This document shows positions 1 to 58,664 of a stretch of DNA of 58,664 bases, in pieces. Position numbers and translations under genes: made by a program. The notes beneath the pieces were generated by a model. That model made no database searches. It saw only the letters and a list, made by a program, of their open reading frames with translations, and had not been told where the DNA came from. Location of the stretch: IMG/VR virus record IMGVR_UViG_3300025096_000019, positions 1 through 58,664 of that record. The stretch is one strand, 5' to 3'. Numbering within the stretch: position 1 is the stretch's first letter; each line of letters starts with the position of its first letter. The DNA is from a virus.

Positions 1-211
1 AAGGATCAGCACCAAGAGTAAGTCCTGCTACTGCCTTACTACCAATCTCAATATGTTTAAGCATCAGGTTTGATACTAATTCCAAACCTCTACCAGTAAG
101 AATTACTGGTTTACAATTGACATAATGCTCACTTGTTTTACCAGAAGAAAGTTTAAACTCACCTTTACGATAAGCCTTCTCTTTAAGCAACTCTAAAAGT
201 TCTTCTCTCAT
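1..211 (-). CDS. pyrE: Orotate phosphoribosyltransferase PyrE, partial
   Basis: The first 70 residues are present; the rest lies beyond the left edge. The N-terminus reads as PyrE: a [11 protein letters not shown] stretch (about residues 17-27), then YVNCK and an LTGRGLEL segment, then AGLTLGADP at the break, which matches the conserved start of the PRPP-dependent transferase fold. The family converts orotate plus PRPP to orotidine 5'-phosphate in de novo pyrimidine synthesis. The ATG overlaps the stop of the preceding gene (ATGA), so translation is probably coupled. The catalytic PRPP loop is not visible here, so activity cannot be judged. In a phage this would support nucleotide supply during replication. 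Confidence 0.85.
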
Positions 212-432
212 CTAGTTACAATCCCCATCGATGGTGGAAGATTACTATGGGCAATGGAACCTTTATATGGATTCTTAGTCCTATTCAAAATAGTAATAAA
301 CTTATCTGCTACAAATGTACCAGCAACACATACTTCAATCTCATCCCCATCATCCCAGATAGGATCTCCATTCTTCTTTCTGGTATCCAATGCCTTCTCA
401 AGGTCTTTAATAATCTGTTTAGTAATTTTCAT
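208..432 (-). CDS. Hypothetical protein, 74 aa
   Basis: No family is recognised. The product is a small mixed-charge protein with a lysine-rich N-terminal helix, a DGDEIEV strand near the middle and an AGTFVADKF segment. It starts just after the nucleotidyltransferase gene (3-base gap) and ends in an ATGA overlap with pyrE. That spacing argues it is a real, co-translated gene. The neighbours suggest a minor role in a nucleotide or replication operon, but no function can be assigned from sequence. Confidence 0.6.
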
Positions 433-435
433 GGT

Positions 436-846
436 TCATTTAAATTGACACCTATCAATTGTTTTTGTTGTGGAATATTCTACCATTCTATCAAAGAAAA
501 TTAATTCACCATCATAATAAGATTTGATGGTGGATTTCTCTTTCCAATCAGAACCTACTATTATTATATCAGGTTTAAGCGACTTTATCAACTCCTCAAA
601 TTCTGGTTCACTAGAAAAAAATATTACTTCATCGACTGATCTTAAATTCTCAAGAAGAAACTTTCTCTCTTCCTGATTGTGTATGGGTCTACTAGGACCC
701 TTCTTTTCTTTTATACATTCATCAGTATCAATCCCAACAATAACATACCCAAAACTTTTTGCATAATTTAAAAGTTCAAGATGTCCCCTATGGAGAATGT
801 CAAAAGTTCCATTAACAAAAACTCTTTTCACTAACGGAACTCGCAT
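436..846 (-). CDS. HldE/RfaE C-domain-like nucleotidyltransferase
   Basis: This 136-residue protein is a single cytidylyltransferase-like domain. It has the FVNGTFDILHRGH signature (HxGH at 19-22), GPSRP at about 50-54, EER at 59-61, IVGSD at about 96-100 and a YSTTKTIDR segment near the C-terminus. These match heptose-1-phosphate adenylyltransferase (HldE C-domain) and glycerol-3-phosphate cytidylyltransferase (TagD); the GPSRP/EER pattern favours HldE. Such enzymes couple a sugar or polyol phosphate to a nucleotide. The real substrate is unknown. The ATG overlaps the gp44 end by 16 bases. A GTG directly after the gp44 stop (TAGTG) is an alternative start. It occupies the place where T4-like cyanophages usually carry clamp-loader gp62. 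Confidence 0.8.
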   Translation of the reverse strand: MRVPLVKRVFVNGTFDILHRGHLELLNYAKSFGYVIVGIDTDECIKEKKGPSRPIHNQEERKFLLENLRSVDEVIFFSSEPEFEELIKSLKPDIIIVGSDWKEKSTIKSYYDGELIFFDRMVEYSTTKTIDRCQFK

Positions 847-1772
847 TCTACCATAATTTCAGTTAATGCTGCTAACAGATTTATCTCTTGATCTGCTACG
901 AACGCGATCTGGTATTGGTATCTCGCAATAATAAGAACGGCAGCAGGTATAGTATTAGGGACCAAGGATTCGTATAGACTATCGTAGATACGACGAAGTA
1001 ATACAGAAGAATCATTATCCATATTAGCGACCACCCATTTACGAACCTCAGGGAAATTTTTTCCTTTAAGATTTTTAATGAGATCATCTACAACAACGTC
1101 TGAGAACGCCGCAAGTATTCCCGTATCAATTTTTCCCCCGACCGAGTACCTCTGACATTCATTAAGAACTCGTCTCCAATCAGGAAAATGCTTATTAATG
1201 AGCTGAACAAGAACTTTCTTATCGGCTTCAATTTTCTCTTGCTCCAAGATGTTGTTGAGTCTTTTGAAGAATTCAGCAGCAATCGTCTGCTTCTCCTTAC
1301 CCTTAACACTGAATTCGACCACAGCACACCTGGAGTGAAGCGGTTCGATAATCTTATTCTTGTAGTTGCATGTAAAAATGAATCGGCAGTTACCTGCAAA
1401 TTCTTCAATGAAAGCCCGTAAGAGGAGTTGTACGTCGTTACCCGTGTTGTCTGCTTCATCGATGATAACAACTTTGTGTTTTGCTTCTGACGCAAGCGAG
1501 ACCGTCGAGGCAAAGTTTTTCGCATTATTACGGACGGTATCGAGGAACCGTCCTTCGTCCGATCCGTTAATGACATAGAAGTCTACCCCCAGTTCGTTAC
1601 AAAGTGCTTTTGCTACTGTTGTCTTACCGACCCCAGGAGGACCAGCAAGTAACATATTTGGTATTTCACCCTTATTTAGGAAGTCGCTAAACGTTTTCTT
1701 TATATTGTCAGGTAAAATACATTCCTCAATAGTTTGAGGTCTATACTTTTCAACCCAGATAAAGTCACTCAT
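831..1772 (-). CDS. gp44: Sliding clamp loader large subunit gp44
   Basis: AAA+ ATPase of the clamp-loader family, 313 residues, close to T4 gp44 (319). It has the WVEKYRP N-terminal box, Walker A GPPGVGKT at 44-51, Walker B VVIIDEAD at 101-108, a sensor-1 FTCN near 133 and the SRC arginine-finger motif at 147-149. With gp62 it opens and loads the gp45 clamp on primer-template DNA. The start overlaps the stop of the small membrane protein gene by 4 bases (ATGA). gp62 is not found directly downstream, unlike the usual cyanophage order. Confidence 0.95.
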   Translation of the reverse strand: MSDFIWVEKYRPQTIEECILPDNIKKTFSDFLNKGEIPNMLLAGPPGVGKTTVAKALCNELGVDFYVINGSDEGRFLDTVRNNAKNFASTVSLASEAKHKVVIIDEADNTGNDVQLLLRAFIEEFAGNCRFIFTCNYKNKIIEPLHSRCAVVEFSVKGKEKQTIAAEFFKRLNNILEQEKIEADKKVLVQLINKHFPDWRRVLNECQRYSVGGKIDTGILAAFSDVVVDDLIKNLKGKNFPEVRKWVVANMDNDSSVLLRRIYDSLYESLVPNTIPAAVLIIARYQYQIAFVADQEINLLAALTEIMVECEFR

Positions 1773-1993
1773 GATGTAGAAAGTTGAACAATTTTAGTAA
1801 TGTCAATTACTGCGAAGAATGATGATACACATGCAATATCATATGCCTTACAATTAAGTGAAAAAGGTAATACTAAAAGATTACCAAAAAGACGAGCAGT
1901 GCATCCAGATTTCACATCAACGTACAATACGAGGAAGTAACCCACAATAAGTAAGATACTCCCCAATAATCGGCATTTAGTTATGGTTGTCAT
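1769..1993 (-). CDS. Small membrane protein between clamp and clamp loader
   Basis: A 74-residue hydrophobic protein with one clear membrane segment (LLGSILLIVGYFLVLYV, about residues 9-25) and a second hydrophobic stretch around 36-46, with further apolar residues to the end. It overlaps gp45 upstream and gp44 downstream by 4 bases each, so it is embedded in the replisome operon. I recall similar small membrane ORFs at this position in other cyanophages, but no function is established. It could tether something to the membrane; that is speculation. Confidence 0.65.
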   Translation of the reverse strand: MTTITKCRLLGSILLIVGYFLVLYVDVKSGCTARLFGNLLVLPFSLNCKAYDIACVSSFFAVIDITKIVQLSTS

Positions 1994-2679
1994 CCAAAGG
2001 TAGAATCAGGTTCCAGAGCAATATAATACTTCAAATCATACTGACTATTCGTAAACTGTGATAAAAGTTTAGATGAAATTATCACATCATATGCACCAGG
2101 AATAATTTTAATATTCTCTACTCTAAAATTAAATGTAAATTCCTTAACAGTTTCACCAACAGCAATGGCGAATGTATTAGAGGTATCATTCTTCTTATCA
2201 CGAACAACTAAGTTAACTACACCAGAACCACCAATGACACTGAAATCAGGAAGTTGATATACAGCTGCTGCTTTAAGGAGTTTTTCCAAAGACGCACTCT
2301 CTAATTGAAAATGTACATCCTCAGATGGAAGTGTAATCTCCTTATCAGGAGGTGAGATAATAACATTAGGATCTGCATAAAAATACCTAACCTTACGCTT
2401 ACCTTCCTGAATAGTAATATAAGAATCTTGTGAGAAATCTAGATCAGGATCTTGGTGAAGATCCAATCCATTCAGAAATTGATTCAAATCATAGATAGCA
2501 AACTCACGAGGAAACTGTTCCTCAATTATTGCTTCTGCAAGAATATTCTTAGCAACAGAAATAGTACGAAGTTGATTCCCTTTCTTTACAAGAATAGAAT
2601 TATTAATTCCAGCAAAGTTCTTAAGGATGGTCAGAGTCTTGTCAGATAAATTCATTTTTTCAGTTGATCTAAGTTTCAT
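1990..2679 (-). CDS. gp45: Sliding clamp gp45 (DNA polymerase processivity factor)
   Basis: 229 residues, as in T4 gp45 (228). Recognisable features are the LKNFAGINNSI N-terminal segment, an AIYDLNQFL segment matching the T4 clamp, and a C-terminal YYIALEPDS block matching the T4 end. The trimeric clamp encircles DNA, gives the polymerase processivity and in T4 also activates late transcription with gp33/gp55. Translation may begin at the first ATG or at a second in-frame ATG (codon 9, position 2655); the second gives an N-terminus closer in length to T4. It begins 2 bases after the DUF3310 gene. Confidence 0.93.
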   Translation of the reverse strand: MKLRSTEKMNLSDKTLTILKNFAGINNSILVKKGNQLRTISVAKNILAEAIIEEQFPREFAIYDLNQFLNGLDLHQDPDLDFSQDSYITIQEGKRKVRYFYADPNVIISPPDKEITLPSEDVHFQLESASLEKLLKAAAVYQLPDFSVIGGSGVVNLVVRDKKNDTSNTFAIAVGETVKEFTFNFRVENIKIIPGAYDVIISSKLLSQFTNSQYDLKYYIALEPDSTFG

Positions 2680-2681
2680 AA

Positions 2682-3107
2682 TTAAGGCATTGTGTGATCA
2701 ATATTTCCAGTAGTTAAAGATGGTTTACCGTAATGATCATCGAAGTGTAAGAGTAGCATAGCATAATGGATGACTTTCATCAAGTCTTTCTTTTCTTTTC
2801 CATCCTTACTTCCATACCTACTACCATACTTTATAATATTTGCCTGACAAAATCCAGAAGCAATGTCCCGTGCTGCCAATAAATCTAAGGTTTGAACCTT
2901 ACGATACTCATGACTAGTACCAGTGTAATGCCCTCTATAAGTAGAAGATACATAGGATTCAATATCCTTAAGTATCTCCTCTTCATGATATTTAAAATAA
3001 TGCGCTGCCATTTCTTTTTCTAATTCCTCCTTTTTCGATTGAACGTAATTTGCTTCATCATCAGGTCCGTACATAACGTCGTATAATAAACTCCATGAAT
3101 TAGTCAT
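2682..3107 (-). CDS. DUF3310-like protein
   Basis: The C-terminal part (SGFCQANIIKYGSRYGSKDG then KKDLMKVIHYAMLLL) resembles the DUF3310 signature found in many phage nucleotide-metabolism or uncharacterised proteins. The N-terminal half is charged and helical. An ATG at 3179 is possible but would overlap pebS by 80 bases. The ATG at 3107 gives 141 residues and only 8 bases of overlap, so I prefer it. The gene lies between pebS and the clamp gene. No activity can be named. Confidence 0.72.
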   Translation of the reverse strand: MTNSWSLLYDVMYGPDDEANYVQSKKEELEKEMAAHYFKYHEEEILKDIESYVSSTYRGHYTGTSHEYRKVQTLDLLAARDIASGFCQANIIKYGSRYGSKDGKEKKDLMKVIHYAMLLLHFDDHYGKPSLTTGNIDHTMP

Positions 3108-3717
3108 AACAGAATAAAAACTCATCAATAAATGATCCTGTTTTCTCCTTTCCAAATTTTTGCGAAAGAAATCCAGCAACTGGATCCAACTTCTTCATAT
3201 ACTTATCAAAATCTGAATAGAAAGCAGTGTCTTCGCCAGTTGGTTTCTTACATTCTACCATATCTTTGAACTTAGTCAAGTATTTCTTAAACATATCAAG
3301 ATGTTCATCAACCTCAGATGGAGCACATTTAGCAACATAAATGTTTTCAGAAAAATGATTACCAGGTTCAAAAAACCTAATATTTCCTTCCTGTTTAGGC
3401 AATCCATCCACAGAAAACATATAATTTTCCACAGGGTGTTGATAATCAAAGACAATAATAACCTTCTTCTCAGAAAATTTCATCAAATCTACACCAAAAC
3501 ATGGAAGATTAGATCCAGTCTTAGGGTAAATGATAGTATTGTAAATATCACATCTAGAATCCCAAACCTCAGTCTCTCTCATCTTAATAAAATATGGATG
3601 AGTATAAAGATTTGCTCTCAATTCAGCACCATTAGAACTCCAGTTTGCCCACTGTTGAGTAAATGTTAAGTCAAAAGTATGACCTAACACTTCTTTATAA
3701 TTATTCCACAGATTCAT
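3100..3717 (-). CDS. pebS: Ferredoxin-dependent bilin reductase, PebS type
   Basis: 205 residues of the FDBR family. The stretch SRCDIYNTIIYPKTG (about 54-68), LPCFGVDLMKFS (71-82), IIVFDYQHP (87-95) and the C-terminal FLFCYD match, as I recall it, phage phycoerythrobilin synthase PebS of P-SSM2. The two key aspartates appear at D77 and D178, spaced 101 as in PebS (D105/D206). PebS reduces biliverdin IXalpha by four electrons to phycoerythrobilin using host ferredoxin. The start at 3717 is chosen over 3756 because GGAGG lies about 10 bases upstream and the overlap with cobS shrinks to 17 bases. PcyX- or PebA-like chemistry cannot be excluded. No heme oxygenase gene is in the window. Confidence 0.9.
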   Translation of the reverse strand: MNLWNNYKEVLGHTFDLTFTQQWANWSSNGAELRANLYTHPYFIKMRETEVWDSRCDIYNTIIYPKTGSNLPCFGVDLMKFSEKKVIIVFDYQHPVENYMFSVDGLPKQEGNIRFFEPGNHFSENIYVAKCAPSEVDEHLDMFKKYLTKFKDMVECKKPTGEDTAFYSDFDKYMKKLDPVAGFLSQKFGKEKTGSFIDEFLFCYD

Positions 3718-4816
3718 ATGCTTTATCCTCCGCCCTATCAAATTCGAAATCAGCATCTACTTTATCATACAATTCTAAAAAAGATTGTTTTGTTTCATCA
3801 TCAAAACGATTCACACACACTGCAATTGCTTTCTCCTTTTTACCAAAGATAGCATAAGCACGAATGATATGAACCAGACGACGAGTACTAATGATTTCAT
3901 CAATACCACCATCATAGAACGTTTTACGAATAATGTCAGCCCAATCAACTAATCGTTTACAGAAATCTTTATCATTTACGCCAACACTGTCAGCAACATT
4001 GAAAAGAATCTTCTGTTCAGCAGTAGGAGCAGGATAATCTTGCTCAAATGTTACAGGGAATCTTTCGAGGAAGGCTTCATTAAGCACGTTAGTTCCAATA
4101 AACCGTCCGTCGTCTGAACCTTTACCCTTAGTGTTTGCCGTTGCGATGATGTTGAATCCTTTTGCTGGTCTGATGAATTTTCCGATTTTTTTAATGAAAA
4201 CTCCATTACCTTCAAGGATCGACTGGAGGCAGAGGATTTTGTTACTGGCAAGGTCGATCTCGTCAAGGAGCAAGATACACCCCCGTTGTAAAGCTTCAAT
4301 GACTGGACCGTTGTGCCAGACTGTGGAACCGTCAACAAGGCGGAAGCCACCAATGAGATCATCTTCATCTGTTTCGATAGTAATGTTTACGCGGATAAGT
4401 TCTTTTTTGAGTTGGGAACAGGCTTGTTCGACACTAAACGTTTTACCGTTGCCTGAAAGGCCAGTAATGAATGTAGGGTAAAACAGATTGGCTTTGAGAA
4501 TGGTCTTAATATCGCTAAAAGGACCAAACTTGACGAAGGTATCATCTTTCTCTGGGATAAGGTTTTGTTGAATGCTGTGAGTAACGGCAGGAGCACTGAA
4601 TGATCTCTCAATCTGCTGTACGCTTTCTTTTGTTACTTCAAGGTTCCACTTACCTCTTCCAACTTTAAACTCCTCTAAACGACGAGTTACAGTCTGGTAG
4701 TTGATGCTACGAGAGGCACAGAACCCTTTAACATCGGCAGCAGTTATCTCAACACCGTAAAGAGACTGCAATTCAGTAAGTAAATGTTTATCAGTCAAAG
4801 CAATCTTACGAGGCAT
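3701..4816 (-). CDS. cobS: CobS-like MoxR-type AAA+ ATPase
   Basis: 371 residues. A helical N-terminal domain (1-95) is followed by an AAA+ module with Walker A GLSGNGKT at 119-126, a DEDDLIGGF loop near 150, Walker B LLLDEID at 182-188, sensor ATANT at 225-229 and an arginine finger in LERF near 251. The IRPAKGFNIIATANT and GTNVLNEAFLERF segments resemble CobS, the ATPase of aerobic cobaltochelatase CobNST, and more generally MoxR/CbbQ ATPases. T4-like cyanophages are commonly annotated with cobS. It is 80 bases downstream of the VWA-protein gene, so the two probably act as a pair. Whether it chelates cobalt is unproven; no CobN-like gene is in the window. Confidence 0.85.
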   Translation of the reverse strand: MPRKIALTDKHLLTELQSLYGVEITAADVKGFCASRSINYQTVTRRLEEFKVGRGKWNLEVTKESVQQIERSFSAPAVTHSIQQNLIPEKDDTFVKFGPFSDIKTILKANLFYPTFITGLSGNGKTFSVEQACSQLKKELIRVNITIETDEDDLIGGFRLVDGSTVWHNGPVIEALQRGCILLLDEIDLASNKILCLQSILEGNGVFIKKIGKFIRPAKGFNIIATANTKGKGSDDGRFIGTNVLNEAFLERFPVTFEQDYPAPTAEQKILFNVADSVGVNDKDFCKRLVDWADIIRKTFYDGGIDEIISTRRLVHIIRAYAIFGKKEKAIAVCVNRFDDETKQSFLELYDKVDADFEFDRAEDKAYESVE

Positions 4817-4828
4817 GATGTAGCGTTT

Positions 4829-4870
4829 TATTTATGAAGTTATTATAACAATAAAAAGAAGTATATTAAA
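4829..4870 (-). promoter_or_regulatory. Candidate tandem promoter upstream of cobS-like gene
   Basis: CATAAATA (4829-4836) resembles the T4-type late -10 element. A perfect TATAAT (4842-4847) lies just upstream of it, with a weak TTTAAT -35 candidate at 4865-4870 (17-base spacer). Together they suggest independent early and late starts for the cobS-pebS-gp45 block. The late motif leaves a very short leader. Confidence 0.4.
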
Positions 4871-4878
4871 CCTCTTGT

Positions 4879-4898
4879 AGACACTTTACAAAGTGTCT
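4879..4898 (-). other. Perfect hairpin at the CobT-like stop codon
   Basis: A 20-base inverted repeat (AGACACTT, loop TGTA, AAGTGTCT) overlaps the stop codon of the VWA-protein gene. No T-tract follows, so it is not a typical intrinsic terminator. It may slow ribosomes, protect the mRNA 3' end or act as a processing site ahead of cobS. Confidence 0.5.
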
Positions 4899-7023
4899 AT
4901 GCTATCAACTCCATAAACTCTCCCAATACTCTCTTATTCATCTTCTTACATTTAAGACTCTTCACAAATGCACGTTTAATTTGTGCCTTGGTTGCATCAT
5001 CAACAACATCAAATTCATCATCATTTCCCAATGCATTTGCAGAAAATCCAAAATAAGTATGGTATCCAGAATTTTTAATAGCAAATGATTTTTCCCTTTT
5101 CCAACTCTTCATTACCTTATCATATTCATCACTATGCCCAATATATCTACGAATAAACTGGCCAGCATCTCTTGAAGTAAGAACACGAATACCAATGAAA
5201 TTAGTCTGAGGATAGCTCTGACGTAAATCATGTAATAATAAATCAGTTACATCTGCCCAATACCCCATTCCCTCACAAGAATAAGTATGTCCTGTTCTAC
5301 GATTACGGAGTACACAACGATCATTAATATACTGACTCCCCATAAAAGGATTAGACTCCCAATTACGTTGAAACTCCTTACTATATCTCAAAGGAGCAGC
5401 TTCTCCATCAGTAAGAATAACACATTGAACTTTCTGCAGATTATGTTCTTTCTTAAATTCAGGCAAAATCTGATGTAATGAAATTAAAGCTTCATTTAAT
5501 GGAGTACCAGACAGATTCATACCTATCGGAACATTATAAGGTACATAAAATTGATGACCAAAAGCAAGTGCAATACGGAATATATTCTTCATTTGTTGGT
5601 CCAAAGTCTTAGCATTAACCCTACTACTAAACAAATTCATCAAAGAAAATGTTTCTTCAATAAGAGCTATCCCAACTTTCTTCTCATAAGCAAGTCTATG
5701 CATCCCTTCAGATGATGGATACTCATGAGTAAAAGCATAAACCTCAAAAGGAATATTAACCTTCTTACAAAACCACAACAAATTATATAATTGTTTAATC
5801 GTATCCAACATCACATCTGACATTGATCCAGACCAATCCAAAATAAACACTAATCCATGATTCTTTCCATCAGGAATAATACTTACCTTTCTAAAAATAT
5901 CCTCATTATACTTGTAGGTATGAAGTTTAGTTGTATCCAAAACTCCGGTTCTAGCAGTAGTAGCACGAGCATATGCATCAGCAGACTTCTTACACTCAAA
6001 CTCCTTAACCATATAATTTACTTCTTTTTGTGCAGACTTCTTAAACTTTACAAATTCACCATCTGCTTCTCCAAATATATCCCGAATAGTAAGAAATTCT
6101 GATTTTAACCAATCTTCCTCTTGCTCTATAAAATCCCCAGCAATACCACTATGAATTTTAGTATTAGAAATAATAATTCTACGCAAATCTACCTTTGGTA
6201 ACTCAACATAAACATGTTCAGCACCACTCATCTTATTATTAAGATCTTTAAGACTATCTTCAAGAGATTGAAGAGTCTTTATTTCTAAATCACTAACACC
6301 ACCAACAGTACTTGTCTCACAATAACTAGGAGTATCTAATTGAGCAGGATCATTATTTGATGAAGATTCTTCCAATTCTTCCAACAATTCTTCATCAGTC
6401 ATCTCATCGAGATCTTTTTCATCACACATACTTATCCCTTTCTGCTCTCCTACATTATCTTCTTTGGTATTGTTTTCCACTTCTTTCTTACAATACTCAT
6501 ATAACATCAATGCAGCTTTCTTCACATCATCAAAAGTTTCACACTTTTCAATTATACTGACAATCTGTTTTTCAGTAGTCGAAAAATATATAGGAACGAA
6601 CGAACCAATCTTGAAATATAAATTAGTCCTATCAGCAATATTAAAAGTATTAAGATCTTCATTTTCTATATCAAAGAAATCATTATCATTAAGTTCATTA
6701 TATCCATTATAGAATGATTTAGCAAGTCCAGGATATTTCCTCTTCATTAATTTCTCAACTCTTGCATCTTCCACAATGTTTACAAATTGTTGAGGTATTG
6801 AATCCAAATAATCCCACTCATCAGGTGTATAAAGTGCATGTCCAACTTCATGTCCTACAAGCATATCATATACATTATTACTTGCCTTATCCCAATTAGG
6901 GAGTATAAGAACACGAGTGTGAACATTAAACTGAGCAGTATCTACTTTCTTATGTTCAACGATAAGATCTTCAGTGGCAAGAAGTTTGGCAAGTTGTGAT
7001 TTGATTTCGTGCTTGACTACCAT
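4897..7023 (-). CDS. CobT-like VWA protein with HExxH metallopeptidase-type domain
   Basis: 708 residues in three parts. The N-terminal domain carries VGHEVGHALYT (HEVGH at 58-62) and a downstream NIVEDARVE (about 82-90), the layout of a zinc gluzincin. The middle (190-235) is very acidic and low-complexity. The C-terminal half is a von Willebrand A domain with MIDAS DWSGSMS at 396-402 and a later ILTDGEA. VWA proteins paired with MoxR/CobS ATPases include CobT, CbbO, NorD and ViaA; the HExxH domain is closer to the putative metallopeptidase/VWA (DUF2201-type) proteins. The partner ATPase lies immediately downstream. CobT function is therefore only one possibility. Protein remodelling or proteolysis of a host target is another. 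Confidence 0.8.
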   Translation of the reverse strand: MVVKHEIKSQLAKLLATEDLIVEHKKVDTAQFNVHTRVLILPNWDKASNNVYDMLVGHEVGHALYTPDEWDYLDSIPQQFVNIVEDARVEKLMKRKYPGLAKSFYNGYNELNDNDFFDIENEDLNTFNIADRTNLYFKIGSFVPIYFSTTEKQIVSIIEKCETFDDVKKAALMLYEYCKKEVENNTKEDNVGEQKGISMCDEKDLDEMTDEELLEELEESSSNNDPAQLDTPSYCETSTVGGVSDLEIKTLQSLEDSLKDLNNKMSGAEHVYVELPKVDLRRIIISNTKIHSGIAGDFIEQEEDWLKSEFLTIRDIFGEADGEFVKFKKSAQKEVNYMVKEFECKKSADAYARATTARTGVLDTTKLHTYKYNEDIFRKVSIIPDGKNHGLVFILDWSGSMSDVMLDTIKQLYNLLWFCKKVNIPFEVYAFTHEYPSSEGMHRLAYEKKVGIALIEETFSLMNLFSSRVNAKTLDQQMKNIFRIALAFGHQFYVPYNVPIGMNLSGTPLNEALISLHQILPEFKKEHNLQKVQCVILTDGEAAPLRYSKEFQRNWESNPFMGSQYINDRCVLRNRRTGHTYSCEGMGYWADVTDLLLHDLRQSYPQTNFIGIRVLTSRDAGQFIRRYIGHSDEYDKVMKSWKREKSFAIKNSGYHTYFGFSANALGNDDEFDVVDDATKAQIKRAFVKSLKCKKMNKRVLGEFMELIA

Positions 7024-7217
7024 TGCTTACTCCTTAATTTCTTAACAAGACGAATAGCTTCATTAATATCCAAATCCCATCCTTCATCACCTTTATCAAC
7101 TAAATGTTTAACAATGACTTCATCTGCTTCCTCTTTCATATAGATGGCAGAAATAAGTGCTTCGGAACAGTAATCTTCATAGGTTGCATTCCAACCTAAA
7201 TCCGATGGCATGTGCAT
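7017..7217 (-). CDS. Hypothetical acidic protein, 66 aa
   Basis: Not assigned to a named family. It has a LGWNATYEDYCSEAL motif (about 7-21), an acidic middle and a basic C-terminus. It overlaps the CobT-like start by 7 bases, so the two are likely translated together. The first ATG (7217) or the third codon (7211) may be the start. A terminator-like hairpin and a TATAAT box (7241-7246) lie just upstream, so this may be the first gene of the cobT-cobS-pebS-gp45 block. Confidence 0.6.
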   Translation of the reverse strand: MHMPSDLGWNATYEDYCSEALISAIYMKEEADEVIVKHLVDKGDEGWDLDINEAIRLVKKLRSKQW

Positions 7218-7386
7218 GGTGCTTTGTTTCGGTTGAACCTATTATACGAGAAAACCTCCCTTTTGAGGAGGTCATTAGACGGTTTATCAACTGTCTACGT
7301 CTTGCCTTAGCAGCACGTAGAGCCTGTGGTTTAAGTTTTCTTTTGGGTGGCTTCCCAGAGTTGTGTTGCCAGTTTGGAGTATTCAT
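7177..7386 (-). CDS. Small basic protein after gp46, uncertain
   Basis: A 69-residue ORF starting 3 bases after the gp46 stop. Its N-terminal half is strongly basic (KPPKRKLKPQALRAAKARRR, about 12-31), as in small nucleic-acid-binding proteins. The C-terminal half reads through a terminator-like hairpin and a TATAAT box and overlaps the next gene by 41 bases, so it is less convincing as protein. The N-terminal part is probably real; the end may be incidental read-through. Confidence 0.45.
   Translation of the reverse strand: MNTPNWQHNSGKPPKRKLKPQALRAAKARRRQLINRLMTSSKGRFSRIIGSTETKHHAHAIGFRLECNL
7249..7272 (-). terminator. Terminator-like hairpin followed by TATAAT box
   Basis: Stem ACCTCC/GGAGGT with a 7-base loop and a short TTTT run in the minus-strand transcript. 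A TATAAT (7241-7246) follows within a few bases, but no good -35 is seen. It probably separates gp46 transcription from the CobT-like operon. Confidence 0.5.
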
Positions 7387-7388
7387 GA

Positions 7389-9098
7389 CTACATCATACG
7401 TGAAAATCCTTTTACCTTATCAAACCTTATGACACTTTCAAATTTGTCATTCAGTTCCGATTTATGAGATATAACAAAAATGTTAGCACCCTTTATTATA
7501 TAGCGAATAATCTTTAAAAATTCTTCTGTTCCAAATCCATCAAGAGAACTATCAAACACCTCATCCATAATCAACAGATTAGTATTAACAGAATTCTTTA
7601 CCCTAGCAACTTCTCTCCATGTAAAAAGTAATGCTAAATCAATCCTCATCTTTTCACCTTCACTAAATGATGAATATGAAAAATCTTCATGAATTGGAGA
7701 CTTAACAGTTTCATTAAACTCCTCATCTAATGTAAAATTAATATAAAAATCCATCAGCTGTAGGTATCTATTGACCTGCTGATTAATAAACGGAAGATAC
7801 TTCTTAATGATTTTAGTTTTTACACCATCATCCTTTAATAAAGAATATGCAAAATCATGATGAATAACATCTTCTCTTCTTATTGAAATATCTTCTTTTG
7901 TCTCTTTAAGATTTACTTTAAACTCTACTAACTTGTCATGCTCAGTATTTCTGTCTGCAAGTTGGTCGGTAAGTCTCTGAACTTCCGATTCCAAATCCCT
8001 GATCTGTCGTTGACATCCAGAAATTCGCGTATTGTTTTGAGAAATGCCATTATTGAGTTTAGTAATCTCCTTTGATAGTTTGTTAAATTGACGTTCTCGA
8101 TCTTGTTCAGATTTAATGGTCTCTTCCAGATCTTGATAACCCTTCTTGAGTTCCCTTGCTTTATTTTGAACGTCATCAATCCTATTTAAGCGAAACTCTT
8201 CCTTAAGAGATTGTGTACATGTTGGGCAGACTACATTTTCCTCAAAAAACTTATGTTCTTTGGCAACAGTTGCTACTTTTTGAGTAATTTTACCCTTCAT
8301 AGTATTAAGTTTCACTAACTTTTCTGCTGCTCCTGTTACATCTTCTTGCTCACCAATAAGATCAGATATATTTGATTCATTAATCTCATTTAGTTCCATC
8401 TGAGTATTAACTTCAACAGTTAATACTTTAATTTTATCATGTTTTTCTTGGATATTAGTCTTACCCTGTTCCTCTAGTTCTTCAATAAACTGTCTCTGCA
8501 TTAAGATCTTATCATTTATATTCTCTTTACGTAGTTCCAAAGATTTTATCTGCTCTCTTTGAATACGCATCTTATCCTTTATAAGAGAATTCATTGCAGA
8601 AAAGATACGAATATCTAAAAGATCTTCAATAACATCTCGACGATTCGCACCTGTCAATTGCATAAAAGGAACAAAAGTACTACTACCCAAGATCACAATT
8701 TGAGTAAACGACTTATAATTTACTTTCAGAATACTTTCTTCTAATATCTTTTGATTAATACGATCATCAGACTCCTTATGTAAAGGATTACCATTAACTT
8801 CAATATCAAATATATTTGGTCTTATCCCACGTCTAACAAGATAATCCCTACTATTAACACTAAACTGAATCTCTACTAAACAGTCTCTCTCATTAGTAGT
8901 ATTGATTAATTGTGGTTTATTAATTTTACGAAATGGTTTATTGAATAGCACAAAAGTCAGTGCATCCAGCATAGTAGACTTACCAGCACCATTTGTTCCA
9001 ACTATTAAATTGGTATTATGTTTTTGAAAATCTATCTCACTCCACTGATTCCCTGTGGAAAGAAAATTTTTCCATTTAATTTTCTGGAACGTTATCAT
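7389..9098 (-). CDS. gp46: Recombination endonuclease subunit gp46 (Rad50-like)
   Basis: 569 residues, T4 gp46 length (560). It shows the SMC/Rad50 layout: Walker A GTNGAGKST at 34-42, a long coiled coil broken by a CPTC zinc-hook motif near residue 290, the ABC signature SFSEGEKMR near 479 and Walker B LLIMDEVFD near 507. With gp47 it resects DNA ends and feeds recombination-dependent replication and host DNA breakdown. It overlaps the DUF3110 gene by 23 bases. Confidence 0.96.
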   Translation of the reverse strand: MITFQKIKWKNFLSTGNQWSEIDFQKHNTNLIVGTNGAGKSTMLDALTFVLFNKPFRKINKPQLINTTNERDCLVEIQFSVNSRDYLVRRGIRPNIFDIEVNGNPLHKESDDRINQKILEESILKVNYKSFTQIVILGSSTFVPFMQLTGANRRDVIEDLLDIRIFSAMNSLIKDKMRIQREQIKSLELRKENINDKILMQRQFIEELEEQGKTNIQEKHDKIKVLTVEVNTQMELNEINESNISDLIGEQEDVTGAAEKLVKLNTMKGKITQKVATVAKEHKFFEENVVCPTCTQSLKEEFRLNRIDDVQNKARELKKGYQDLEETIKSEQDRERQFNKLSKEITKLNNGISQNNTRISGCQRQIRDLESEVQRLTDQLADRNTEHDKLVEFKVNLKETKEDISIRREDVIHHDFAYSLLKDDGVKTKIIKKYLPFINQQVNRYLQLMDFYINFTLDEEFNETVKSPIHEDFSYSSFSEGEKMRIDLALLFTWREVARVKNSVNTNLLIMDEVFDSSLDGFGTEEFLKIIRYIIKGANIFVISHKSELNDKFESVIRFDKVKGFSRMM

Positions 9099-9357
9099 GC
9101 TTTGGAGGAATCACGAGATCATCAGGAGTAATGATAGTGTATTTGTAATTATACCTCTTACATGTCATTAATGCAAGCTCATCATCAACTTCAACAACTA
9201 CCATTGGTCTTTCATAGTGTGGGTCATCCGCTAACATTAAAGCATATCTCTCAGCATCATCCTCTTCCTCAAACAAAAAAAGAACCTTATCCCCATACTG
9301 ATCCTGCACGGCATAAGCACCATCTTCCTTTCTAGTTTTTAATGTAAGAAGGAACAT
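9076..9357 (-). CDS. DUF3110 protein between gp47 and gp46
   Basis: 93 residues from the ATG at 9357, which shares its A with the gp47 stop (TAATG). An upstream ATG at 9372 is less likely. The pattern MFLLTLKTRKEDGAYAVQD, then VLFLFEEEDDAERYALML, fits DUF3110, a family largely of cyanobacteria and their phages. Function is unknown. The conserved position inside the gp47-gp46 pair suggests co-expression with the recombination nuclease and supports a cyanobacterial host. Confidence 0.75.
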   Translation of the reverse strand: MFLLTLKTRKEDGAYAVQDQYGDKVLFLFEEEDDAERYALMLADDPHYERPMVVVEVDDELALMTCKRYNYKYTIITPDDLVIPPKHDNVPEN

Positions 9358-10391
9358 TACTCCACTTCGCAAGCTTGCTTATAAAGATCTTGGAAGATAC
9401 CCTTAATAATAGTTTTATCATAGTCAAATTCAGATTCATCAATATATCGATTTAAGATCGAAAGAGTATTCTCTTCCTCATCTATCTCAAAATCTTCATT
9501 TTCTTGAATATCAAAGTTTTCAATTATTTTTAAATCTTGAACACCAACAGAGTAGAGTTTATCAATAAATTTTTCAAAATCTTTTATTTTAGATTTCTTA
9601 CGAACAATCACCTTAACAATTTTGTTTTCATACTCTGTAGCATTAAACAACTTGTAATTGGTATCTTCATAATATATGTTATAGAATAATTTATATGGAT
9701 TATTAATTGGAGTATGGGTGAGGGTTTCCGTATCAAAGATATGAAATCCTCTTGGATCATTCACATCATTCCAAAACATCTCATATGGATTACCCAAATA
9801 AAATATTTTCCCATCCTCAGATCTAGTATGAAAATGTCCTGAAAATACCTTTTCAAATTTATTGAAGATATTAACATCCATACCCGTTTCCATCATGTGT
9901 CCACGAGTTGCCCTAAAACCATTAAGTTCAAGATGACCCATAGCAATCTTTGCTTTAGATTTCTTGATCATCTCACAAGACTCATCATAATTCTCAGTAT
10001 TAATCCAAGGAAGCATTAAAATCTTTAATCTACCAAGTTTAATCTCATCTACTTTCGAATAAAGTGTTATATTAGAATAATCCTTTAATAATAATTCAGG
10101 AGAATTTACATAATTAGTATTCTTATAATAGCAATCATGATTGCCCGTAATAGCATATACCTTATACTTTTTTAAAGGATTGAATACTACCCTCTTAGAC
10201 CATTCTAAACTTTGTAGATCAATAGACTTACGACTATCAAATATATCACCCATATGAACTACTGTGTCTATCTTATGCTCCTCTAAAGACGGAAAGAAGA
10301 CATTCTTATAGAACAGTTCAAAATAATCATGTAAGTGCTTAGAACCCTTCCTAGCACCATAATGAGTATCAGTTATTATAGCAACACGCAT
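9357..10391 (-). CDS. gp47: Recombination endonuclease subunit gp47 (Mre11-like)
   Basis: 344 residues (T4 gp47 is 339). Metallophosphatase motifs are in order: DTH at 8-10, GDIFDSR from 48, GNHD at 83-86, a GHLEL near 152 and SGHFHTR near 187, which bind the two metals. It is the nuclease partner of gp46 in end processing. It begins one base after the gp55 stop, consistent with a gp55-47-46 operon driven by the promoter ahead of gp55. Confidence 0.96.
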   Translation of the reverse strand: MRVAIITDTHYGARKGSKHLHDYFELFYKNVFFPSLEEHKIDTVVHMGDIFDSRKSIDLQSLEWSKRVVFNPLKKYKVYAITGNHDCYYKNTNYVNSPELLLKDYSNITLYSKVDEIKLGRLKILMLPWINTENYDESCEMIKKSKAKIAMGHLELNGFRATRGHMMETGMDVNIFNKFEKVFSGHFHTRSEDGKIFYLGNPYEMFWNDVNDPRGFHIFDTETLTHTPINNPYKLFYNIYYEDTNYKLFNATEYENKIVKVIVRKKSKIKDFEKFIDKLYSVGVQDLKIIENFDIQENEDFEIDEEENTLSILNRYIDESEFDYDKTIIKGIFQDLYKQACEVE

Positions 10392-10868
10392 TTATCTATT
10401 TGACTTCTGGACAATATTATCCTTAATACTATTATAATCAGAGCTACTACCTGATAATGAATTATCATCAACATTCATAACTTCTTCAAATCCAGTTCTT
10501 TCAATGATTTTTGTTTTAATATCTAACTGCTTCTTCTCTTTTTGTATTCTACGAAGAAAAGCATAATGTATTATTTGTGTAAAATATGCGAATGGATTTC
10601 TAGACTTCTCTGGATCGAAGTTGTGTATATACTGCACACAATTTTCAATACCATCAGATATCATATCATCCCTAAACATATAATTTACAAAATTAGGTTT
10701 GTATGATAGATGAGTAGCAATCTTTAAAAAACATTCACCAAGGTAGTTTGTGATTCTTGGTTTCGTTAAATCATTTTCCTTTGCATGAGCAACTTTTTCT
10801 CTATACACAATAAGTGCTTCAAGCAATTCTCTATTGTTTACATAATGTTCAGATTTCTTTTTTGGCAT
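10392..10868 (-). CDS. gp55: Late-transcription sigma factor gp55
   Basis: 158 residues, shorter than T4 gp55 (185). The central region (NYLGECFLKIA through FDPEKSRNPFAYFTQIIHYAFLRRI) is the divergent sigma region 2 of T4-type late sigma factors. It directs host RNA polymerase to TATAAATA-type promoters, with gp45 as activator in T4. The C-terminus is serine/asparagine-rich and polar. A strong sigma70-type promoter lies about 35 bases upstream, so gp55 is likely made before late genes. Confidence 0.92.
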   Translation of the reverse strand: MPKKKSEHYVNNRELLEALIVYREKVAHAKENDLTKPRITNYLGECFLKIATHLSYKPNFVNYMFRDDMISDGIENCVQYIHNFDPEKSRNPFAYFTQIIHYAFLRRIQKEKKQLDIKTKIIERTGFEEVMNVDDNSLSGSSSDYNSIKDNIVQKSNR

Positions 10869-10900
10869 AACATTTTGCTTCCGTCTTATAACATATAAGT

Positions 10901-10928
10901 ATTATACCACATTTCTGGGACTTGACAA
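10901..10928 (-). promoter_or_regulatory. Sigma70-type promoter upstream of gp55
   Basis: TTGTCA (10923-10928), a 16-base spacer and TATAAT (10901-10906) on the minus strand, in a 109-base intergenic region. It should serve gp55, gp47, DUF3110 and gp46 with the host sigma factor. Confidence 0.7.
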
Positions 10929-10977
10929 GTTATTAATATATCAGTAGAATACCTTTGTAAGGGTTGATGGGAAATAA

Positions 10978-11400
10978 TTAGCTTTCTTTATTAGTACCAT
11001 TAAACAGTTTCTCAAATAATTCTCTAGCTTCTTCTACATTAGAAACATAACCCATTTCAGAAGAAACTTCTACTTTTCCTTGTGAATTATTGAACTTTAT
11101 AGTCTCTCCTCCTCCTTCTTCTTCTAATAGAAATCTTTTATATATTGCTATAATTTTAGGATCACTTGTTTCTGTCATAGTTATAATCTTATCATTCCTA
11201 AGAATAAACATCTTGTCATCAGATAATTCCATCCAAGGTTTTACCTTAACAAAAGAACCGTTATTAGTATCCATCATCTTCATTATAACGGGCGATTGAA
11301 GAATAATGATAGGATCTCCATCATTATCATCGACAGAAACAGCTGAAAGAATTTCTTCTCCTGAAATTAATTTTATTAATGCGTGGAACTCTTCTCCCAT
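10978..11400 (-). CDS. Hypothetical protein with Sm-like strand pattern
   Basis: 140 residues, not firmly assigned. The first 90 residues read as alternating short strands: HALIKLISGEEILSAV, a DNDGDPIIIL turn, VKPWMELSDD and FILRNDKIITM. That order resembles an Sm/Lsm-type beta barrel, which would imply RNA binding; this is inference. The rest is a charged helical tail. The ATG shares its A with the UvsW stop (TAATG), so the two are coupled, and the gp55 promoter follows. Confidence 0.6.
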   Translation of the reverse strand: MGEEFHALIKLISGEEILSAVSVDDNDGDPIIILQSPVIMKMMDTNNGSFVKVKPWMELSDDKMFILRNDKIITMTETSDPKIIAIYKRFLLEEEGGGETIKFNNSQGKVEVSSEMGYVSNVEEARELFEKLFNGTNKES

Positions 11401-12863
11401 TAGGTTTTAAGTGGTATGTTTACAATATCATAATTGAAATTCTCTTCATTATAAACTTTGATTCTTTCAATTAAATGGTTTAGTGTGTAATTCTTTCTTG
11501 ATTTGTAACTGATATCATCAGCAATATCATATAAAGTTGCCCTTACTTTTCTATCACCTTTTCTAAGGACCCTACCAATGGATTGGAGGTTTCTAATTCT
11601 GGACTTTGAGGGGCTGGCGAAAATAACATTGTGCAACCGCTTAATATTAATACCAGTAGAGAAAGTGCCGTAAGAGGCAACAATGATTGCATTATCTTCA
11701 TTCTCAGTAATCTCTCGAATTTTTTCTCTATCTTCGGTAGGTACACCACCGTGAACAAAGAAAACATGACGATTATCGACCTTACTATTATTTATTAGAT
11801 CGTATAGTGGTTGACCATGCTTTTCAACTCTAGCAAATAGAATTAAACTATTACCTTTAAGATCAAGAGCAAGATTTTTAATAAAATTATTTCTACGATC
11901 ATGAGTAATAATATACTGAACCTCATCCTCAAACGTTTCAAATTTATTCGGTGGGTGTTTCAATAGAAGCACATTAATATCTAATGTAGCAAGATGACCC
12001 TTCTTCATAAGTTCATCTGTCTTAATGATTTTATAAGAAGGACCAAATAATCCTTCTAATACCCACTTATGTGTCTGAGATCCATCTAATGTTCCAGTAA
12101 ATCCATAACGATACTTAGCATCTGCTAATTTCGTCATTATAGATATAAGGGATTTTGATTTAAATTGATGAGCTTCGTCACCAACTACTACACTGAACCG
12201 TTCAAAATATTTACGTGGGAGTTTATATATCGACTGCCAAGTTGTTATGATTACCTGAGAGTCTGTCTCCCTTTCCTTACCAGCATATATCTTGTGGCAA
12301 TATGATCCAACATCCCATCCATAATCTGCAAAATCTTTATACATCTGCTCTACTAAGGAAGTTGTAGGAACAACTATCAGAGTACTTTTCTTTTTTTCAA
12401 CATAATATCGGACAATCGCATATATCATTAGCGATTTTCCTGAAGCAGTTGGGGATATTAATAACTTACGATTATGTCTTAAAGCATCATATACTCCCTC
12501 TATTTGATAATCTCTAGGTTTATGAGTAGAGATTGCTGTCATATAATCCTTAACACCCATCTTTGAAATCATTTTATTGACTTCAAAAGGTAAACCATAA
12601 TACTTACTATCTACAAACTCGTAAGTATATTCATGATCATTACAAAATTGTATTATCTTATCCAGTAACCCAACATATACTTCTCCTGTTTGGGTGTTGA
12701 ATAGACGTATTTTTCCATCCCAGAACTTCTTACGATATGCTGGTGAAAATTTAGCACCTGGAACTTCAAAGGTAAATTGATCAGCCAACTCATAATAAAC
12801 ATGAGGTTCTGATTCCACTCTCAGGTAGACTTCATTTTTCTTTGATATAGTCAAATGTGCCAT
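11400..12863 (-). CDS. uvsW: UvsW-like SF2 DNA/RNA helicase
   Basis: 487 residues (T4 UvsW about 500). Helicase motifs are in order: PRDYQ near 116, Walker A SPTASGKS at 137-144, DEAH at 229-232, TGT near 258 and the QSIGRVLRKG motif VI near 425. The first 100 residues form the UvsW N-terminal domain. UvsW unwinds R-loops and branched DNA, shutting off origin replication and helping recombination-dependent replication. A CTAAATAT late motif precedes it. Confidence 0.95.
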   Translation of the reverse strand: MAHLTISKKNEVYLRVESEPHVYYELADQFTFEVPGAKFSPAYRKKFWDGKIRLFNTQTGEVYVGLLDKIIQFCNDHEYTYEFVDSKYYGLPFEVNKMISKMGVKDYMTAISTHKPRDYQIEGVYDALRHNRKLLISPTASGKSLMIYAIVRYYVEKKKSTLIVVPTTSLVEQMYKDFADYGWDVGSYCHKIYAGKERETDSQVIITTWQSIYKLPRKYFERFSVVVGDEAHQFKSKSLISIMTKLADAKYRYGFTGTLDGSQTHKWVLEGLFGPSYKIIKTDELMKKGHLATLDINVLLLKHPPNKFETFEDEVQYIITHDRRNNFIKNLALDLKGNSLILFARVEKHGQPLYDLINNSKVDNRHVFFVHGGVPTEDREKIREITENEDNAIIVASYGTFSTGINIKRLHNVIFASPSKSRIRNLQSIGRVLRKGDRKVRATLYDIADDISYKSRKNYTLNHLIERIKVYNEENFNYDIVNIPLKT

Positions 12864-12883
12864 ACATTTAAATCATATATCAA

Positions 12884-12891
12884 ATATTTAG
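12884..12891 (-). promoter_or_regulatory. Late promoter motif upstream of UvsW
   Basis: CTAAATAT directly after the UvsY stop codon and about 21 bases before the UvsW ATG. T4 UvsW is also expressed late, which agrees with this placement. Confidence 0.5.
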
Positions 12892-13323
12892 TTAGTTATA
12901 TCCTGCTTGGAATTTCATAAACTCAATGGCATTTTTAATTTGAAAGGTTCTATTAGATATATTTTTAATTATCTCTTCAAGGAATTTTAATGTTGTGTCA
13001 TAATATCTTATTTTAAGATCTATCTTAGACATCTTCTCATCAGCTTCCATATGCCTCTGTATGGCATCCTTTTCCCTAACCTTATACGGAAAAGGTTCTT
13101 CAGCATATACCTCTGCTGGTGCTTTACCAGTATAGAAATTGTATCTCTCTAAACGTGTTTTGTTATATTGTTCTCTTGCCCTTTCACGCAATAAACTAAC
13201 AGTATTATAGACAGTATAATACTTTGAGTGTAACTGTGGAATTTTTAACGATTCATCATGTAAGTTATCAGGGTCAATGACAGAATCTTTCTGCCACATC
13301 TCCTGAATTTTATCAAGATTCAT
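12892..13323 (-). CDS. uvsY: UvsY recombination mediator
   Basis: 143 residues (T4 UvsY 137). The N-terminal LDKIQEMWQKDSVID, the central YYTVYNTV helix, FYTGKAP and the C-terminal QIKNAIEFMKFQAG match the T4 protein in order. UvsY loads UvsX recombinase onto gp32-covered single-stranded DNA. Its ATG overlaps the gp3 stop (ATGA). UvsX is not in this window. Confidence 0.92.
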   Translation of the reverse strand: MNLDKIQEMWQKDSVIDPDNLHDESLKIPQLHSKYYTVYNTVSLLRERAREQYNKTRLERYNFYTGKAPAEVYAEEPFPYKVREKDAIQRHMEADEKMSKIDLKIRYYDTTLKFLEEIIKNISNRTFQIKNAIEFMKFQAGYN

Positions 13324-13868
13324 AAGGGTGTATAACCGTCCGTACCTACTATATTATACACCAAATATTTAAATGACACTTCTGCTGTGAAGTAATTAAT
13401 ATCTGTTTCTGTTGCATCAAAATCCAATGATGTTAAAGATGTTGGCCACAGATCTTTGAATTTTACTGTTGCCGTAGTTCTAAAATTAGAATTTAATATA
13501 TTTAATGATCCATCACTCCACTGTTCTTTCGAGTCTCTAAGACCTTCATCATCTGTAGTCTGCTTTACATATTGAGCAGCAGTTTCTGGAAACCCAAGAC
13601 CAGTTAACCAATTATGAATAGCCATATAATTTTCCATATTCTCATCAACAAGAAATCTTAATATAAGATCTCCGTATGTAAGAATCTCACCTGGTACATC
13701 AATTTCTTTCAAATAGTTTGGTTGAATGGTTGTACCAAGAGTTATTTCTGGTATTCTTGCCGAATTGCATAAAAAAGATGCCTTTGGATATTTTGCCAAA
13801 GTAAATTCAAATCCAACTGGGGATAAGAAATTTCTATTTTGTATTTGATTAGCAAATGGACTGACCAT
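13320..13868 (-). CDS. gp3: Tail completion/tube-junction protein (cyanophage gp3)
   Basis: 182 residues. By position between gp23 and uvsY it corresponds to the gene annotated gp3 in T4-like cyanophages. The sequence looks like a tail-tube-type fold: FEFTLAKYPKASFLCNSARIP near the start, FLVDENMENYMAIHNWL in the middle and a final LWPTSLTSLDF plus YFTAEVSFKYLVYNI, an ending reminiscent of gp19. It probably caps or terminates the tube. A gp54-like tube initiator is an alternative. A late motif precedes it. Confidence 0.7.
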   Translation of the reverse strand: MVSPFANQIQNRNFLSPVGFEFTLAKYPKASFLCNSARIPEITLGTTIQPNYLKEIDVPGEILTYGDLILRFLVDENMENYMAIHNWLTGLGFPETAAQYVKQTTDDEGLRDSKEQWSDGSLNILNSNFRTTATVKFKDLWPTSLTSLDFDATETDINYFTAEVSFKYLVYNIVGTDGYTPL

Positions 13869-13890
13869 TATTTACCATTAACCTTATATT

Positions 13891-13898
13891 GTATTTAG
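13891..13898 (-). promoter_or_regulatory. Late promoter motif upstream of gp3
   Basis: CTAAATAC overlapping the TAA stop of the preceding small gene, about 23 bases before the gp3 ATG. Confidence 0.55.
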
Positions 13899-14083
13899 CG
13901 AGTCACCGTCACTTCAATACTGTCATCATCCATTTCCCATTCTTCATCTATTATGAATCCCTTCTCTGCAATGGTTTCATGGATTACATCCCTAGCATCT
14001 TCTTGTGAAACACTAGATTGAAAAACAACTTTACCAGATTCATCCTTTACGATTCCATCAGGGTAAATAATAAATTTATTCAT
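13895..14083 (-). CDS. Hypothetical protein, 62 aa
   Basis: A small acidic protein with FIIYPDGIVKDESGKVVFQ at the N-terminus, where the PDG and SGK turns suggest a beta hairpin, followed by an acidic C-terminal half. It lies in a cluster of three small genes between gp23 and gp3. No family or function is recognised. Confidence 0.6.
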   Translation of the reverse strand: MNKFIIYPDGIVKDESGKVVFQSSVSQEDARDVIHETIAEKGFIIDEEWEMDDDSIEVTVTR

Positions 14084-14101
14084 AATCTAAACCTTTTAAA
14101 A

Positions 14102-14257
14102 TTACTCAATAATAGTTTTATACCACTCTTCACTCATACCCAAAATGAGCTTATCTGCGGAATCATTATCTTCAGCATAACCTTCTTTAATCAAATAGTC
14201 AAGTAACTTTGCGTAAAGTTTATGTGACTCTTTGAGTTCTCTTGGAGATGGTTTCAT
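14102..14257 (-). CDS. Hypothetical small helical protein, 51 aa
   Basis: The ORF is open from 14317, but the start at 14257 (MKPSPRELKESH) is preferred because a CTAAATAC late motif lies 20 bases upstream and the longer form overlaps the previous gene. The product is helical with a GMSEEWY motif before the C-terminus. I recall similar short ORFs in other cyanophages. Function is unknown. Confidence 0.65.
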   Translation of the reverse strand: MKPSPRELKESHKLYAKLLDYLIKEGYAEDNDSADKLILGMSEEWYKTIIE

Positions 14258-14276
14258 TTTCTTATAGTCTTTAATT

Positions 14277-14284
14277 GTATTTAG
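14277..14284 (-). promoter_or_regulatory. Late promoter motif before 51-aa gene
   Basis: CTAAATAC just after the stop of the 62-aa gene and about 20 bases before the preferred ATG at 14257. Confidence 0.5.
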
Positions 14285-14286
14285 AT

Positions 14287-14475
14287 TTATTCTGATACTG
14301 ATGTTGCACCTACCCATCCACCATTCTTACCATCATCATTAACCATTAAAGCATCTGCAATTGATTTTAATGAATAAGTTTTCTTGTCAGCGATATCATC
14401 AGACCATTTAGCATTTCCTGTATAATAAACATCATAATTGTCAAGCGCAGCAGTTTTTTTAATATACCAAGCCAT
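14287..14475 (-). CDS. Hypothetical protein, 62 aa
   Basis: Begins MAWYIKKTA and contains DVYYTGNAKWSDD and DGKNGGW, a pattern I associate with small proteins downstream of gp23 in other cyanophages. It is separated from gp23 by a strong terminator and has its own late motif, so it is an independent late gene. It might be a minor virion or head protein; there is no direct evidence. Confidence 0.65.
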   Translation of the reverse strand: MAWYIKKTAALDNYDVYYTGNAKWSDDIADKKTYSLKSIADALMVNDDGKNGGWVGATSVSE

Positions 14476-14491
14476 TTTTCTAAGTTTTTAA

Positions 14492-14499
14492 ATATTTAG
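14492..14499 (-). promoter_or_regulatory. Late promoter motif before 62-aa gene
   Basis: CTAAATAT between the gp23 terminator and the ATG at 14475. The implied leader is very short. Confidence 0.5.
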
Positions 14500-14500
14500 A

Positions 14501-14530
14501 TAAAAAAAGAGACCCGTCAAGCGGGTCTCT
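14501..14530 (-). terminator. Intrinsic terminator after gp23
   Basis: Perfect 9-bp stem AGAGACCCG/CGGGTCTCT, loop CTTGA, then seven Ts in the minus-strand transcript. It ends the head operon just after the major capsid gene. Confidence 0.93.
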
Positions 14531-14555
14531 GTAAAGTAAAGAAGATATAAACTTC

Positions 14556-15965
14556 TTACATAAGGTTCTGAACCTTAACCCTACGATAGTAGCGGTTAGT
14601 GTTAGGTGTAAGAACACCAAGTCCCTGAGTTGTACCTTGTGAGAATGGGTTTTCAACCATACCATAACGAGTCTTAAACCCGATTTTTGGTTGGAAGGTG
14701 TTCTCGCCAACTGCACGAACCATCTGGAGAGGAACGTATGGGCAGTAGAAGAGTCCAGCATCATAAGGTGAGGAACCTTTGTATCCAGCAACGTAGTACT
14801 GATTAGCAGAACTATTTGCAGAATATGGGTCGATGTATACGCGATACTTACCTTGAAGTACACCAGCAAATGTATTGCCTGTGTCATCAACGTTAAGATT
14901 AGCGTTAAGTGCAGGAGTATAATCCAGAACACCAGCCATCGTTAGGGCGGAAGCAACGTCTGCGGAGCAGAGGATCATGTTGCCCTTTCCACGACGAGTC
15001 CTTTGTGCAATTGCGTTGGCATCGCGCTCGATTTGGAAAATAAGTCCCTTGAATTTCTCAACCGACCATCTGCCGTTTGAGTCTGTGTCGAGGTCGAAAG
15101 CACCAGCAGTAGCAGTGTTAACCTGAGCACCGGATTCAGCAACCTTATAGATTGTACGAATAACTTCGCGGTTGATTTCAGCAAGGATCTCTGTGGAGAG
15201 AATATTTGCTAATTCAGCCTCGGCGTTTAGTCCGTGAATTGCTTTAAGGTCCTGAGCAAGTTCTAGTGAGTACTCAGCTTTCAGAGCACGGGATTTCGCC
15301 GTAACGGTTACTTTCTCGATGCTGAATGCCATTTCGTTGAAATGGTCGCCAGTACCAGAACCAAGGTTCTCAGAAGAATCTGTACGCATACCCTGACCAA
15401 CAGGATAGGTTGTAGCAGTCTGTGAACCCTGTGGGTTAAGAGCACCTGGATTACCAGCACCTGTGAGTCCAGTACCACCTGTAGTACCTAAACCAACTGC
15501 GCCGTCAGTCCATCCGGTAGTAAGATTTCCACCATCATCCTGACCGGAGAAGGAAGTATCTGCTTCGTCGAATAGTGCTTCTGTTCCAGACTGATTCTCA
15601 TAGCGCGAGCGCATTGCGAAAATTAGTCCAGTAGGTCCGTTCATTGGCTGAACACCTGCTAGGTCATATGCGACCAAGTTAGGCATTGAGCGACGGATAA
15701 GGCTTATTAGAACGGGGTCAAAACCGGCTGTTGGACCTGCGTCAGCAGCGTCTGCACTAAAACCAGCATTTGAACCTGTAGCTGTGCTGTTTGTTGGAAC
15801 AGCTTCTGAAAGAAAAGAACGCTCTTCGCGGAGTGCTGTTTCCTGATTCTCCAGGAGAACGGCGGTTACCATTCTACGATGATTGTCTTTGATTGGATCA
15901 AGACCTTCGTAGTCTAGTAGAGGTGCCCACTTCTCCTGCAGATGTTCCTGATTGAACATTTGCAT
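14556..15965 (-). CDS. gp23: Major capsid protein gp23
   Basis: 469 residues, typical for cyanophage gp23 (T4 521 before cleavage). Recognisable segments include QEHLQEKWAPLLDYEGL near the N-terminus, IGLIRR-like ISLIRRSMPN, the LVAYDLAGVQPMNGPTGLIFAMRSRY region (in part), MAFSIEKVTV, and YRVYIDPY and YKGSSPYDAGLFY near the C-terminus. It forms the icosahedral shell after gp21 trims its N-terminus. Its base composition is less AT-rich than its neighbours, as expected for a highly expressed gene. A terminator follows. Confidence 0.97.
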   Translation of the reverse strand: MQMFNQEHLQEKWAPLLDYEGLDPIKDNHRRMVTAVLLENQETALREERSFLSEAVPTNSTATGSNAGFSADAADAGPTAGFDPVLISLIRRSMPNLVAYDLAGVQPMNGPTGLIFAMRSRYENQSGTEALFDEADTSFSGQDDGGNLTTGWTDGAVGLGTTGGTGLTGAGNPGALNPQGSQTATTYPVGQGMRTDSSENLGSGTGDHFNEMAFSIEKVTVTAKSRALKAEYSLELAQDLKAIHGLNAEAELANILSTEILAEINREVIRTIYKVAESGAQVNTATAGAFDLDTDSNGRWSVEKFKGLIFQIERDANAIAQRTRRGKGNMILCSADVASALTMAGVLDYTPALNANLNVDDTGNTFAGVLQGKYRVYIDPYSANSSANQYYVAGYKGSSPYDAGLFYCPYVPLQMVRAVGENTFQPKIGFKTRYGMVENPFSQGTTQGLGVLTPNTNRYYRRVKVQNLM

Positions 15966-15994
15966 TTCTATTTACCTATGTAAATTGTAGTTTG

Positions 15995-16002
15995 AATTTA
16001 TA
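15995..16002 (-). promoter_or_regulatory. Candidate late promoter upstream of gp23
   Basis: TATAAATT about 30 bases before the gp23 ATG, in the 46-base gap after gp22. One base differs from the T4 late box. Confidence 0.5.
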
Positions 16003-16011
16003 ATTTAAAAA

Positions 16012-17148
16012 TCACTTTTTAGCGACTCTGCTCAAAGAATCGAGATATCTTGCCATTGAAGCCGTTGGAACGGGTGCATTGGATTGATTTTCTTCTGAGA
16101 GATTCTCTGAAGTGTCTCTTTGAGTACTAGCATTAGTAGGGTAATAAGATTCCCTAAGTGTTGCTAATTTCTCACGATAGTCTGTCTCACTTTCAAACTC
16201 AACATTTTCGGCAAGAGAAGCAAGTTTGTCTCTCTGAGTATCTGCAAGACCCTCAGCGACTTCACCAAAGATTCCATCAGCGACGGACTCTGCTAATCTC
16301 CTATTAAGAGCAACATTCTTTTCAAGTTGCTCGTTGAGTTTTCCTTCCATTTCATCAAGTTTATCTACCATGCTATTAAGTACATCATATTTTTCTTCAG
16401 GGATAGTTACATAATGATCTTCAAATAGACCTTTCATTCCAGTAAGGAATGATTCAGTCATTTCTGTTTTAAGACCGGCTTCTGCTGCAAGGCGGTTTTC
16501 TTCCAACCACTCCTGAGCAACGTACTCTAGGTACGAATCAACACGTTCTTGCAATTCTTCTTTGATTGACTTAACTTCTTCAACAAGTTTTTCCTCATAG
16601 GAAACTTTAACTTGCTCAGTAAGTTCGGCAACCTTTGCCTTGATAGCAGTCTCGAAAATAGTACGTGCCTTTTCTTGAAACTCTTCAGAAAGTTCTTCAC
16701 CAGCAATTAACGCATTAATGTCTTCTTCAACATTAATTTGCTCTTCGGCAACGACTTCTTCTTCCTTAGTTTCTTCTTCAGCAACTACTTCCTCAGTTGA
16801 AGTCTCCTCTTCGGATACAACTTCTTCTTCCTTAGCAGGCTCTTCGGCAACTACTTCTTGACCATCTTCCAGTTCATCAGAAACTGCTTCCTTAGGAGCA
16901 GAATCTCCACCCGCAGCACCTTTGTTTACAACATCCTTAACTTGCTTAAGGGCTTGACCAGGTGTTTTGAGTTTCGCCGAATCATCATCGGATTTATAAT
17001 TTTCTGGAGTAGGACCACCTAGATCTTCCCAAGTAGCGGGAGTACCTCCGGTACTTAGTTTCTGCATTGGCTCCGCAGGTTTAGCACCTTTGGTCACCAC
17101 GTTCTCTACGATGTTTTCCATTTCTTGTAATTTGCTACCAACGGACAT
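16012..17148 (-). CDS. gp22: Prohead scaffolding core protein gp22
   Basis: 378 residues, longer than T4 gp22 (269). Position between gp21 and gp23, a highly charged helical composition and a basic C-terminal tail (SLSRVAKK) identify it. Residues about 98-140 form a glutamate-rich EEVVAEE-type repeat that accounts for much of the extra length. The middle is predicted coiled coil. It forms the internal core for prohead assembly and is degraded by gp21. Confidence 0.9.
   Translation of the reverse strand: MSVGSKLQEMENIVENVVTKGAKPAEPMQKLSTGGTPATWEDLGGPTPENYKSDDDSAKLKTPGQALKQVKDVVNKGAAGGDSAPKEAVSDELEDGQEVVAEEPAKEEEVVSEEETSTEEVVAEEETKEEEVVAEEQINVEEDINALIAGEELSEEFQEKARTIFETAIKAKVAELTEQVKVSYEEKLVEEVKSIKEELQERVDSYLEYVAQEWLEENRLAAEAGLKTEMTESFLTGMKGLFEDHYVTIPEEKYDVLNSMVDKLDEMEGKLNEQLEKNVALNRRLAESVADGIFGEVAEGLADTQRDKLASLAENVEFESETDYREKLATLRESYYPTNASTQRDTSENLSEENQSNAPVPTASMARYLDSLSRVAKK
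16728..16857 (-). repeat. Acidic EEVVAEE repeat in gp22
   Basis: Imperfect in-frame repeats of about 8-11 codons (EEVVAEE, EEEVVSEE, EEVVAEEE, EEEVVAEE) visible in the protein. Such tracts expand by slippage or recombination. Confidence 0.7.
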
Positions 17149-17170
17149 GTGTTTTAGACTGTGATAATCT

Positions 17171-17184
17171 GTATTTATTTATAG
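17171..17184 (-). promoter_or_regulatory. Late promoter upstream of gp22
   Basis: CTATAAATAAATAC, with a perfect TATAAATA core at 17176-17183, in the short gap after gp21 and about 28 bases before the gp22 ATG. This is the best match to the T4 late consensus in the head region. Confidence 0.8.
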
Positions 17185-17187
17185 AAC

Positions 17188-17835
17188 TTACAGATTTGAG
17201 AGAAATTCGTTGAATAGATTCAACTTCTGTTCTTCAAGTCTATTTTGATCTACTAGCGTATTGATACGCTTCTGGGTTTTCTCTGCTAATTCTTCACGAA
17301 GTATTCCACCTTCCCAAATCCACTCTTTTCCTTCCATAATTCCAGATACAAATGCATCAGGAGCTGAAGGATCGGCAACGATATCAGCAGCAGTTGCTAA
17401 CTGAAAATCATCTCCAACATATTTAACACCACGATCTTCTCTAAGTGAACCCACACCACGAGAAGAAACTCCAAGAACTACACCTTCTTCTATCAATGAA
17501 GATGCAATTTTACCCATTGGAGTATTAAGGATTTGTGCCTTACCAACAAAATTATTTCCTTCTCTTTTGAGGGAAGTGATCTTATGGGAAACACGATCAA
17601 GATTTACAGTTGGACCATCTGGATGTCCCAACTCACCAAGAGCACGACCTTTCTGAATGAAAGATTCATTATACCTGCTAACTTCTGTAGCAAGTGTATT
17701 CACTGGATAAACTCTACCATTACGATTTTTTATATCACCTTGTAAAAAAGTTCCCTCAATGTAAAGTCTTTTTGAACGACCTTTACCTTCGGTAATAAAT
17801 TTAACGTTTGATACTTCTTCTGTAATAAGTTTCAT
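17188..17835 (-). CDS. gp21: Prohead core protease gp21
   Basis: 215 residues, like T4 gp21 (212). Serine protease motifs are ELGHPDGP (histidine 71) and LGVSSRG (serine 124 or 125), matching the S77 family His/Ser pair. It processes scaffold and capsid proteins during head maturation. It lies 4 bases after the small 85-aa gene. Confidence 0.95.
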   Translation of the reverse strand: MKLITEEVSNVKFITEGKGRSKRLYIEGTFLQGDIKNRNGRVYPVNTLATEVSRYNESFIQKGRALGELGHPDGPTVNLDRVSHKITSLKREGNNFVGKAQILNTPMGKIASSLIEEGVVLGVSSRGVGSLREDRGVKYVGDDFQLATAADIVADPSAPDAFVSGIMEGKEWIWEGGILREELAEKTQKRINTLVDQNRLEEQKLNLFNEFLSNL

Positions 17836-17839
17836 TTTC

Positions 17840-18097
17840 CTAATTTCCGTAAGCTATCTTAGCAACTAGAACACTACCACCATTTGAAGCAGCAGTAAGT
17901 GTATCTGTGGGATCTTTTTCTAAAAGAACACTTTCTTTAGTATTAACAGTCACACTACCAATAGTTGCACCACTAGATAATTTTCTAGTGATCAATATTG
18001 CTCCAGAATGATTATTAAAAAGTCTTACTACAGTAGCAGTACCAACATTAGAAGCACTGGAGAGATTTCCCTCAGCCGCTAATACTTTAATTAACAT
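17840..18097 (-). CDS. Small beta-rich protein, candidate virion component
   Basis: 85 residues with alternating strands: IKVLAAEG, TATVVRLFNN, AILITRKLSSG and SVTVNTKESVLLEK. The composition is that of a small shell-decoration or adaptor protein. It overlaps gp67 by 11 bases and precedes gp21, inside the head operon. I recall similar proteins at this position in cyanophages. Function is not established. Confidence 0.6.
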   Translation of the reverse strand: MLIKVLAAEGNLSSASNVGTATVVRLFNNHSGAILITRKLSSGATIGSVTVNTKESVLLEKDPTDTLTAASNGGSVLVAKIAYGN

Positions 18098-18293
18098 TTT
18101 CCTCTTCTCCCTGTTCGGGTTCTATAGTGGGTTCATCTTCAATTTTAGGCTCACTGAACATACTAGATGCAATTTGTGGACGCATAGCTTCAATACCTTC
18201 CGCAGCCTTAGCATAAAGATGATCTTTAATTTGATCTGAGACTTCGGACGCTTTTTTATTGATCGCAATCAAATCGACAACATTATTTTCCAT
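18087..18293 (-). CDS. gp67: Prohead core protein gp67-like
   Basis: 68 residues, in the gp67 slot between gp20 and gp21 and near the T4 gp67 length (80). It is helical at the N-terminus (DLIAINKKASEVSDQI) and ends in a very acidic tail (EPKIEDEPTIEPEQGEEE), typical of the internal core peptide precursor. A late promoter overlapping the gp20 stop precedes it. Confidence 0.75.
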   Translation of the reverse strand: MENNVVDLIAINKKASEVSDQIKDHLYAKAAEGIEAMRPQIASSMFSEPKIEDEPTIEPEQGEEENVN

Positions 18294-18327
18294 AAAAATT
18301 TATACTGTAAATATAGCGTATACTCTA

Positions 18328-18335
18328 TATTTATA
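18328..18335 (-). promoter_or_regulatory. Late promoter upstream of gp67
   Basis: Perfect TATAAATA overlapping the TAA of gp20, about 35 bases before the gp67 ATG. Confidence 0.75.
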
Positions 18336-20031
18336 TCTCTGCCGATTTAGTGTCTTTTTTAACTTGACCGTTAGTGATGCCACTATCTAATGGTGGTGCT
18401 TCCATTGCACCTAATGGATTCATTGCATCTTCTTCCGTTCCTGGTGCCATCAATTCTCCTGTCATAGGATCAATCATATCAGGATCTGGAATAGTTCCAT
18501 CTGCAATCTCTTTTTCTATCTGCTCATCAATTTCTATAATCTCAGAATCAGTTTGACGAAGAATCTTCTTACGAACGTATTCGGCTGAATAATACTTACC
18601 AATATAAGGTTCAATGGTTGCAAGAGTACCTAAACGTTCATTTATTAATTCGGATTCTTTTAATTCTGCAAATTGATTATCATAAATCCAATCATACTGA
18701 ATATGATCACTTATAGTTTCCCAATCTTCTGGAGTAACAATATTTTTAAGAATCAATTGAGTCCTTAAAAAATCACTAAACATATTTGCAAATCTTTTTC
18801 TCAAACGACCTACAAACTTAGCAAACTTAAGTTCATCTCTTAGAATTTCTGATGAACGTCCTAAATTAAAACCACCATCATTAGCAATTCTTGATTCTGG
18901 AACGCTAAGTGCTCTATACAGTTTCTTCTGGAAGTACTCGATGTCAGCAAGTTCTCCAAGATTTTGTCCACCTGGAAGTGTTGTGATTTCAGTCCCTCTA
19001 CCACCTTCTCTTCTAGGTAACCAGAAATCTTCCATCATGGACATAAATTTCCGGTCATCCCTAACTTCACCTGTGGATGCATCGTAAACTAACTTATTAC
19101 GATAACGACTCATTACCTCTTTAAGGTATTGTTCTGCCTTAACTTTTGGTAAATTACCTACATCAATATAGAAAATTCTTCTTTCTGGTGCTCTTGATAA
19201 TCTGTAAATAACAAGACTATCCTCAATCATTCTTAACTGATTAAGTGCCTTAATTGCTTTATGAAGATATGAAAGACAAGTTCCCTTATTCCTATCAAAC
19301 AAACCAGAGGTTACATAACAGATAGAATCCTTTGCAATTTTAATTGCACCTTTATCTCCTCCACCACCACCAGCAGCAAACATTGTTGTTGGGAAATTTG
19401 GTTTTGGTGTATATACGTAATACTCGTCTATTTCGGGAGTTAAACTACCTCTCTTAAAATCAGAAGGACTTTGAGGAGTGTTAGATCCAGATCCAATAAC
19501 AATATCATTTTTCTTTTTCTTCTTTTCCTGTCTAACAAATTTAATCTTCATGGGATTAATATATCTAATCTCTTTAATCCCATCTGATGGTTTTTTAACG
19601 TCGATTACTTTCATGTAATACAAACGTCCATCCACATACCAATTTCTAAAAATTTCGTGTGCTTTTTTATCAAAATCCATCATTTCTTTGATGGATTTAA
19701 ATTCTTCCCTAATCTTTTCTTTTACTTTATCACTAGCATTAACATTAGAAAGTTCAATCTCAATTGGTGAATCGTATAGATCACTAACGAGTGCTTCATT
19801 AACAACATCTTCAATTGCAGCATCAGCTTCGGGATGGATTGCCATCTCACGATACCGACGCATTAAATCGTATTCGGTTCTATAAACACCTTCAATGTCT
19901 ACATATTGACCATAGAAACCACTAGAAATATAATTATCAACCCCGTCCTCATTAGACTGAGGTACGGGGGATATAACTGAAGGTGACTTTTTCTCCTTAT
20001 CTGATATAGAGAATCCAAAAAGCTTAGGCAT
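18331..20031 (-). CDS. gp20: Portal vertex protein gp20
   Basis: 566 residues (T4 524). Conserved parts are YRTEYDLMRRYREMAIHPE near the N-terminus, ILRDELKFAKFVGRLR and LTLKNIV-like QLILKNIVTPEDW. The dodecameric portal is the assembly nucleus and the DNA entry channel bound by gp17. It carries a C-terminal acidic, proline-rich tail. A late motif precedes it. Confidence 0.96.
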   Translation of the reverse strand: MPKLFGFSISDKEKKSPSVISPVPQSNEDGVDNYISSGFYGQYVDIEGVYRTEYDLMRRYREMAIHPEADAAIEDVVNEALVSDLYDSPIEIELSNVNASDKVKEKIREEFKSIKEMMDFDKKAHEIFRNWYVDGRLYYMKVIDVKKPSDGIKEIRYINPMKIKFVRQEKKKKKNDIVIGSGSNTPQSPSDFKRGSLTPEIDEYYVYTPKPNFPTTMFAAGGGGGDKGAIKIAKDSICYVTSGLFDRNKGTCLSYLHKAIKALNQLRMIEDSLVIYRLSRAPERRIFYIDVGNLPKVKAEQYLKEVMSRYRNKLVYDASTGEVRDDRKFMSMMEDFWLPRREGGRGTEITTLPGGQNLGELADIEYFQKKLYRALSVPESRIANDGGFNLGRSSEILRDELKFAKFVGRLRKRFANMFSDFLRTQLILKNIVTPEDWETISDHIQYDWIYDNQFAELKESELINERLGTLATIEPYIGKYYSAEYVRKKILRQTDSEIIEIDEQIEKEIADGTIPDPDMIDPMTGELMAPGTEEDAMNPLGAMEAPPLDSGITNGQVKKDTKSAEI

Positions 20032-20061
20032 AGTATAAACGTTTTCCTACTATTATAGCAC

Positions 20062-20069
20062 TATTTATT
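20062..20069 (-). promoter_or_regulatory. Late promoter motif upstream of gp20
   Basis: AATAAATA overlapping the TAA of gp19, about 31 bases before the gp20 ATG. Confidence 0.55.
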
Positions 20070-20655
20070 AGGAAATGCTCTCGCCTCCTGCGTTAGCACC
20101 AACTCCCTTAAGTGATTCCCAGTAAAGAACTTGTAGTTCTACTGTAAATTCTTCGACGGTATCCACTGTTTCATAAGATAAATCCATCTGACTAATGTTA
20201 GTTGGAAAAATATCAAAGAACTTATATGTCCTTAAAGTAGATCCATCACGATCTAATTGGTGAACATAAGCATCTTCTTGATATTCAGCAGGATCATTAA
20301 ATCCTGTTGCATCAGATAATCTGTTGATAACATTCATCCACTTTTCAAAAGCAGAACGAATTGCGAAATCAGTGTCATTGATAATAGTAACAGTCCATGT
20401 ATCGAATGTTCTATCACCAGCAATCTTTAAGATTCTGCCTCTAAAATTAACATCAATTGGTGTTATATTAGAAGCAGGAAGAGCTGCTGCCTTAACCAAA
20501 AATCTTGACTTCTCCTTAACATCATTATCGATAGAAATCGAATCAGGAAAAGCAAGTTCTACCTCAAATAGATTCGGTCTTGCACCACCACCTGTAAGCT
20601 TACTTTTAAAATCAGTAATCTTCCGTAATGGTGGCCTATTAAATTGAGTTGCCAT
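20068..20655 (-). CDS. gp19: Tail tube protein gp19
   Basis: 195 residues (T4 163). It has ARPNLFEVELAFP, AGDRTFDTWTVTIIND and the final DIFPTNISQMDLSYETVD and LQVLYWESL, all aligning with T4 gp19. It polymerises into the inner tube of the contractile tail. It lies 33 bases after gp18 and was probably co-transcribed with it. Confidence 0.94.
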   Translation of the reverse strand: MATQFNRPPLRKITDFKSKLTGGGARPNLFEVELAFPDSISIDNDVKEKSRFLVKAAALPASNITPIDVNFRGRILKIAGDRTFDTWTVTIINDTDFAIRSAFEKWMNVINRLSDATGFNDPAEYQEDAYVHQLDRDGSTLRTYKFFDIFPTNISQMDLSYETVDTVEEFTVELQVLYWESLKGVGANAGGESIS

Positions 20656-20688
20656 AGCTTTTTATACCTTTATGTGTATGAGATAGAA

Positions 20689-22890
20689 TTAAACAGAACC
20701 AACTATCTCTTCGAATGACACACCAGTTCTGGTGGCAACGAAGGTTAGACCGATGAAGTTAATCGACCTTGCGGGTTTAACAAAGATGTCAGCCACAAAC
20801 TCATTGTTATCTATAATAGCAGCGGTGTTATTTGTCTCATCACAAATAACTCTGAAGTCATAGACACCTCTCTTGGCTTGAACATCACGGAGGAATGGTT
20901 CAACAATATTCACAAAGTTTGTCCTTGTGATCTCATCGTTGAATTCAAACATCTGATCTCTTGCAGCAGCAGAGATTGCATTTTCGAGGTAGATAAACAA
21001 TCTACGAACATTAATACGATCGAATGCGGATGCTTTTGCATATCCTGTCTTATCACCGAAGAGGATAATTCCACCACCTGGTGAGAAAATAATTGGATTA
21101 ACTCTATTAGAGTACAACTTATCCCTTTGAACCTGGGAAGGATTGTATGCTAATTTCACTGCATTCAGAATTCCACCTCTTGCAGTTCCTGCTGGTGAGA
21201 ACCAGGGGAAGTTGTTAATATCATTTCTAGCACATGTACCAGCGATATCTCCATTTAATGGGATATAACGGAATACATCTGAGAATCTATCATACATGTA
21301 CTTGTATCCACTATCGAATACAGCGTAAGTAGAAGATGTAACAGGAGCATAGAATGAAAGTACATTATCAGTAATATCTGATGCGGAACCTATAGTACCT
21401 GTTCCGGCAGAAGTATCATTGATAAATGCAGTCCTATAAGGTGAGATGAATGCAATAGCATCCTTTCTAAGTTCTGCAACAGCAATTAACTTATTAGCAA
21501 GTGCTTGTGCAGTTTCCTTAGTGTGATTAGCAGCTCCCATAAGAAGGAAATCTGCTTGATACTGATCCTTATCTTCAAATAGTTCATATCCAGAAGATAG
21601 ACCAGCCAATGTAGTTGTTAATGAACCAGAAACACCGATTCCAACTGCACCACCGTAATCTAATCCACCTGCAAGGGTTAGGGTGTTATTTCCGACTACA
21701 CCAAAGTCGAGTCCATTTGCATGACCATCATCTGTTGTTTGATCCCAACCATTATCAGCGTTAAGAGTAAATCCAGAACTATAACCACTATTTACAATTG
21801 TTCCAGGGTTAGTACCACCAAAGATGAATTCAGAATTCGTTGCAAGGAATTTTCTCCAATAAGAAGGAGATCCTACTGAGAATTCGGCATCAGTTGCTTT
21901 GGATAGTGAAGTATGCTTTTCAAGGAGTGTACCAGAATTTCCAGTAACAAGTCCCTTATCATCATAAACAACAACATGAACTTCGTCATTTCTTGCTCCT
22001 CTTGCAGCAGCAAAGGATGAAGTACCAGGACGATCTGCAATTTGATTCCAATTAACTATTGAATTAGTTAATGTAATTGATTGCTGATCAAACCAATCTT
22101 CTTGCGAAGTATATGTTGTTGATGCATATGAAACTGCCTGTCCACTAGTGTGAATAGCAACACTACCAGTAGAAGAGAATGCATACACACCAGATGGTTG
22201 ATAATCCTTTTCAGTCTCAACACCAGCAGCACTAACATGAGATAGTACTTTAACACCTATCTTATTATTACCAGTATCAACTTCGGTAACAATACCTTTT
22301 AGGTATCCATCAAGTAGTGATGTTGATCCAGCACCAGGAAGAACAGAAGAAATTGCTTGAGTTACACCGTAACCAACTGCTACTGCGGCACCACCTTCAG
22401 GTGAAGCAGCATCTATTCCCATTATTGTTTGATCTACCTTACCATCAATAACAGCAACTTTAATGCCATTTGACCAAGATCCTGGGTTCTTAGCAGCAAC
22501 TGCTACTCCGGTAATGATATTCTCATCATAACCTTTATTATTATAATCATCTACACTGTTAATTGATATACTAGTAGCAGCACCAGCGGCTGTTCCAGCA
22601 AAACCATTTTTAAAGTCGTCATCACTTGCTCTTACGACTCTTAGTGGGCCACCATAAGAAAGAAACGACGCAGCGGTCATCCAATACTCATAATGCTTAT
22701 CTGTGGGTTGTGGTTCTCCAAAGTTGTCCAATAAATCTTGTTCGTTCTCAACAAGTACTGGGACATTAACTGGTCCTTTGGTAAATGGTCCGACAATAGC
22801 ACCAACCTTCTCGGATGCTGTGTCAACCCTACCAATAGTTAAATCAACTTCTTTAACGACAATTCCAGGAGATGCTAAATTTAGTGGCAT
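20689..22890 (-). CDS. gp18: Tail sheath protein gp18
   Basis: 733 residues (T4 659). It starts with LASPGIVVKEVDLT and has the C-terminal sheath core, with FSPAGTARGG, INVRRLFIYLENAI and FLRDVQAKRGVYDFRVICDE segments typical of contractile sheaths. The variable surface domain lies between about 100 and 450. It contracts to drive the tube through the host envelope. Confidence 0.96.
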   Translation of the reverse strand: MPLNLASPGIVVKEVDLTIGRVDTASEKVGAIVGPFTKGPVNVPVLVENEQDLLDNFGEPQPTDKHYEYWMTAASFLSYGGPLRVVRASDDDFKNGFAGTAAGAATSISINSVDDYNNKGYDENIITGVAVAAKNPGSWSNGIKVAVIDGKVDQTIMGIDAASPEGGAAVAVGYGVTQAISSVLPGAGSTSLLDGYLKGIVTEVDTGNNKIGVKVLSHVSAAGVETEKDYQPSGVYAFSSTGSVAIHTSGQAVSYASTTYTSQEDWFDQQSITLTNSIVNWNQIADRPGTSSFAAARGARNDEVHVVVYDDKGLVTGNSGTLLEKHTSLSKATDAEFSVGSPSYWRKFLATNSEFIFGGTNPGTIVNSGYSSGFTLNADNGWDQTTDDGHANGLDFGVVGNNTLTLAGGLDYGGAVGIGVSGSLTTTLAGLSSGYELFEDKDQYQADFLLMGAANHTKETAQALANKLIAVAELRKDAIAFISPYRTAFINDTSAGTGTIGSASDITDNVLSFYAPVTSSTYAVFDSGYKYMYDRFSDVFRYIPLNGDIAGTCARNDINNFPWFSPAGTARGGILNAVKLAYNPSQVQRDKLYSNRVNPIIFSPGGGIILFGDKTGYAKASAFDRINVRRLFIYLENAISAAARDQMFEFNDEITRTNFVNIVEPFLRDVQAKRGVYDFRVICDETNNTAAIIDNNEFVADIFVKPARSINFIGLTFVATRTGVSFEEIVGSV

Positions 22891-22925
22891 CTTTTTACTC
22901 TCCGGTTCTCAGGATATTCTGAAAT

Positions 22926-22933
22926 TATTTATT
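22926..22933 (-). promoter_or_regulatory. Late promoter motif upstream of gp18
   Basis: AATAAATA about 36 bases before the gp18 ATG in the 65-base gap after gp17. Confidence 0.6.
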
Positions 22934-22955
22934 AAAATACCCATTTTCATGTAGT

Positions 22956-24602
22956 CTACATGTAGTCCCACATATAAGATCTATCCCCATATTCGTCCGT
23001 ATGCCACCTATCTCCATTCGAATCTACAAAACTTTCTGTCTCTAATCCAGTCTGAATAAACCCAAATGGTGCCATATCTTGTTCGATTTGATTTCTCTGT
23101 TCTTCATATATTCTTTTACGAACATCATTGTCCGTCATCTCCTTAAAATAATCCTGAGCACATAGCCAAGCAAATATAACTAAACACATTGCCAAATCAT
23201 CATTACATCCTTCTTCTGCCTCAAACGAATTATGTTTTTGTGAAAAAGTTGTTAATTCTGAAATGATGTCATAGTCCACTGTGGTTATCTTATCATCCTC
23301 AACTAAGGTTTTTAGATTACTACATCCCAGTTTCTTAACTGCTGCCGTTGTTCTAACACCAAGTTGAGATTTCTTACCACTAAATCCAGATCCAACTATC
23401 TGCCCATTACGTCCTCTCATAGAACACATAAGAACATTTTCATATTCAAGATCATATTGAAGAATACTTGCTACCTGATCTCCAATATCATTAACTTCTA
23501 TTAACAAATATGCTTCATTATATCCCTTTGCTACATCATGAATGATATTTGGGAATAACATTGGTTTAATTTCATTATTCCTATACTTAGCAACTACCTT
23601 ATATGGAAACTCGGTAATATCAAATACAACGAATGCGGAATAATCATTACCTAATCCTCTGGCAACGTCTACCGTAATAATATAATTATGTTCATCCTTT
23701 GCATTTTCATGTATATCAAGACCCGCATTTTTTAGGAGAGGTTCTTCATATACAAGATTTCTTAATTTACTAGGAGCAATTAGTGTATTAACCGAACCTA
23801 AGAACTCACATTCAAACTCAACCTTAAACTGTTGTTCGGAAGTATTGGCAATAGTTTGCTCTCTCCAAACAGAATCTCTACCAGGAACTTCACTCCAATG
23901 AACTTCCGTAGGACAATATTCATTTTTACCACGTTCAGCATCATGCCATAGACGATAAAAATGATTCATACCCCTAGGGGTAGATACAATAATTACTTTA
24001 GTACTTTGTCCAGACGAGATAGTAGGATAAACAGAGGCAAAGAAGTCATCAGCAATGTGATTCGGGATGAACGCGAACTCGTCAAGAAAGATGACATTAT
24101 AGGATCCGCCTCGGACAGCAGATGAAGAAGTAGAGTTTGACGATATTTTAGACCCATTTTCCAACTCCAATGATCCTTTGTTCCAGGATATTATACCCTG
24201 TTGCATCCAATTAGGTAGATTTTCATATGCAAGTTGTAATCTGCCAAGTAAATCTCTAGCCGTGGATGCTTTGTTTGCCAGAATCGCAATATTGACATTA
24301 TCATTAAAAACAGCGTAATGTAATAAGTATGACACACATGTGGTAGATTTACCAGTCTGACGTGGCATTTTGCAAATATTAAATCTTTCGTTATGAAAAT
24401 TACTAATTAATTTCTCTTGGAATGGGTAAAGATTAAAAGGAACTAAACCTTCATCCAAAGAAACAATCTTAATATAATTCTTAGCAAAGTATACTGGATC
24501 CTTCTTACATTTAATAAATTCAATAACTTGCTCTTCTGTAAATTCATGAGCAGTATTTGCTTTTTTTAAATTGGGATTACCAAGATATATCTGATCAGAC
24601 AT
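22956..24602 (-). CDS. gp17: Terminase large subunit gp17
   Basis: 548 residues (T4 610). Walker A is MPRQTGKST at 79-87, Walker B VIFLDE at 170-175, and the C-terminal nuclease has TVDVARGLGNDYSAF near 310. It pumps DNA into the prohead and cuts it. The ATG lies inside the last codons of the preceding 53-aa ORF. Confidence 0.97.
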   Translation of the reverse strand: MSDQIYLGNPNLKKANTAHEFTEEQVIEFIKCKKDPVYFAKNYIKIVSLDEGLVPFNLYPFQEKLISNFHNERFNICKMPRQTGKSTTCVSYLLHYAVFNDNVNIAILANKASTARDLLGRLQLAYENLPNWMQQGIISWNKGSLELENGSKISSNSTSSSAVRGGSYNVIFLDEFAFIPNHIADDFFASVYPTISSGQSTKVIIVSTPRGMNHFYRLWHDAERGKNEYCPTEVHWSEVPGRDSVWREQTIANTSEQQFKVEFECEFLGSVNTLIAPSKLRNLVYEEPLLKNAGLDIHENAKDEHNYIITVDVARGLGNDYSAFVVFDITEFPYKVVAKYRNNEIKPMLFPNIIHDVAKGYNEAYLLIEVNDIGDQVASILQYDLEYENVLMCSMRGRNGQIVGSGFSGKKSQLGVRTTAAVKKLGCSNLKTLVEDDKITTVDYDIISELTTFSQKHNSFEAEEGCNDDLAMCLVIFAWLCAQDYFKEMTDNDVRKRIYEEQRNQIEQDMAPFGFIQTGLETESFVDSNGDRWHTDEYGDRSYMWDYM

Positions 24603-24756
24603 CCAGTTCCCTCCTCCAATCTGAGAATTCTGCTCCCTTTACCTCAGTTGGAACAATTCTATCAGGTTTAATAACATCAATGACTTCAAATGCAAGATTA
24701 CCATCAACATCTTCTATCTTAATACTATCTTCTTCCCAAGGTGTGTTATTTGTCAT
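24595..24756 (-). CDS. Small acidic ORF between gp16 and gp17
   Basis: 53 residues starting MTNNTPWEEDSIKIED and ending FSDWRRELDV. It overlaps the gp16 end by 11 bases and the gp17 start by 8 bases, the packed arrangement expected of a real coupled gene. The acidic composition with a C-terminal tryptophan-basic patch could fit a terminase accessory peptide, but nothing proves it. Without it there would be a 143-base gap between the two terminase genes. Confidence 0.65.
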   Translation of the reverse strand: MTNNTPWEEDSIKIEDVDGNLAFEVIDVIKPDRIVPTEVKGAEFSDWRRELDV

Positions 24757-25165
24757 TATTCAAAATCCCATCTTTAAGCATTTTAGAAAGATCTGATGTC
24801 GATCCAACAAAAACTGCATTGTTGGTAATATTACTAGGTCCCTTAGATACTTCTTCATCAACTTCCTTTACCTTCTTTTGAAGATCCATTAACTTATCTG
24901 TTGTATCAGCAACTGACTTAATAATCTGTCCAGCAACTTCATATGCTCTTGGACTTGCACTCTCACCAGCAAGTTCCATTATACCATTAAGAGTCTCTTG
25001 ACCCTTTTCTATTAATGAATATAAATTTGCACGAGTATACTCATAATCTTTCTGAATCTCAGCAGGTTTCTCTGCAGTAACACCAACTATCGTAGATTGT
25101 TTATCTACTTCAATAATACTACTCTCTATGTTTAGAGCTTTATCAATAGGATCATAACTAGACAT
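24746..25165 (-). CDS. gp16: Terminase small subunit gp16
   Basis: 139 residues (T4 164), mostly helical with a central coiled-coil region (LYSLIEKGQETLNGIM, VAGQIIKSVADTTDKLMDLQ). The position directly before gp17 and the helical pattern identify it. It forms a ring that recognises DNA and regulates gp17. Confidence 0.88.
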   Translation of the reverse strand: MSSYDPIDKALNIESSIIEVDKQSTIVGVTAEKPAEIQKDYEYTRANLYSLIEKGQETLNGIMELAGESASPRAYEVAGQIIKSVADTTDKLMDLQKKVKEVDEEVSKGPSNITNNAVFVGSTSDLSKMLKDGILNNDK

Positions 25166-25170
25166 GGTTC

Positions 25171-26220
25171 TTAAATATCAGTTTGTCTTGTTGGACTATA
25201 ATCTAATCCATCATTAAAGTCTGTAATTGCGCCATTAAATCCGAAATCATCATCTGGTTCTACTAATATATCATCTGCTGCACTGAGGAGATCTATTGAT
25301 GTATTTTCTAAATGAGATATGGCAGTACTACCATCATGACCCCTCTTAACAGCAATAGTTGTAGCATCGATAATCTCTTTTATCTGCATAATTTCACTAC
25401 CAATAATAATTCGATTATTAACTGCAAAGTTAGAAGAATCTGTAACTGATAATCTAACCTTAGTTTTAGTAATTGCCTCACTCAATACAGAAGTGTTATC
25501 ATCATTATAATCTTTGAGTGCCTTAGGAGTAGCAGTATATCTTAACTGTCTTCTTGCATTTTCCCTATCAACACTACTATAGTAATCAACTTGAACCTTC
25601 TTAATAAGACCCTCAGTAGTATCAGCAACCGGACCAAACAGATAAGTCTTAGCAGTAAAATTAAGTGTATAAATTAAAGCACGTCTTGAAGAATAATCTC
25701 CTTCATAATCATCTTGAAAAGAAATATTCTCCAATACAACAGGAATATCCCTCTTTTCTCCAATCGCATCAACTAAATCAACAGTTAGATTAAATGATGG
25801 TTGGAAGTATGGAAGTATCTGCTCCACGATTTGTAATGCATCATCATTCAATTTTACCATAATATTTAATTCAAATCCAACATTATAAGGAACTGGCATA
25901 TAAACCTTTCTCAAATTTGTTCCATCAGATGCCTTAAATGTTTGAGTTACCCCAGCCTTTCTTGTTGGATCATATGAAATATCAGTAGTCTCAAATGACA
26001 TTCTTGGTAATGTTATCTGAACTGCTTTATTTAAGTCTGCTTGCTGCTCTAACCTTGCTAAAAACTTCTGCATTGGACCATATGCCAATGGCACTCGCAA
26101 ATCACTTACAACATTAGTTCCACCAGAATCTGTATGTCTGATATGAATATCATTAAAAACAGTACCAAATGAGATAACTGTTCTTCTTAGAATTTCGTGA
26201 TAAAAATATGAGCCTAACAT
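25171..26220 (-). CDS. gp15: Tail sheath stabiliser/terminator gp15
   Basis: 349 residues (T4 272). The N-terminal LGSYFYHEILRRTVISFGTVF, then LARLEQQADL and the YDPTRKAG segment, match gp15. Residues 1-215 cover the T4-like part. The C-terminal extension contains a small repeat-type module (IIIGSEIMQI then VKRGHDGSTAISH, about 262-312) found also in the large baseplate proteins. It caps the tail before joining the neck. The ATG shares a base with the gp14 stop (TAATG). Confidence 0.93.
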   Translation of the reverse strand: MLGSYFYHEILRRTVISFGTVFNDIHIRHTDSGGTNVVSDLRVPLAYGPMQKFLARLEQQADLNKAVQITLPRMSFETTDISYDPTRKAGVTQTFKASDGTNLRKVYMPVPYNVGFELNIMVKLNDDALQIVEQILPYFQPSFNLTVDLVDAIGEKRDIPVVLENISFQDDYEGDYSSRRALIYTLNFTAKTYLFGPVADTTEGLIKKVQVDYYSSVDRENARRQLRYTATPKALKDYNDDNTSVLSEAITKTKVRLSVTDSSNFAVNNRIIIGSEIMQIKEIIDATTIAVKRGHDGSTAISHLENTSIDLLSAADDILVEPDDDFGFNGAITDFNDGLDYSPTRQTDI

Positions 26221-27872
26221 TAGTAAGTACCAAAGGGGTTAGATTGACTAAAATCTATGAAACTATCTGCTTCTGTTTCAATTTCGTCATTGGAATCATA
26301 GTTACTGTATGTATCTCTTCCATCATAAGTGCTGATAGTGTATGTAGTATTAGTTGAGATACCAAATGAAAATGTAGTTGTAACGCCAGAAGTATTCAGA
26401 GAGTCCTGACTCATCCACACAACACTAGGTCCAATAGCAGTTACAGTAGATCCTGCCCCTATAACATTTGCCAATGGAGTTTTTACTTCCTGATTAATAT
26501 AAAGATTTGTTGTAGTAATACCAGTAATCTTATTGGTAGTAACACCAACATATCCTCCATAACTATATTGTCGTCTAAACCAATTAGATTCAGTCGAAAT
26601 AAGAACTTCACCAGTTCTAAATCCAGTTCTTGTTGCTCCAATACCAACATCAGAAACTTTCAGAATCTTAGTGTCAGAATCCCAATCCTTAACTCTCGCT
26701 TCTGTAAGTGAAGATACACCTCTTACAATTTCATTAAACTGATATGTTCCAATTCCAGTTGCATCAGAAGGTGATGTAATAATAATAGATGGAACTTGTG
26801 TATAACCAATTCCTGGATTAGTAATTCTTATGGAAGAAACTTTATTATCTGCATTAACTACTGCTTCACCAGATGCCTTAGATGAACCAGAAATAAGAGC
26901 ATCACTACCAATACCAGTAATAGTAACAGTTGGAATTTCTCCATACCCAACTCCATTATTAGTAACAGTAAAGTTCTGAATACCTTTTGCAGTTGTTTCA
27001 ATAGAACATGTCGCGATTGCTCCAGTTCCATTGCCACCAACAATCGTAATAGTAGGTGGTGAAGTATATCCAGATCCAGAATTGGTCATTACAATCCTTT
27101 CTACTGATTGAACACCAGCTCTACTTGTAGTAATAGCAACAGCACTGGCATTAACACCACCAGCAGCTAGTGAAGTGGAAATTGCAACAGTTGGTGTTAT
27201 TGTATATCCACTTCCATCATTATTCAAGAAAATTTCTCGTATATACCCAGTGTTTGAAGTAAGAGTAGCAGTTGCTGCTGCAGTTGTACCAGATCCAATT
27301 AGATTGAGTGTAGTAATAAATCCAGTTTCTTGTACCTGAGTATCAATTTCATGAATATCAGTATCAATAACCTCATCTTCGTATTCAAAGAGTTCACATT
27401 TTAATTCATAAACATAATTCTTACCTAACTGGTAAAAAGGATTTTCATGCTCAACAAACTTAACTTCAAATAATCTACCACCTAATGGAAAATAAACTAA
27501 ATCCCCTTCACGAGGTCTAGTATCTACTTCAATCTCATCATCAGGTAAGGCAGTCAAAAAGGCACCAATGAAATCTTCAAATCTTTCTTTTGAAATTGTT
27601 ATAGTTAATTCATCCTTTAAATTCATTCCAAACTTTGTTAGAATATCTCCCTGTCCACCATACCCATCAAAGGTATTAACATATGCTTCTATTGAAAAAT
27701 TATCATCAAACTTGGACGCTTGAACCTCTTCAATTACTGTTTTTTTATTTACATACTTTCTTGGGATATAGGTTACTTCAACACCATAAATCTGCAACTG
27801 CTCATTGATCAGATCTTGAACAAGCCTTTGCTCACTTTGTGCGCCTTGAAGAAAGAAGGGATTTAATGCCAT
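26220..27872 (-). CDS. gp14: Neck protein gp14, expanded
   Basis: 550 residues, twice T4 gp14 (256). The first 190 residues match the neck protein (NPFFLQGAQSEQ, a GDLVYFPLGGRLFEVKFVE block). Residues about 205-370 are four GSGY-type repeats (NNDGSGYT, TNSGSGYTSPP, TNNGVGYG, TNPGIGYT). The canonical end (SQSNPFGTY) follows. The insertion could add a surface domain at the neck. It works with gp13 to seal the head-tail joint. Confidence 0.9.
   Translation of the reverse strand: MALNPFFLQGAQSEQRLVQDLINEQLQIYGVEVTYIPRKYVNKKTVIEEVQASKFDDNFSIEAYVNTFDGYGGQGDILTKFGMNLKDELTITISKERFEDFIGAFLTALPDDEIEVDTRPREGDLVYFPLGGRLFEVKFVEHENPFYQLGKNYVYELKCELFEYEDEVIDTDIHEIDTQVQETGFITTLNLIGSGTTAAATATLTSNTGYIREIFLNNDGSGYTITPTVAISTSLAAGGVNASAVAITTSRAGVQSVERIVMTNSGSGYTSPPTITIVGGNGTGAIATCSIETTAKGIQNFTVTNNGVGYGEIPTVTITGIGSDALISGSSKASGEAVVNADNKVSSIRITNPGIGYTQVPSIIITSPSDATGIGTYQFNEIVRGVSSLTEARVKDWDSDTKILKVSDVGIGATRTGFRTGEVLISTESNWFRRQYSYGGYVGVTTNKITGITTTNLYINQEVKTPLANVIGAGSTVTAIGPSVVWMSQDSLNTSGVTTTFSFGISTNTTYTISTYDGRDTYSNYDSNDEIETEADSFIDFSQSNPFGTY
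26760..27260 (-). repeat. Four GSGY repeats inside gp14
   Basis: Each unit is about 40-45 codons with the pattern strand, N-G-x-GYT, x-P-T-V-x-I, then a glycine/alanine-rich link. Limits are approximate. Confidence 0.7.
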
Positions 27873-27876
27873 TAAA

Positions 27877-28734
27877 CTACCCTATAAAGTCATATGGAGG
27901 TAATTCATACTCTAATGACATTTGCTGTCGAAGAGCCTCTATATCTTTTTCAGCATCATCGTAAATTTCTCTACCATTCATTTCAATACCACCAGGCAAT
28001 TTAACACCCTTAAATTTAATAAGATTTTGTCCCCACTGACGTTTAATTAATAATGTTAGATATCTCTTTAAGAAACTATCATTATAAACACCAGTAAAAG
28101 TATTTGGATCCAAAATTCTATAACAATCCATCACAAAGTATGTATCTGTAGATTGAGCACCCCAATCAATATCCATATATAATCGATCTTGTCTTTTATT
28201 ATATCTAATTTGCTTATCAGGAGTTAGTAGGAAATCAATATCTTCCAAGTAACTCTTGGTCATTGCATATTGCATTAATTCAACCGAGTTAAAATAATAA
28301 AGATCATTTAAGAATAGTTGATACTTAATACTAAACATTCCACCAGAAATAGAACTAGTGTCGAATTTAAATATCTTCTCTATACCAATTACAGAATCTG
28401 GAACTTGTAAAAAATTAGAATTTTCATACCAATTACTTACTGTAGTACCATAACCAGCAATAGAAGTAGATGTTGCAGTAGTTGTTACTATACCAACAGT
28501 ATTTGTACTATCAGTATTATTAGTTGCTTTTCCCCTATCAATATCTGCCTGATTAACTCTATACTTAAGATACATTCTTTCAACACCATCAAAATGACGC
28601 TCTTGAAAATATTGAAGAGCATCATCTACGGCATCATCTACCTGATCATCATCAACATTAATTTCCAATACAGGAGCACCAAGCTTTCTTAAACAAAAGT
28701 CAATTAATTCTTGTCGGGTTGCTGGTTTTGCCAT
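27877..28734 (-). CDS. gp13: Neck protein gp13
   Basis: 285 residues (T4 309). The N-terminal RQELIDFCLRKLGAPVLEIN, VDDALQYFQERH and YLKYRV and the C-terminal LPGGIEMNGREIYDDAE match gp13. It binds the portal ring and joins the head to gp14/gp15. It precedes gp14 by 4 bases. Confidence 0.94.
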   Translation of the reverse strand: MAKPATRQELIDFCLRKLGAPVLEINVDDDQVDDAVDDALQYFQERHFDGVERMYLKYRVNQADIDRGKATNNTDSTNTVGIVTTTATSTSIAGYGTTVSNWYENSNFLQVPDSVIGIEKIFKFDTSSISGGMFSIKYQLFLNDLYYFNSVELMQYAMTKSYLEDIDFLLTPDKQIRYNKRQDRLYMDIDWGAQSTDTYFVMDCYRILDPNTFTGVYNDSFLKRYLTLLIKRQWGQNLIKFKGVKLPGGIEMNGREIYDDAEKDIEALRQQMSLEYELPPYDFIG

Positions 28735-28735
28735 G

Positions 28736-28948
28736 TTATTCGGGGTCTATGTCAGATAATAGATTGTCATATTTCTCTTGCAATTCTGCCTTTTCTTCTA
28801 AAATTTTGTTTTTTTCGTCGAAGAAGTCTTGTGCAATAGTATTCAGTTTTGCTTCTAAAAGCACATTTTGATTGGTTAATGATGTCAATTTTTGATTATA
28901 TACTTTAATTAAAACATTTACATCCACGTCACTATTCTGATTTGTCAT
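28736..28948 (-). CDS. Small coiled-coil protein
   Basis: 70 residues from the ATG at 28948, chosen because it lies 5 bases after the fibre gene stop with GGAGG in the preceding bases. The longer ORF would overlap the fibre. A heptad pattern runs through LIKVYNQKLTSLTNQNVLLEA and beyond. It ends one base before gp13. It may be a chaperone or trimerisation factor for the fibre; this is inference. Confidence 0.65.
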   Translation of the reverse strand: MTNQNSDVDVNVLIKVYNQKLTSLTNQNVLLEAKLNTIAQDFFDEKNKILEEKAELQEKYDNLLSDIDPE

Positions 28949-28953
28949 ATTTT

Positions 28954-30594
28954 TTAGAAGGTTCCTCCATCCAAAGTAGTTGTCCAAGTAGGTGTGCCAG
29001 CAGCATTAGTAGTTAGAACATAATTCGATGTACTAATACCAGCAGCAGGAGATACAGTTGATTTCTGTAATCCAGTATTGTCAAAGTAAACAACACCACT
29101 AGTATCCCAATCAGCAGCATCATTATAGTAGATGCCTTTAATATCTAGGAAACCTTTTGTACCACTTACTACGCTACCCGTAATTGTAGCATCTGGAACA
29201 AAGGTAAACTTGTTACTAGAATCCTCATAACCAAAGAATCCGGTTTTGTTATTACCTACACCAGAACTAGTATTATAATTGAAGGAAATACCGCGATCAG
29301 TATTAGTATCAAAACCGTGAGTAATTGTTATCTGTGCTGTTGTATTGATACCAGCAGTTGTTACACCATCAATGTATACTGTACCCAATCCAACACCACT
29401 TGCTGGTGAAATATATGAATAAACAGTTGTTGTACCTGCACCTGGCATTCCAACAGCGGTAAGAGTATCACCAGTGTTAATACCAACAACTGAATCGAAT
29501 TCGAATATTGAAGTACCACTACCAACATTCTTCATAACAGTACGTTGACTGGTTACATCACCAACAGTCATTATGGCATCATTAACAGTTGCTGATGTTG
29601 AATTAACTGTAGTTGTTGTACCATCAACCTGTAAATCACCCTTAACAATAACAGTACCTTCATTACTTAATCCATCGGGATATGGGTCAATATAGAGAGT
29701 ATTACCTCCTCCTGACCTTGTTGAGATAACATTAGAAGAAATTCCAACGTTATCAATGATTGCTCCACCTTGATTATTAAAGAGAGCCAAATGATCGATA
29801 CGACCCTGGAATGTAGCAATACCTGTTAGATTAGTATTTCTTGCATTAAATTCGTCAAATACTAAGTCATCTGCAACATATAAGTCACCACCAACATATA
29901 AATCACTAGCGAAAGTTGTTATACCAGTAAAGGTAGATATACCACCAACACTGAAATTACCACCAACATTAAGGTTCTTCTCAATACCAGCACCACCTTC
30001 AAGTATTACTGATCCATCATTCTTACTGTTTGAATCAGTAGTAGTAATAAAATTCCAATCAGCACCACTTATTTGAAGTGTGTCTGAACCTGCTTCATCA
30101 TATTTAATCTTTGCGTCTTTACTTGTACCAAAGGTTAAGTAATTATCATCTTCAATAAGAACTTCACCAGTACCATTAGGTCTTACAATGATATCAGTAT
30201 TATCAATATTAGAAGAAATTACGTGCCCATCAAAAGTTAAATCATCTACTGACCATTGATCAACTCTTGGTAGATTAGAAATAACACCAGCACCACCAGG
30301 GTTACCAGCACTTTCCCTATTCATAATAGGGATGAATCCATTAGCTAATGTACCAGCATCTGCATTTCGTCCTACTGCAACTGATCCAGGTAAGTTATAT
30401 CTTATTAAGTCTGTATAATATTTGCCACCAATCTCTATCGGATCTGGGTCTGGTGTGGTATTATCACCACCAAATAGTCTTCCACCAAAGGTTCCATGAG
30501 TCGCTAAACCAACGGTAAGGGCTAACTCACCGAATTTGATTGTGCTTGGGGCCGCAGTTCCTGTGGATCTTTTTACCCTAATAAAACTGGCCAT
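28954..30594 (-). CDS. Tail fibre/whisker-like structural protein
   Basis: 546 residues, glycine-, threonine- and asparagine-rich, beta-helical in character. The N-terminus (MASFIRVKRSTGTAAPSTIK) and the central VKGDLQVDGTTTTVNSTSA block followed by FFGYEDSSNKFTFVPDAT are a fibre-shaft module common in cyanophages. The last residues LDGGTF resemble the end of the next fibre-like gene. Host recognition is the likely role. The ATG overlaps the 75-aa gene stop (TAATG). Confidence 0.8.
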   Translation of the reverse strand: MASFIRVKRSTGTAAPSTIKFGELALTVGLATHGTFGGRLFGGDNTTPDPDPIEIGGKYYTDLIRYNLPGSVAVGRNADAGTLANGFIPIMNRESAGNPGGAGVISNLPRVDQWSVDDLTFDGHVISSNIDNTDIIVRPNGTGEVLIEDDNYLTFGTSKDAKIKYDEAGSDTLQISGADWNFITTTDSNSKNDGSVILEGGAGIEKNLNVGGNFSVGGISTFTGITTFASDLYVGGDLYVADDLVFDEFNARNTNLTGIATFQGRIDHLALFNNQGGAIIDNVGISSNVISTRSGGGNTLYIDPYPDGLSNEGTVIVKGDLQVDGTTTTVNSTSATVNDAIMTVGDVTSQRTVMKNVGSGTSIFEFDSVVGINTGDTLTAVGMPGAGTTTVYSYISPASGVGLGTVYIDGVTTAGINTTAQITITHGFDTNTDRGISFNYNTSSGVGNNKTGFFGYEDSSNKFTFVPDATITGSVVSGTKGFLDIKGIYYNDAADWDTSGVVYFDNTGLQKSTVSPAAGISTSNYVLTTNAAGTPTWTTTLDGGTF

Positions 30595-30821
30595 TAAAAG
30601 CTACCTCCGTTGATATCCAAATTCTGTGTTGCTCCTGGTGTTAAATCTAAGGTTGCGTCCCATTGCCCACTAGTACTGTTATAAACTAGAACCATACCGT
30701 TTTGAGCACCTGCCGCATTAACGTCGTTTAAACCACCTAAACTCATAGAAGAGCTTCCTGCAATTGAGGAAACAACCTTTACGGCATTTTGTTGGCCAAC
30801 TCTAACTTTAATATCTGGCAT
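30594..30821 (-). CDS. Short fibre-tip-like protein, 75 aa
   Basis: Starts DIKVRVGQQNAVKV, has a LGGLNDVNAAG turn and SGQWDATLDL, and ends QNLDINGGSF. The LxDVN...L.Y...SGQW pattern is frequent at collagen-like or fibre ends in marine phages. It may be an adaptor joined to the larger fibre. TAATG overlaps connect it to both neighbours. Confidence 0.6.
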   Translation of the reverse strand: MPDIKVRVGQQNAVKVVSSIAGSSSMSLGGLNDVNAAGAQNGMVLVYNSTSGQWDATLDLTPGATQNLDINGGSF

Positions 30822-31162
30822 TATTGTGTCACCCCTTGTCTAACCAGGACAGATCCTTCAACAACTCTCGTTACAGTATTACCACTATCAGTTATTAATA
30901 CATCATATACATATCTACCAGATTTTAAAGCAGTAGTTTGTGTGGTGGTAAGTCCAACTTTAACAGTTCCTTCATTAACATTCAGAACTGCACCATTTAA
31001 ATCAGTATAAGAAGTACTACCAGGATGCTTTCGCATTTGAGCTCTAACAGTATACCCGCTTAAATTTAAGACAGAGTTTGAACCACTATCTTCAAGAGTA
31101 AATGTTTGGCCAAATGTAGCACCAGTATTTACGACTAAATTACTTACGTAAACAGCTGCCAT
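30821..31162 (-). CDS. BppU N-domain-like structural protein
   Basis: 113 residues, all beta-type. The TFTLEDSGSNSVLNLSGY, VRAQMRKHPGS and SGRYVYDVLITDSG segments resemble the N-terminal domain of baseplate upper proteins (BppU/DUF2479). A late promoter lies about 26 bases upstream. It could anchor fibres to the baseplate. Confidence 0.6.
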   Translation of the reverse strand: MAAVYVSNLVVNTGATFGQTFTLEDSGSNSVLNLSGYTVRAQMRKHPGSTSYTDLNGAVLNVNEGTVKVGLTTTQTTALKSGRYVYDVLITDSGNTVTRVVEGSVLVRQGVTQ

Positions 31163-31187
31163 ATATAAAAAATCAGGATCTATCTTA

Positions 31188-31195
31188 TATTTATA
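31188..31195 (-). promoter_or_regulatory. Late promoter upstream of the small fibre genes
   Basis: Perfect TATAAATA in the 36-base gap after the 67-aa gene, 26 bases before the ATG at 31162. Confidence 0.8.
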
Positions 31196-31198
31196 CTC

Positions 31199-31402
31199 CT
31201 ACAAAACTGATCTATTAACAATTTCTTTAAGCATTCCTTTGATTTCTTCAATATCAGATTTCATCCGATCCAATTCTTCTTTTTGAGATTGTTTTTTATC
31301 CTTCATCATTATATATTGAGAATATCCACTGGCATCACAATTTACAATTGCTCCAGTGGATTCATCTCGATATAAATTTTTATAACCTTCAACAGGTATC
31401 AT
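31199..31402 (-). CDS. Small coiled-coil protein after the giant structural gene
   Basis: 67 residues: MIPVEGYKNLYRDESTGAIV at the N-terminus, then a charged helix (KEELDRMKSDIEEIKGMLKE). I recall similar proteins in other cyanophages. Its ATG shares a base with the stop of the 2374-residue gene (TAATG). The role may be structural or assembly, but is unknown. Confidence 0.65.
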   Translation of the reverse strand: MIPVEGYKNLYRDESTGAIVNCDASGYSQYIMMKDKKQSQKEELDRMKSDIEEIKGMLKEIVNRSVL

Positions 31403-34400
31403 TATGCCAATGCAACAACTCTCAGATCTTTGAATTTAGGTGGATATGCTTCATTAGTACCACTACATACAATCTTAATAGCAAATCCATTAAATTGTGC
31501 AAGATTATCAATAGTAAACTGATATTCTTTAAATTGACCACTTACACTTCCGGAAACCATAGCATCTGGAAGACCACTATTCTTACTAGAATCAATTACT
31601 TCATCACCATAACCATCACCGTCTGTATCCCTTAGATTATCATATCCTGGGAAGAGGTTGTAACTAGTTGGTTCATCAGAATCAGCAGAGAATAATTGAT
31701 AAAGAACTCTAAAATCAGCAGAAGAATGTCTATCTGCTCCAATCAATACTTTTATTGATGATGCAGGTTGTTGTAAATTAATCCTATTAGAAATATAAAT
31801 TCCAGTATGTGGATCACCTGTTAATTGATTTACTCTATCATCTCTAGAATAATTAGCAATAGGATTACTTAACCTATTTCTTCTAAGAATAATCTGTGCA
31901 TTCTGTGTATCTACTACAGGAGATAAATTAGCATTTTCTGAATTAAATCGAATGGCAAGAGTAGTAGATCTATTCTTAGGAAGAGTAGTTAATCTAGTTG
32001 TTTCATTAATCTCAGAACAAACCAATCTAGATGAGGTTAAATCATTAAGTTGATTTAACTCAATATCTTCATACCCCTGATCCAAGAATGATATTTCAGA
32101 TCCACCAGCACTTGTACCAGAAACAGATCTTAACTGTGAAGAAACGAAAGTTCCATCACCAGGTGTAATAACATTAACTTGTGGGAGAATTGCATTATAT
32201 TGGAAATTCTGAGATGCAAATGCGTTACCACCACCGACTGATTTCATATCAATAAAGTTTGTCATGTCATGTCCACTTGCTTGTCCACCAGGACGATTAA
32301 TCCTTAAATGATATCTATCAATAGTACGAGTACCATCAGAAATAGATGATGTAGTTGGCATATTATGAGTAGTATTAATTGCTGTCAATCCAATACCAGC
32401 AAGTTCATATTTATAAGCAGGATCATTAACACTATGAGTTCTACTTAGAGTACCATCAATACCTCTTGTTATTGCGGTAAGTTGATTAATTCCAATACCT
32501 TCATACTTTACTATTTCACCATTAATCTTTGCATAACCCATCGCAGTTGTTATTCCATTATAAGTTGCAAATTCTGCTGTACTAGCAATTGCAATTACAG
32601 TATCAGTAGCACTTATATTATCAGTTAGAAGAACAGGAGAAGTATCTGGATTAATACCAGAAATGCTAATAACATTATTATCTGCTGTCATACCATGATT
32701 GATCTGATTAACTTCAAGAATATTTCCATCATAAAGATCACTATATGCATGAGTATTAGCAGCAGTTCTTATAGCAGTAGCAGCAAGACCTGGATTTGTA
32801 ATAGTTGTATTATTACTATCATAAGTCAAAAGTAAATTACCAGGTGTAAAGTTTTCACCTTGAACATTAGTCAAATATAAAGTATCGATATTATCGATAG
32901 CACTGACTGTGAATACAGCACCTGATCCTTGACCATCAGTTGTACTTGTTGTTATTCCAAGAGCATCACCAACTACATACCCATTCCCACGGAAACCAGC
33001 AGCAATAGTAACACCATTAATAACTCCACTAGAAGTTGTAACAACTGTTGCTTTTGCACCAGAACCTTGTCCTGTTATTGGATATAATTCAACTGTATTA
33101 GTGTATGTCTGACTTGCCTTATATCCACTACCAACTTGAGATATTACAAGTGTAGTAACTCTTGATCCAACATTTTCAATATATCCAGAAGGATCATCTT
33201 TTACAAGTGCAGCACTAGGATCAGCAGAAGTAATTCTTCTACCAGCAATTAATGCACCACCCATATTAGATGTAGTAGTAATACCAATTCTAAGTTTTCT
33301 TGGTAAAGTTGTTACTGAATTGGGAAGCAATTTTGGTACATGATTATTATCTGGACCTAAAGAAGGATTATAGAAATAAACAGTACCAGAAGATGAGGTA
33401 AAATTAGCCTTATGAAGTTTAAATTTAAGGTCTTCAAATTGGCTTGGTGTCCAAATAGTTCCATTCTGTGATTTAAATAAACTTCCTCCAATATACTGAC
33501 GTGTTACCATAACACTCTCAGCATCAGGTAAAGTTGTAGTATTTACCGTTCTTTCACCCATTCTAGCAATCCATGCCTCATAATTATTTGAGAATGGTGA
33601 TAGTACAACAACAGCATATTCAGTATCTGGTTCTAGATAAACCGGAGATGGGAATGTTACTGTTGTTGCAACTGTTGCATCATCAGAAATATTAATTTCG
33701 GATGGTTGCAATGAAACTCTAGCAAAATCTTGTACCAAACTTCCTGTTGGAGTTCCCAGTTCAACTGTCCTAATTTCAACAAAACATCTTTGTGAAGCAT
33801 CTTTACTTGCAAAGAATAAATCTACTGCTGTTAAGAAACATCCAGAGTCTGTATCAGTTGTAAATGACTGCGCCAGAGGGTCACACCTACGTGGTGGGGG
33901 TGGGGGTGGCTGTCTTACTATAATATTTGTTTGTCTATAAGTATCAACTGTACCTTCTGTTCTATACCAAGTCTCTCCACTACTAATAAGAAGACTTCCT
34001 GGTAAAGGTTCAGCATTGGTATCACTTGAAGTTAATTTAAATGTCTTTGTACCTGTTCTAAATCTTAAAGATGGTACAGGAGTACCTAATGGATCTTTAA
34101 ACCAGAATGCTCCATAAACATCTCCATAGGTATCAGAAACCAATCTAACATCACTAACTGATGCTTCTGCACCACTAGACGTTCCTAATACAACAGCACC
34201 TGTTTGTACATATCCCCAGAAACTTCCCTGTGCTTCTTCTGCTAATGCTTGCTCGTCAATATTTAATACAGTAGAAGATGCTGCATATGCAGTTGGTAAA
34301 CTTATTGATGTATTATATGGATTTGCATTAAATGTAGTTGTTGGACTATTCCAATCACCTGTCTTGTGATTTGGTTGAGCCAATCTTAAAGATGCTATTT

Positions 34401-37400
34401 TAGTGCCACCAACATGAACTTCAACAGTTTCACCTTTCTGGAAAACCCCTCTTGTCATATTAATTTCAAGAAGTTTGGGAACAATATCTATCCCAGACAC
34501 ACCATCAAAGAATGGATAAAGTCTCGCAACTGGTCTAAATGCATCTCCTTCAAACGCTACATTTCTAGATCTAATATGTGTATCTGGATGACTACTAATC
34601 TTGATAGTTTCAATATACTCATAATTTCTTCCACCAGTTATAGTTCTTTCTCCACCACTAACATACACATTTCTAATCCAACCATCTGACATTGGATCTA
34701 GATTTATATGTCCATTATATTCAATCATATTGAATGGGTTAACATTCTCTACTCTAGATGCTAATGGTTGCTCAATAAAGTCAGTATTTGAATACTTTAA
34801 TGTGAGTAAATCACCAGTTTTTTGAATATTAGAATCTAATAATTCAATATTTGTTGAGAAATCAGCAGTAGTAGTATCAATTGTAGGTAATAATGCCAAT
34901 TCTGGTGCAACTGTTGTAAAATCTAATGGAACATTACATTCTTTCTTTTTGGTATCAATATCAACATTACAATCTGGATTTAATATATCAACTAAATTAT
35001 TATCCTTAAAGTCATCTACAAAGAATCCACTCTTAAACCTAGAAAGACCATCACTATCTTGGACTTGTAATGTCTTAGTATCGAGTTCTAGAAGACTTAA
35101 TGAAGTAACTACTTCAAGATTTTCAATCCTATCTTCTAAACTACCAATATCTCTCATAGTATATCTTCTATTATCCTGCAGATGTACTACTGCATCGTCT
35201 GCATCATAAAGATATGCAGGAAGAATTATATCTGCAATATGCATTACAGATTCAACATTAGTCGGTTCTTTTGGATCTAAAGCAGAAATACCTTTAACTA
35301 CAGAGAATGTTCCTTCTTTAGTTGGTCCAGGTCTAAGAACTAATTTATCTTTCCTAGGCAAATAATATGTATATCCAAGTATAGAACTCTCATTTGGAGC
35401 AGCTAATACCGGAGGATTGACTGAACCAGAGAAATCCCTACTACTTGGTGCAAAAGGAGAGCTACTAGTAGATGTAAATGTTGCTACTCTTGGTCTAAAA
35501 TCAAGAACATCAGTTGCTCTAACACCATTCTTTAAATGGGGAATATCTTTACCAAATCTTTCTTTACTATATGATTCTACTGTATATACATCTCCATTAT
35601 CATTAGAAGGAACTTGATAGCAATCATAAACTACTAATAACTTCCTTGAAGGTGCAGCAAAATTACTCTTTCTAACTAATCTAGAATAATCATAATACTG
35701 TTCTCTCTGACCCTTATCAAGATCAAATTTGTCACTTACATCAAGATAACTTCCTACTGTTATACCTTGCAAATTGCTAATAATCTGAGATTCTTCAAAT
35801 GTAATAGATTCTCCAATAATAAACTTTTTATCATTCAAATAACATATCTCAACTTCCGTAGCAGAAGAACGTGTAGTAAGTTGTGCAACTGCACTACTCC
35901 TTGCACCAACAATTCTCTCACCCACAATAGAATTGGTATTTAATCCCAATCCACCAACAAACGTTAATTTATCCAAACTTGGATCTGATGTTGTTAACGA
36001 TTCGTATACACCAACTACATTAACAACATCAGGAACATTTAAACAAACTTCTTTATCATGAACTCTAGTTCCATAAAAATTACTTACAGTTAATCCACTT
36101 ACTACGGATTCACTACCAGACTTTCCTTTATTGACAATTAATTTTTCACTTCTAATAAAATCTTTTTGCTTACTACGAATTCCTTGCTTCTTAACCGTAG
36201 TATTAACGATAACATTACTCTGAGATGCAGTAGCACCTTTTATAGTTACTTGTGTACCATTTGCATTTAACTCAAACTGATCACTAGTCAAATTCTCTAT
36301 TGTTGCATTCGAAAAATGCATTGAATATCGTTCAGCATCAAATGTATCATAAAAAGAACTAGAAAGACCAGTAGAACTAATAGGAATAACCATTTCACCA
36401 CTACCAGAAGTAGATTCATTAATAATCTGACTTCTTATGGATAAGGATGAATTGTTAAGATCAACATCAGAAATATTTGCTGTATCTAATGGTGTATAAA
36501 GACCAGCATTTTCACTATTAGTAATATTAGGATTAACAATCGAAAAAGGCACTGTTACCGTACCAGATGGAAGTGTATTACTAGCAACATTTGGTACATG
36601 CATACCACCTGATACAAGAGACAATGTAAGACCATCTGATGAAATATGATTAACTCTATTATAAGTTACTGTTGAGAATCCAGCAATCTGATAAGCAATA
36701 GTAGCATCACTTCTAATCCCCAAGAAATTCTTTCCTGGAGATGTTGCTACTCCACCAGAAGTAATAGTTAATTGATCACCAACATTAAATCCTGCTGGTG
36801 TTCCAGTGTTACGAAGTACAGTATCAGCAGTGAAATCACTATAATTTGATCCAAATATTCCACCACTACCACCTGTATTTTGATGTACTGATTTAATATC
36901 CTGTATACCATAAATCTGAACTCTTTTAACAGTTCTAATTGATGCTGGATCTTCATTAAATATAAGTTCTTCACCTACAATAAATTGACCAGAAACTTGA
37001 GTTAAGTTGAATCCGTCAACACCAACAGATGTGTCTTTAACATATCCTGTTGCTCCACTACTTAGACCTCTTACATAATCACTTACTACCAAGCTAATAC
37101 TATGATTTACATACACTGTTGTGAATATATTAATATCATAAAGATATAAATCCCATTCTGTTCCATCATTCTGATATGGTGCATCACTTACACTAAAAGA
37201 ATATACCCTTGCTTCTCCAATAGGAGCACCAGAACCAGCACTTGGATTACTGGATGTTTTTCTACGGTTGTATAAATATACTTTATTGTTGTGATTTATC
37301 CCAAGTTTGGGTGATCCTTCAACAAAATTTACTTTCAATAAATTACCCATTTGGAATGGGACTAATGCATTACCAACAGATTGTGTATCTCTTGGTTTTT

Positions 37401-38526
37401 CAACATCAACAATTCTACCTAACGAATCAACTTCATAACCTCTAACATAAGCTTCTCCAGGAGAAACTTTAACACACATTAACTCATCTGATGGTGTATT
37501 GCCATCATCAGTAACTCTATTGGAAGAAAATACACCTTCATTAGAAATACCATCATTAAGTGATTCTGCTACCCTAACATCAAAAGCATCTAACGAATAA
37601 TCGCCAGATTCTTCAAATGTTCTTCTTGCAAATTCATCAGCAATTATTGAATATTCTGTCTTATTCTGTAATTTTTTAACCAATCCATTATCAAGTTTAA
37701 CTAATTCTATAAAACTCTTATCATCAAAATCAGTTAATGATTTCTTCGATAAAACAGCAGATATCTTTAATCTATCAGCACCAGGAGCAGCATAATTAGA
37801 AAATCCTCTTGCATTATCATATAATGAAGAATCATCCTTTGCAGTAACAATTTCTTCTAAAAGATTTAAACCAACTCTATAAGATGGTGTATTCGTATAA
37901 GGATCTAAAATAATAACATCAGCAGAAACATCTATAAAAGTTCCTCTACTAAAAAATACACCATCAGAAATACTTACAGCACATCCGGTTGCAGCTGCAT
38001 TTAATGATATAAGAGTAGCTACTGTACTTCCAGAAGTTACAGGTGTATTTCCATATACAAAAGATTCCTCAGATATTAAAACTTCACCATCACCCAAGAA
38101 TGCAACTTCTTTATCATCTCCAGCTTCTTTATATGATACAAATAATGTTAAATCAGTTATATTCGTTCCTTCAGCAGGTAAAGAATAATTATTGACAGTA
38201 ACAACAATGCCAGATGTCTGTCCTTTAAAATTCTTTCCTATAAGTTCGTCACAATATAATGCAACCGGAACACCTAAATGATTTTCATTTATCTTAATTG
38301 AATAATATTGATCATCATAATTGATACTTCCAGGTATCACCATTGATCCATCTTTAAATAGATGGCTTCCAACAGATTCAACCTGATTTTGTAAAACAGA
38401 TTGTAGAGTAGTTAGTTCCCTCGCCTGTACAGGTTGACCTGGTTTGAATAAGACTTTGTAAAAATTATCATTCTTATCAAAATCATCATAATAAGGACTT
38501 ATATTTAAATTAGTTTTCTGTGGCAT
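31402..38526 (-). CDS. Large virion baseplate/fibre protein with DUF4815 N-terminus
   Basis: 2374 residues. The N-terminus (NISPYYDDFDKN then VLFKPGQPVQARELTTLQ) is the DUF4815 signature. The position after gp8 is that of gp9/gp10 in T4, so it may carry those functions. Residues about 1540-1545 are a proline run followed by CDPLAQSFTTD, a lectin-like beta block. GSGY and RGxxGT modules follow (IVKYEGIGINQ, TRGIDGTLSRTH). Near 2295 a DTDGDGYGDE stretch looks like a calcium site. It ends LRVVALA. A role in wedge tip or host contact is inferred. Confidence 0.75.
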   Translation of the reverse strand: MPQKTNLNISPYYDDFDKNDNFYKVLFKPGQPVQARELTTLQSVLQNQVESVGSHLFKDGSMVIPGSINYDDQYYSIKINENHLGVPVALYCDELIGKNFKGQTSGIVVTVNNYSLPAEGTNITDLTLFVSYKEAGDDKEVAFLGDGEVLISEESFVYGNTPVTSGSTVATLISLNAAATGCAVSISDGVFFSRGTFIDVSADVIILDPYTNTPSYRVGLNLLEEIVTAKDDSSLYDNARGFSNYAAPGADRLKISAVLSKKSLTDFDDKSFIELVKLDNGLVKKLQNKTEYSIIADEFARRTFEESGDYSLDAFDVRVAESLNDGISNEGVFSSNRVTDDGNTPSDELMCVKVSPGEAYVRGYEVDSLGRIVDVEKPRDTQSVGNALVPFQMGNLLKVNFVEGSPKLGINHNNKVYLYNRRKTSSNPSAGSGAPIGEARVYSFSVSDAPYQNDGTEWDLYLYDINIFTTVYVNHSISLVVSDYVRGLSSGATGYVKDTSVGVDGFNLTQVSGQFIVGEELIFNEDPASIRTVKRVQIYGIQDIKSVHQNTGGSGGIFGSNYSDFTADTVLRNTGTPAGFNVGDQLTITSGGVATSPGKNFLGIRSDATIAYQIAGFSTVTYNRVNHISSDGLTLSLVSGGMHVPNVASNTLPSGTVTVPFSIVNPNITNSENAGLYTPLDTANISDVDLNNSSLSIRSQIINESTSGSGEMVIPISSTGLSSSFYDTFDAERYSMHFSNATIENLTSDQFELNANGTQVTIKGATASQSNVIVNTTVKKQGIRSKQKDFIRSEKLIVNKGKSGSESVVSGLTVSNFYGTRVHDKEVCLNVPDVVNVVGVYESLTTSDPSLDKLTFVGGLGLNTNSIVGERIVGARSSAVAQLTTRSSATEVEICYLNDKKFIIGESITFEESQIISNLQGITVGSYLDVSDKFDLDKGQREQYYDYSRLVRKSNFAAPSRKLLVVYDCYQVPSNDNGDVYTVESYSKERFGKDIPHLKNGVRATDVLDFRPRVATFTSTSSSPFAPSSRDFSGSVNPPVLAAPNESSILGYTYYLPRKDKLVLRPGPTKEGTFSVVKGISALDPKEPTNVESVMHIADIILPAYLYDADDAVVHLQDNRRYTMRDIGSLEDRIENLEVVTSLSLLELDTKTLQVQDSDGLSRFKSGFFVDDFKDNNLVDILNPDCNVDIDTKKKECNVPLDFTTVAPELALLPTIDTTTADFSTNIELLDSNIQKTGDLLTLKYSNTDFIEQPLASRVENVNPFNMIEYNGHINLDPMSDGWIRNVYVSGGERTITGGRNYEYIETIKISSHPDTHIRSRNVAFEGDAFRPVARLYPFFDGVSGIDIVPKLLEINMTRGVFQKGETVEVHVGGTKIASLRLAQPNHKTGDWNSPTTTFNANPYNTSISLPTAYAASSTVLNIDEQALAEEAQGSFWGYVQTGAVVLGTSSGAEASVSDVRLVSDTYGDVYGAFWFKDPLGTPVPSLRFRTGTKTFKLTSSDTNAEPLPGSLLISSGETWYRTEGTVDTYRQTNIIVRQPPPPPPRRCDPLAQSFTTDTDSGCFLTAVDLFFASKDASQRCFVEIRTVELGTPTGSLVQDFARVSLQPSEINISDDATVATTVTFPSPVYLEPDTEYAVVVLSPFSNNYEAWIARMGERTVNTTTLPDAESVMVTRQYIGGSLFKSQNGTIWTPSQFEDLKFKLHKANFTSSSGTVYFYNPSLGPDNNHVPKLLPNSVTTLPRKLRIGITTTSNMGGALIAGRRITSADPSAALVKDDPSGYIENVGSRVTTLVISQVGSGYKASQTYTNTVELYPITGQGSGAKATVVTTSSGVINGVTIAAGFRGNGYVVGDALGITTSTTDGQGSGAVFTVSAIDNIDTLYLTNVQGENFTPGNLLLTYDSNNTTITNPGLAATAIRTAANTHAYSDLYDGNILEVNQINHGMTADNNVISISGINPDTSPVLLTDNISATDTVIAIASTAEFATYNGITTAMGYAKINGEIVKYEGIGINQLTAITRGIDGTLSRTHSVNDPAYKYELAGIGLTAINTTHNMPTTSSISDGTRTIDRYHLRINRPGGQASGHDMTNFIDMKSVGGGNAFASQNFQYNAILPQVNVITPGDGTFVSSQLRSVSGTSAGGSEISFLDQGYEDIELNQLNDLTSSRLVCSEINETTRLTTLPKNRSTTLAIRFNSENANLSPVVDTQNAQIILRRNRLSNPIANYSRDDRVNQLTGDPHTGIYISNRINLQQPASSIKVLIGADRHSSADFRVLYQLFSADSDEPTSYNLFPGYDNLRDTDGDGYGDEVIDSSKNSGLPDAMVSGSVSGQFKEYQFTIDNLAQFNGFAIKIVCSGTNEAYPPKFKDLRVVALA

Positions 38527-38529
38527 TTT

Positions 38530-40107
38530 TTAGAATTCCAAGATAATTTTAACGTCTTCTTTTTGTCTAGCGTTTCTTGTAATAGTTGCCCTATTATCCA
38601 AGTAAATAATTTCACCTGACCCTTTATTTATCTCAGGTGAAGCAAGTCCATTTGTGAAGTTGCAACCCAGACTAATATTTTTATTACCAACAGTAGCGAT
38701 ACCAGAAGTAAAGGTAGTATCAACTGAACCAGTAAAACCACCAGTAGTAGTTACATCATCAGACGAAGATGCAAAAGATAAAACTTGACCAGTGGTACTA
38801 ATTCCAGCATAGTCAGTTTGATTACCAGTAGTTTGATTGTAATATAATGCCCTATCTTGATAATACTTCAATACGTTAGTATCAGTATCATAAGATGAGA
38901 CATACCCATAAGCAGTACCATTAGATACTTTCTGAGTAATTTTATCTCCGATAGAGATTGTTCCAGAACTGGAACTAAATTTAACAGCACTTAATGATGA
39001 AAATTGATTGTCAGTAAATGTTGTTGCTGTTCCTGGTACTGTTGGATTTTTTACAATCCCAATTTGGGCAAACTTAGTATCTACAGGAAAATCTTTTGTT
39101 GAATCATCAAATCTTGCATAAACAAGAACTTTATCAGTTCCTAATTCCTTATATAAATCATATCCATGACCTTTCGATGGTGGAATGATAGGAATTAACT
39201 TAGCAGGAGTTGGTGTAGTACCACTTGTTGCATTCTGGTTAATAGAACCCAAATCAACCATTGCATAAGTGTATCCTTTACCGCCAGAAGATACAATTGC
39301 TTTTTCTACCTTACCACTAACAACATCAACAACAACCTTACCACCAGTTCCATCACCAAGAATAGGAACTTCTTGTCCTAATCCACCGGAATAACCATTA
39401 CCTTTATCATCAATATAAACCTTTTTAATTTGATTATTATTTACAGATGAATCACCATTGTCACGAACTGCTTGAATTTGAGTATCCGTAGAAGTTGACC
39501 AATTATTTGGAACAGTGATGTATTCGGTAGAATCAAATTTTATAATGTCACTAGGTGCTACAGTATACAAATACTTCCAAGTATAACCATCTCCACTCTC
39601 ACCAGCCCTAGATGCTTCTAGATCTGTAAATATTGGTTCATCCTGAGAAGCATTTCCTGTTGTACTAATGCCAGTAGATCCATTATCAACACAAACATAA
39701 ACATTATAGTTTTTATTCATTACATAATAACTAGATCCGTATAACCTAGAAGATCCAGTTACTGGTGTAGGATTATTAACACTATAATCATGACGGTACA
39801 TTTCATATCTTGTACCTTTAACCCAATCAATCTTTTTAACTAGTCGTCTAATATTAGCACTACCAACCTTTTTTCCAAAGACCATAGTATCACCAACATG
39901 ATTCATATTATCAATATTATCTACCGGATTTGGAATATCCGTATCCCAGTCTGTTGTTCTTCCAAAACCAACAGGTCCACCATGTGTCACTGCTGCTGGG
40001 TTAGAGAGTCCTAAGAATACATAATAAGCATTTGCAGAGTTTTCTATCGTCTCTACAAAGTTATTTGCATTTAGAATTCTAAATTGATCTGTTACAATTG
40101 CAGCCAT
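38530..40107 (-). CDS. gp8: Baseplate wedge protein gp8
   Basis: 525 residues, longer than T4 gp8 (334). The start MAAIVTDQFRILNANNFVE and the NAYYVFLG segment are what cyanophage gp8 looks like. Two GSGY-type modules (DDKGNGYSGG and SSGGKGYTYA) sit in the middle. gp8 bridges wedges and contacts gp6 and gp10. A perfect late promoter precedes it. Confidence 0.85.
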   Translation of the reverse strand: MAAIVTDQFRILNANNFVETIENSANAYYVFLGLSNPAAVTHGGPVGFGRTTDWDTDIPNPVDNIDNMNHVGDTMVFGKKVGSANIRRLVKKIDWVKGTRYEMYRHDYSVNNPTPVTGSSRLYGSSYYVMNKNYNVYVCVDNGSTGISTTGNASQDEPIFTDLEASRAGESGDGYTWKYLYTVAPSDIIKFDSTEYITVPNNWSTSTDTQIQAVRDNGDSSVNNNQIKKVYIDDKGNGYSGGLGQEVPILGDGTGGKVVVDVVSGKVEKAIVSSGGKGYTYAMVDLGSINQNATSGTTPTPAKLIPIIPPSKGHGYDLYKELGTDKVLVYARFDDSTKDFPVDTKFAQIGIVKNPTVPGTATTFTDNQFSSLSAVKFSSSSGTISIGDKITQKVSNGTAYGYVSSYDTDTNVLKYYQDRALYYNQTTGNQTDYAGISTTGQVLSFASSSDDVTTTGGFTGSVDTTFTSGIATVGNKNISLGCNFTNGLASPEINKGSGEIIYLDNRATITRNARQKEDVKIILEF

Positions 40108-40125
40108 ATTATTAGCTTTTTCCTA

Positions 40126-40133
40126 TATTTATA
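40126..40133 (-). promoter_or_regulatory. Late promoter upstream of gp8
   Basis: Perfect TATAAATA in the 33-base gap after the giant gene, 19 bases before the gp8 ATG. Confidence 0.8.
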
Positions 40134-40140
40134 ACCATAT

Positions 40141-43100
40141 CTATGCTCCAAGATGTTCTCTTAATGCACCAAGACCTCTAAGACCCTCATCTCTCCGTTG
40201 AATTGTTGGATATGTGCTCAATCCAGAATCAACAGTTAGTCCTGTAACACCAATTGCAATGGCACCTGCTAGTCTAGTAATATTGTAGAATCTACCCCAT
40301 GATACATTACCAACTGGTGTAGAACCTGTGGTTCCAATACCAATAATAGGAGATGTGGAATCAACATTACATGTAATAATTCCAGCAGTAGAATCCCATG
40401 CACTAACATTATAAACATTATCTAAGAAAGTAACACCTATACCAATAACATCAGCATCTCTACTGTAAGTGGAAGTAGCACCAGCACCAATTGTAGTTCC
40501 TGAAACCAAAACTGGATATCCAGCAACTAAATTACCATATGCTACACCAGATTTTAAGATAAACTCAATACCTAATGCAGTACCTATACCAGAAGATTGT
40601 CTAATACCAGTAATAATACCAGTAAATCCTTGTATATTACCAACTACATCAATGTTCTCATAGTAAGTTTTGTTGGGATATGGTGCAAGAACTTGAGGTG
40701 GAGCAATAGTTGTATAACCAAAACCAGGATTTACAACAGTTGCAGAAGCGATTGATCCATTTGTAATTGTTGCAGTAGCAGTAGCAGTTGTCCCAATACC
40801 AACTCCAATAGCATGTGGTGCTGATATAGAGATAGATGTAGTTGCTCCAACGTATCCACTACCACCACTAGTAACATTAAGTGATGAAATAGTTCCAGCA
40901 GCAGAAACAACCGCAGTAAGTCCTGCAACAACAGGGGAAGATCCATCAATAATTATTGATCCAAAATCAGCAGTTGTTATGCTTGTATTTGGATCATTTT
41001 CTTCATATTTGAAGAATTGAGCATCATCAACAAATAATTGAGTATCAGTAGTTGAAAAGTCTCTAATAATCTTAGCAGTTGGATAAACTTGGGGTTCAAT
41101 CGATAATCTTGTCTTATAAACAGCTTCTCCATTAACAAATCCATCTACCTTCTGTTTGGTCCATTCTAGACCTCTAAAGATACTCTCATCAATACCATTA
41201 CCATCATACAAATTAGTTTCAATACTATCAGACGAAGCAACAGTAAATACTGTTCTTAAACCCTGTGTTGTGGTTATCCCATTTGAACCATCAGTCTTAT
41301 GAACTCTTACTACATCACCAGACTTAATTGATGGATTAATATTAGTAACTAAATTGCTATCACTACCACTAGTTCCTCTATAGAAGAATATTGAAACCTT
41401 ATCTTTTGGATTTGGTGCAACTGTAAAGTCGAAAGATGTTCCTCCTGTAAATGTATATGCATCACCAGGAACTTGAAGAACACCATTAATAAAGATCAAT
41501 AATAACTGATCCAACTCAATTAATGATGACTCTGGATCATTTGCATCAATTTCAAAACTTAACAATTCACCATTATAATTAAGTGGATATCTCTTTCTAT
41601 TGCCATCTTGTAGATCCACAACAGAATCAATATAATCAAATTCACCAAAGTTCCAAGAAGAGAACCTATCATTAAATGTATCAAGAACAGTAAGTTCAAA
41701 TGGTTCTCTAAAAATACCTACTCCTCTATCCGTTGGAATCCCAACAGGTGTCATTACATCTCCAATCTCATATCCAAATCCAGATCTAGTAATCTTGAAG
41801 GATTTAACTTCATGCAATGCAAGATCGCTAGGAGTTCTTGATGGAACAGTTGAATTACCAATAGCAACCGTAACAATACCAACTAATGTATGAATTGCTG
41901 AGGCAACAGTTGCACATGCAGGAGTACCTGATTGGTCTATTGTAATACTATTATCAACTACCTGAGTTCTTGTAGTAAGTGCAGTATCAGATACTCCAAC
42001 ATTAATAGTAATTAAATCATTACTTCCACTCTTAGAAGTTGCTGCAACCGCAACATTTACATTGTAATATGGATCTGTTGTGCGTGGATAAGAATGATTA
42101 GTAGCATTATTATCTCTATCACATTTAAATGTTAATCCACCAGATGAAATTCCAATGACATTTTGTGCTTTTGATAATCCACTTGTAGTCGCAGAATCAA
42201 AGTAGTGAGTTGATATGTCAGGAGAGATACCAATATTAACTCTAAACGTATTAGTAGTCTTATTAGAAATTTGTACCCAAGTTCTGCGGAATGGATCATT
42301 TAATCTTGGATATGTATGTTTAGTAGCACGTCCATCAGCATCACATTCAAATGCTAATGAATTATCAGCAAATTTAACCCAATCACCATTTTCGAATCCA
42401 TGATTGGCAATAGTGACTGTCATAATACCCGAAGTTGGGGTATAATCAGCATCAGTTACTGTATGGAAGTTTGGTCCATTAACACGATATATGTTATTTG
42501 GAATTGTTAGTACCAAATCACCCGTACCTGCATCGTAAGTGGCAGTAGAAGGGGTGGTAGTACCAATTCCAACTCCAGCATCATTCTTCATGTATAGGGC
42601 AGTAGAAGCGGCACTTACAAAGGTGTGTGTATACTGAGCAGCTGTTTGTGCGGAAATCTTTTCATTTCTCATTGCCTGAGTGGCCATAGTAGCCGCCTCT
42701 CTCATAGCATAGATTACTTGCTCCTCTTCACCTTCAACTGGTGGAGCAGCTCCTGGTGCAGCATATGTACCACCTAATGATTGATGCAAGTAAAGTTTTG
42801 CTGCATCAACGGTCATATCATTACCACCATATCTCAAGTTGTGTGCCGTTGCTTCAAGAACGTCTACAACATCATCAATACAATCTTGCTCAGTAAATCC
42901 ACCTGGATAACTATATGAAGTGAATTTATCCTTCATTCTTCTTGCAGAAAGATCACCAATAAAGAGTTTATTCTTCTCTATAAGATCTGCTGCATCACTA
43001 AACTTATTATCTGACCCTACTCCACTATTAGGTCCAACCTCTAATGATACTAATAGACTACTACCAGTATCAGTTGTAGCACCTATACCTAACCTAGATA

Positions 43101-46100
43101 CGCCACTTAAAGGAATATTATCATAAGATGGTTGTGGAACAATAACAACAGGATCAATATATCTAGTACCACCTGCTGCAATATTCAATGTATGTAATGT
43201 TCCACCTGCACCAACACTTGCAGTAATATTTGCACCAGCACCAGATCCTCCACCAGTTCCAACACCAACTGAGAAAGTATCATCATCTATTATAGTAATT
43301 GTTAAATTATTTCCATTAGCAGCAGGATCTGTTGATCTTGGATAAGTGTGTTGTGTTGCATGAAAATCTCTTGAACATGTAAATGTTAATGAATTATTAA
43401 CAAGTTGAACATTACCACCACTTCTTCCATGATTTGGAATTGTTAGAACTAATATACCAGTCTTTGCAGTATATTGTGCATTCGTAGGAGTAAATGGACC
43501 ACCAGTACCAGTAACAGCACCACTTGATGCACTTACAAAAGTATGGTCATATGCTATATCTGTTACTCCAATAGCAACAGTTGATCCCATATAACCAGAT
43601 CCATATCCATAAGGACTTGTAGTTCCCCATCCAACCGCATTAATTACGCCACTAGCATTTATCCCAACAGTTATTCCAGCACCAACAAGAGGAGCAATAC
43701 CTAAACCACCAGTAGAACCTAATGAAACAATTACTCCACCTCTAGGTAACTGATTTAAGTTTACATCAGTTTGACTTTGAATTACATCCCCATTGGTAGA
43801 ACTAATTCCAGTAAATACAACACTAGATATTCCAGGATTACCACCCTCGATATACTCATAATTATTTCCAGCATTATTAATAGTACTAGGTCTCTGGAAC
43901 ATTCCATTAATAAGAACAATACTACTTCCAGTTTGAATTCCAGTAGTATTAGCTCCACCAACACTTACTCTATATGTTTGACCAATTCCAGTAAATTCAC
44001 TAGAAATATCATCATATATCTTATTAGCAGAATAATCATTCCTTAAATAAACTCTTCCAGAAAATGTAGATCTAGGATAATCAAGATTAGAACTATTCTT
44101 AGTGGAAACAGGATTACCTTTTGGTGGATCAGTAAAGTGAATCTTACTTCCAACAATATTATATGATCCAGTATATACTCTAATAGCAGTATTTCTTGCA
44201 TGTGTAGAAGCAGTTGATCCAACAACTCCTCTTTCTACTTTTATTATGTTCTCACTTCCAAATCCGGATATTGGTCCAACAGTTGTACTACCAATACCAA
44301 CAGATATAACCTTCATATATTCATCTTCTACTTTCAACAAATTACCAGTTGTAATAGATGAAATTCCAGCAACACCAAATATTGACGATCCAGCAGAAAT
44401 TTGAGCACCATTATTGGGAGATATAGTAGTGTTTACTGGACTATATGCTATTGGTGATTGGATTATTCCATCAACAGTAAGAAGACTCTTCTCAAGTCTC
44501 TTATCCATTGTAAATGAATGAGCATTACCAGTACCAATACCAGAGAAAGTTATTGCAGTTCCTGCTAATGCATTTGCTCTTGTTGTTGCAACTTTAAAGA
44601 CATCCTTATTAGTTTTTATTGCATATACTGTTGCTGGAAGATTTGCTGCACCAGCAACCTGGATTGCACTACCAGTGATTCCAGCATAAGTTGAAGTATA
44701 ACTATATGTTAATTTCTCACCAGTATTGAAGAAATGATCGGGAAGATTAAAGTTTCCTGCTGTAGCACCAACCGATACTGTTCCTGGATCGAATGTCTTC
44801 TGGAATACTGGTACACTATTATGAGTCAGATCAAACTCTGTTCTATTAATTCTTGCACCATTCTTAGAATTATATTCCATTAATGATAGTGATTCAATAA
44901 TAGATCCATAAACCAAAACAGGAGGAGTATTTAAATCATCACTAGCATCATAAATTATCTCGTCAAATCTCTGTACATCCACAGATTGACCATTAATATC
45001 AGAAGCAGGATTAAATTGTAAGAATAATCCATTATTATTCAATTGTGGTACTAAATTACCCATACCACCAGTATGTCCAATTGAAAGAATTGGATACTCT
45101 GTCAAATAAACATTCGAACCATCATGCAACATTAATGATTGATGAATAGCAATAGTTGATCCAGAAGAAACCCTTACAGTACTCTTAACAACAGATACAT
45201 CAGAAGAGTTAATACCAACTACAGAACCAACCGCAGTACCATGACTTGCAGACGCAATATTATAATAATTAGACTCTAATCTTAATGATTTCTCAGTTCC
45301 AGCAAGTTGATTTACTGCTTTAAATCTATATGTTCCTATTCCAACAGCAGTTGTACCAAATCCAACAACTTTTGACCTAACTAAAATCTCATCAGATGTA
45401 TCATTATAATAATCCAGTGAAAGTACACCAGAATCTATCTTAGAAGTAAATGTCCCTATAAAATTAGATGAATATCCATTTGATTCCTGAGTGTCAGTAT
45501 AATAATCAGATGTATAAGAATTTGTTCCATCATGAGTAATTAACATCTCAACAAGATTTTTATCACCTGCTGTTGCATTAACAACCTCAATAGATGCAAA
45601 ATATGAATTTAAATTTGTAATTGGATCTGCAATAATTTCAGCAGTTGATCCAACACCAACAACTCTATTAACACCAGTTAAATCAATAAATCCAAAAGAT
45701 TCTGTTCCTATACCTGCAAGATCATTAATAAATTTATTTTCATAAACTTTAATATCATAATCAGTAGTGAACTCATCCTTAGGTAAAAATCTTAAAGTAC
45801 GGACACCATTGCTTATATCCCCAGTTACTTGACCTAGTTCTTCTGTAGTATTATACAGATTTGCCTTTTCTAAGGAGAATCCATCATTAGCATCACCATA
45901 TGTGATTAATTCTGTAATCTGGATATCATTACTATTAGGATCCTTAACCTGAACCAAGAATCTAGAATATTCATCATTTATTGAAATTTCTGTATATGGT
46001 AGTTGTGTTTCATCAGATTTAGAGAATTTAGAACTAATATCATCCAAATCTAATACTCTATTGGTATCACATTGGATATAATCTGATAATTTAATACTAT

Positions 46101-49100
46101 TAAACTTAATAAACTTGGATCTATTATTTCTTGAATCTTTATCAACAACTAAATCAAGATTATTAATAGTATCTACTCTCTTTTCATCTATTATATCTCT
46201 AACAATATTAGTAGCATTTGTATTGGATCCAATTCCTGCACTTGTAGAAGAAGTTATTCCAACATCAGCAAAATTCTTAAGACCACTAGTATGAAGTAAA
46301 CGATTTACAGGATTAACTAAATTTTCATACGTAATTGGACTCTTAACAGTATAAGATAAATTCTGATAGTAATCATTATCGGGCAATCTCTGGAAATCTT
46401 CACCCAACTTACCAGTATCAGTTTTCCATCCTTTATCTTGTCTTAAAGAATAATCAATATCGAATCTAGCAAAGTTATTAGTAAGAGTATTAACAGTAGC
46501 AACAGATCCACTAGCAGCACCTCTTATGACATCATTTTTTGTAAGTCTATAAGTACCTGAAACCTTAATTGAATCATTTTCAATAGCAGTTACTACAAGA
46601 TCAACGTTACTGTACTGTCCATTTAAGAAAACTGATAGATATTCACCAATTTGGAAAGGTGTAGAACTTTGTACTGTTGTGAATTTTGGATAATTATTAT
46701 AATTTACAACAGATGCATATGATTGCTGATTTGTAATAGCAACACCAGGATGAGTGGTGATAGATGATAAATCAAATTCTAATTCTGCTGGATTTGTATT
46801 TCTATACTCACTTATAGTAAAGAACTTATATCCATTATCAACTGAATTATATCCAGTTCCATAATCACTATCTTTTACGATTCCTTCTACAAAAATCTTA
46901 TCATTAGTAGCAAATGGTGCTGTGACCGTTGTAAATCCTGATATAGGTGTAACTAGAACACAAGTTACAACACCAGTCTGAGCACCAGTCTGAGGTCCTG
47001 TAACGGTCTGAATAGTAACACCATTACTATTATTAACTGTAAGTATTGTTTGTTCAAGAGAAGTTAATCCTTTTGGTGATGCAATTACTTCAACAGATTT
47101 GATTGAAGTTCCATATAAATTAGCTTCTAGTATCCCACTAATGTCTTTCTTACCAGTTTCTGGATCAACAACAATAACATTAGGAGCAGTAAGATAATTC
47201 TTACCACCATCTAAAACATCAACAGACTCAATTGTAGTTGAATCAATTAAAGAAACTAATGGTGGAACATATGCTTCTGGTCTTAAAGTCTTATCAGATG
47301 CATACTCAAACCCTGGATCCTGAATCCTAACACTATCAATTCTACTAATAGTAGTAGATTGTGGTAAAACTTCAGCATCTTTTCCATTAGTAGATGCAAT
47401 ACTTACTAAAGTTGGAAGTCGTTTATATCCAAATCCACCAAAACCAATATTAATTCTCTCTACACCACCTCTTGCAGATTTTGCCTTAGTAAGATATTTT
47501 AGAGTATCTGTATTAGATGTTGTATATGAAAGATTTTCTGGTACTTCTCTCAATGAAACACTAAAATTAGTCTCATCTACACCAAATATTGAATAATTAT
47601 CGTTATATGTACTATCAATATAATTAATATTGGAGTAATTAGAAACATCAGTATCACTAGTACTAATATATCCAGATTTTGCGAGAGTATAATATAGATT
47701 TACTGGATTATCAGCAGAATAATTTAAAGTTAATGTATTAGGAGTTCCAACTACAACAAAAGTATCTGTTGAACCAGTTGAAACAAATTCATTCTTAAAG
47801 TCAGCATCATAGAATAATTTCAGAGAATAATCAGAAAGTGAACTATGTGATAGATCAAATACTAAATTATTATTATTAATTACTGAAATTTGTGGGTTTA
47901 TTAAAGATAGTCTTTGTGCAGAACCACCCTTTGTAGTAAGATCAATAACAGTAGGTGGATATTTTACAACATCAGAATTTGTTTCCCCTAATTTAATATT
48001 AGAATCATCTATTCTATAAACATAGTATGACTCAGAATGTGCCAATCCAACGGCATTAATATTAGCACTATAGAATACTTTATCACCTGTTTTTAACGCA
48101 TGGTTAGGGATAGTTATAATATCTGTATGAGTATTAATTCCAGATGCAGCAAAACTTAATGGGTTAATAAGTAATCTATCTTTTAATGAACTGTACTCTA
48201 ATCTTACTGCTGTTGACGTACCAATACCAACAGTATTAGTAGGATTAAATATTAATTCAACTTCATCTAAATTAGATAAGTTGTGTGCAGTAGAAACAGC
48301 AACTTTTGAAGTAATTTTTTGAACATTTCCAGTTATTTGAGCAAACTGCGATTCCAAAGAATATTCAAAATTATCACCACCACCCGTAATGAAGAATAAA
48401 CCATTGGTATTTGTAGTTAATCCAACCTGAGTTGTAACTCCAATATAATGATCAGACTTATTAATAATATAAAGATCTATTTCATTACCAGAAATTGGAA
48501 TACCAAACGTAGTTCCACCAGCTGCTTTTTCGGGAGTTTCTGCTACTGTCAGATTAGTATTTAATTTTCTTGTGAATTTTACCTTCTGATTTGTCTTAAA
48601 TGGGTGATTTGGTAGATATATGCTCTGAGATGGAATCGAAACAGCATCCATGGATGCACCAACAGTGTAATTACGTGTTGTACTTACACCAACATCGGTT
48701 CCTACACCAACAGATTCCTGAGGATTGAAATAAACAATTTCATTAATTTGGGACTCAATAGGAAGAGATTTAAGAGGAATAGAGAAGTAACTTGGAATTA
48801 AATCAACAAAAGTTGATACTGTATGTGCAGTTGCAGTAATACCTCTCTTAACTCTTAGAATATTCTTCTGATCAAATACATTAATGACTGATAATTTCTC
48901 AGTTCCAATACCAATACTACTTCCAACTGATACTGACTGAGGTATTTTTGCAACATAAATGTCAGTTACAAGTCCAACAGCAGCGGTAAGATTAGCAGCA
49001 ACTTCCTTATAAAGAACAGTTCTACCAGTATCTACCCCTATTCTATGAGATCCTGTAAGTGATTTAACATCAGTAGTCAATCCAGATATTACCACATTAT

Positions 49101-52100
49101 CATCACTAAGAAGATTATGTGAAGTTGAAATATATCCAGAAACTTGATTTGCATTATCATAAACAAAGACCACATTCTGATCTGTTTCTACACTGGTATC
49201 AACACTAGTAATTGACTTACCAGTTACAGTATCTACAAATGCATTTAATCCACCACCATTAGTACCAGTATTATCAAATTTAAACTGATCACCAACAGCA
49301 TATCCAGTACCCTTCTCAATGATCTGGAAAGAATCCACAGATCCCTTAGTAACAGAATCAACAATTGATACTTGATCAATATATTCATTAGATTCAACTA
49401 TAAAGTCATTATCTGCATATGGGTCAGATACTTTATATGGGAACGTATTTCTAATTAAATTTGATTCATTAAAATCAAAATTAGTCTGATCTATTAAGAA
49501 ATTATCTTCAACAGGAATTGATCTATAGGTATCTCCAATGAAATATGGGAATTTTGGTTCCAAATCACCAGATTGGGTAAGAGAAGTTATTCCTACAAAA
49601 TATGCATATACACCATCTGGATAATCACCAGTTTTACAGAATCTACCATTACTTTCATCAAGATCTCCGGATGCATCAAATTTGTAATCCTCAACAAAAA
49701 ATCCATCACCAAATCCTGATGGTCTATCAACAACATTTAGAGTATTATCAACATATCCAGTATCTAGAATTTTTATACGAGAATCCTTATCTGCTGGATC
49801 GGTATATCCATATGGACCATAAATTGGATTTCCATCATATGCCCATCCAATAATTGGTGAGTGATTGTTTGCCTTATCATTAAAATACTGATCACCAATA
49901 GCAGTTGAATATCCAACACTAGAATATTTTAAAATATCTCCATTTTCTTCTAGAATATTATTTCCACCAAATCGTTTGAATTTATTAATACTCAAACCCC
50001 TAATATTCGCTTCTAATAATGCATTCAATCCAGCTGGATTTACTTTAATAGAAGTCTTATCTTCAGTATAATTAACACCACTATTCAATATAATAACTTC
50101 AGTAATCACACCAGCAGTAACTACTGCCCTCAATTTAGCACCAATACCATCACCTTGAACTTCTAAATCAGGAGCAGAAGTATAATCTTCACCACCTGTT
50201 TGAATATCAATAGCAGTAATAGATCCACTAGTTGTCCCAATACCTACCGAATTATTTGTAATAATTGGTTTTAATTGGGCATTCTTACCATTCTTAATTA
50301 AGATTGTTGGTTTTTTCTCAAAATTGAGAACAGTACTTCCATAACCAGTACCAACTTCATATGTTTGAACATCAACAATTGGTCCACGAACAATAGGAGT
50401 AGCAGTTATTCCTGTCGTTCTTCCTGCTGCCACAGGAGAATATTCAACATCAATATTTAATTCAATATTTGGATATTTAAATGTATGCCAAGCAGTAATA
50501 CTCGTTCCAGTAATATATGTGGGAACAGCATCAAATCTAACATAATTACCTCGTTCATAATTTGATGTTATTGTTCCACCAACCCCAGCATTAGCAAGTC
50601 TGAATGAATTATCATCAATTTTAATAACTTGATAATGAACAGTACTTGTTGAAAATCCTGAATGTGATACTAATCCCGACATAGATTGAGAGGTTGTGTA
50701 CCAAACTTTCTCACCATCATTAAATCCATGATTATCGAAAGTAATTATATTTGAAGAAGTGGAAATACCACTTGCTTTAACGTTTATTACTCTATTTTCA
50801 TATCCACTTCCTGGATTTAATACTTTAATTGATTCTAATGTATTTTTTGGTTCAAAAAGTCTAAATTTATGAATACCATATGTACCTATTGTAGTAAATC
50901 CAACTGTATTAATTCCAGCAGTATAATCAGAAGAGGTTGCATATAACTGAACTGTGTTTATACCAACAACTTTTGGATAGTAAACATTGCCATCTTCTAA
51001 CCAAGTACCTTGATTTGTATTATTACCTTTAAATACCCCTATTCCAAGTTTATCATTTCCATTCTTATCATAAACAAGAGCTTGGCCATTTGCAAGATTA
51101 TGAACTTGTTGGAAAGTTAAAACTTCATTATTGATATCAACTCCACCACCTTGAGTTGTTATTCTTGCATCAAATGTTAGTTCTCTATATCTTTTAGGAA
51201 TCTGAGCTTCTAAACTACATCCATTACCATTACCACCAGTAATAGTTACTGATAATACCTTTTCAATATCAAAATCCTGAGGATCGACTTGTACTTCTAA
51301 TACATTACCTCTAACAGAAGGATTCGATAAAGAAGTCGTTCCCATTGCAGGACTTGCAATAGTAATAGTTGGAGGATTAAGTATATCATAATTAGATCCA
51401 CCATTCAATAAATCAATACCTGTTAATGGACCATAATAAATTTTATCATCAGACTTATAATTTGTTATCTCAACACCATTTTTTAAAAGTCCAACACCAC
51501 CAGGTACAGTTTTAGTAGCTGATCCAGATTTAATATTCGAATTTATTGGGAATTTTTTAAGTAGTTGTTGAGATCCTACCTTTTTACCTTTATGTACTGC
51601 CAGATAGAAAGTCTGTTTACCATTTCCAGGAGAAAGAGGTTTAAATTCAACATATCCATCAGCATGTATAAAGGATCTTGAAGTGTATAACTTAATCTGA
51701 TTACTATTAGGTAATACTCTTACATAATAAATCCCTTCTTCTAATCCATTAATTGGAGTACTTTCTGGTGAATAGTATACTTCATCTCCTGTAATAAATG
51801 GTACAGCACTAGGAAAGGATATAATTGACCATTTTTGTGTATTACCATCAAATCCTTGAATAGAAGATCCAGATGCATCTGCTATTTCAGCAAACGAAAT
51901 GTTCTCATTAATAGCATATGAAGGTAGTGAATTGGAAGCAACGTATATGTTCTCATCTCTATCATTATAAACATTCTGAACATCAGAAGTTAATATATTA
52001 TTTCCAAATTGTAGGTCTGCACCTGTACTAACTGCTCTCTTTAAAGATCTTCTTAAATCATACTTTATACCATATGTGGGGGTCCAACCCTGCAAGTTGT

Positions 52101-53619
52101 CTAGATCTACTGTTTTCTTATTCCTATCAATAGATCTTATTACTGCATCAATTACAACAGATACATCTCCAACTAGAATATCTACAGTATCAAATTCGCC
52201 TAATGTAGGTTCTGTAATATCAGAGTATAATGTAAAGGTTGATCCACTTATATCTTTAATATTGTACCTAGAAGCAGTATTATAGATCCAACAGTTAGCA
52301 AGAATTTCCTTATTAGTTCTTAATCCCTCAGTAGGATTAGGAATGGCCTCCCCCACATTTTGTACTAAGATCCTTTCTCCTTCATTAGTTAACTTAATAT
52401 CGGAAATAGGAACAAATTTTGATAGAACACCAGTAATTCTTAATTCTACCTTTTCATTTAAATCACCATCTTCATATCCAAATATAACTTCATCAGATCT
52501 TAGATCAGTACCAATACCAATTGGATTAATAATATTAGTACAATTTAGGAATTGGTTAATAGTTTTACTAGTATATGATACTTCAGTATTAACTCCACAA
52601 ATAACTGTACCAGTATTACCAAATCCAATTGTAGAATCTACTGTAATAACAGATCCACCAGTGGCTACATCACCAATAACTCTTGTTTTTCCTGGTATAG
52701 TAAATGTACCTTCAATAAGATCTCTATCATTATATCCAACAAATAAACCTAATTTATAAAATACCTTTCCTTTTCTACTAAATGTCTCAACTTCCGATAC
52801 AGATGCATAAGTTCCACTATCAGTAGACTTAGTAATAGTCTGTCCTACTAAGTTCTTAGGGTTACCAGAAATTCTTTCTGCAACTATAACTTCTCTTCGA
52901 ATATAATCTGCTGCTGATGGTTTAATTAAATACTGTTCAAGATCAATTATCTTTGGATCAACACCAAATAATACATTAAATAAGATTCTAAATGATTCTT
53001 CTGTTCCTTTTGATAGGTATAACGACTTGGATTCTTTAATAAAATTACTAACATCCAGACTTTCTACAAAATCTACGTCTTCTAATCCAGGTGTTAAGTT
53101 AAATTTAAACTTTTTATAAAATTCTTTTAAGAATAATGCACTTAAATTTTGAACTTTTGACCCAGTAACATGAGTTGCTGCATTAGAAGTTGAAAAAACT
53201 AATTCTTTTGGTGCATTTGGTGCATGATAAGTCGTAATTCCACTAAAACCACGTTCACATCCAGTAAAACTATTAGTTGTTATGCCAGTATATGTGAAGA
53301 TTTCATCATTAATCTTGAAAAGACCATACTGATTTGGAAATCCTTTGGTACTAGCAACATCTATAGTAGTATTAGTTGTTGTAATTCCAACAGAAAGAGT
53401 AGTTCCATCACCAATTACTTCAGGAGTTAAATTATCTAATTTTAGATATTGATCTAAATTGTCAGCAATATCAATAGGACCACCTTGATATTCCTGCGAA
53501 ATGTAATATTGCTTTAAAAAATCAGCAGCTTTTGGACTCTCAGATAATACGAATTCTGGAAGCTGATTCTCAATAATCTGCTGAACTTTTACTTTGGTAT
53601 CAAACCCAGTTGAAATCAT
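40141..53619 (-). CDS. Giant baseplate protein in the gp7 position
   Basis: 4492 residues, one unbroken frame of about 13.5 kb, four times T4 gp7. It lies between gp6 and gp8, so it likely nucleates the wedge like gp7, but I see no direct match to T4 gp7. The first 350 residues (VQQIIENQLPEFVL, FLKQYYISQEYQGGP, NVLFGVDPKII) look like a structural core. A YHYH-like PIIGWAYDGNPIYGPYGY element lies near residue 1265. At least ten GSGY repeats, three RG-type modules and three HTYPR/TDP repeats follow. A helical DUF-like segment (IGDLSARRMKDKF, LRYGGNDMTVDAAK) lies near residue 3550. The end is REHLGA. Confidence 0.75.
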   Translation of the reverse strand: MISTGFDTKVKVQQIIENQLPEFVLSESPKAADFLKQYYISQEYQGGPIDIADNLDQYLKLDNLTPEVIGDGTTLSVGITTTNTTIDVASTKGFPNQYGLFKINDEIFTYTGITTNSFTGCERGFSGITTYHAPNAPKELVFSTSNAATHVTGSKVQNLSALFLKEFYKKFKFNLTPGLEDVDFVESLDVSNFIKESKSLYLSKGTEESFRILFNVLFGVDPKIIDLEQYLIKPSAADYIRREVIVAERISGNPKNLVGQTITKSTDSGTYASVSEVETFSRKGKVFYKLGLFVGYNDRDLIEGTFTIPGKTRVIGDVATGGSVITVDSTIGFGNTGTVICGVNTEVSYTSKTINQFLNCTNIINPIGIGTDLRSDEVIFGYEDGDLNEKVELRITGVLSKFVPISDIKLTNEGERILVQNVGEAIPNPTEGLRTNKEILANCWIYNTASRYNIKDISGSTFTLYSDITEPTLGEFDTVDILVGDVSVVIDAVIRSIDRNKKTVDLDNLQGWTPTYGIKYDLRRSLKRAVSTGADLQFGNNILTSDVQNVYNDRDENIYVASNSLPSYAINENISFAEIADASGSSIQGFDGNTQKWSIISFPSAVPFITGDEVYYSPESTPINGLEEGIYYVRVLPNSNQIKLYTSRSFIHADGYVEFKPLSPGNGKQTFYLAVHKGKKVGSQQLLKKFPINSNIKSGSATKTVPGGVGLLKNGVEITNYKSDDKIYYGPLTGIDLLNGGSNYDILNPPTITIASPAMGTTSLSNPSVRGNVLEVQVDPQDFDIEKVLSVTITGGNGNGCSLEAQIPKRYRELTFDARITTQGGGVDINNEVLTFQQVHNLANGQALVYDKNGNDKLGIGVFKGNNTNQGTWLEDGNVYYPKVVGINTVQLYATSSDYTAGINTVGFTTIGTYGIHKFRLFEPKNTLESIKVLNPGSGYENRVINVKASGISTSSNIITFDNHGFNDGEKVWYTTSQSMSGLVSHSGFSTSTVHYQVIKIDDNSFRLANAGVGGTITSNYERGNYVRFDAVPTYITGTSITAWHTFKYPNIELNIDVEYSPVAAGRTTGITATPIVRGPIVDVQTYEVGTGYGSTVLNFEKKPTILIKNGKNAQLKPIITNNSVGIGTTSGSITAIDIQTGGEDYTSAPDLEVQGDGIGAKLRAVVTAGVITEVIILNSGVNYTEDKTSIKVNPAGLNALLEANIRGLSINKFKRFGGNNILEENGDILKYSSVGYSTAIGDQYFNDKANNHSPIIGWAYDGNPIYGPYGYTDPADKDSRIKILDTGYVDNTLNVVDRPSGFGDGFFVEDYKFDASGDLDESNGRFCKTGDYPDGVYAYFVGITSLTQSGDLEPKFPYFIGDTYRSIPVEDNFLIDQTNFDFNESNLIRNTFPYKVSDPYADNDFIVESNEYIDQVSIVDSVTKGSVDSFQIIEKGTGYAVGDQFKFDNTGTNGGGLNAFVDTVTGKSITSVDTSVETDQNVVFVYDNANQVSGYISTSHNLLSDDNVVISGLTTDVKSLTGSHRIGVDTGRTVLYKEVAANLTAAVGLVTDIYVAKIPQSVSVGSSIGIGTEKLSVINVFDQKNILRVKRGITATAHTVSTFVDLIPSYFSIPLKSLPIESQINEIVYFNPQESVGVGTDVGVSTTRNYTVGASMDAVSIPSQSIYLPNHPFKTNQKVKFTRKLNTNLTVAETPEKAAGGTTFGIPISGNEIDLYIINKSDHYIGVTTQVGLTTNTNGLFFITGGGDNFEYSLESQFAQITGNVQKITSKVAVSTAHNLSNLDEVELIFNPTNTVGIGTSTAVRLEYSSLKDRLLINPLSFAASGINTHTDIITIPNHALKTGDKVFYSANINAVGLAHSESYYVYRIDDSNIKLGETNSDVVKYPPTVIDLTTKGGSAQRLSLINPQISVINNNNLVFDLSHSSLSDYSLKLFYDADFKNEFVSTGSTDTFVVVGTPNTLTLNYSADNPVNLYYTLAKSGYISTSDTDVSNYSNINYIDSTYNDNYSIFGVDETNFSVSLREVPENLSYTTSNTDTLKYLTKAKSARGGVERINIGFGGFGYKRLPTLVSIASTNGKDAEVLPQSTTISRIDSVRIQDPGFEYASDKTLRPEAYVPPLVSLIDSTTIESVDVLDGGKNYLTAPNVIVVDPETGKKDISGILEANLYGTSIKSVEVIASPKGLTSLEQTILTVNNSNGVTIQTVTGPQTGAQTGVVTCVLVTPISGFTTVTAPFATNDKIFVEGIVKDSDYGTGYNSVDNGYKFFTISEYRNTNPAELEFDLSSITTHPGVAITNQQSYASVVNYNNYPKFTTVQSSTPFQIGEYLSVFLNGQYSNVDLVVTAIENDSIKVSGTYRLTKNDVIRGAASGSVATVNTLTNNFARFDIDYSLRQDKGWKTDTGKLGEDFQRLPDNDYYQNLSYTVKSPITYENLVNPVNRLLHTSGLKNFADVGITSSTSAGIGSNTNATNIVRDIIDEKRVDTINNLDLVVDKDSRNNRSKFIKFNSIKLSDYIQCDTNRVLDLDDISSKFSKSDETQLPYTEISINDEYSRFLVQVKDPNSNDIQITELITYGDANDGFSLEKANLYNTTEELGQVTGDISNGVRTLRFLPKDEFTTDYDIKVYENKFINDLAGIGTESFGFIDLTGVNRVVGVGSTAEIIADPITNLNSYFASIEVVNATAGDKNLVEMLITHDGTNSYTSDYYTDTQESNGYSSNFIGTFTSKIDSGVLSLDYYNDTSDEILVRSKVVGFGTTAVGIGTYRFKAVNQLAGTEKSLRLESNYYNIASASHGTAVGSVVGINSSDVSVVKSTVRVSSGSTIAIHQSLMLHDGSNVYLTEYPILSIGHTGGMGNLVPQLNNNGLFLQFNPASDINGQSVDVQRFDEIIYDASDDLNTPPVLVYGSIIESLSLMEYNSKNGARINRTEFDLTHNSVPVFQKTFDPGTVSVGATAGNFNLPDHFFNTGEKLTYSYTSTYAGITGSAIQVAGAANLPATVYAIKTNKDVFKVATTRANALAGTAITFSGIGTGNAHSFTMDKRLEKSLLTVDGIIQSPIAYSPVNTTISPNNGAQISAGSSIFGVAGISSITTGNLLKVEDEYMKVISVGIGSTTVGPISGFGSENIIKVERGVVGSTASTHARNTAIRVYTGSYNIVGSKIHFTDPPKGNPVSTKNSSNLDYPRSTFSGRVYLRNDYSANKIYDDISSEFTGIGQTYRVSVGGANTTGIQTGSSIVLINGMFQRPSTINNAGNNYEYIEGGNPGISSVVFTGISSTNGDVIQSQTDVNLNQLPRGGVIVSLGSTGGLGIAPLVGAGITVGINASGVINAVGWGTTSPYGYGSGYMGSTVAIGVTDIAYDHTFVSASSGAVTGTGGPFTPTNAQYTAKTGILVLTIPNHGRSGGNVQLVNNSLTFTCSRDFHATQHTYPRSTDPAANGNNLTITIIDDDTFSVGVGTGGGSGAGANITASVGAGGTLHTLNIAAGGTRYIDPVVIVPQPSYDNIPLSGVSRLGIGATTDTGSSLLVSLEVGPNSGVGSDNKFSDAADLIEKNKLFIGDLSARRMKDKFTSYSYPGGFTEQDCIDDVVDVLEATAHNLRYGGNDMTVDAAKLYLHQSLGGTYAAPGAAPPVEGEEEQVIYAMREAATMATQAMRNEKISAQTAAQYTHTFVSAASTALYMKNDAGVGIGTTTPSTATYDAGTGDLVLTIPNNIYRVNGPNFHTVTDADYTPTSGIMTVTIANHGFENGDWVKFADNSLAFECDADGRATKHTYPRLNDPFRRTWVQISNKTTNTFRVNIGISPDISTHYFDSATTSGLSKAQNVIGISSGGLTFKCDRDNNATNHSYPRTTDPYYNVNVAVAATSKSGSNDLITINVGVSDTALTTRTQVVDNSITIDQSGTPACATVASAIHTLVGIVTVAIGNSTVPSRTPSDLALHEVKSFKITRSGFGYEIGDVMTPVGIPTDRGVGIFREPFELTVLDTFNDRFSSWNFGEFDYIDSVVDLQDGNRKRYPLNYNGELLSFEIDANDPESSLIELDQLLLIFINGVLQVPGDAYTFTGGTSFDFTVAPNPKDKVSIFFYRGTSGSDSNLVTNINPSIKSGDVVRVHKTDGSNGITTTQGLRTVFTVASSDSIETNLYDGNGIDESIFRGLEWTKQKVDGFVNGEAVYKTRLSIEPQVYPTAKIIRDFSTTDTQLFVDDAQFFKYEENDPNTSITTADFGSIIIDGSSPVVAGLTAVVSAAGTISSLNVTSGGSGYVGATTSISISAPHAIGVGIGTTATATATITNGSIASATVVNPGFGYTTIAPPQVLAPYPNKTYYENIDVVGNIQGFTGIITGIRQSSGIGTALGIEFILKSGVAYGNLVAGYPVLVSGTTIGAGATSTYSRDADVIGIGVTFLDNVYNVSAWDSTAGIITCNVDSTSPIIGIGTTGSTPVGNVSWGRFYNITRLAGAIAIGVTGLTVDSGLSTYPTIQRRDEGLRGLGALREHLGA
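42060..43400 (-). repeat. HTYPR-TDP repeats in the giant protein
   Basis: Three copies of a C-x-RD/D-x-AT-x-H-x-YPR-x-x-DP pattern, at about 42060-42150, 42290-42370 and 43310-43400. Each is followed by a beta strand ending in V/I-x-VG. Confidence 0.65.
49590..49880 (-). other. YHYH-like domain in the giant protein
   Basis: The protein around SPIIGWAYDGNPIYGPYG, then RPSGFGDGFFVEDYKF and SNGRFCKTGDYPDGVYAYF, resembles the YHYH family of secreted and phage proteins. The role in the phage is unknown. Confidence 0.65.
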
Positions 53620-53621
53620 AT

Positions 53622-55544
53622 CTATCCTCTTATTAATTCCCCGTTTGTATAACTTGACGTAACTTTAAATCCAACACCTGATATCTGTTCGCCGGATGTA
53701 ATAGTGTCCTTAACCATATTTATTGTACTATTAGAAATGTCAAAATTTAGGTATAAATCCTTCAATCCAATAACATCATTTGATTCTGGATATGCTTGAA
53801 CTTCCACAATATTATTTGGTTGTGTAGTTTCAGTAATGTTAATTGTTGTAAGAATTACCTCACCTTTCTTATAATCAACTGTTCCAGCAGATTTTACAAC
53901 AACAGTTTCACTATTATTATCCAAATTGCGTTTAACAACTGACAATACACCCTTCATGCTCCCATCAAGATTACCATTAGAATCTTTATTAGGAATATCC
54001 GTTAGATAAACAGTATCGGTTTCACCAGAAACTTTAAATCCAGTACTCTTAATATTCAATCCTTTGGAGTTGATGTGGAATTGATTACCATAACATAATT
54101 CATATTGGGCATTTGTATTCAACATTGCCTTCAAATTCCTTCTCATTTTAACTATAGTAATGTTTGAAGTTATTGCGCCATCAATATTATCAACTACATT
54201 CAGAACTTTACTATACTTAAATCGTCCACCAAACTTATTAATATCTTTTGATGATGCATAAGTTGTTAATCCATCGATGATTTTAGATTTAAGGTCTCCA
54301 ATAGTACTGACTTGTGCAGAATTGTAGTAAACACCTGATTCTATTTCAACATAGAGTAATTTAAGATCCAAGATATGCTGATTAATACCTGCCAAAGAAT
54401 ATCCTTTTAAATCTGTAAGGATTTGATTCTTATCAAAATCAGATACAGTATCACCATTTTTTGGTTTAATTGTAATCAAGACTGTTCCAAATTGTGGAGG
54501 ATCTAACTCTTCACCACCTACAACAGCAACAGATTCTGTCATTGGATAGATCTGTTGTACTATCGTCTCATAATCCCTTGCTGTAACCGCCCTGTACTGT
54601 GATGAATACAGTCTAGGAGCAAAGTACTTAACTGAGTCTATAGACTCAATATCGCCGCCATTAGAAGCATTTTGAACAGTATAGATTTGTGGAGTGTTCG
54701 TTGGTGTAATAAGATTACCATCAGAATTAGCAACACTACCCGTATATACAAAATTAGATGGTCCATTACCACCTTTACCATTGGTAACAATATAGTCAAC
54801 AGTAATTACAGTACCATCTTCTAATTTTTTACCAAATATTCCATCACCAAAGAGTAATTCATACTTCTCATCCTGAATTTCTTGGATAAGATATGTCTCT
54901 GATGTTGAATTAATGTTTAAAATATTATCTACTTTCTTATATTCTACTCCAACACCTGTATCAGCAAGACCTTTAACATAGGTAACTATTGTTGAGGTGT
55001 CAATAAACGAATTATCTAATAAGAATCTTTGATCTAATGATCCATCGACTATGAATTGGTTACGTAAGTATGTACCTTCATATATCTTGATAGGGCTATC
55101 TATTGTACCAAAAGTTGCAATACCTTGACTATTCACTGTAGTAGTAATAGTTTCTGGTACTGAAAATGTATACGTTGTATCATCCTGAGCACCAACACAC
55201 ACCAAACCTGGTTGTAAGGTCAATGAAGGTGTGTTAGACGTTGTTTCAATGTCAAACACTACATGTGCCGTAGAAGCAGTCCTAGAACGAGGAACATACC
55301 CCACATTTCGTGCTAATGAAACAACATTTTCACGTAAAACTGCTGAATCCAAGAAGGATTCATTTACAATCATATTAGAATTATATGCTGTAATATAAGT
55401 ATTATACGCTAATGTGTCAATTAAGACTGATAAATTAGATCCTTCGAAGTCAAAGTCGGTAAAATCCGAATTTGCACGGATATAATCTTTGATAGAGGAC
55501 TTTATTTGATCAAAGTCTAGATTAGAAAATTTTGTAAAAGGCAT
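53622..55544 (-). CDS. gp6: Baseplate wedge protein gp6
   Basis: 640 residues (T4 660). It begins FTKFSNLDFDQIKSSIKDYI and contains NMIVNESFLDSAVLRENVVSLA-type helix (in part) and DYETIVQQIYPM, matching gp6/J-type wedge proteins. Two gp6 copies per wedge join neighbouring wedges in the iris. It is 1 base after gp25. Confidence 0.93.
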   Translation of the reverse strand: MPFTKFSNLDFDQIKSSIKDYIRANSDFTDFDFEGSNLSVLIDTLAYNTYITAYNSNMIVNESFLDSAVLRENVVSLARNVGYVPRSRTASTAHVVFDIETTSNTPSLTLQPGLVCVGAQDDTTYTFSVPETITTTVNSQGIATFGTIDSPIKIYEGTYLRNQFIVDGSLDQRFLLDNSFIDTSTIVTYVKGLADTGVGVEYKKVDNILNINSTSETYLIQEIQDEKYELLFGDGIFGKKLEDGTVITVDYIVTNGKGGNGPSNFVYTGSVANSDGNLITPTNTPQIYTVQNASNGGDIESIDSVKYFAPRLYSSQYRAVTARDYETIVQQIYPMTESVAVVGGEELDPPQFGTVLITIKPKNGDTVSDFDKNQILTDLKGYSLAGINQHILDLKLLYVEIESGVYYNSAQVSTIGDLKSKIIDGLTTYASSKDINKFGGRFKYSKVLNVVDNIDGAITSNITIVKMRRNLKAMLNTNAQYELCYGNQFHINSKGLNIKSTGFKVSGETDTVYLTDIPNKDSNGNLDGSMKGVLSVVKRNLDNNSETVVVKSAGTVDYKKGEVILTTINITETTQPNNIVEVQAYPESNDVIGLKDLYLNFDISNSTINMVKDTITSGEQISGVGFKVTSSYTNGELIRG

Positions 55545-55545
55545 A

Positions 55546-55947
55546 TTACCTTGTTGCTTCTAGCATGAATGAGAATTCTTGTGTTGGAAAATCTTGTCCT
55601 ACTATATTAAAGAATACAGTAACTTCAAATGAATTATCATCTGGACGGGGTTCCACTTCAACGTCTACATCTTCTACCCGTGGTTCAAAATTCTGTATCG
55701 TTATTTCAATTTGACGTTGAATAACTGATGCAGTACCATAATCACAAAATTCAAATAGACTATCACGAACCTCAGAACCTAAAACGGAGTTAAAGAATCT
55801 TTCAGTTGGTATAGTTTCAACTAGATTCCTTACAGAACGCTTAATTGCATTCTCATTTTTGAGTATTAGTATGTCTTTAGTTACTGGATGTTGTTCAAAA
55901 GACAAACTAATATCTTTAAATGATCTAGATATCCTCTGAATGGTCAT
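55546..55947 (-). CDS. gp25: Baseplate wedge protein gp25
   Basis: 133 residues (T4 132), gpW/gp25 fold. The core motif is IKRSVRNLVETIPTERFF, near residues 34-52, with the conserved EIPTER-like ETIPTERFF, and the C-terminal QDFPTQEFSFMLEA. gp25 links the sheath to the baseplate wedge. A late promoter overlaps the preceding stop. Confidence 0.95.
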   Translation of the reverse strand: MTIQRISRSFKDISLSFEQHPVTKDILILKNENAIKRSVRNLVETIPTERFFNSVLGSEVRDSLFEFCDYGTASVIQRQIEITIQNFEPRVEDVDVEVEPRPDDNSFEVTVFFNIVGQDFPTQEFSFMLEATR

Positions 55948-55969
55948 ATGAACGAGAGTTTTCTTGCTT

Positions 55970-55977
55970 TATTTATG
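55970..55977 (-). promoter_or_regulatory. Late promoter upstream of gp25
   Basis: CATAAATA overlapping the TAA of the 53-aa gene, 23 bases before the gp25 ATG. It probably starts the gp25-gp6-giant-gene transcript. Confidence 0.65.
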
Positions 55978-56134
55978 CTATTTCTTTGGAATTAATGTCA
56001 TCGTGCATAACTTCCTGAATAACACGCTTCTTTTTAGCACCATTTCCGGTCCATGATAACGTCATGTTTCCTTCCTCTGGTCTATTCACAGTGTTGGGAG
56101 TATCCCATCTTTCTTTGATGTCTGGTTCAATCAT
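55973..56134 (-). CDS. Hypothetical protein, 53 aa
   Basis: Begins MIEPDIKERWDTPNTVNR, continues to LSWTGNGAKKKRVIQEV and ends NSKEIA. It has its own AATAAATA late motif 22 bases upstream, after a terminator. The stop overlaps the gp25 promoter. No family is recognised; the position suggests a small virion or assembly protein. Confidence 0.6.
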   Translation of the reverse strand: MIEPDIKERWDTPNTVNRPEEGNMTLSWTGNGAKKKRVIQEVMHDDINSKEIA

Positions 56135-56155
56135 TAATTTTGTCCTTAATAAATT

Positions 56156-56163
56156 TATTTATT
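56156..56163 (-). promoter_or_regulatory. Late promoter motif before the 53-aa gene
   Basis: AATAAATA immediately after the T-tract of the terminator, 22 bases before the ATG at 56134. Confidence 0.55.
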
Positions 56164-56188
56164 AAAAAAGTGTCCCTTTCGAGACACT
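56163..56188 (-). terminator. Intrinsic terminator before the gp25 cluster
   Basis: Minus-strand AGTGTCTC, GAAA tetraloop, GGGACACT (8 bp with one wobble pair), then TTTTTT. It ends the glycosyltransferase transcript and isolates the late baseplate block. Confidence 0.9.
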
Positions 56189-56192
56189 GCGG

Positions 56193-56345
56193 TTATTTTC
56201 CTTGCCCACGAGACGGTTTTCGAGCCGAGTTACGCGATGTTGAAACGTATTTAGTATGCTTCCCTTTACCCTGACGAGTCTTCTTAGGAGGCGCAGAGAA
56301 GCAATCAGTACTCCCCCATGAACCAGTCGTTGATTTCTTAGCCAT
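56193..56345 (-). CDS. Small basic protein, 50 aa
   Basis: Starts MAKKSTTGSWGSTDCFSAPP and ends ARKPSRGQGK, rich in lysine, arginine and serine. I recall RGQGK-ended small basic proteins in other cyanophages. It is directly after the 54-aa gene and before the terminator. Nucleic acid binding is possible; no proof. Confidence 0.6.
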   Translation of the reverse strand: MAKKSTTGSWGSTDCFSAPPKKTRQGKGKHTKYVSTSRNSARKPSRGQGK

Positions 56346-56510
56346 TTAATTCTTCTCCGTTAGTACAGTTTTAATCTCACTGGAATTTGGAGAACCTGTC
56401 TGATAAAATTCAATCGCCAGATCCTCCATGATACGAAAGTATTCTCCTTCTGTAAGATCGGAGTATACCTTTTTGCCCTTAATAATAATATTATAGGCGG
56501 TCTGTTTCAC
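56346..56510 (-). CDS. Hypothetical protein with GTG start, 54 aa
   Basis: The frame is open from 56615, but the first 35 codons lie inside the glycosyltransferase gene and read as noise. A GTG at 56510 shares its G with the upstream TAG (TAGTG) and has GAGG 8 bases upstream, so I choose it. The product has a KKVYSDLTEGEYF strand-turn and ends TVLTEKN. I recall similar short ORFs in cyanophages. Function is unknown. Confidence 0.6.
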   Translation of the reverse strand: MKQTAYNIIIKGKKVYSDLTEGEYFRIMEDLAIEFYQTGSPNSSEIKTVLTEKN

Positions 56511-57268
56511 TAGATAATCCTCATCTTCTCGTGCCCAACTCTGATACGTGGATCGCACCAGATTTCGAAGCCAGCTTCTTTTGCATCCAGACAGAAGGAT
56601 ACGTCTTCTCCACACATGTCCTGTACTTCACCACTCTCAAAGACTTGCATCTTTGGTGCAAACCAAGGATATGGCATCTCTTCATGTTCAAATACACCCT
56701 TCTTAATTAATAACCATCCAAAACCACTGTAGTCAACAGTAAAAGGCTTCTTACGCTTACTAATACTTTCTACTGTTTCATGATTCATGACTCCACCAGA
56801 CTTTCTGAAATCGTCCTCTTCTAACCAATGAGCAACTGATGTAGTCTTCCCATCCTCTGTTGCATACCATCCACCAGCAATATCTTGATCCATACACAAT
56901 AATTGCCAGAATTTCTCAGAATTAAATACGATGTCACTGTCAATCCATAGTTGCCAGTCATATTTCAATTTCCCATCCCAAGGTAATTGATCAGGTCCTC
57001 TGAGAACATTCGCACCAAGACATTTACATCTTGCGAAATTCACCATACTTGAATAATCTTGACTGATTTGAATACTTGCACCACTCTGCACCAGATCAAA
57101 ACAGAGCTGAACGAAACTCTTTAAAAATGTATATGAAACTCCTCTACCAGGCAGACAGAATACGATCGTTTTCCCTCTGACCATCTCTTTGGCAGCATCA
57201 TAATCCCATTCAGGTTCTTTTTTACTTGCAGTAGGGTTTTTTGCTTTTACTGTAAATCCTTTTGCCAT
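56510..57268 (-). CDS. Glycosyltransferase-like protein
   Basis: 252 residues. A GT-A type layout is visible: TIVFCLPGRGVSYTFLKSF near the start, LWIDSDIVF with a DxD motif at 110-112, GGWYATEDGK after it, and a C-terminal CGEDVSFCLDAKEAGFEIWCD block typical of family 2-like enzymes. The first 20 residues are a basic extension. A donor and acceptor cannot be named; a phage enzyme of this sort may modify virion or host surface sugars. A near-perfect sigma70-type promoter precedes it. Confidence 0.75.
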   Translation of the reverse strand: MAKGFTVKAKNPTASKKEPEWDYDAAKEMVRGKTIVFCLPGRGVSYTFLKSFVQLCFDLVQSGASIQISQDYSSMVNFARCKCLGANVLRGPDQLPWDGKLKYDWQLWIDSDIVFNSEKFWQLLCMDQDIAGGWYATEDGKTTSVAHWLEEDDFRKSGGVMNHETVESISKRKKPFTVDYSGFGWLLIKKGVFEHEEMPYPWFAPKMQVFESGEVQDMCGEDVSFCLDAKEAGFEIWCDPRIRVGHEKMRII

Positions 57269-57292
57269 AATCCTTTGATTTCCTTCAAGTCA

Positions 57293-57321
57293 ATTATATC
57301 AGTTTATATAGCAATTGTCAA
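57293..57321 (-). promoter_or_regulatory. Consensus sigma70 promoter upstream of glycosyltransferase
   Basis: TTGACA (57316-57321), exactly 17 bases, TATAAT (57293-57298). The -35 element overlaps the stop of the AbrB-like gene. GAAGGAAAT follows as a ribosome-binding region. Confidence 0.85.
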
Positions 57322-57491
57322 TCTTCTTTTTCACTTATTATAATATCTCCACTGTCTTCATGTATATTCAATGAGGTCCCTTCGTACCATCCATTATCAT
57401 TTACAATCCACTCAGGTATGATAGTAAAATACTCCCCAGTTACGGGATCAATCTCTATCGTCGTAAAATTTTCATCGGAATTTTTTTTCAT
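57318..57491 (-). CDS. AbrB-like small protein
   Basis: 57 residues. The pattern TIEIDPVTGEYFTIIPEWI, then NDNGWYEGTSLNI and a final DIIIS strand, follows the swapped-hairpin AbrB/SpoVT fold (strand, IP-x-x-x-x, GW-x-x-G, strand). Such proteins are DNA-binding regulators or antitoxins; no toxin partner is seen here. A basic N-terminus (MKKN) precedes. A candidate promoter lies upstream. I recall similar proteins in other cyanophages. Confidence 0.65.
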   Translation of the reverse strand: MKKNSDENFTTIEIDPVTGEYFTIIPEWIVNDNGWYEGTSLNIHEDSGDIIISEKED

Positions 57492-57513
57492 ATAAAATAT
57501 TCCCTATTTCGAA

Positions 57514-57540
57514 ATTATATAGTACTGGGAATTTTTTCAA
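57514..57540 (-). promoter_or_regulatory. Candidate promoter upstream of AbrB-like gene
   Basis: TTGAAA (57535-57540), 15-base spacer, TATAAT (57514-57519). The spacer is short of the ideal 17. Confidence 0.5.
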
Positions 57541-57660
57541 GTTGCTTGGAATTTATAGATGCCTTCCGTAACACTTTGTAGACTAAGGGATCCTTCCGTT
57601 TTAATATACGGGGGCGGCGGACGCGAACGACTGTCAAATCACGAACGAATGACTGCCCAT

Positions 57661-57687
57661 AAAAAAAGCACCCTTGCTAGGGGTGCT
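57661..57687 (-). terminator. Intrinsic terminator after the 33-aa gene
   Basis: Stem AGCACCC/GGGTGCT with loop CTAGCAA, then seven Ts on the minus strand. It closes the right-hand small-gene cluster. Confidence 0.92.
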
Positions 57688-57708
57688 CTGTATGCTATAA
57701 TGGTTTAA

Positions 57709-57810
57709 TCAACCATTTTGTGCTTCGTAATCGATTTGCTCAAGGATTTCTCTAACCTCATCTGCTGTGGTCGCAGTTTCAAGAGCAAAAAGAGCAGCGT
57801 CGCGTGACAT
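57709..57810 (-). CDS. Very small protein, 33 aa
   Basis: MSRDAALFALETATTADEVR onward, ending DYEAQNG. Amphipathic helical sequence with normal codon use, followed by a terminator, which supports a real transcript. No family is recognised. Confidence 0.55.
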   Translation of the reverse strand: MSRDAALFALETATTADEVREILEQIDYEAQNG

Positions 57811-57867
57811 AATAAAAAAGCGGTGTTTACGGGTGGGTGTCTTTGAGGCGCATCCCATTCCTGTTGA

Positions 57868-58113
57868 TCATCGTGTGTAGTGAGTGGTGACTGACACGAT
57901 GGGGTGACCTGAGTAATTCGGTCTGAAGATCATGGGGTCGAATGCCTTGGCGATCCGATCAAAGAAGATGTAGGATGTGTCTTCCCATTTCTTGTATGCA
58001 TTCCATTTCTTGTTAGGCATGAAGTGCGGGGAGTTGATGCGATTGGATTGAGGATTCATTTGATTGAGGGTGATGGGTTGGGTTTGAGTGCTGGAATCAG
58101 TCGTGTAATTCAT
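57868..58113 (-). CDS. Hypothetical protein, 81 aa
   Basis: Open from 58185, but the ATG at 58113 is preferred: it overlaps the previous gene by only 17 bases. The C-terminal part (MPNKKWNAYKKWEDTSYIFF, then DPMIFRPNYSGH) looks protein-like and uses many C-ending codons, unlike the AT-rich neighbours. Function is unknown. Confidence 0.5.
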   Translation of the reverse strand: MNYTTDSSTQTQPITLNQMNPQSNRINSPHFMPNKKWNAYKKWEDTSYIFFDRIAKAFDPMIFRPNYSGHPIVSVTTHYTR

Positions 58114-58351
58114 CCAACATTTCGTCCATCTCCTCATGATCGATTTTAGGATCATCCCAACGAACACCATCAAAAGTGAATTCACATCCTACCACATTCA
58201 TGAATTCTTGGTAAGAGGTGCAGTCATAAGCAAGGTCCAAAAGTCCTACGGTGTTGTTGATCCAGAGTGACGCATTCCAGGTTTCATAATTTGCCCATCC
58301 GTTGTATCCTTCCCAAGTTGGTTTGGTGTCAGTCATCGGAGTTGCGGTCAT
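58097..58351 (-). CDS. NYETW-motif protein (DUF7249-like)
   Basis: 84 residues with GWANYETWNASLWINN near residues 18-33, a motif found in small phage and bacterial proteins of unknown role. The C-terminus is acidic (DHEEMDEMLDELHD). A methionine at codon 6 is an alternative start. No Shine-Dalgarno is clear; a 13-codon ORF overlaps its start. Confidence 0.65.
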   Translation of the reverse strand: MTATPMTDTKPTWEGYNGWANYETWNASLWINNTVGLLDLAYDCTSYQEFMNVVGCEFTFDGVRWDDPKIDHEEMDEMLDELHD

Positions 58352-58389
58352 GGAGTCTGAATCGTTTGAACTTTCTTAGTATAAGGCAT
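58348..58389 (-). other. Possible 13-codon leader ORF
   Basis: MPYTKKVQTIQTP, ending in an ATGA overlap with the NYETW gene. It could couple translation of the next gene. It is short enough to be chance. Confidence 0.25.
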
Positions 58390-58423
58390 GGTGGCACGAA
58401 TGGGGGTGGAATGTTAGAAAGCG

Positions 58424-58664
58424 TTACACACGGGCAAACCTGCTATTGGCAAAGTTTGCATGACTGAACACCTCACGGTCTACCAATTTCCAGGATTCCT
58501 TCTGAGAGTGCATCACGTACCCTTCGGCATCGATGTGCTTTTCTCCGATGTATGCTGCAGGTCCGCCTGACTGATAGGTTAAGAATAGGGCATCGTCCTT
58601 AATGCTCTTGACCAACTTCCAAAAATTGATCAGGTTTGGATTATCCCATTCCAGGTGATCAATT
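58424..58664 (-). CDS. Hypothetical protein, partial at right edge
   Basis: The frame stays open to the window edge (upstream codons read IDHLEWDNPNLINFWKLVKS), so the true start lies outside. The visible part has a LTYQSGGPAAYIGEKHIDAE stretch and ends SHANFANSRFARV. No family is recognised. The TTG at 58615 is not a convincing start. Confidence 0.55.
   Translation of the reverse strand, partial: IDHLEWDNPNLINFWKLVKSIKDDALFLTYQSGGPAAYIGEKHIDAEGYVMHSQKESWKLVDREVFSHANFANSRFARV

Follow-up and report, generated by a model that had tools for sequence, protein, structure and literature searches.

In the virus record analysed here, the phycoerythrobilin synthase gene pebS is most likely expressed along with DNA-replication genes and not as part of a programme for making pigment. 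According to the model that we favour, at a probability of about 0.72, pebS would have entered an exchangeable position within the conserved replication block of cyanophages, cobS-DUF3310-gp45-gp44, and this block, pebS included, would be driven by a composite promoter located immediately after cobT. The promoter would consist of an 18-bp palindrome, a spacer of ~32 nt, which often holds the terminator hairpin of the preceding gene, and a TATAAT -10 hexamer; the cobT-like gene would form a unit of its own, preceded by another copy of the palindromic promoter. Centred near -53, the palindrome is probably where a dimeric regulator specific to the phage binds; this regulator would activate the small-ORF (probably early) region plus the cobT and cobS units together. 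PebS would be produced at the same time as the replisome, its biliverdin would be supplied either by the host or by means of a phage heme oxygenase gene (ho1) elsewhere in the genome, and the link of PebS to CobS and CobT would be positional, not biochemical.

The window, i.e., the whole stretch of DNA analysed, is a 58.7-kb virus record (58,664 nt); complete genomes of related isolates comprise 144-252 kb. The entire block is held on the minus strand in the order 66-aa ORF, cobT, cobS, pebS, DUF3310, gp45, and beyond gp45 the gene run extends via a 74-aa ORF to gp44:

7017-7217, minus strand: 66-aa ORF without a PHROG match, first gene of the putative cobT unit, with a palindrome 78 nt upstream
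4897-7023, minus strand: CobT-like protein (phrog_459 "peptidase"; T4-GC 146) with an N-terminal HExxH and a C-terminal von Willebrand A (VWA) domain, MIDAS intact
3701-4816, minus strand: CobS-like MoxR-type AAA+ ATPase (phrog_249; T4-GC 150), AAA_5 and CbbQ_C
3100-3717, minus strand: pebS, predicted phycoerythrobilin synthase of 205 aa (Fe_bilin_red; phrog_7278; PDB 2vck, E=2e-77)
2682-3107, minus strand: DUF3310 protein at the T4-GC 152 position, with a probable ATG start and an 8-nt overlap with pebS
1990-2679, minus strand: gp45 sliding clamp (gp45-slide_C; phrog_223, E=5e-85)
1769-1993, minus strand: small protein of 74 aa (phrog_2318) with 4-nt overlaps with both neighbours
831-1772, minus strand: gp44 clamp loader large subunit (AAA, Gp44_lid)

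The tight packing on one strand described in the original prediction is correct as regards order, strand and short junctions: the 66-aa ORF and cobT overlap by 7 nt, cobS and pebS by 17 nt, with the pebS start codon falling within the 3' end of cobS, and pebS and DUF3310 by 8 nt, and a mere 2 nt separate DUF3310 from gp45. It does not extend to the cobT/cobS junction, which is an 80-nt gap (4817-4896) without overlap. The DUF3310 gene most likely starts at the ATG at 3107 rather than at the TTG at 3179, because relatives (S-SSM7, Sf-FS3 and S-BM3) have the same 8-nt overlap with pebS.

That the bilin reductase is PebS, as initially proposed, is borne out by phylogeny and by both catalytic aspartates. 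In a tree with host FDBR paralogues as references, it falls with phage PebS on one side of a branch with 100/100 support, found in 100% of the bootstrap trees, and PebA, PebB and PcyA fall apart from this PebS clade. The best PDB match, PebS of P-SSM2 (phycoerythrobilin synthase; PDB 2vck, 2x9i, 2x9j), belongs to the same clade at ~55% identity, and its D105 and D206 align with the motifs GVDLM and KLDPV of the window enzyme, in which both aspartates are kept. By these criteria, the gene qualifies as a genuine phycoerythrobilin synthase gene of the phage type, and the four-electron reduction of biliverdin to phycoerythrobilin would be the expected chemistry. An identity as PcyX is unlikely, since the 100/100 PebS clade excludes PcyA-type proteins. 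A pattern scan of a bacterial genome collection, which detects close relatives only, found no close relative of PebS.

The gene order around pebS is not new and is already present in sequenced relatives. The arrangement cobT-cobS-pebS-DUF3310-gp45 occurs in the same order and on the same strand in the Synechococcus phages S-SSM7, Sf-FS3, S-8S55 and S-BM3, and the order is shared by most of 80 IMG/VR relatives, a survey biased to close relatives, most loci having been chosen by similarity to the window PebS. Of the loci in which the respective flank can be assessed, 63 of 67 have cobS immediately before pebS and 62 of 63 have DUF3310/gp45 immediately after it. Unlike the window, S-BM3 and S-8S55 carry additional genes between cobT and cobS, and S-SSM7 and Sf-FS3 have longer proteins at the DUF3310 position.

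Comparison of these genomes reveals that pebS occupies a swappable slot inside an older cobS-DUF3310-gp45 block. Between cobS and DUF3310, P-SSM2 encodes a 2OG-Fe(II) oxygenase and S-T4 an endonuclease V together with a 55-aa pebS remnant, P-HM1 has no gene, and in S-PM2 none is annotated. The ORF preceding the pebS stump in S-T4 was considered as the missing pebS N-terminus and rejected, as it is the endonuclease V. Several pebS phages have pebS away from cobS; in P-SSM2, unlike in the window, it sits in the small-ORF region, ~80 kb from cobS/gp45.

Just two palindrome sites with at most one mismatch are found in the whole window, with 0.07 expected, and each is followed by a TATAAT:

7278-7295, minus strand: palindromic element 1, GACAGTTGATAAACCGTC, differing from GMCASTTNNNNAASTGKC by 1 mismatch, ahead of the 66-aa ORF and the putative cobT unit
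7241-7246, minus strand: -10 hexamer TATAAT of the putative cobT unit, 31 nt past palindrome 1
4880-4897, minus strand: palindromic element 2, GACACTTTGTAAAGTGTC, an exact match beginning on the final base of the cobT stop codon
4842-4847, minus strand: -10 hexamer TATAAT of the putative cobS-pebS-gp45 unit, 32 nt past palindrome 2

The spacer of element 1 (7247-7277) holds a terminator-like hairpin (ACCUCC/GGGAGGU plus a U-run; MFE -18.0, z -3.3), and between palindrome 2 and its TATAAT there is a hairpin with a T-run (4848-4876; MFE -15.3, z -3.6). Since the cobT/cobS gap folds as two hairpins, which are followed by T's and TATAAT, it is a probable internal transcription boundary. The hairpin before cobS is AU-rich in the window and absent from the list of a simple terminator scanner, so that read-through from cobT into cobS is possible. 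The late-promoter motif ATAAATA upstream of cobS was discarded as a candidate; it is present in the window, yet in only 23% of relatives.

Among relatives, the composite promoter comprises the 18-bp palindrome GMCASTTN4AASTGKC, a spacer fixed at 31-33 nt and TATAAT. With at most one mismatch, the palindrome lies no more than 250 nt ahead of cobT in 31/36 relatives and upstream of cobS in 49/63, the latter rising to 61/63 at up to two mismatches. At the one-mismatch threshold, no site lies upstream of pebS (0/87), DUF3310 (0/73), gp45 (0/73), gp44 (0/38), gp55 (0/9), gp47 (0/19) or gp46 (0/26), and in the relatives there is no TATAAT upstream of pebS, DUF3310 or gp45. The sequences considered as an own palindrome copy for pebS of P-HM1 and MED4-213 are poor look-alikes lacking a spaced -10. 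Because the palindromic promoter precedes cobT and cobS and not pebS, DUF3310, gp45 or gp44, cobT probably constitutes one unit and cobS-pebS-DUF3310-gp45-gp44 another. As neither TATAAT nor palindrome is found upstream of pebS, DUF3310 and gp45 in relatives, pebS very likely shares its transcript with cobS, DUF3310 and gp45. The common transcript originally predicted would hold for these four genes but not for cobT, from which conserved terminator-like hairpins and a putative promoter separate cobS.

The association between palindrome and -10 hexamer is tight: 84 of ~99 exact TATAAT within 100 nt sit 31-33 nt after the palindrome. Across 964 kb of loci, a -10 is found at 30-34 nt for 121/135 forward-strand sites versus 18/134 other-strand sites, and dinucleotide shuffles yielded 1.7 sites, none with a -10. 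Genome-wide, G003, S-SSM7, P-SSM2 and S-T4 have 11-19 palindrome sites, the reversed pattern giving 0-1; six additional cyanophages have 4-11 (reversed pattern 0-1), and S-8S55 and P-HM1 have 3-4 (reversed pattern 1-2). The palindrome recurs within the small-ORF region of cyanophage genomes; it is absent from Pelagibacter phage Mosig, and S-PM2 has no site at up to one mismatch by cobS. In four Synechococcus/Cyanobium host genomes it is not enriched (1-3 sites versus 5-13), and a role as a host operator is unsupported in these genomes.

That a dimeric phage regulator would bind the palindrome ~53 bp upstream of the start, commanding in T4-like cyanophages a regulon of the small-ORF early region and the two replication-block units, with PebS under early/replication control and the spacer doubling as the terminator of the preceding gene, is a proposal to which we give an even chance. 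The palindrome arms vary almost independently (positions 5/14 are paired in 28/78, not above shuffled), which is more in keeping with an operator in the DNA than with a hairpin in the RNA, and positions 2 and 17 are weakly associated in pairing (p=0.013), so that an RNA role retains some plausibility. It is unlikely that the palindrome acts only in RNA, as a piece of the preceding gene's terminator or as a processing hairpin, involving no DNA-binding regulator; although it folds as RNA at several loci, lies where the preceding gene has its 3' end and directly precedes a T-run at some loci (L074, L017), the arms lack compensatory pairing at positions 5/14, its distance to the -10 is fixed to ~3 nt, many sites have no T-run, and a distinct terminator hairpin often lies nested further on. 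Rather improbable is a recombination cassette kept for module shuffling rather than regulation, in the manner of the promoter-early stem-loop (PeSL) cassettes reported for T4-type phages, which are said to fuse a terminator stem-loop to a promoter at module borders. Terminator and promoter likewise meet at module borders here, and genes are gained and lost directly upstream of the element; however, PeSL shuffling depends on near-identical copies, whereas the present ones share just a degenerate 18-bp palindrome, at a fixed distance from the -10, and the hexamer itself, and the conserved spacing fits promoter function. We likewise doubt that the 66-aa ORF, cobT, cobS, pebS, DUF3310 and gp45 are all transcribed as one polycistronic message, with the 80-nt gap as a leaky boundary. 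One strand throughout with overlaps or short gaps and the modest, AU-rich gap hairpin of the window would agree with it, and T4-type phages often read through early terminators, but almost every relative has the palindrome and TATAAT before cobS at a constant distance from each other, the element stays beside cobS where genes intervene after cobT (S-BM3, S-8S55, P-SSM2), and GC-rich terminator hairpins lie between cobT and cobS in many relatives.

The CobS-like protein also matches NorQ, CbbQ and CobS models, the latter weakly. As in the viral cobST cluster (PMC8651126), which is core in cyanophages, an AAA+ ATPase stands beside a VWA/MIDAS protein; in contrast to that cluster, the CobS-like protein scores 75.3 bits against TIGR01650 (cobaltochelatase CobS equivalog), below the curated NCBIfam cut-off of 558.6, and the CobT-like protein has no match in Pfam, NCBIfam or the CobT family models, carries an invariant HExxH and has a VWA domain nearest to NorD (E=9e-5 in a fold comparison; model pLDDT 73). 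This model was predicted from an alignment of the window and IMG/VR sequences, and no fold match was reported for its N-terminal domain. A weak PHROG "cobalamin biosynthesis" match covers ~80 residues of the CobT-like protein, and its sequence profile gave no significant match in the PDB. H58, E59, H62, E85, D396, S398, S400, T507 and D539 are invariant; the HExxH (H58, E59, H62) and the downstream glutamate E85 are so in 11 diverse CobT-like proteins, so that a gluzincin-type zinc metallopeptidase, for which an HExxH followed by a glutamate is the criterion, may be considered. An AAA_5/CbbQ-type ATPase near a MIDAS-bearing VWA protein corresponds to the MoxR AAA+/VWA partner arrangement. Known pairs of this kind are NorQ-NorD, CbbQ-CbbO and CobS-CobT.

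The suggestion of a joint tetrapyrrole programme, with a CobS/CobT chelatase pair and a PebS bilin arm selected together, is not supported, and we consider it highly improbable. Physical linkage in many phages, the weak match to CobS models and the proposal that tailed-virus CobST hijacks host CobN for cobalamin synthesis (PMC8651126) speak for it. On the other side, cobS is common without pebS (481 versus 31 phage records), pebS lies away from cobS in several pebS phages, unrelated genes occupy its slot in others, and none of the seven ho1 loci checked has the palindromic promoter. Furthermore, the CobS/CobT-like pair is present in Pelagibacter phage Mosig, where, given the host's biology, bilin use is not expected, and corrin metallation and bilin reduction are not known to have an intermediate in common after uroporphyrinogen III.

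With regard to biliverdin, the 58.7-kb window contains no ho1, as had been noted, which carries little weight since the window is a fragment. Where ho1 is present in pebS phages, it lies apart from pebS, elsewhere in the genome as the original prediction allowed; in the nearest relative of the window, the distance beyond pebS is 62 kb. The gene is carried by the complete Prochlorococcus pebS phages and absent from most complete Synechococcus pebS phages.

A novel element at early genes has reportedly been described for the T4-like cyanophages Syn9 and P-TIM40, in work that also covered host-like middle promoters. The palindrome, a possible counterpart, clusters in the small-ORF region and is enriched in the Syn9 genome (5 versus 0). 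Prochlorococcus lacks ordinary phycobilisomes, which makes phycoerythrobilin synthesis by its phages puzzling. Should pebS indeed be coupled to the genes for clamp and clamp loader instead of to ho1 or a tetrapyrrole operon, the key questions become timing relative to replisome synthesis and the supply of biliverdin by phage ho1 or host, the latter being made testable by the ho1 split between Prochlorococcus and Synechococcus pebS phages. Transcription units of cyanophage genomes could be predicted simply from the composite promoter, and the palindrome may serve as a bait sequence for finding the regulator.

The window (58,664 bases, an IMG/VR virus record) derives from a T4-like cyanomyovirus; replication genes occupy the left end, and structural genes lie further right. 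On the minus strand, the order is gp47, gp46, two small ORFs, CobT-like, CobS-like, bilin reductase, DUF3310, gp45, a 74-aa ORF and gp44, including the following genes:

4897-7023, minus strand, CobT-like gene
3701-4816, minus strand, CobS-like gene
3100-3717, minus strand, bilin reductase (pebS)
2682-3107, minus strand, DUF3310
1990-2679, minus strand, gp45

Starts and stops overlap by 17 nt between cobS and pebS and by 8 nt between pebS and DUF3310; gp45 follows DUF3310 after 2 nt, and 4-nt overlaps join gp45 to the 74-aa ORF and the latter to gp44. S-SSM7, Sf-FS3 and S-BM3 share the 8-nt overlap of pebS with DUF3310, which favours the ATG at 3107 as the DUF3310 start. Beyond gp44, a cytidylyltransferase-like protein of the heptose-1-phosphate adenylyltransferase type (436-846, minus strand; phrog_7878) is encoded, whose 16-nt overlap with gp44 makes it a possible sugar-nucleotide gene in the unit of gp44. 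At 1-211 (minus strand), the N-terminal part of a phosphoribosyltransferase (phrog_32468), similar in sequence to orotate phosphoribosyltransferase, is cut at the contig edge.

The original prediction placed the block from cobT to gp45 on one transcript. Upstream of cobS, an 18-bp palindrome (GMCASTTN4AASTGKC) is followed after 31-33 nt by TATAAT, and the same element precedes the cobT unit. In relatives picked mostly by PebS similarity, and with palindrome, TATAAT and gene-order counts that ignore phylogeny, the palindrome (at most one mismatch) lies upstream of cobT in 31/36, of cobS in 49/63 (61/63 at two mismatches) and of seven other genes in 0 of the 325 regions scanned. In 85% of relatives, the 100 nt preceding cobS include a TATAAT; those preceding pebS, DUF3310 and gp45 include it in none of the relatives scanned. 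The element remains beside cobS where additional genes part it from cobT (S-BM3, S-8S55, P-SSM2). As the spacer frequently contains a GC-rich hairpin and a T-run, the terminator of the preceding gene appears to be nested in the promoter; in the window, the junctions before the cobT unit and before cobS both fold significantly (z -3.3 and -3.6), the hairpin ahead of cobS being AU-rich. Taken together, palindrome, TATAAT and hairpins at cobT and cobS suggest that the single transcript is probably two predicted units, so that cobS-pebS-DUF3310-gp45-gp44 stay together, while cobT stands apart.

Only these two palindrome sites occur in the window, against 0.07 expected. Correctly spaced palindrome and TATAAT pairs (31-33 nt) were located as follows:

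Window, palindromes at 4880-4897 and 7278-7295
Other cyanophage loci, L002, L008, L104, L105, L106 and L108

The palindromic element is a general feature of T4-like cyanophages. Complete genomes carry 3-19 copies, versus 0-2 of the reversed pattern, mostly in a small-ORF region (S-SSM7, 38.9-51.8 kb; P-SSM2, 44.6-68.8 kb); palindromes there commonly start at the end of one gene, about 80 nt ahead of the next. Of the 135 forward-strand sites in 964 kb of loci, 121 are followed by a -10 at the correct spacing; shuffles gave 0. The palindrome is not enriched in the Synechococcus/Cyanobium genomes tested and is absent from Pelagibacter phage Mosig. Because its arms show no hairpin-like covariation at positions 5/14, and weak covariation at 2/17, a DNA-binding dimer, of which the palindrome would be the candidate operator, is the better guess. 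The -10 hexamer usually lies at -12 to -7, a placement that would centre the palindrome near -53. Doron et al. (2016) reportedly described a novel regulatory element at early genes of Syn9, of which the present element may be a rediscovery.

Judged by its sequence, the bilin reductase is PebS. P-SSM2 PebS is its top solved-structure match (E=2e-77), with PebA well behind (6e-10), and both catalytic aspartates are kept. In a maximum-likelihood tree including host paralogues of the bilin reductase family (FDBR) and phage PcyA-type proteins, a branch supported at 100/100 separates every PebS row, the window's included, from the rest. A 2026 paper concluded that pebS is phage-exclusive (PMC13198022), and a pattern scan across the GTDB species genomes yielded no close PebS relative. 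In P-RSM6 (L009:7968-9300), pebS and a PcyA-type reductase gene form a tandem with an 8-nt overlap amid structural genes, near plastocyanin.

The heme oxygenase gene ho1 is missing from the window, as originally noted, and this is expected: in AG-345-L05, the nearest relative by core genes (gp55 94%, gp44 89%), ho1 lies 62 kb downstream of pebS, and the window reaches only 3.1 kb past pebS on that side. Among complete genomes, all four Prochlorococcus pebS phage isolates tested (P-SSM2, P-HM1, MED4-213, P-RSM6) have ho1, and it also occurs in the two records of single-cell viruses, AG-345-L05 and AG-345-F15. It was not found in five Synechococcus pebS phages (Sf-FS3, S-SCSM1, S-BM3, S-PRM1, S-8S55) or in S-T4, with its pebS stump, and is split over two frames in S-SSM7 (225045-225642). 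In those of these genomes that have it, ho1 lies at a great distance from pebS; all seven ho1 loci read lack the palindromic promoter. A host ho1 is present in Synechococcus WH7803, on which several of these phages were isolated.

The CobS-like gene encodes a MoxR-type AAA+ ATPase that scores 75 bits against the NCBIfam CobS cut-off of 558.6 and matches NorQ and CbbQ structures as well. Its CobT-like partner, with no match in Pfam or NCBIfam, joins an invariant HExxH to a VWA domain with a complete MIDAS, modelled nearest to NorD (pLDDT 73, match at domain level only); protein cleavage or service to a MoxR-type chaperone are candidate roles. Viral CobST has been viewed as a hijacker of host CobN, and the peptidase annotation of phage cobT as mistaken (PMC8651126). 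The proposed joint tetrapyrrole programme is not borne out: because the CobS/CobT pair (PMC8651126) and cobS (PMC3037559) are core in cyanophages, most phage records with cobS lack pebS and the pair is present in a Pelagibacter phage, a bilin linkage is not its defining context.

The cobT-cobS-pebS-DUF3310-gp45 arrangement is already known, being annotated with a hypothetical gene before gp45 in the public genomes of S-SSM7, S-8S55, S-BM3 and Sf-FS3; apart from a few exceptions, the 80 closest IMG/VR loci show the cobT-cobS-pebS-gp45 order on all contigs of sufficient length. Two IMG/VR contigs (L046, L079) have gp45/gp44 or gp47-gp46-cobT on the wrong side of cobS-pebS and are likely chimeric or circularly permuted assemblies. 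In P-SSM2, P-HM1, MED4-213, P-RSM6, S-SCSM1 and S-PRM1, pebS is sited elsewhere. Whereas pebS lies between cobS and DUF3310 in the window, this slot holds a 2OG-Fe(II) oxygenase in P-SSM2 and no extra gene in P-HM1 and S-TIM4; in S-PM2, the annotation shows no gene from cobS to gp45. In S-T4 (L010:7425-8183), endonuclease V and then a 55-aa C-terminal pebS stump stand between cobS and the gene in the DUF3310 position, which looks like a replacement of pebS by another gene that left a piece of it behind. The cobS-DUF3310-gp45 core is independent of pebS, which is thus one among several passengers.
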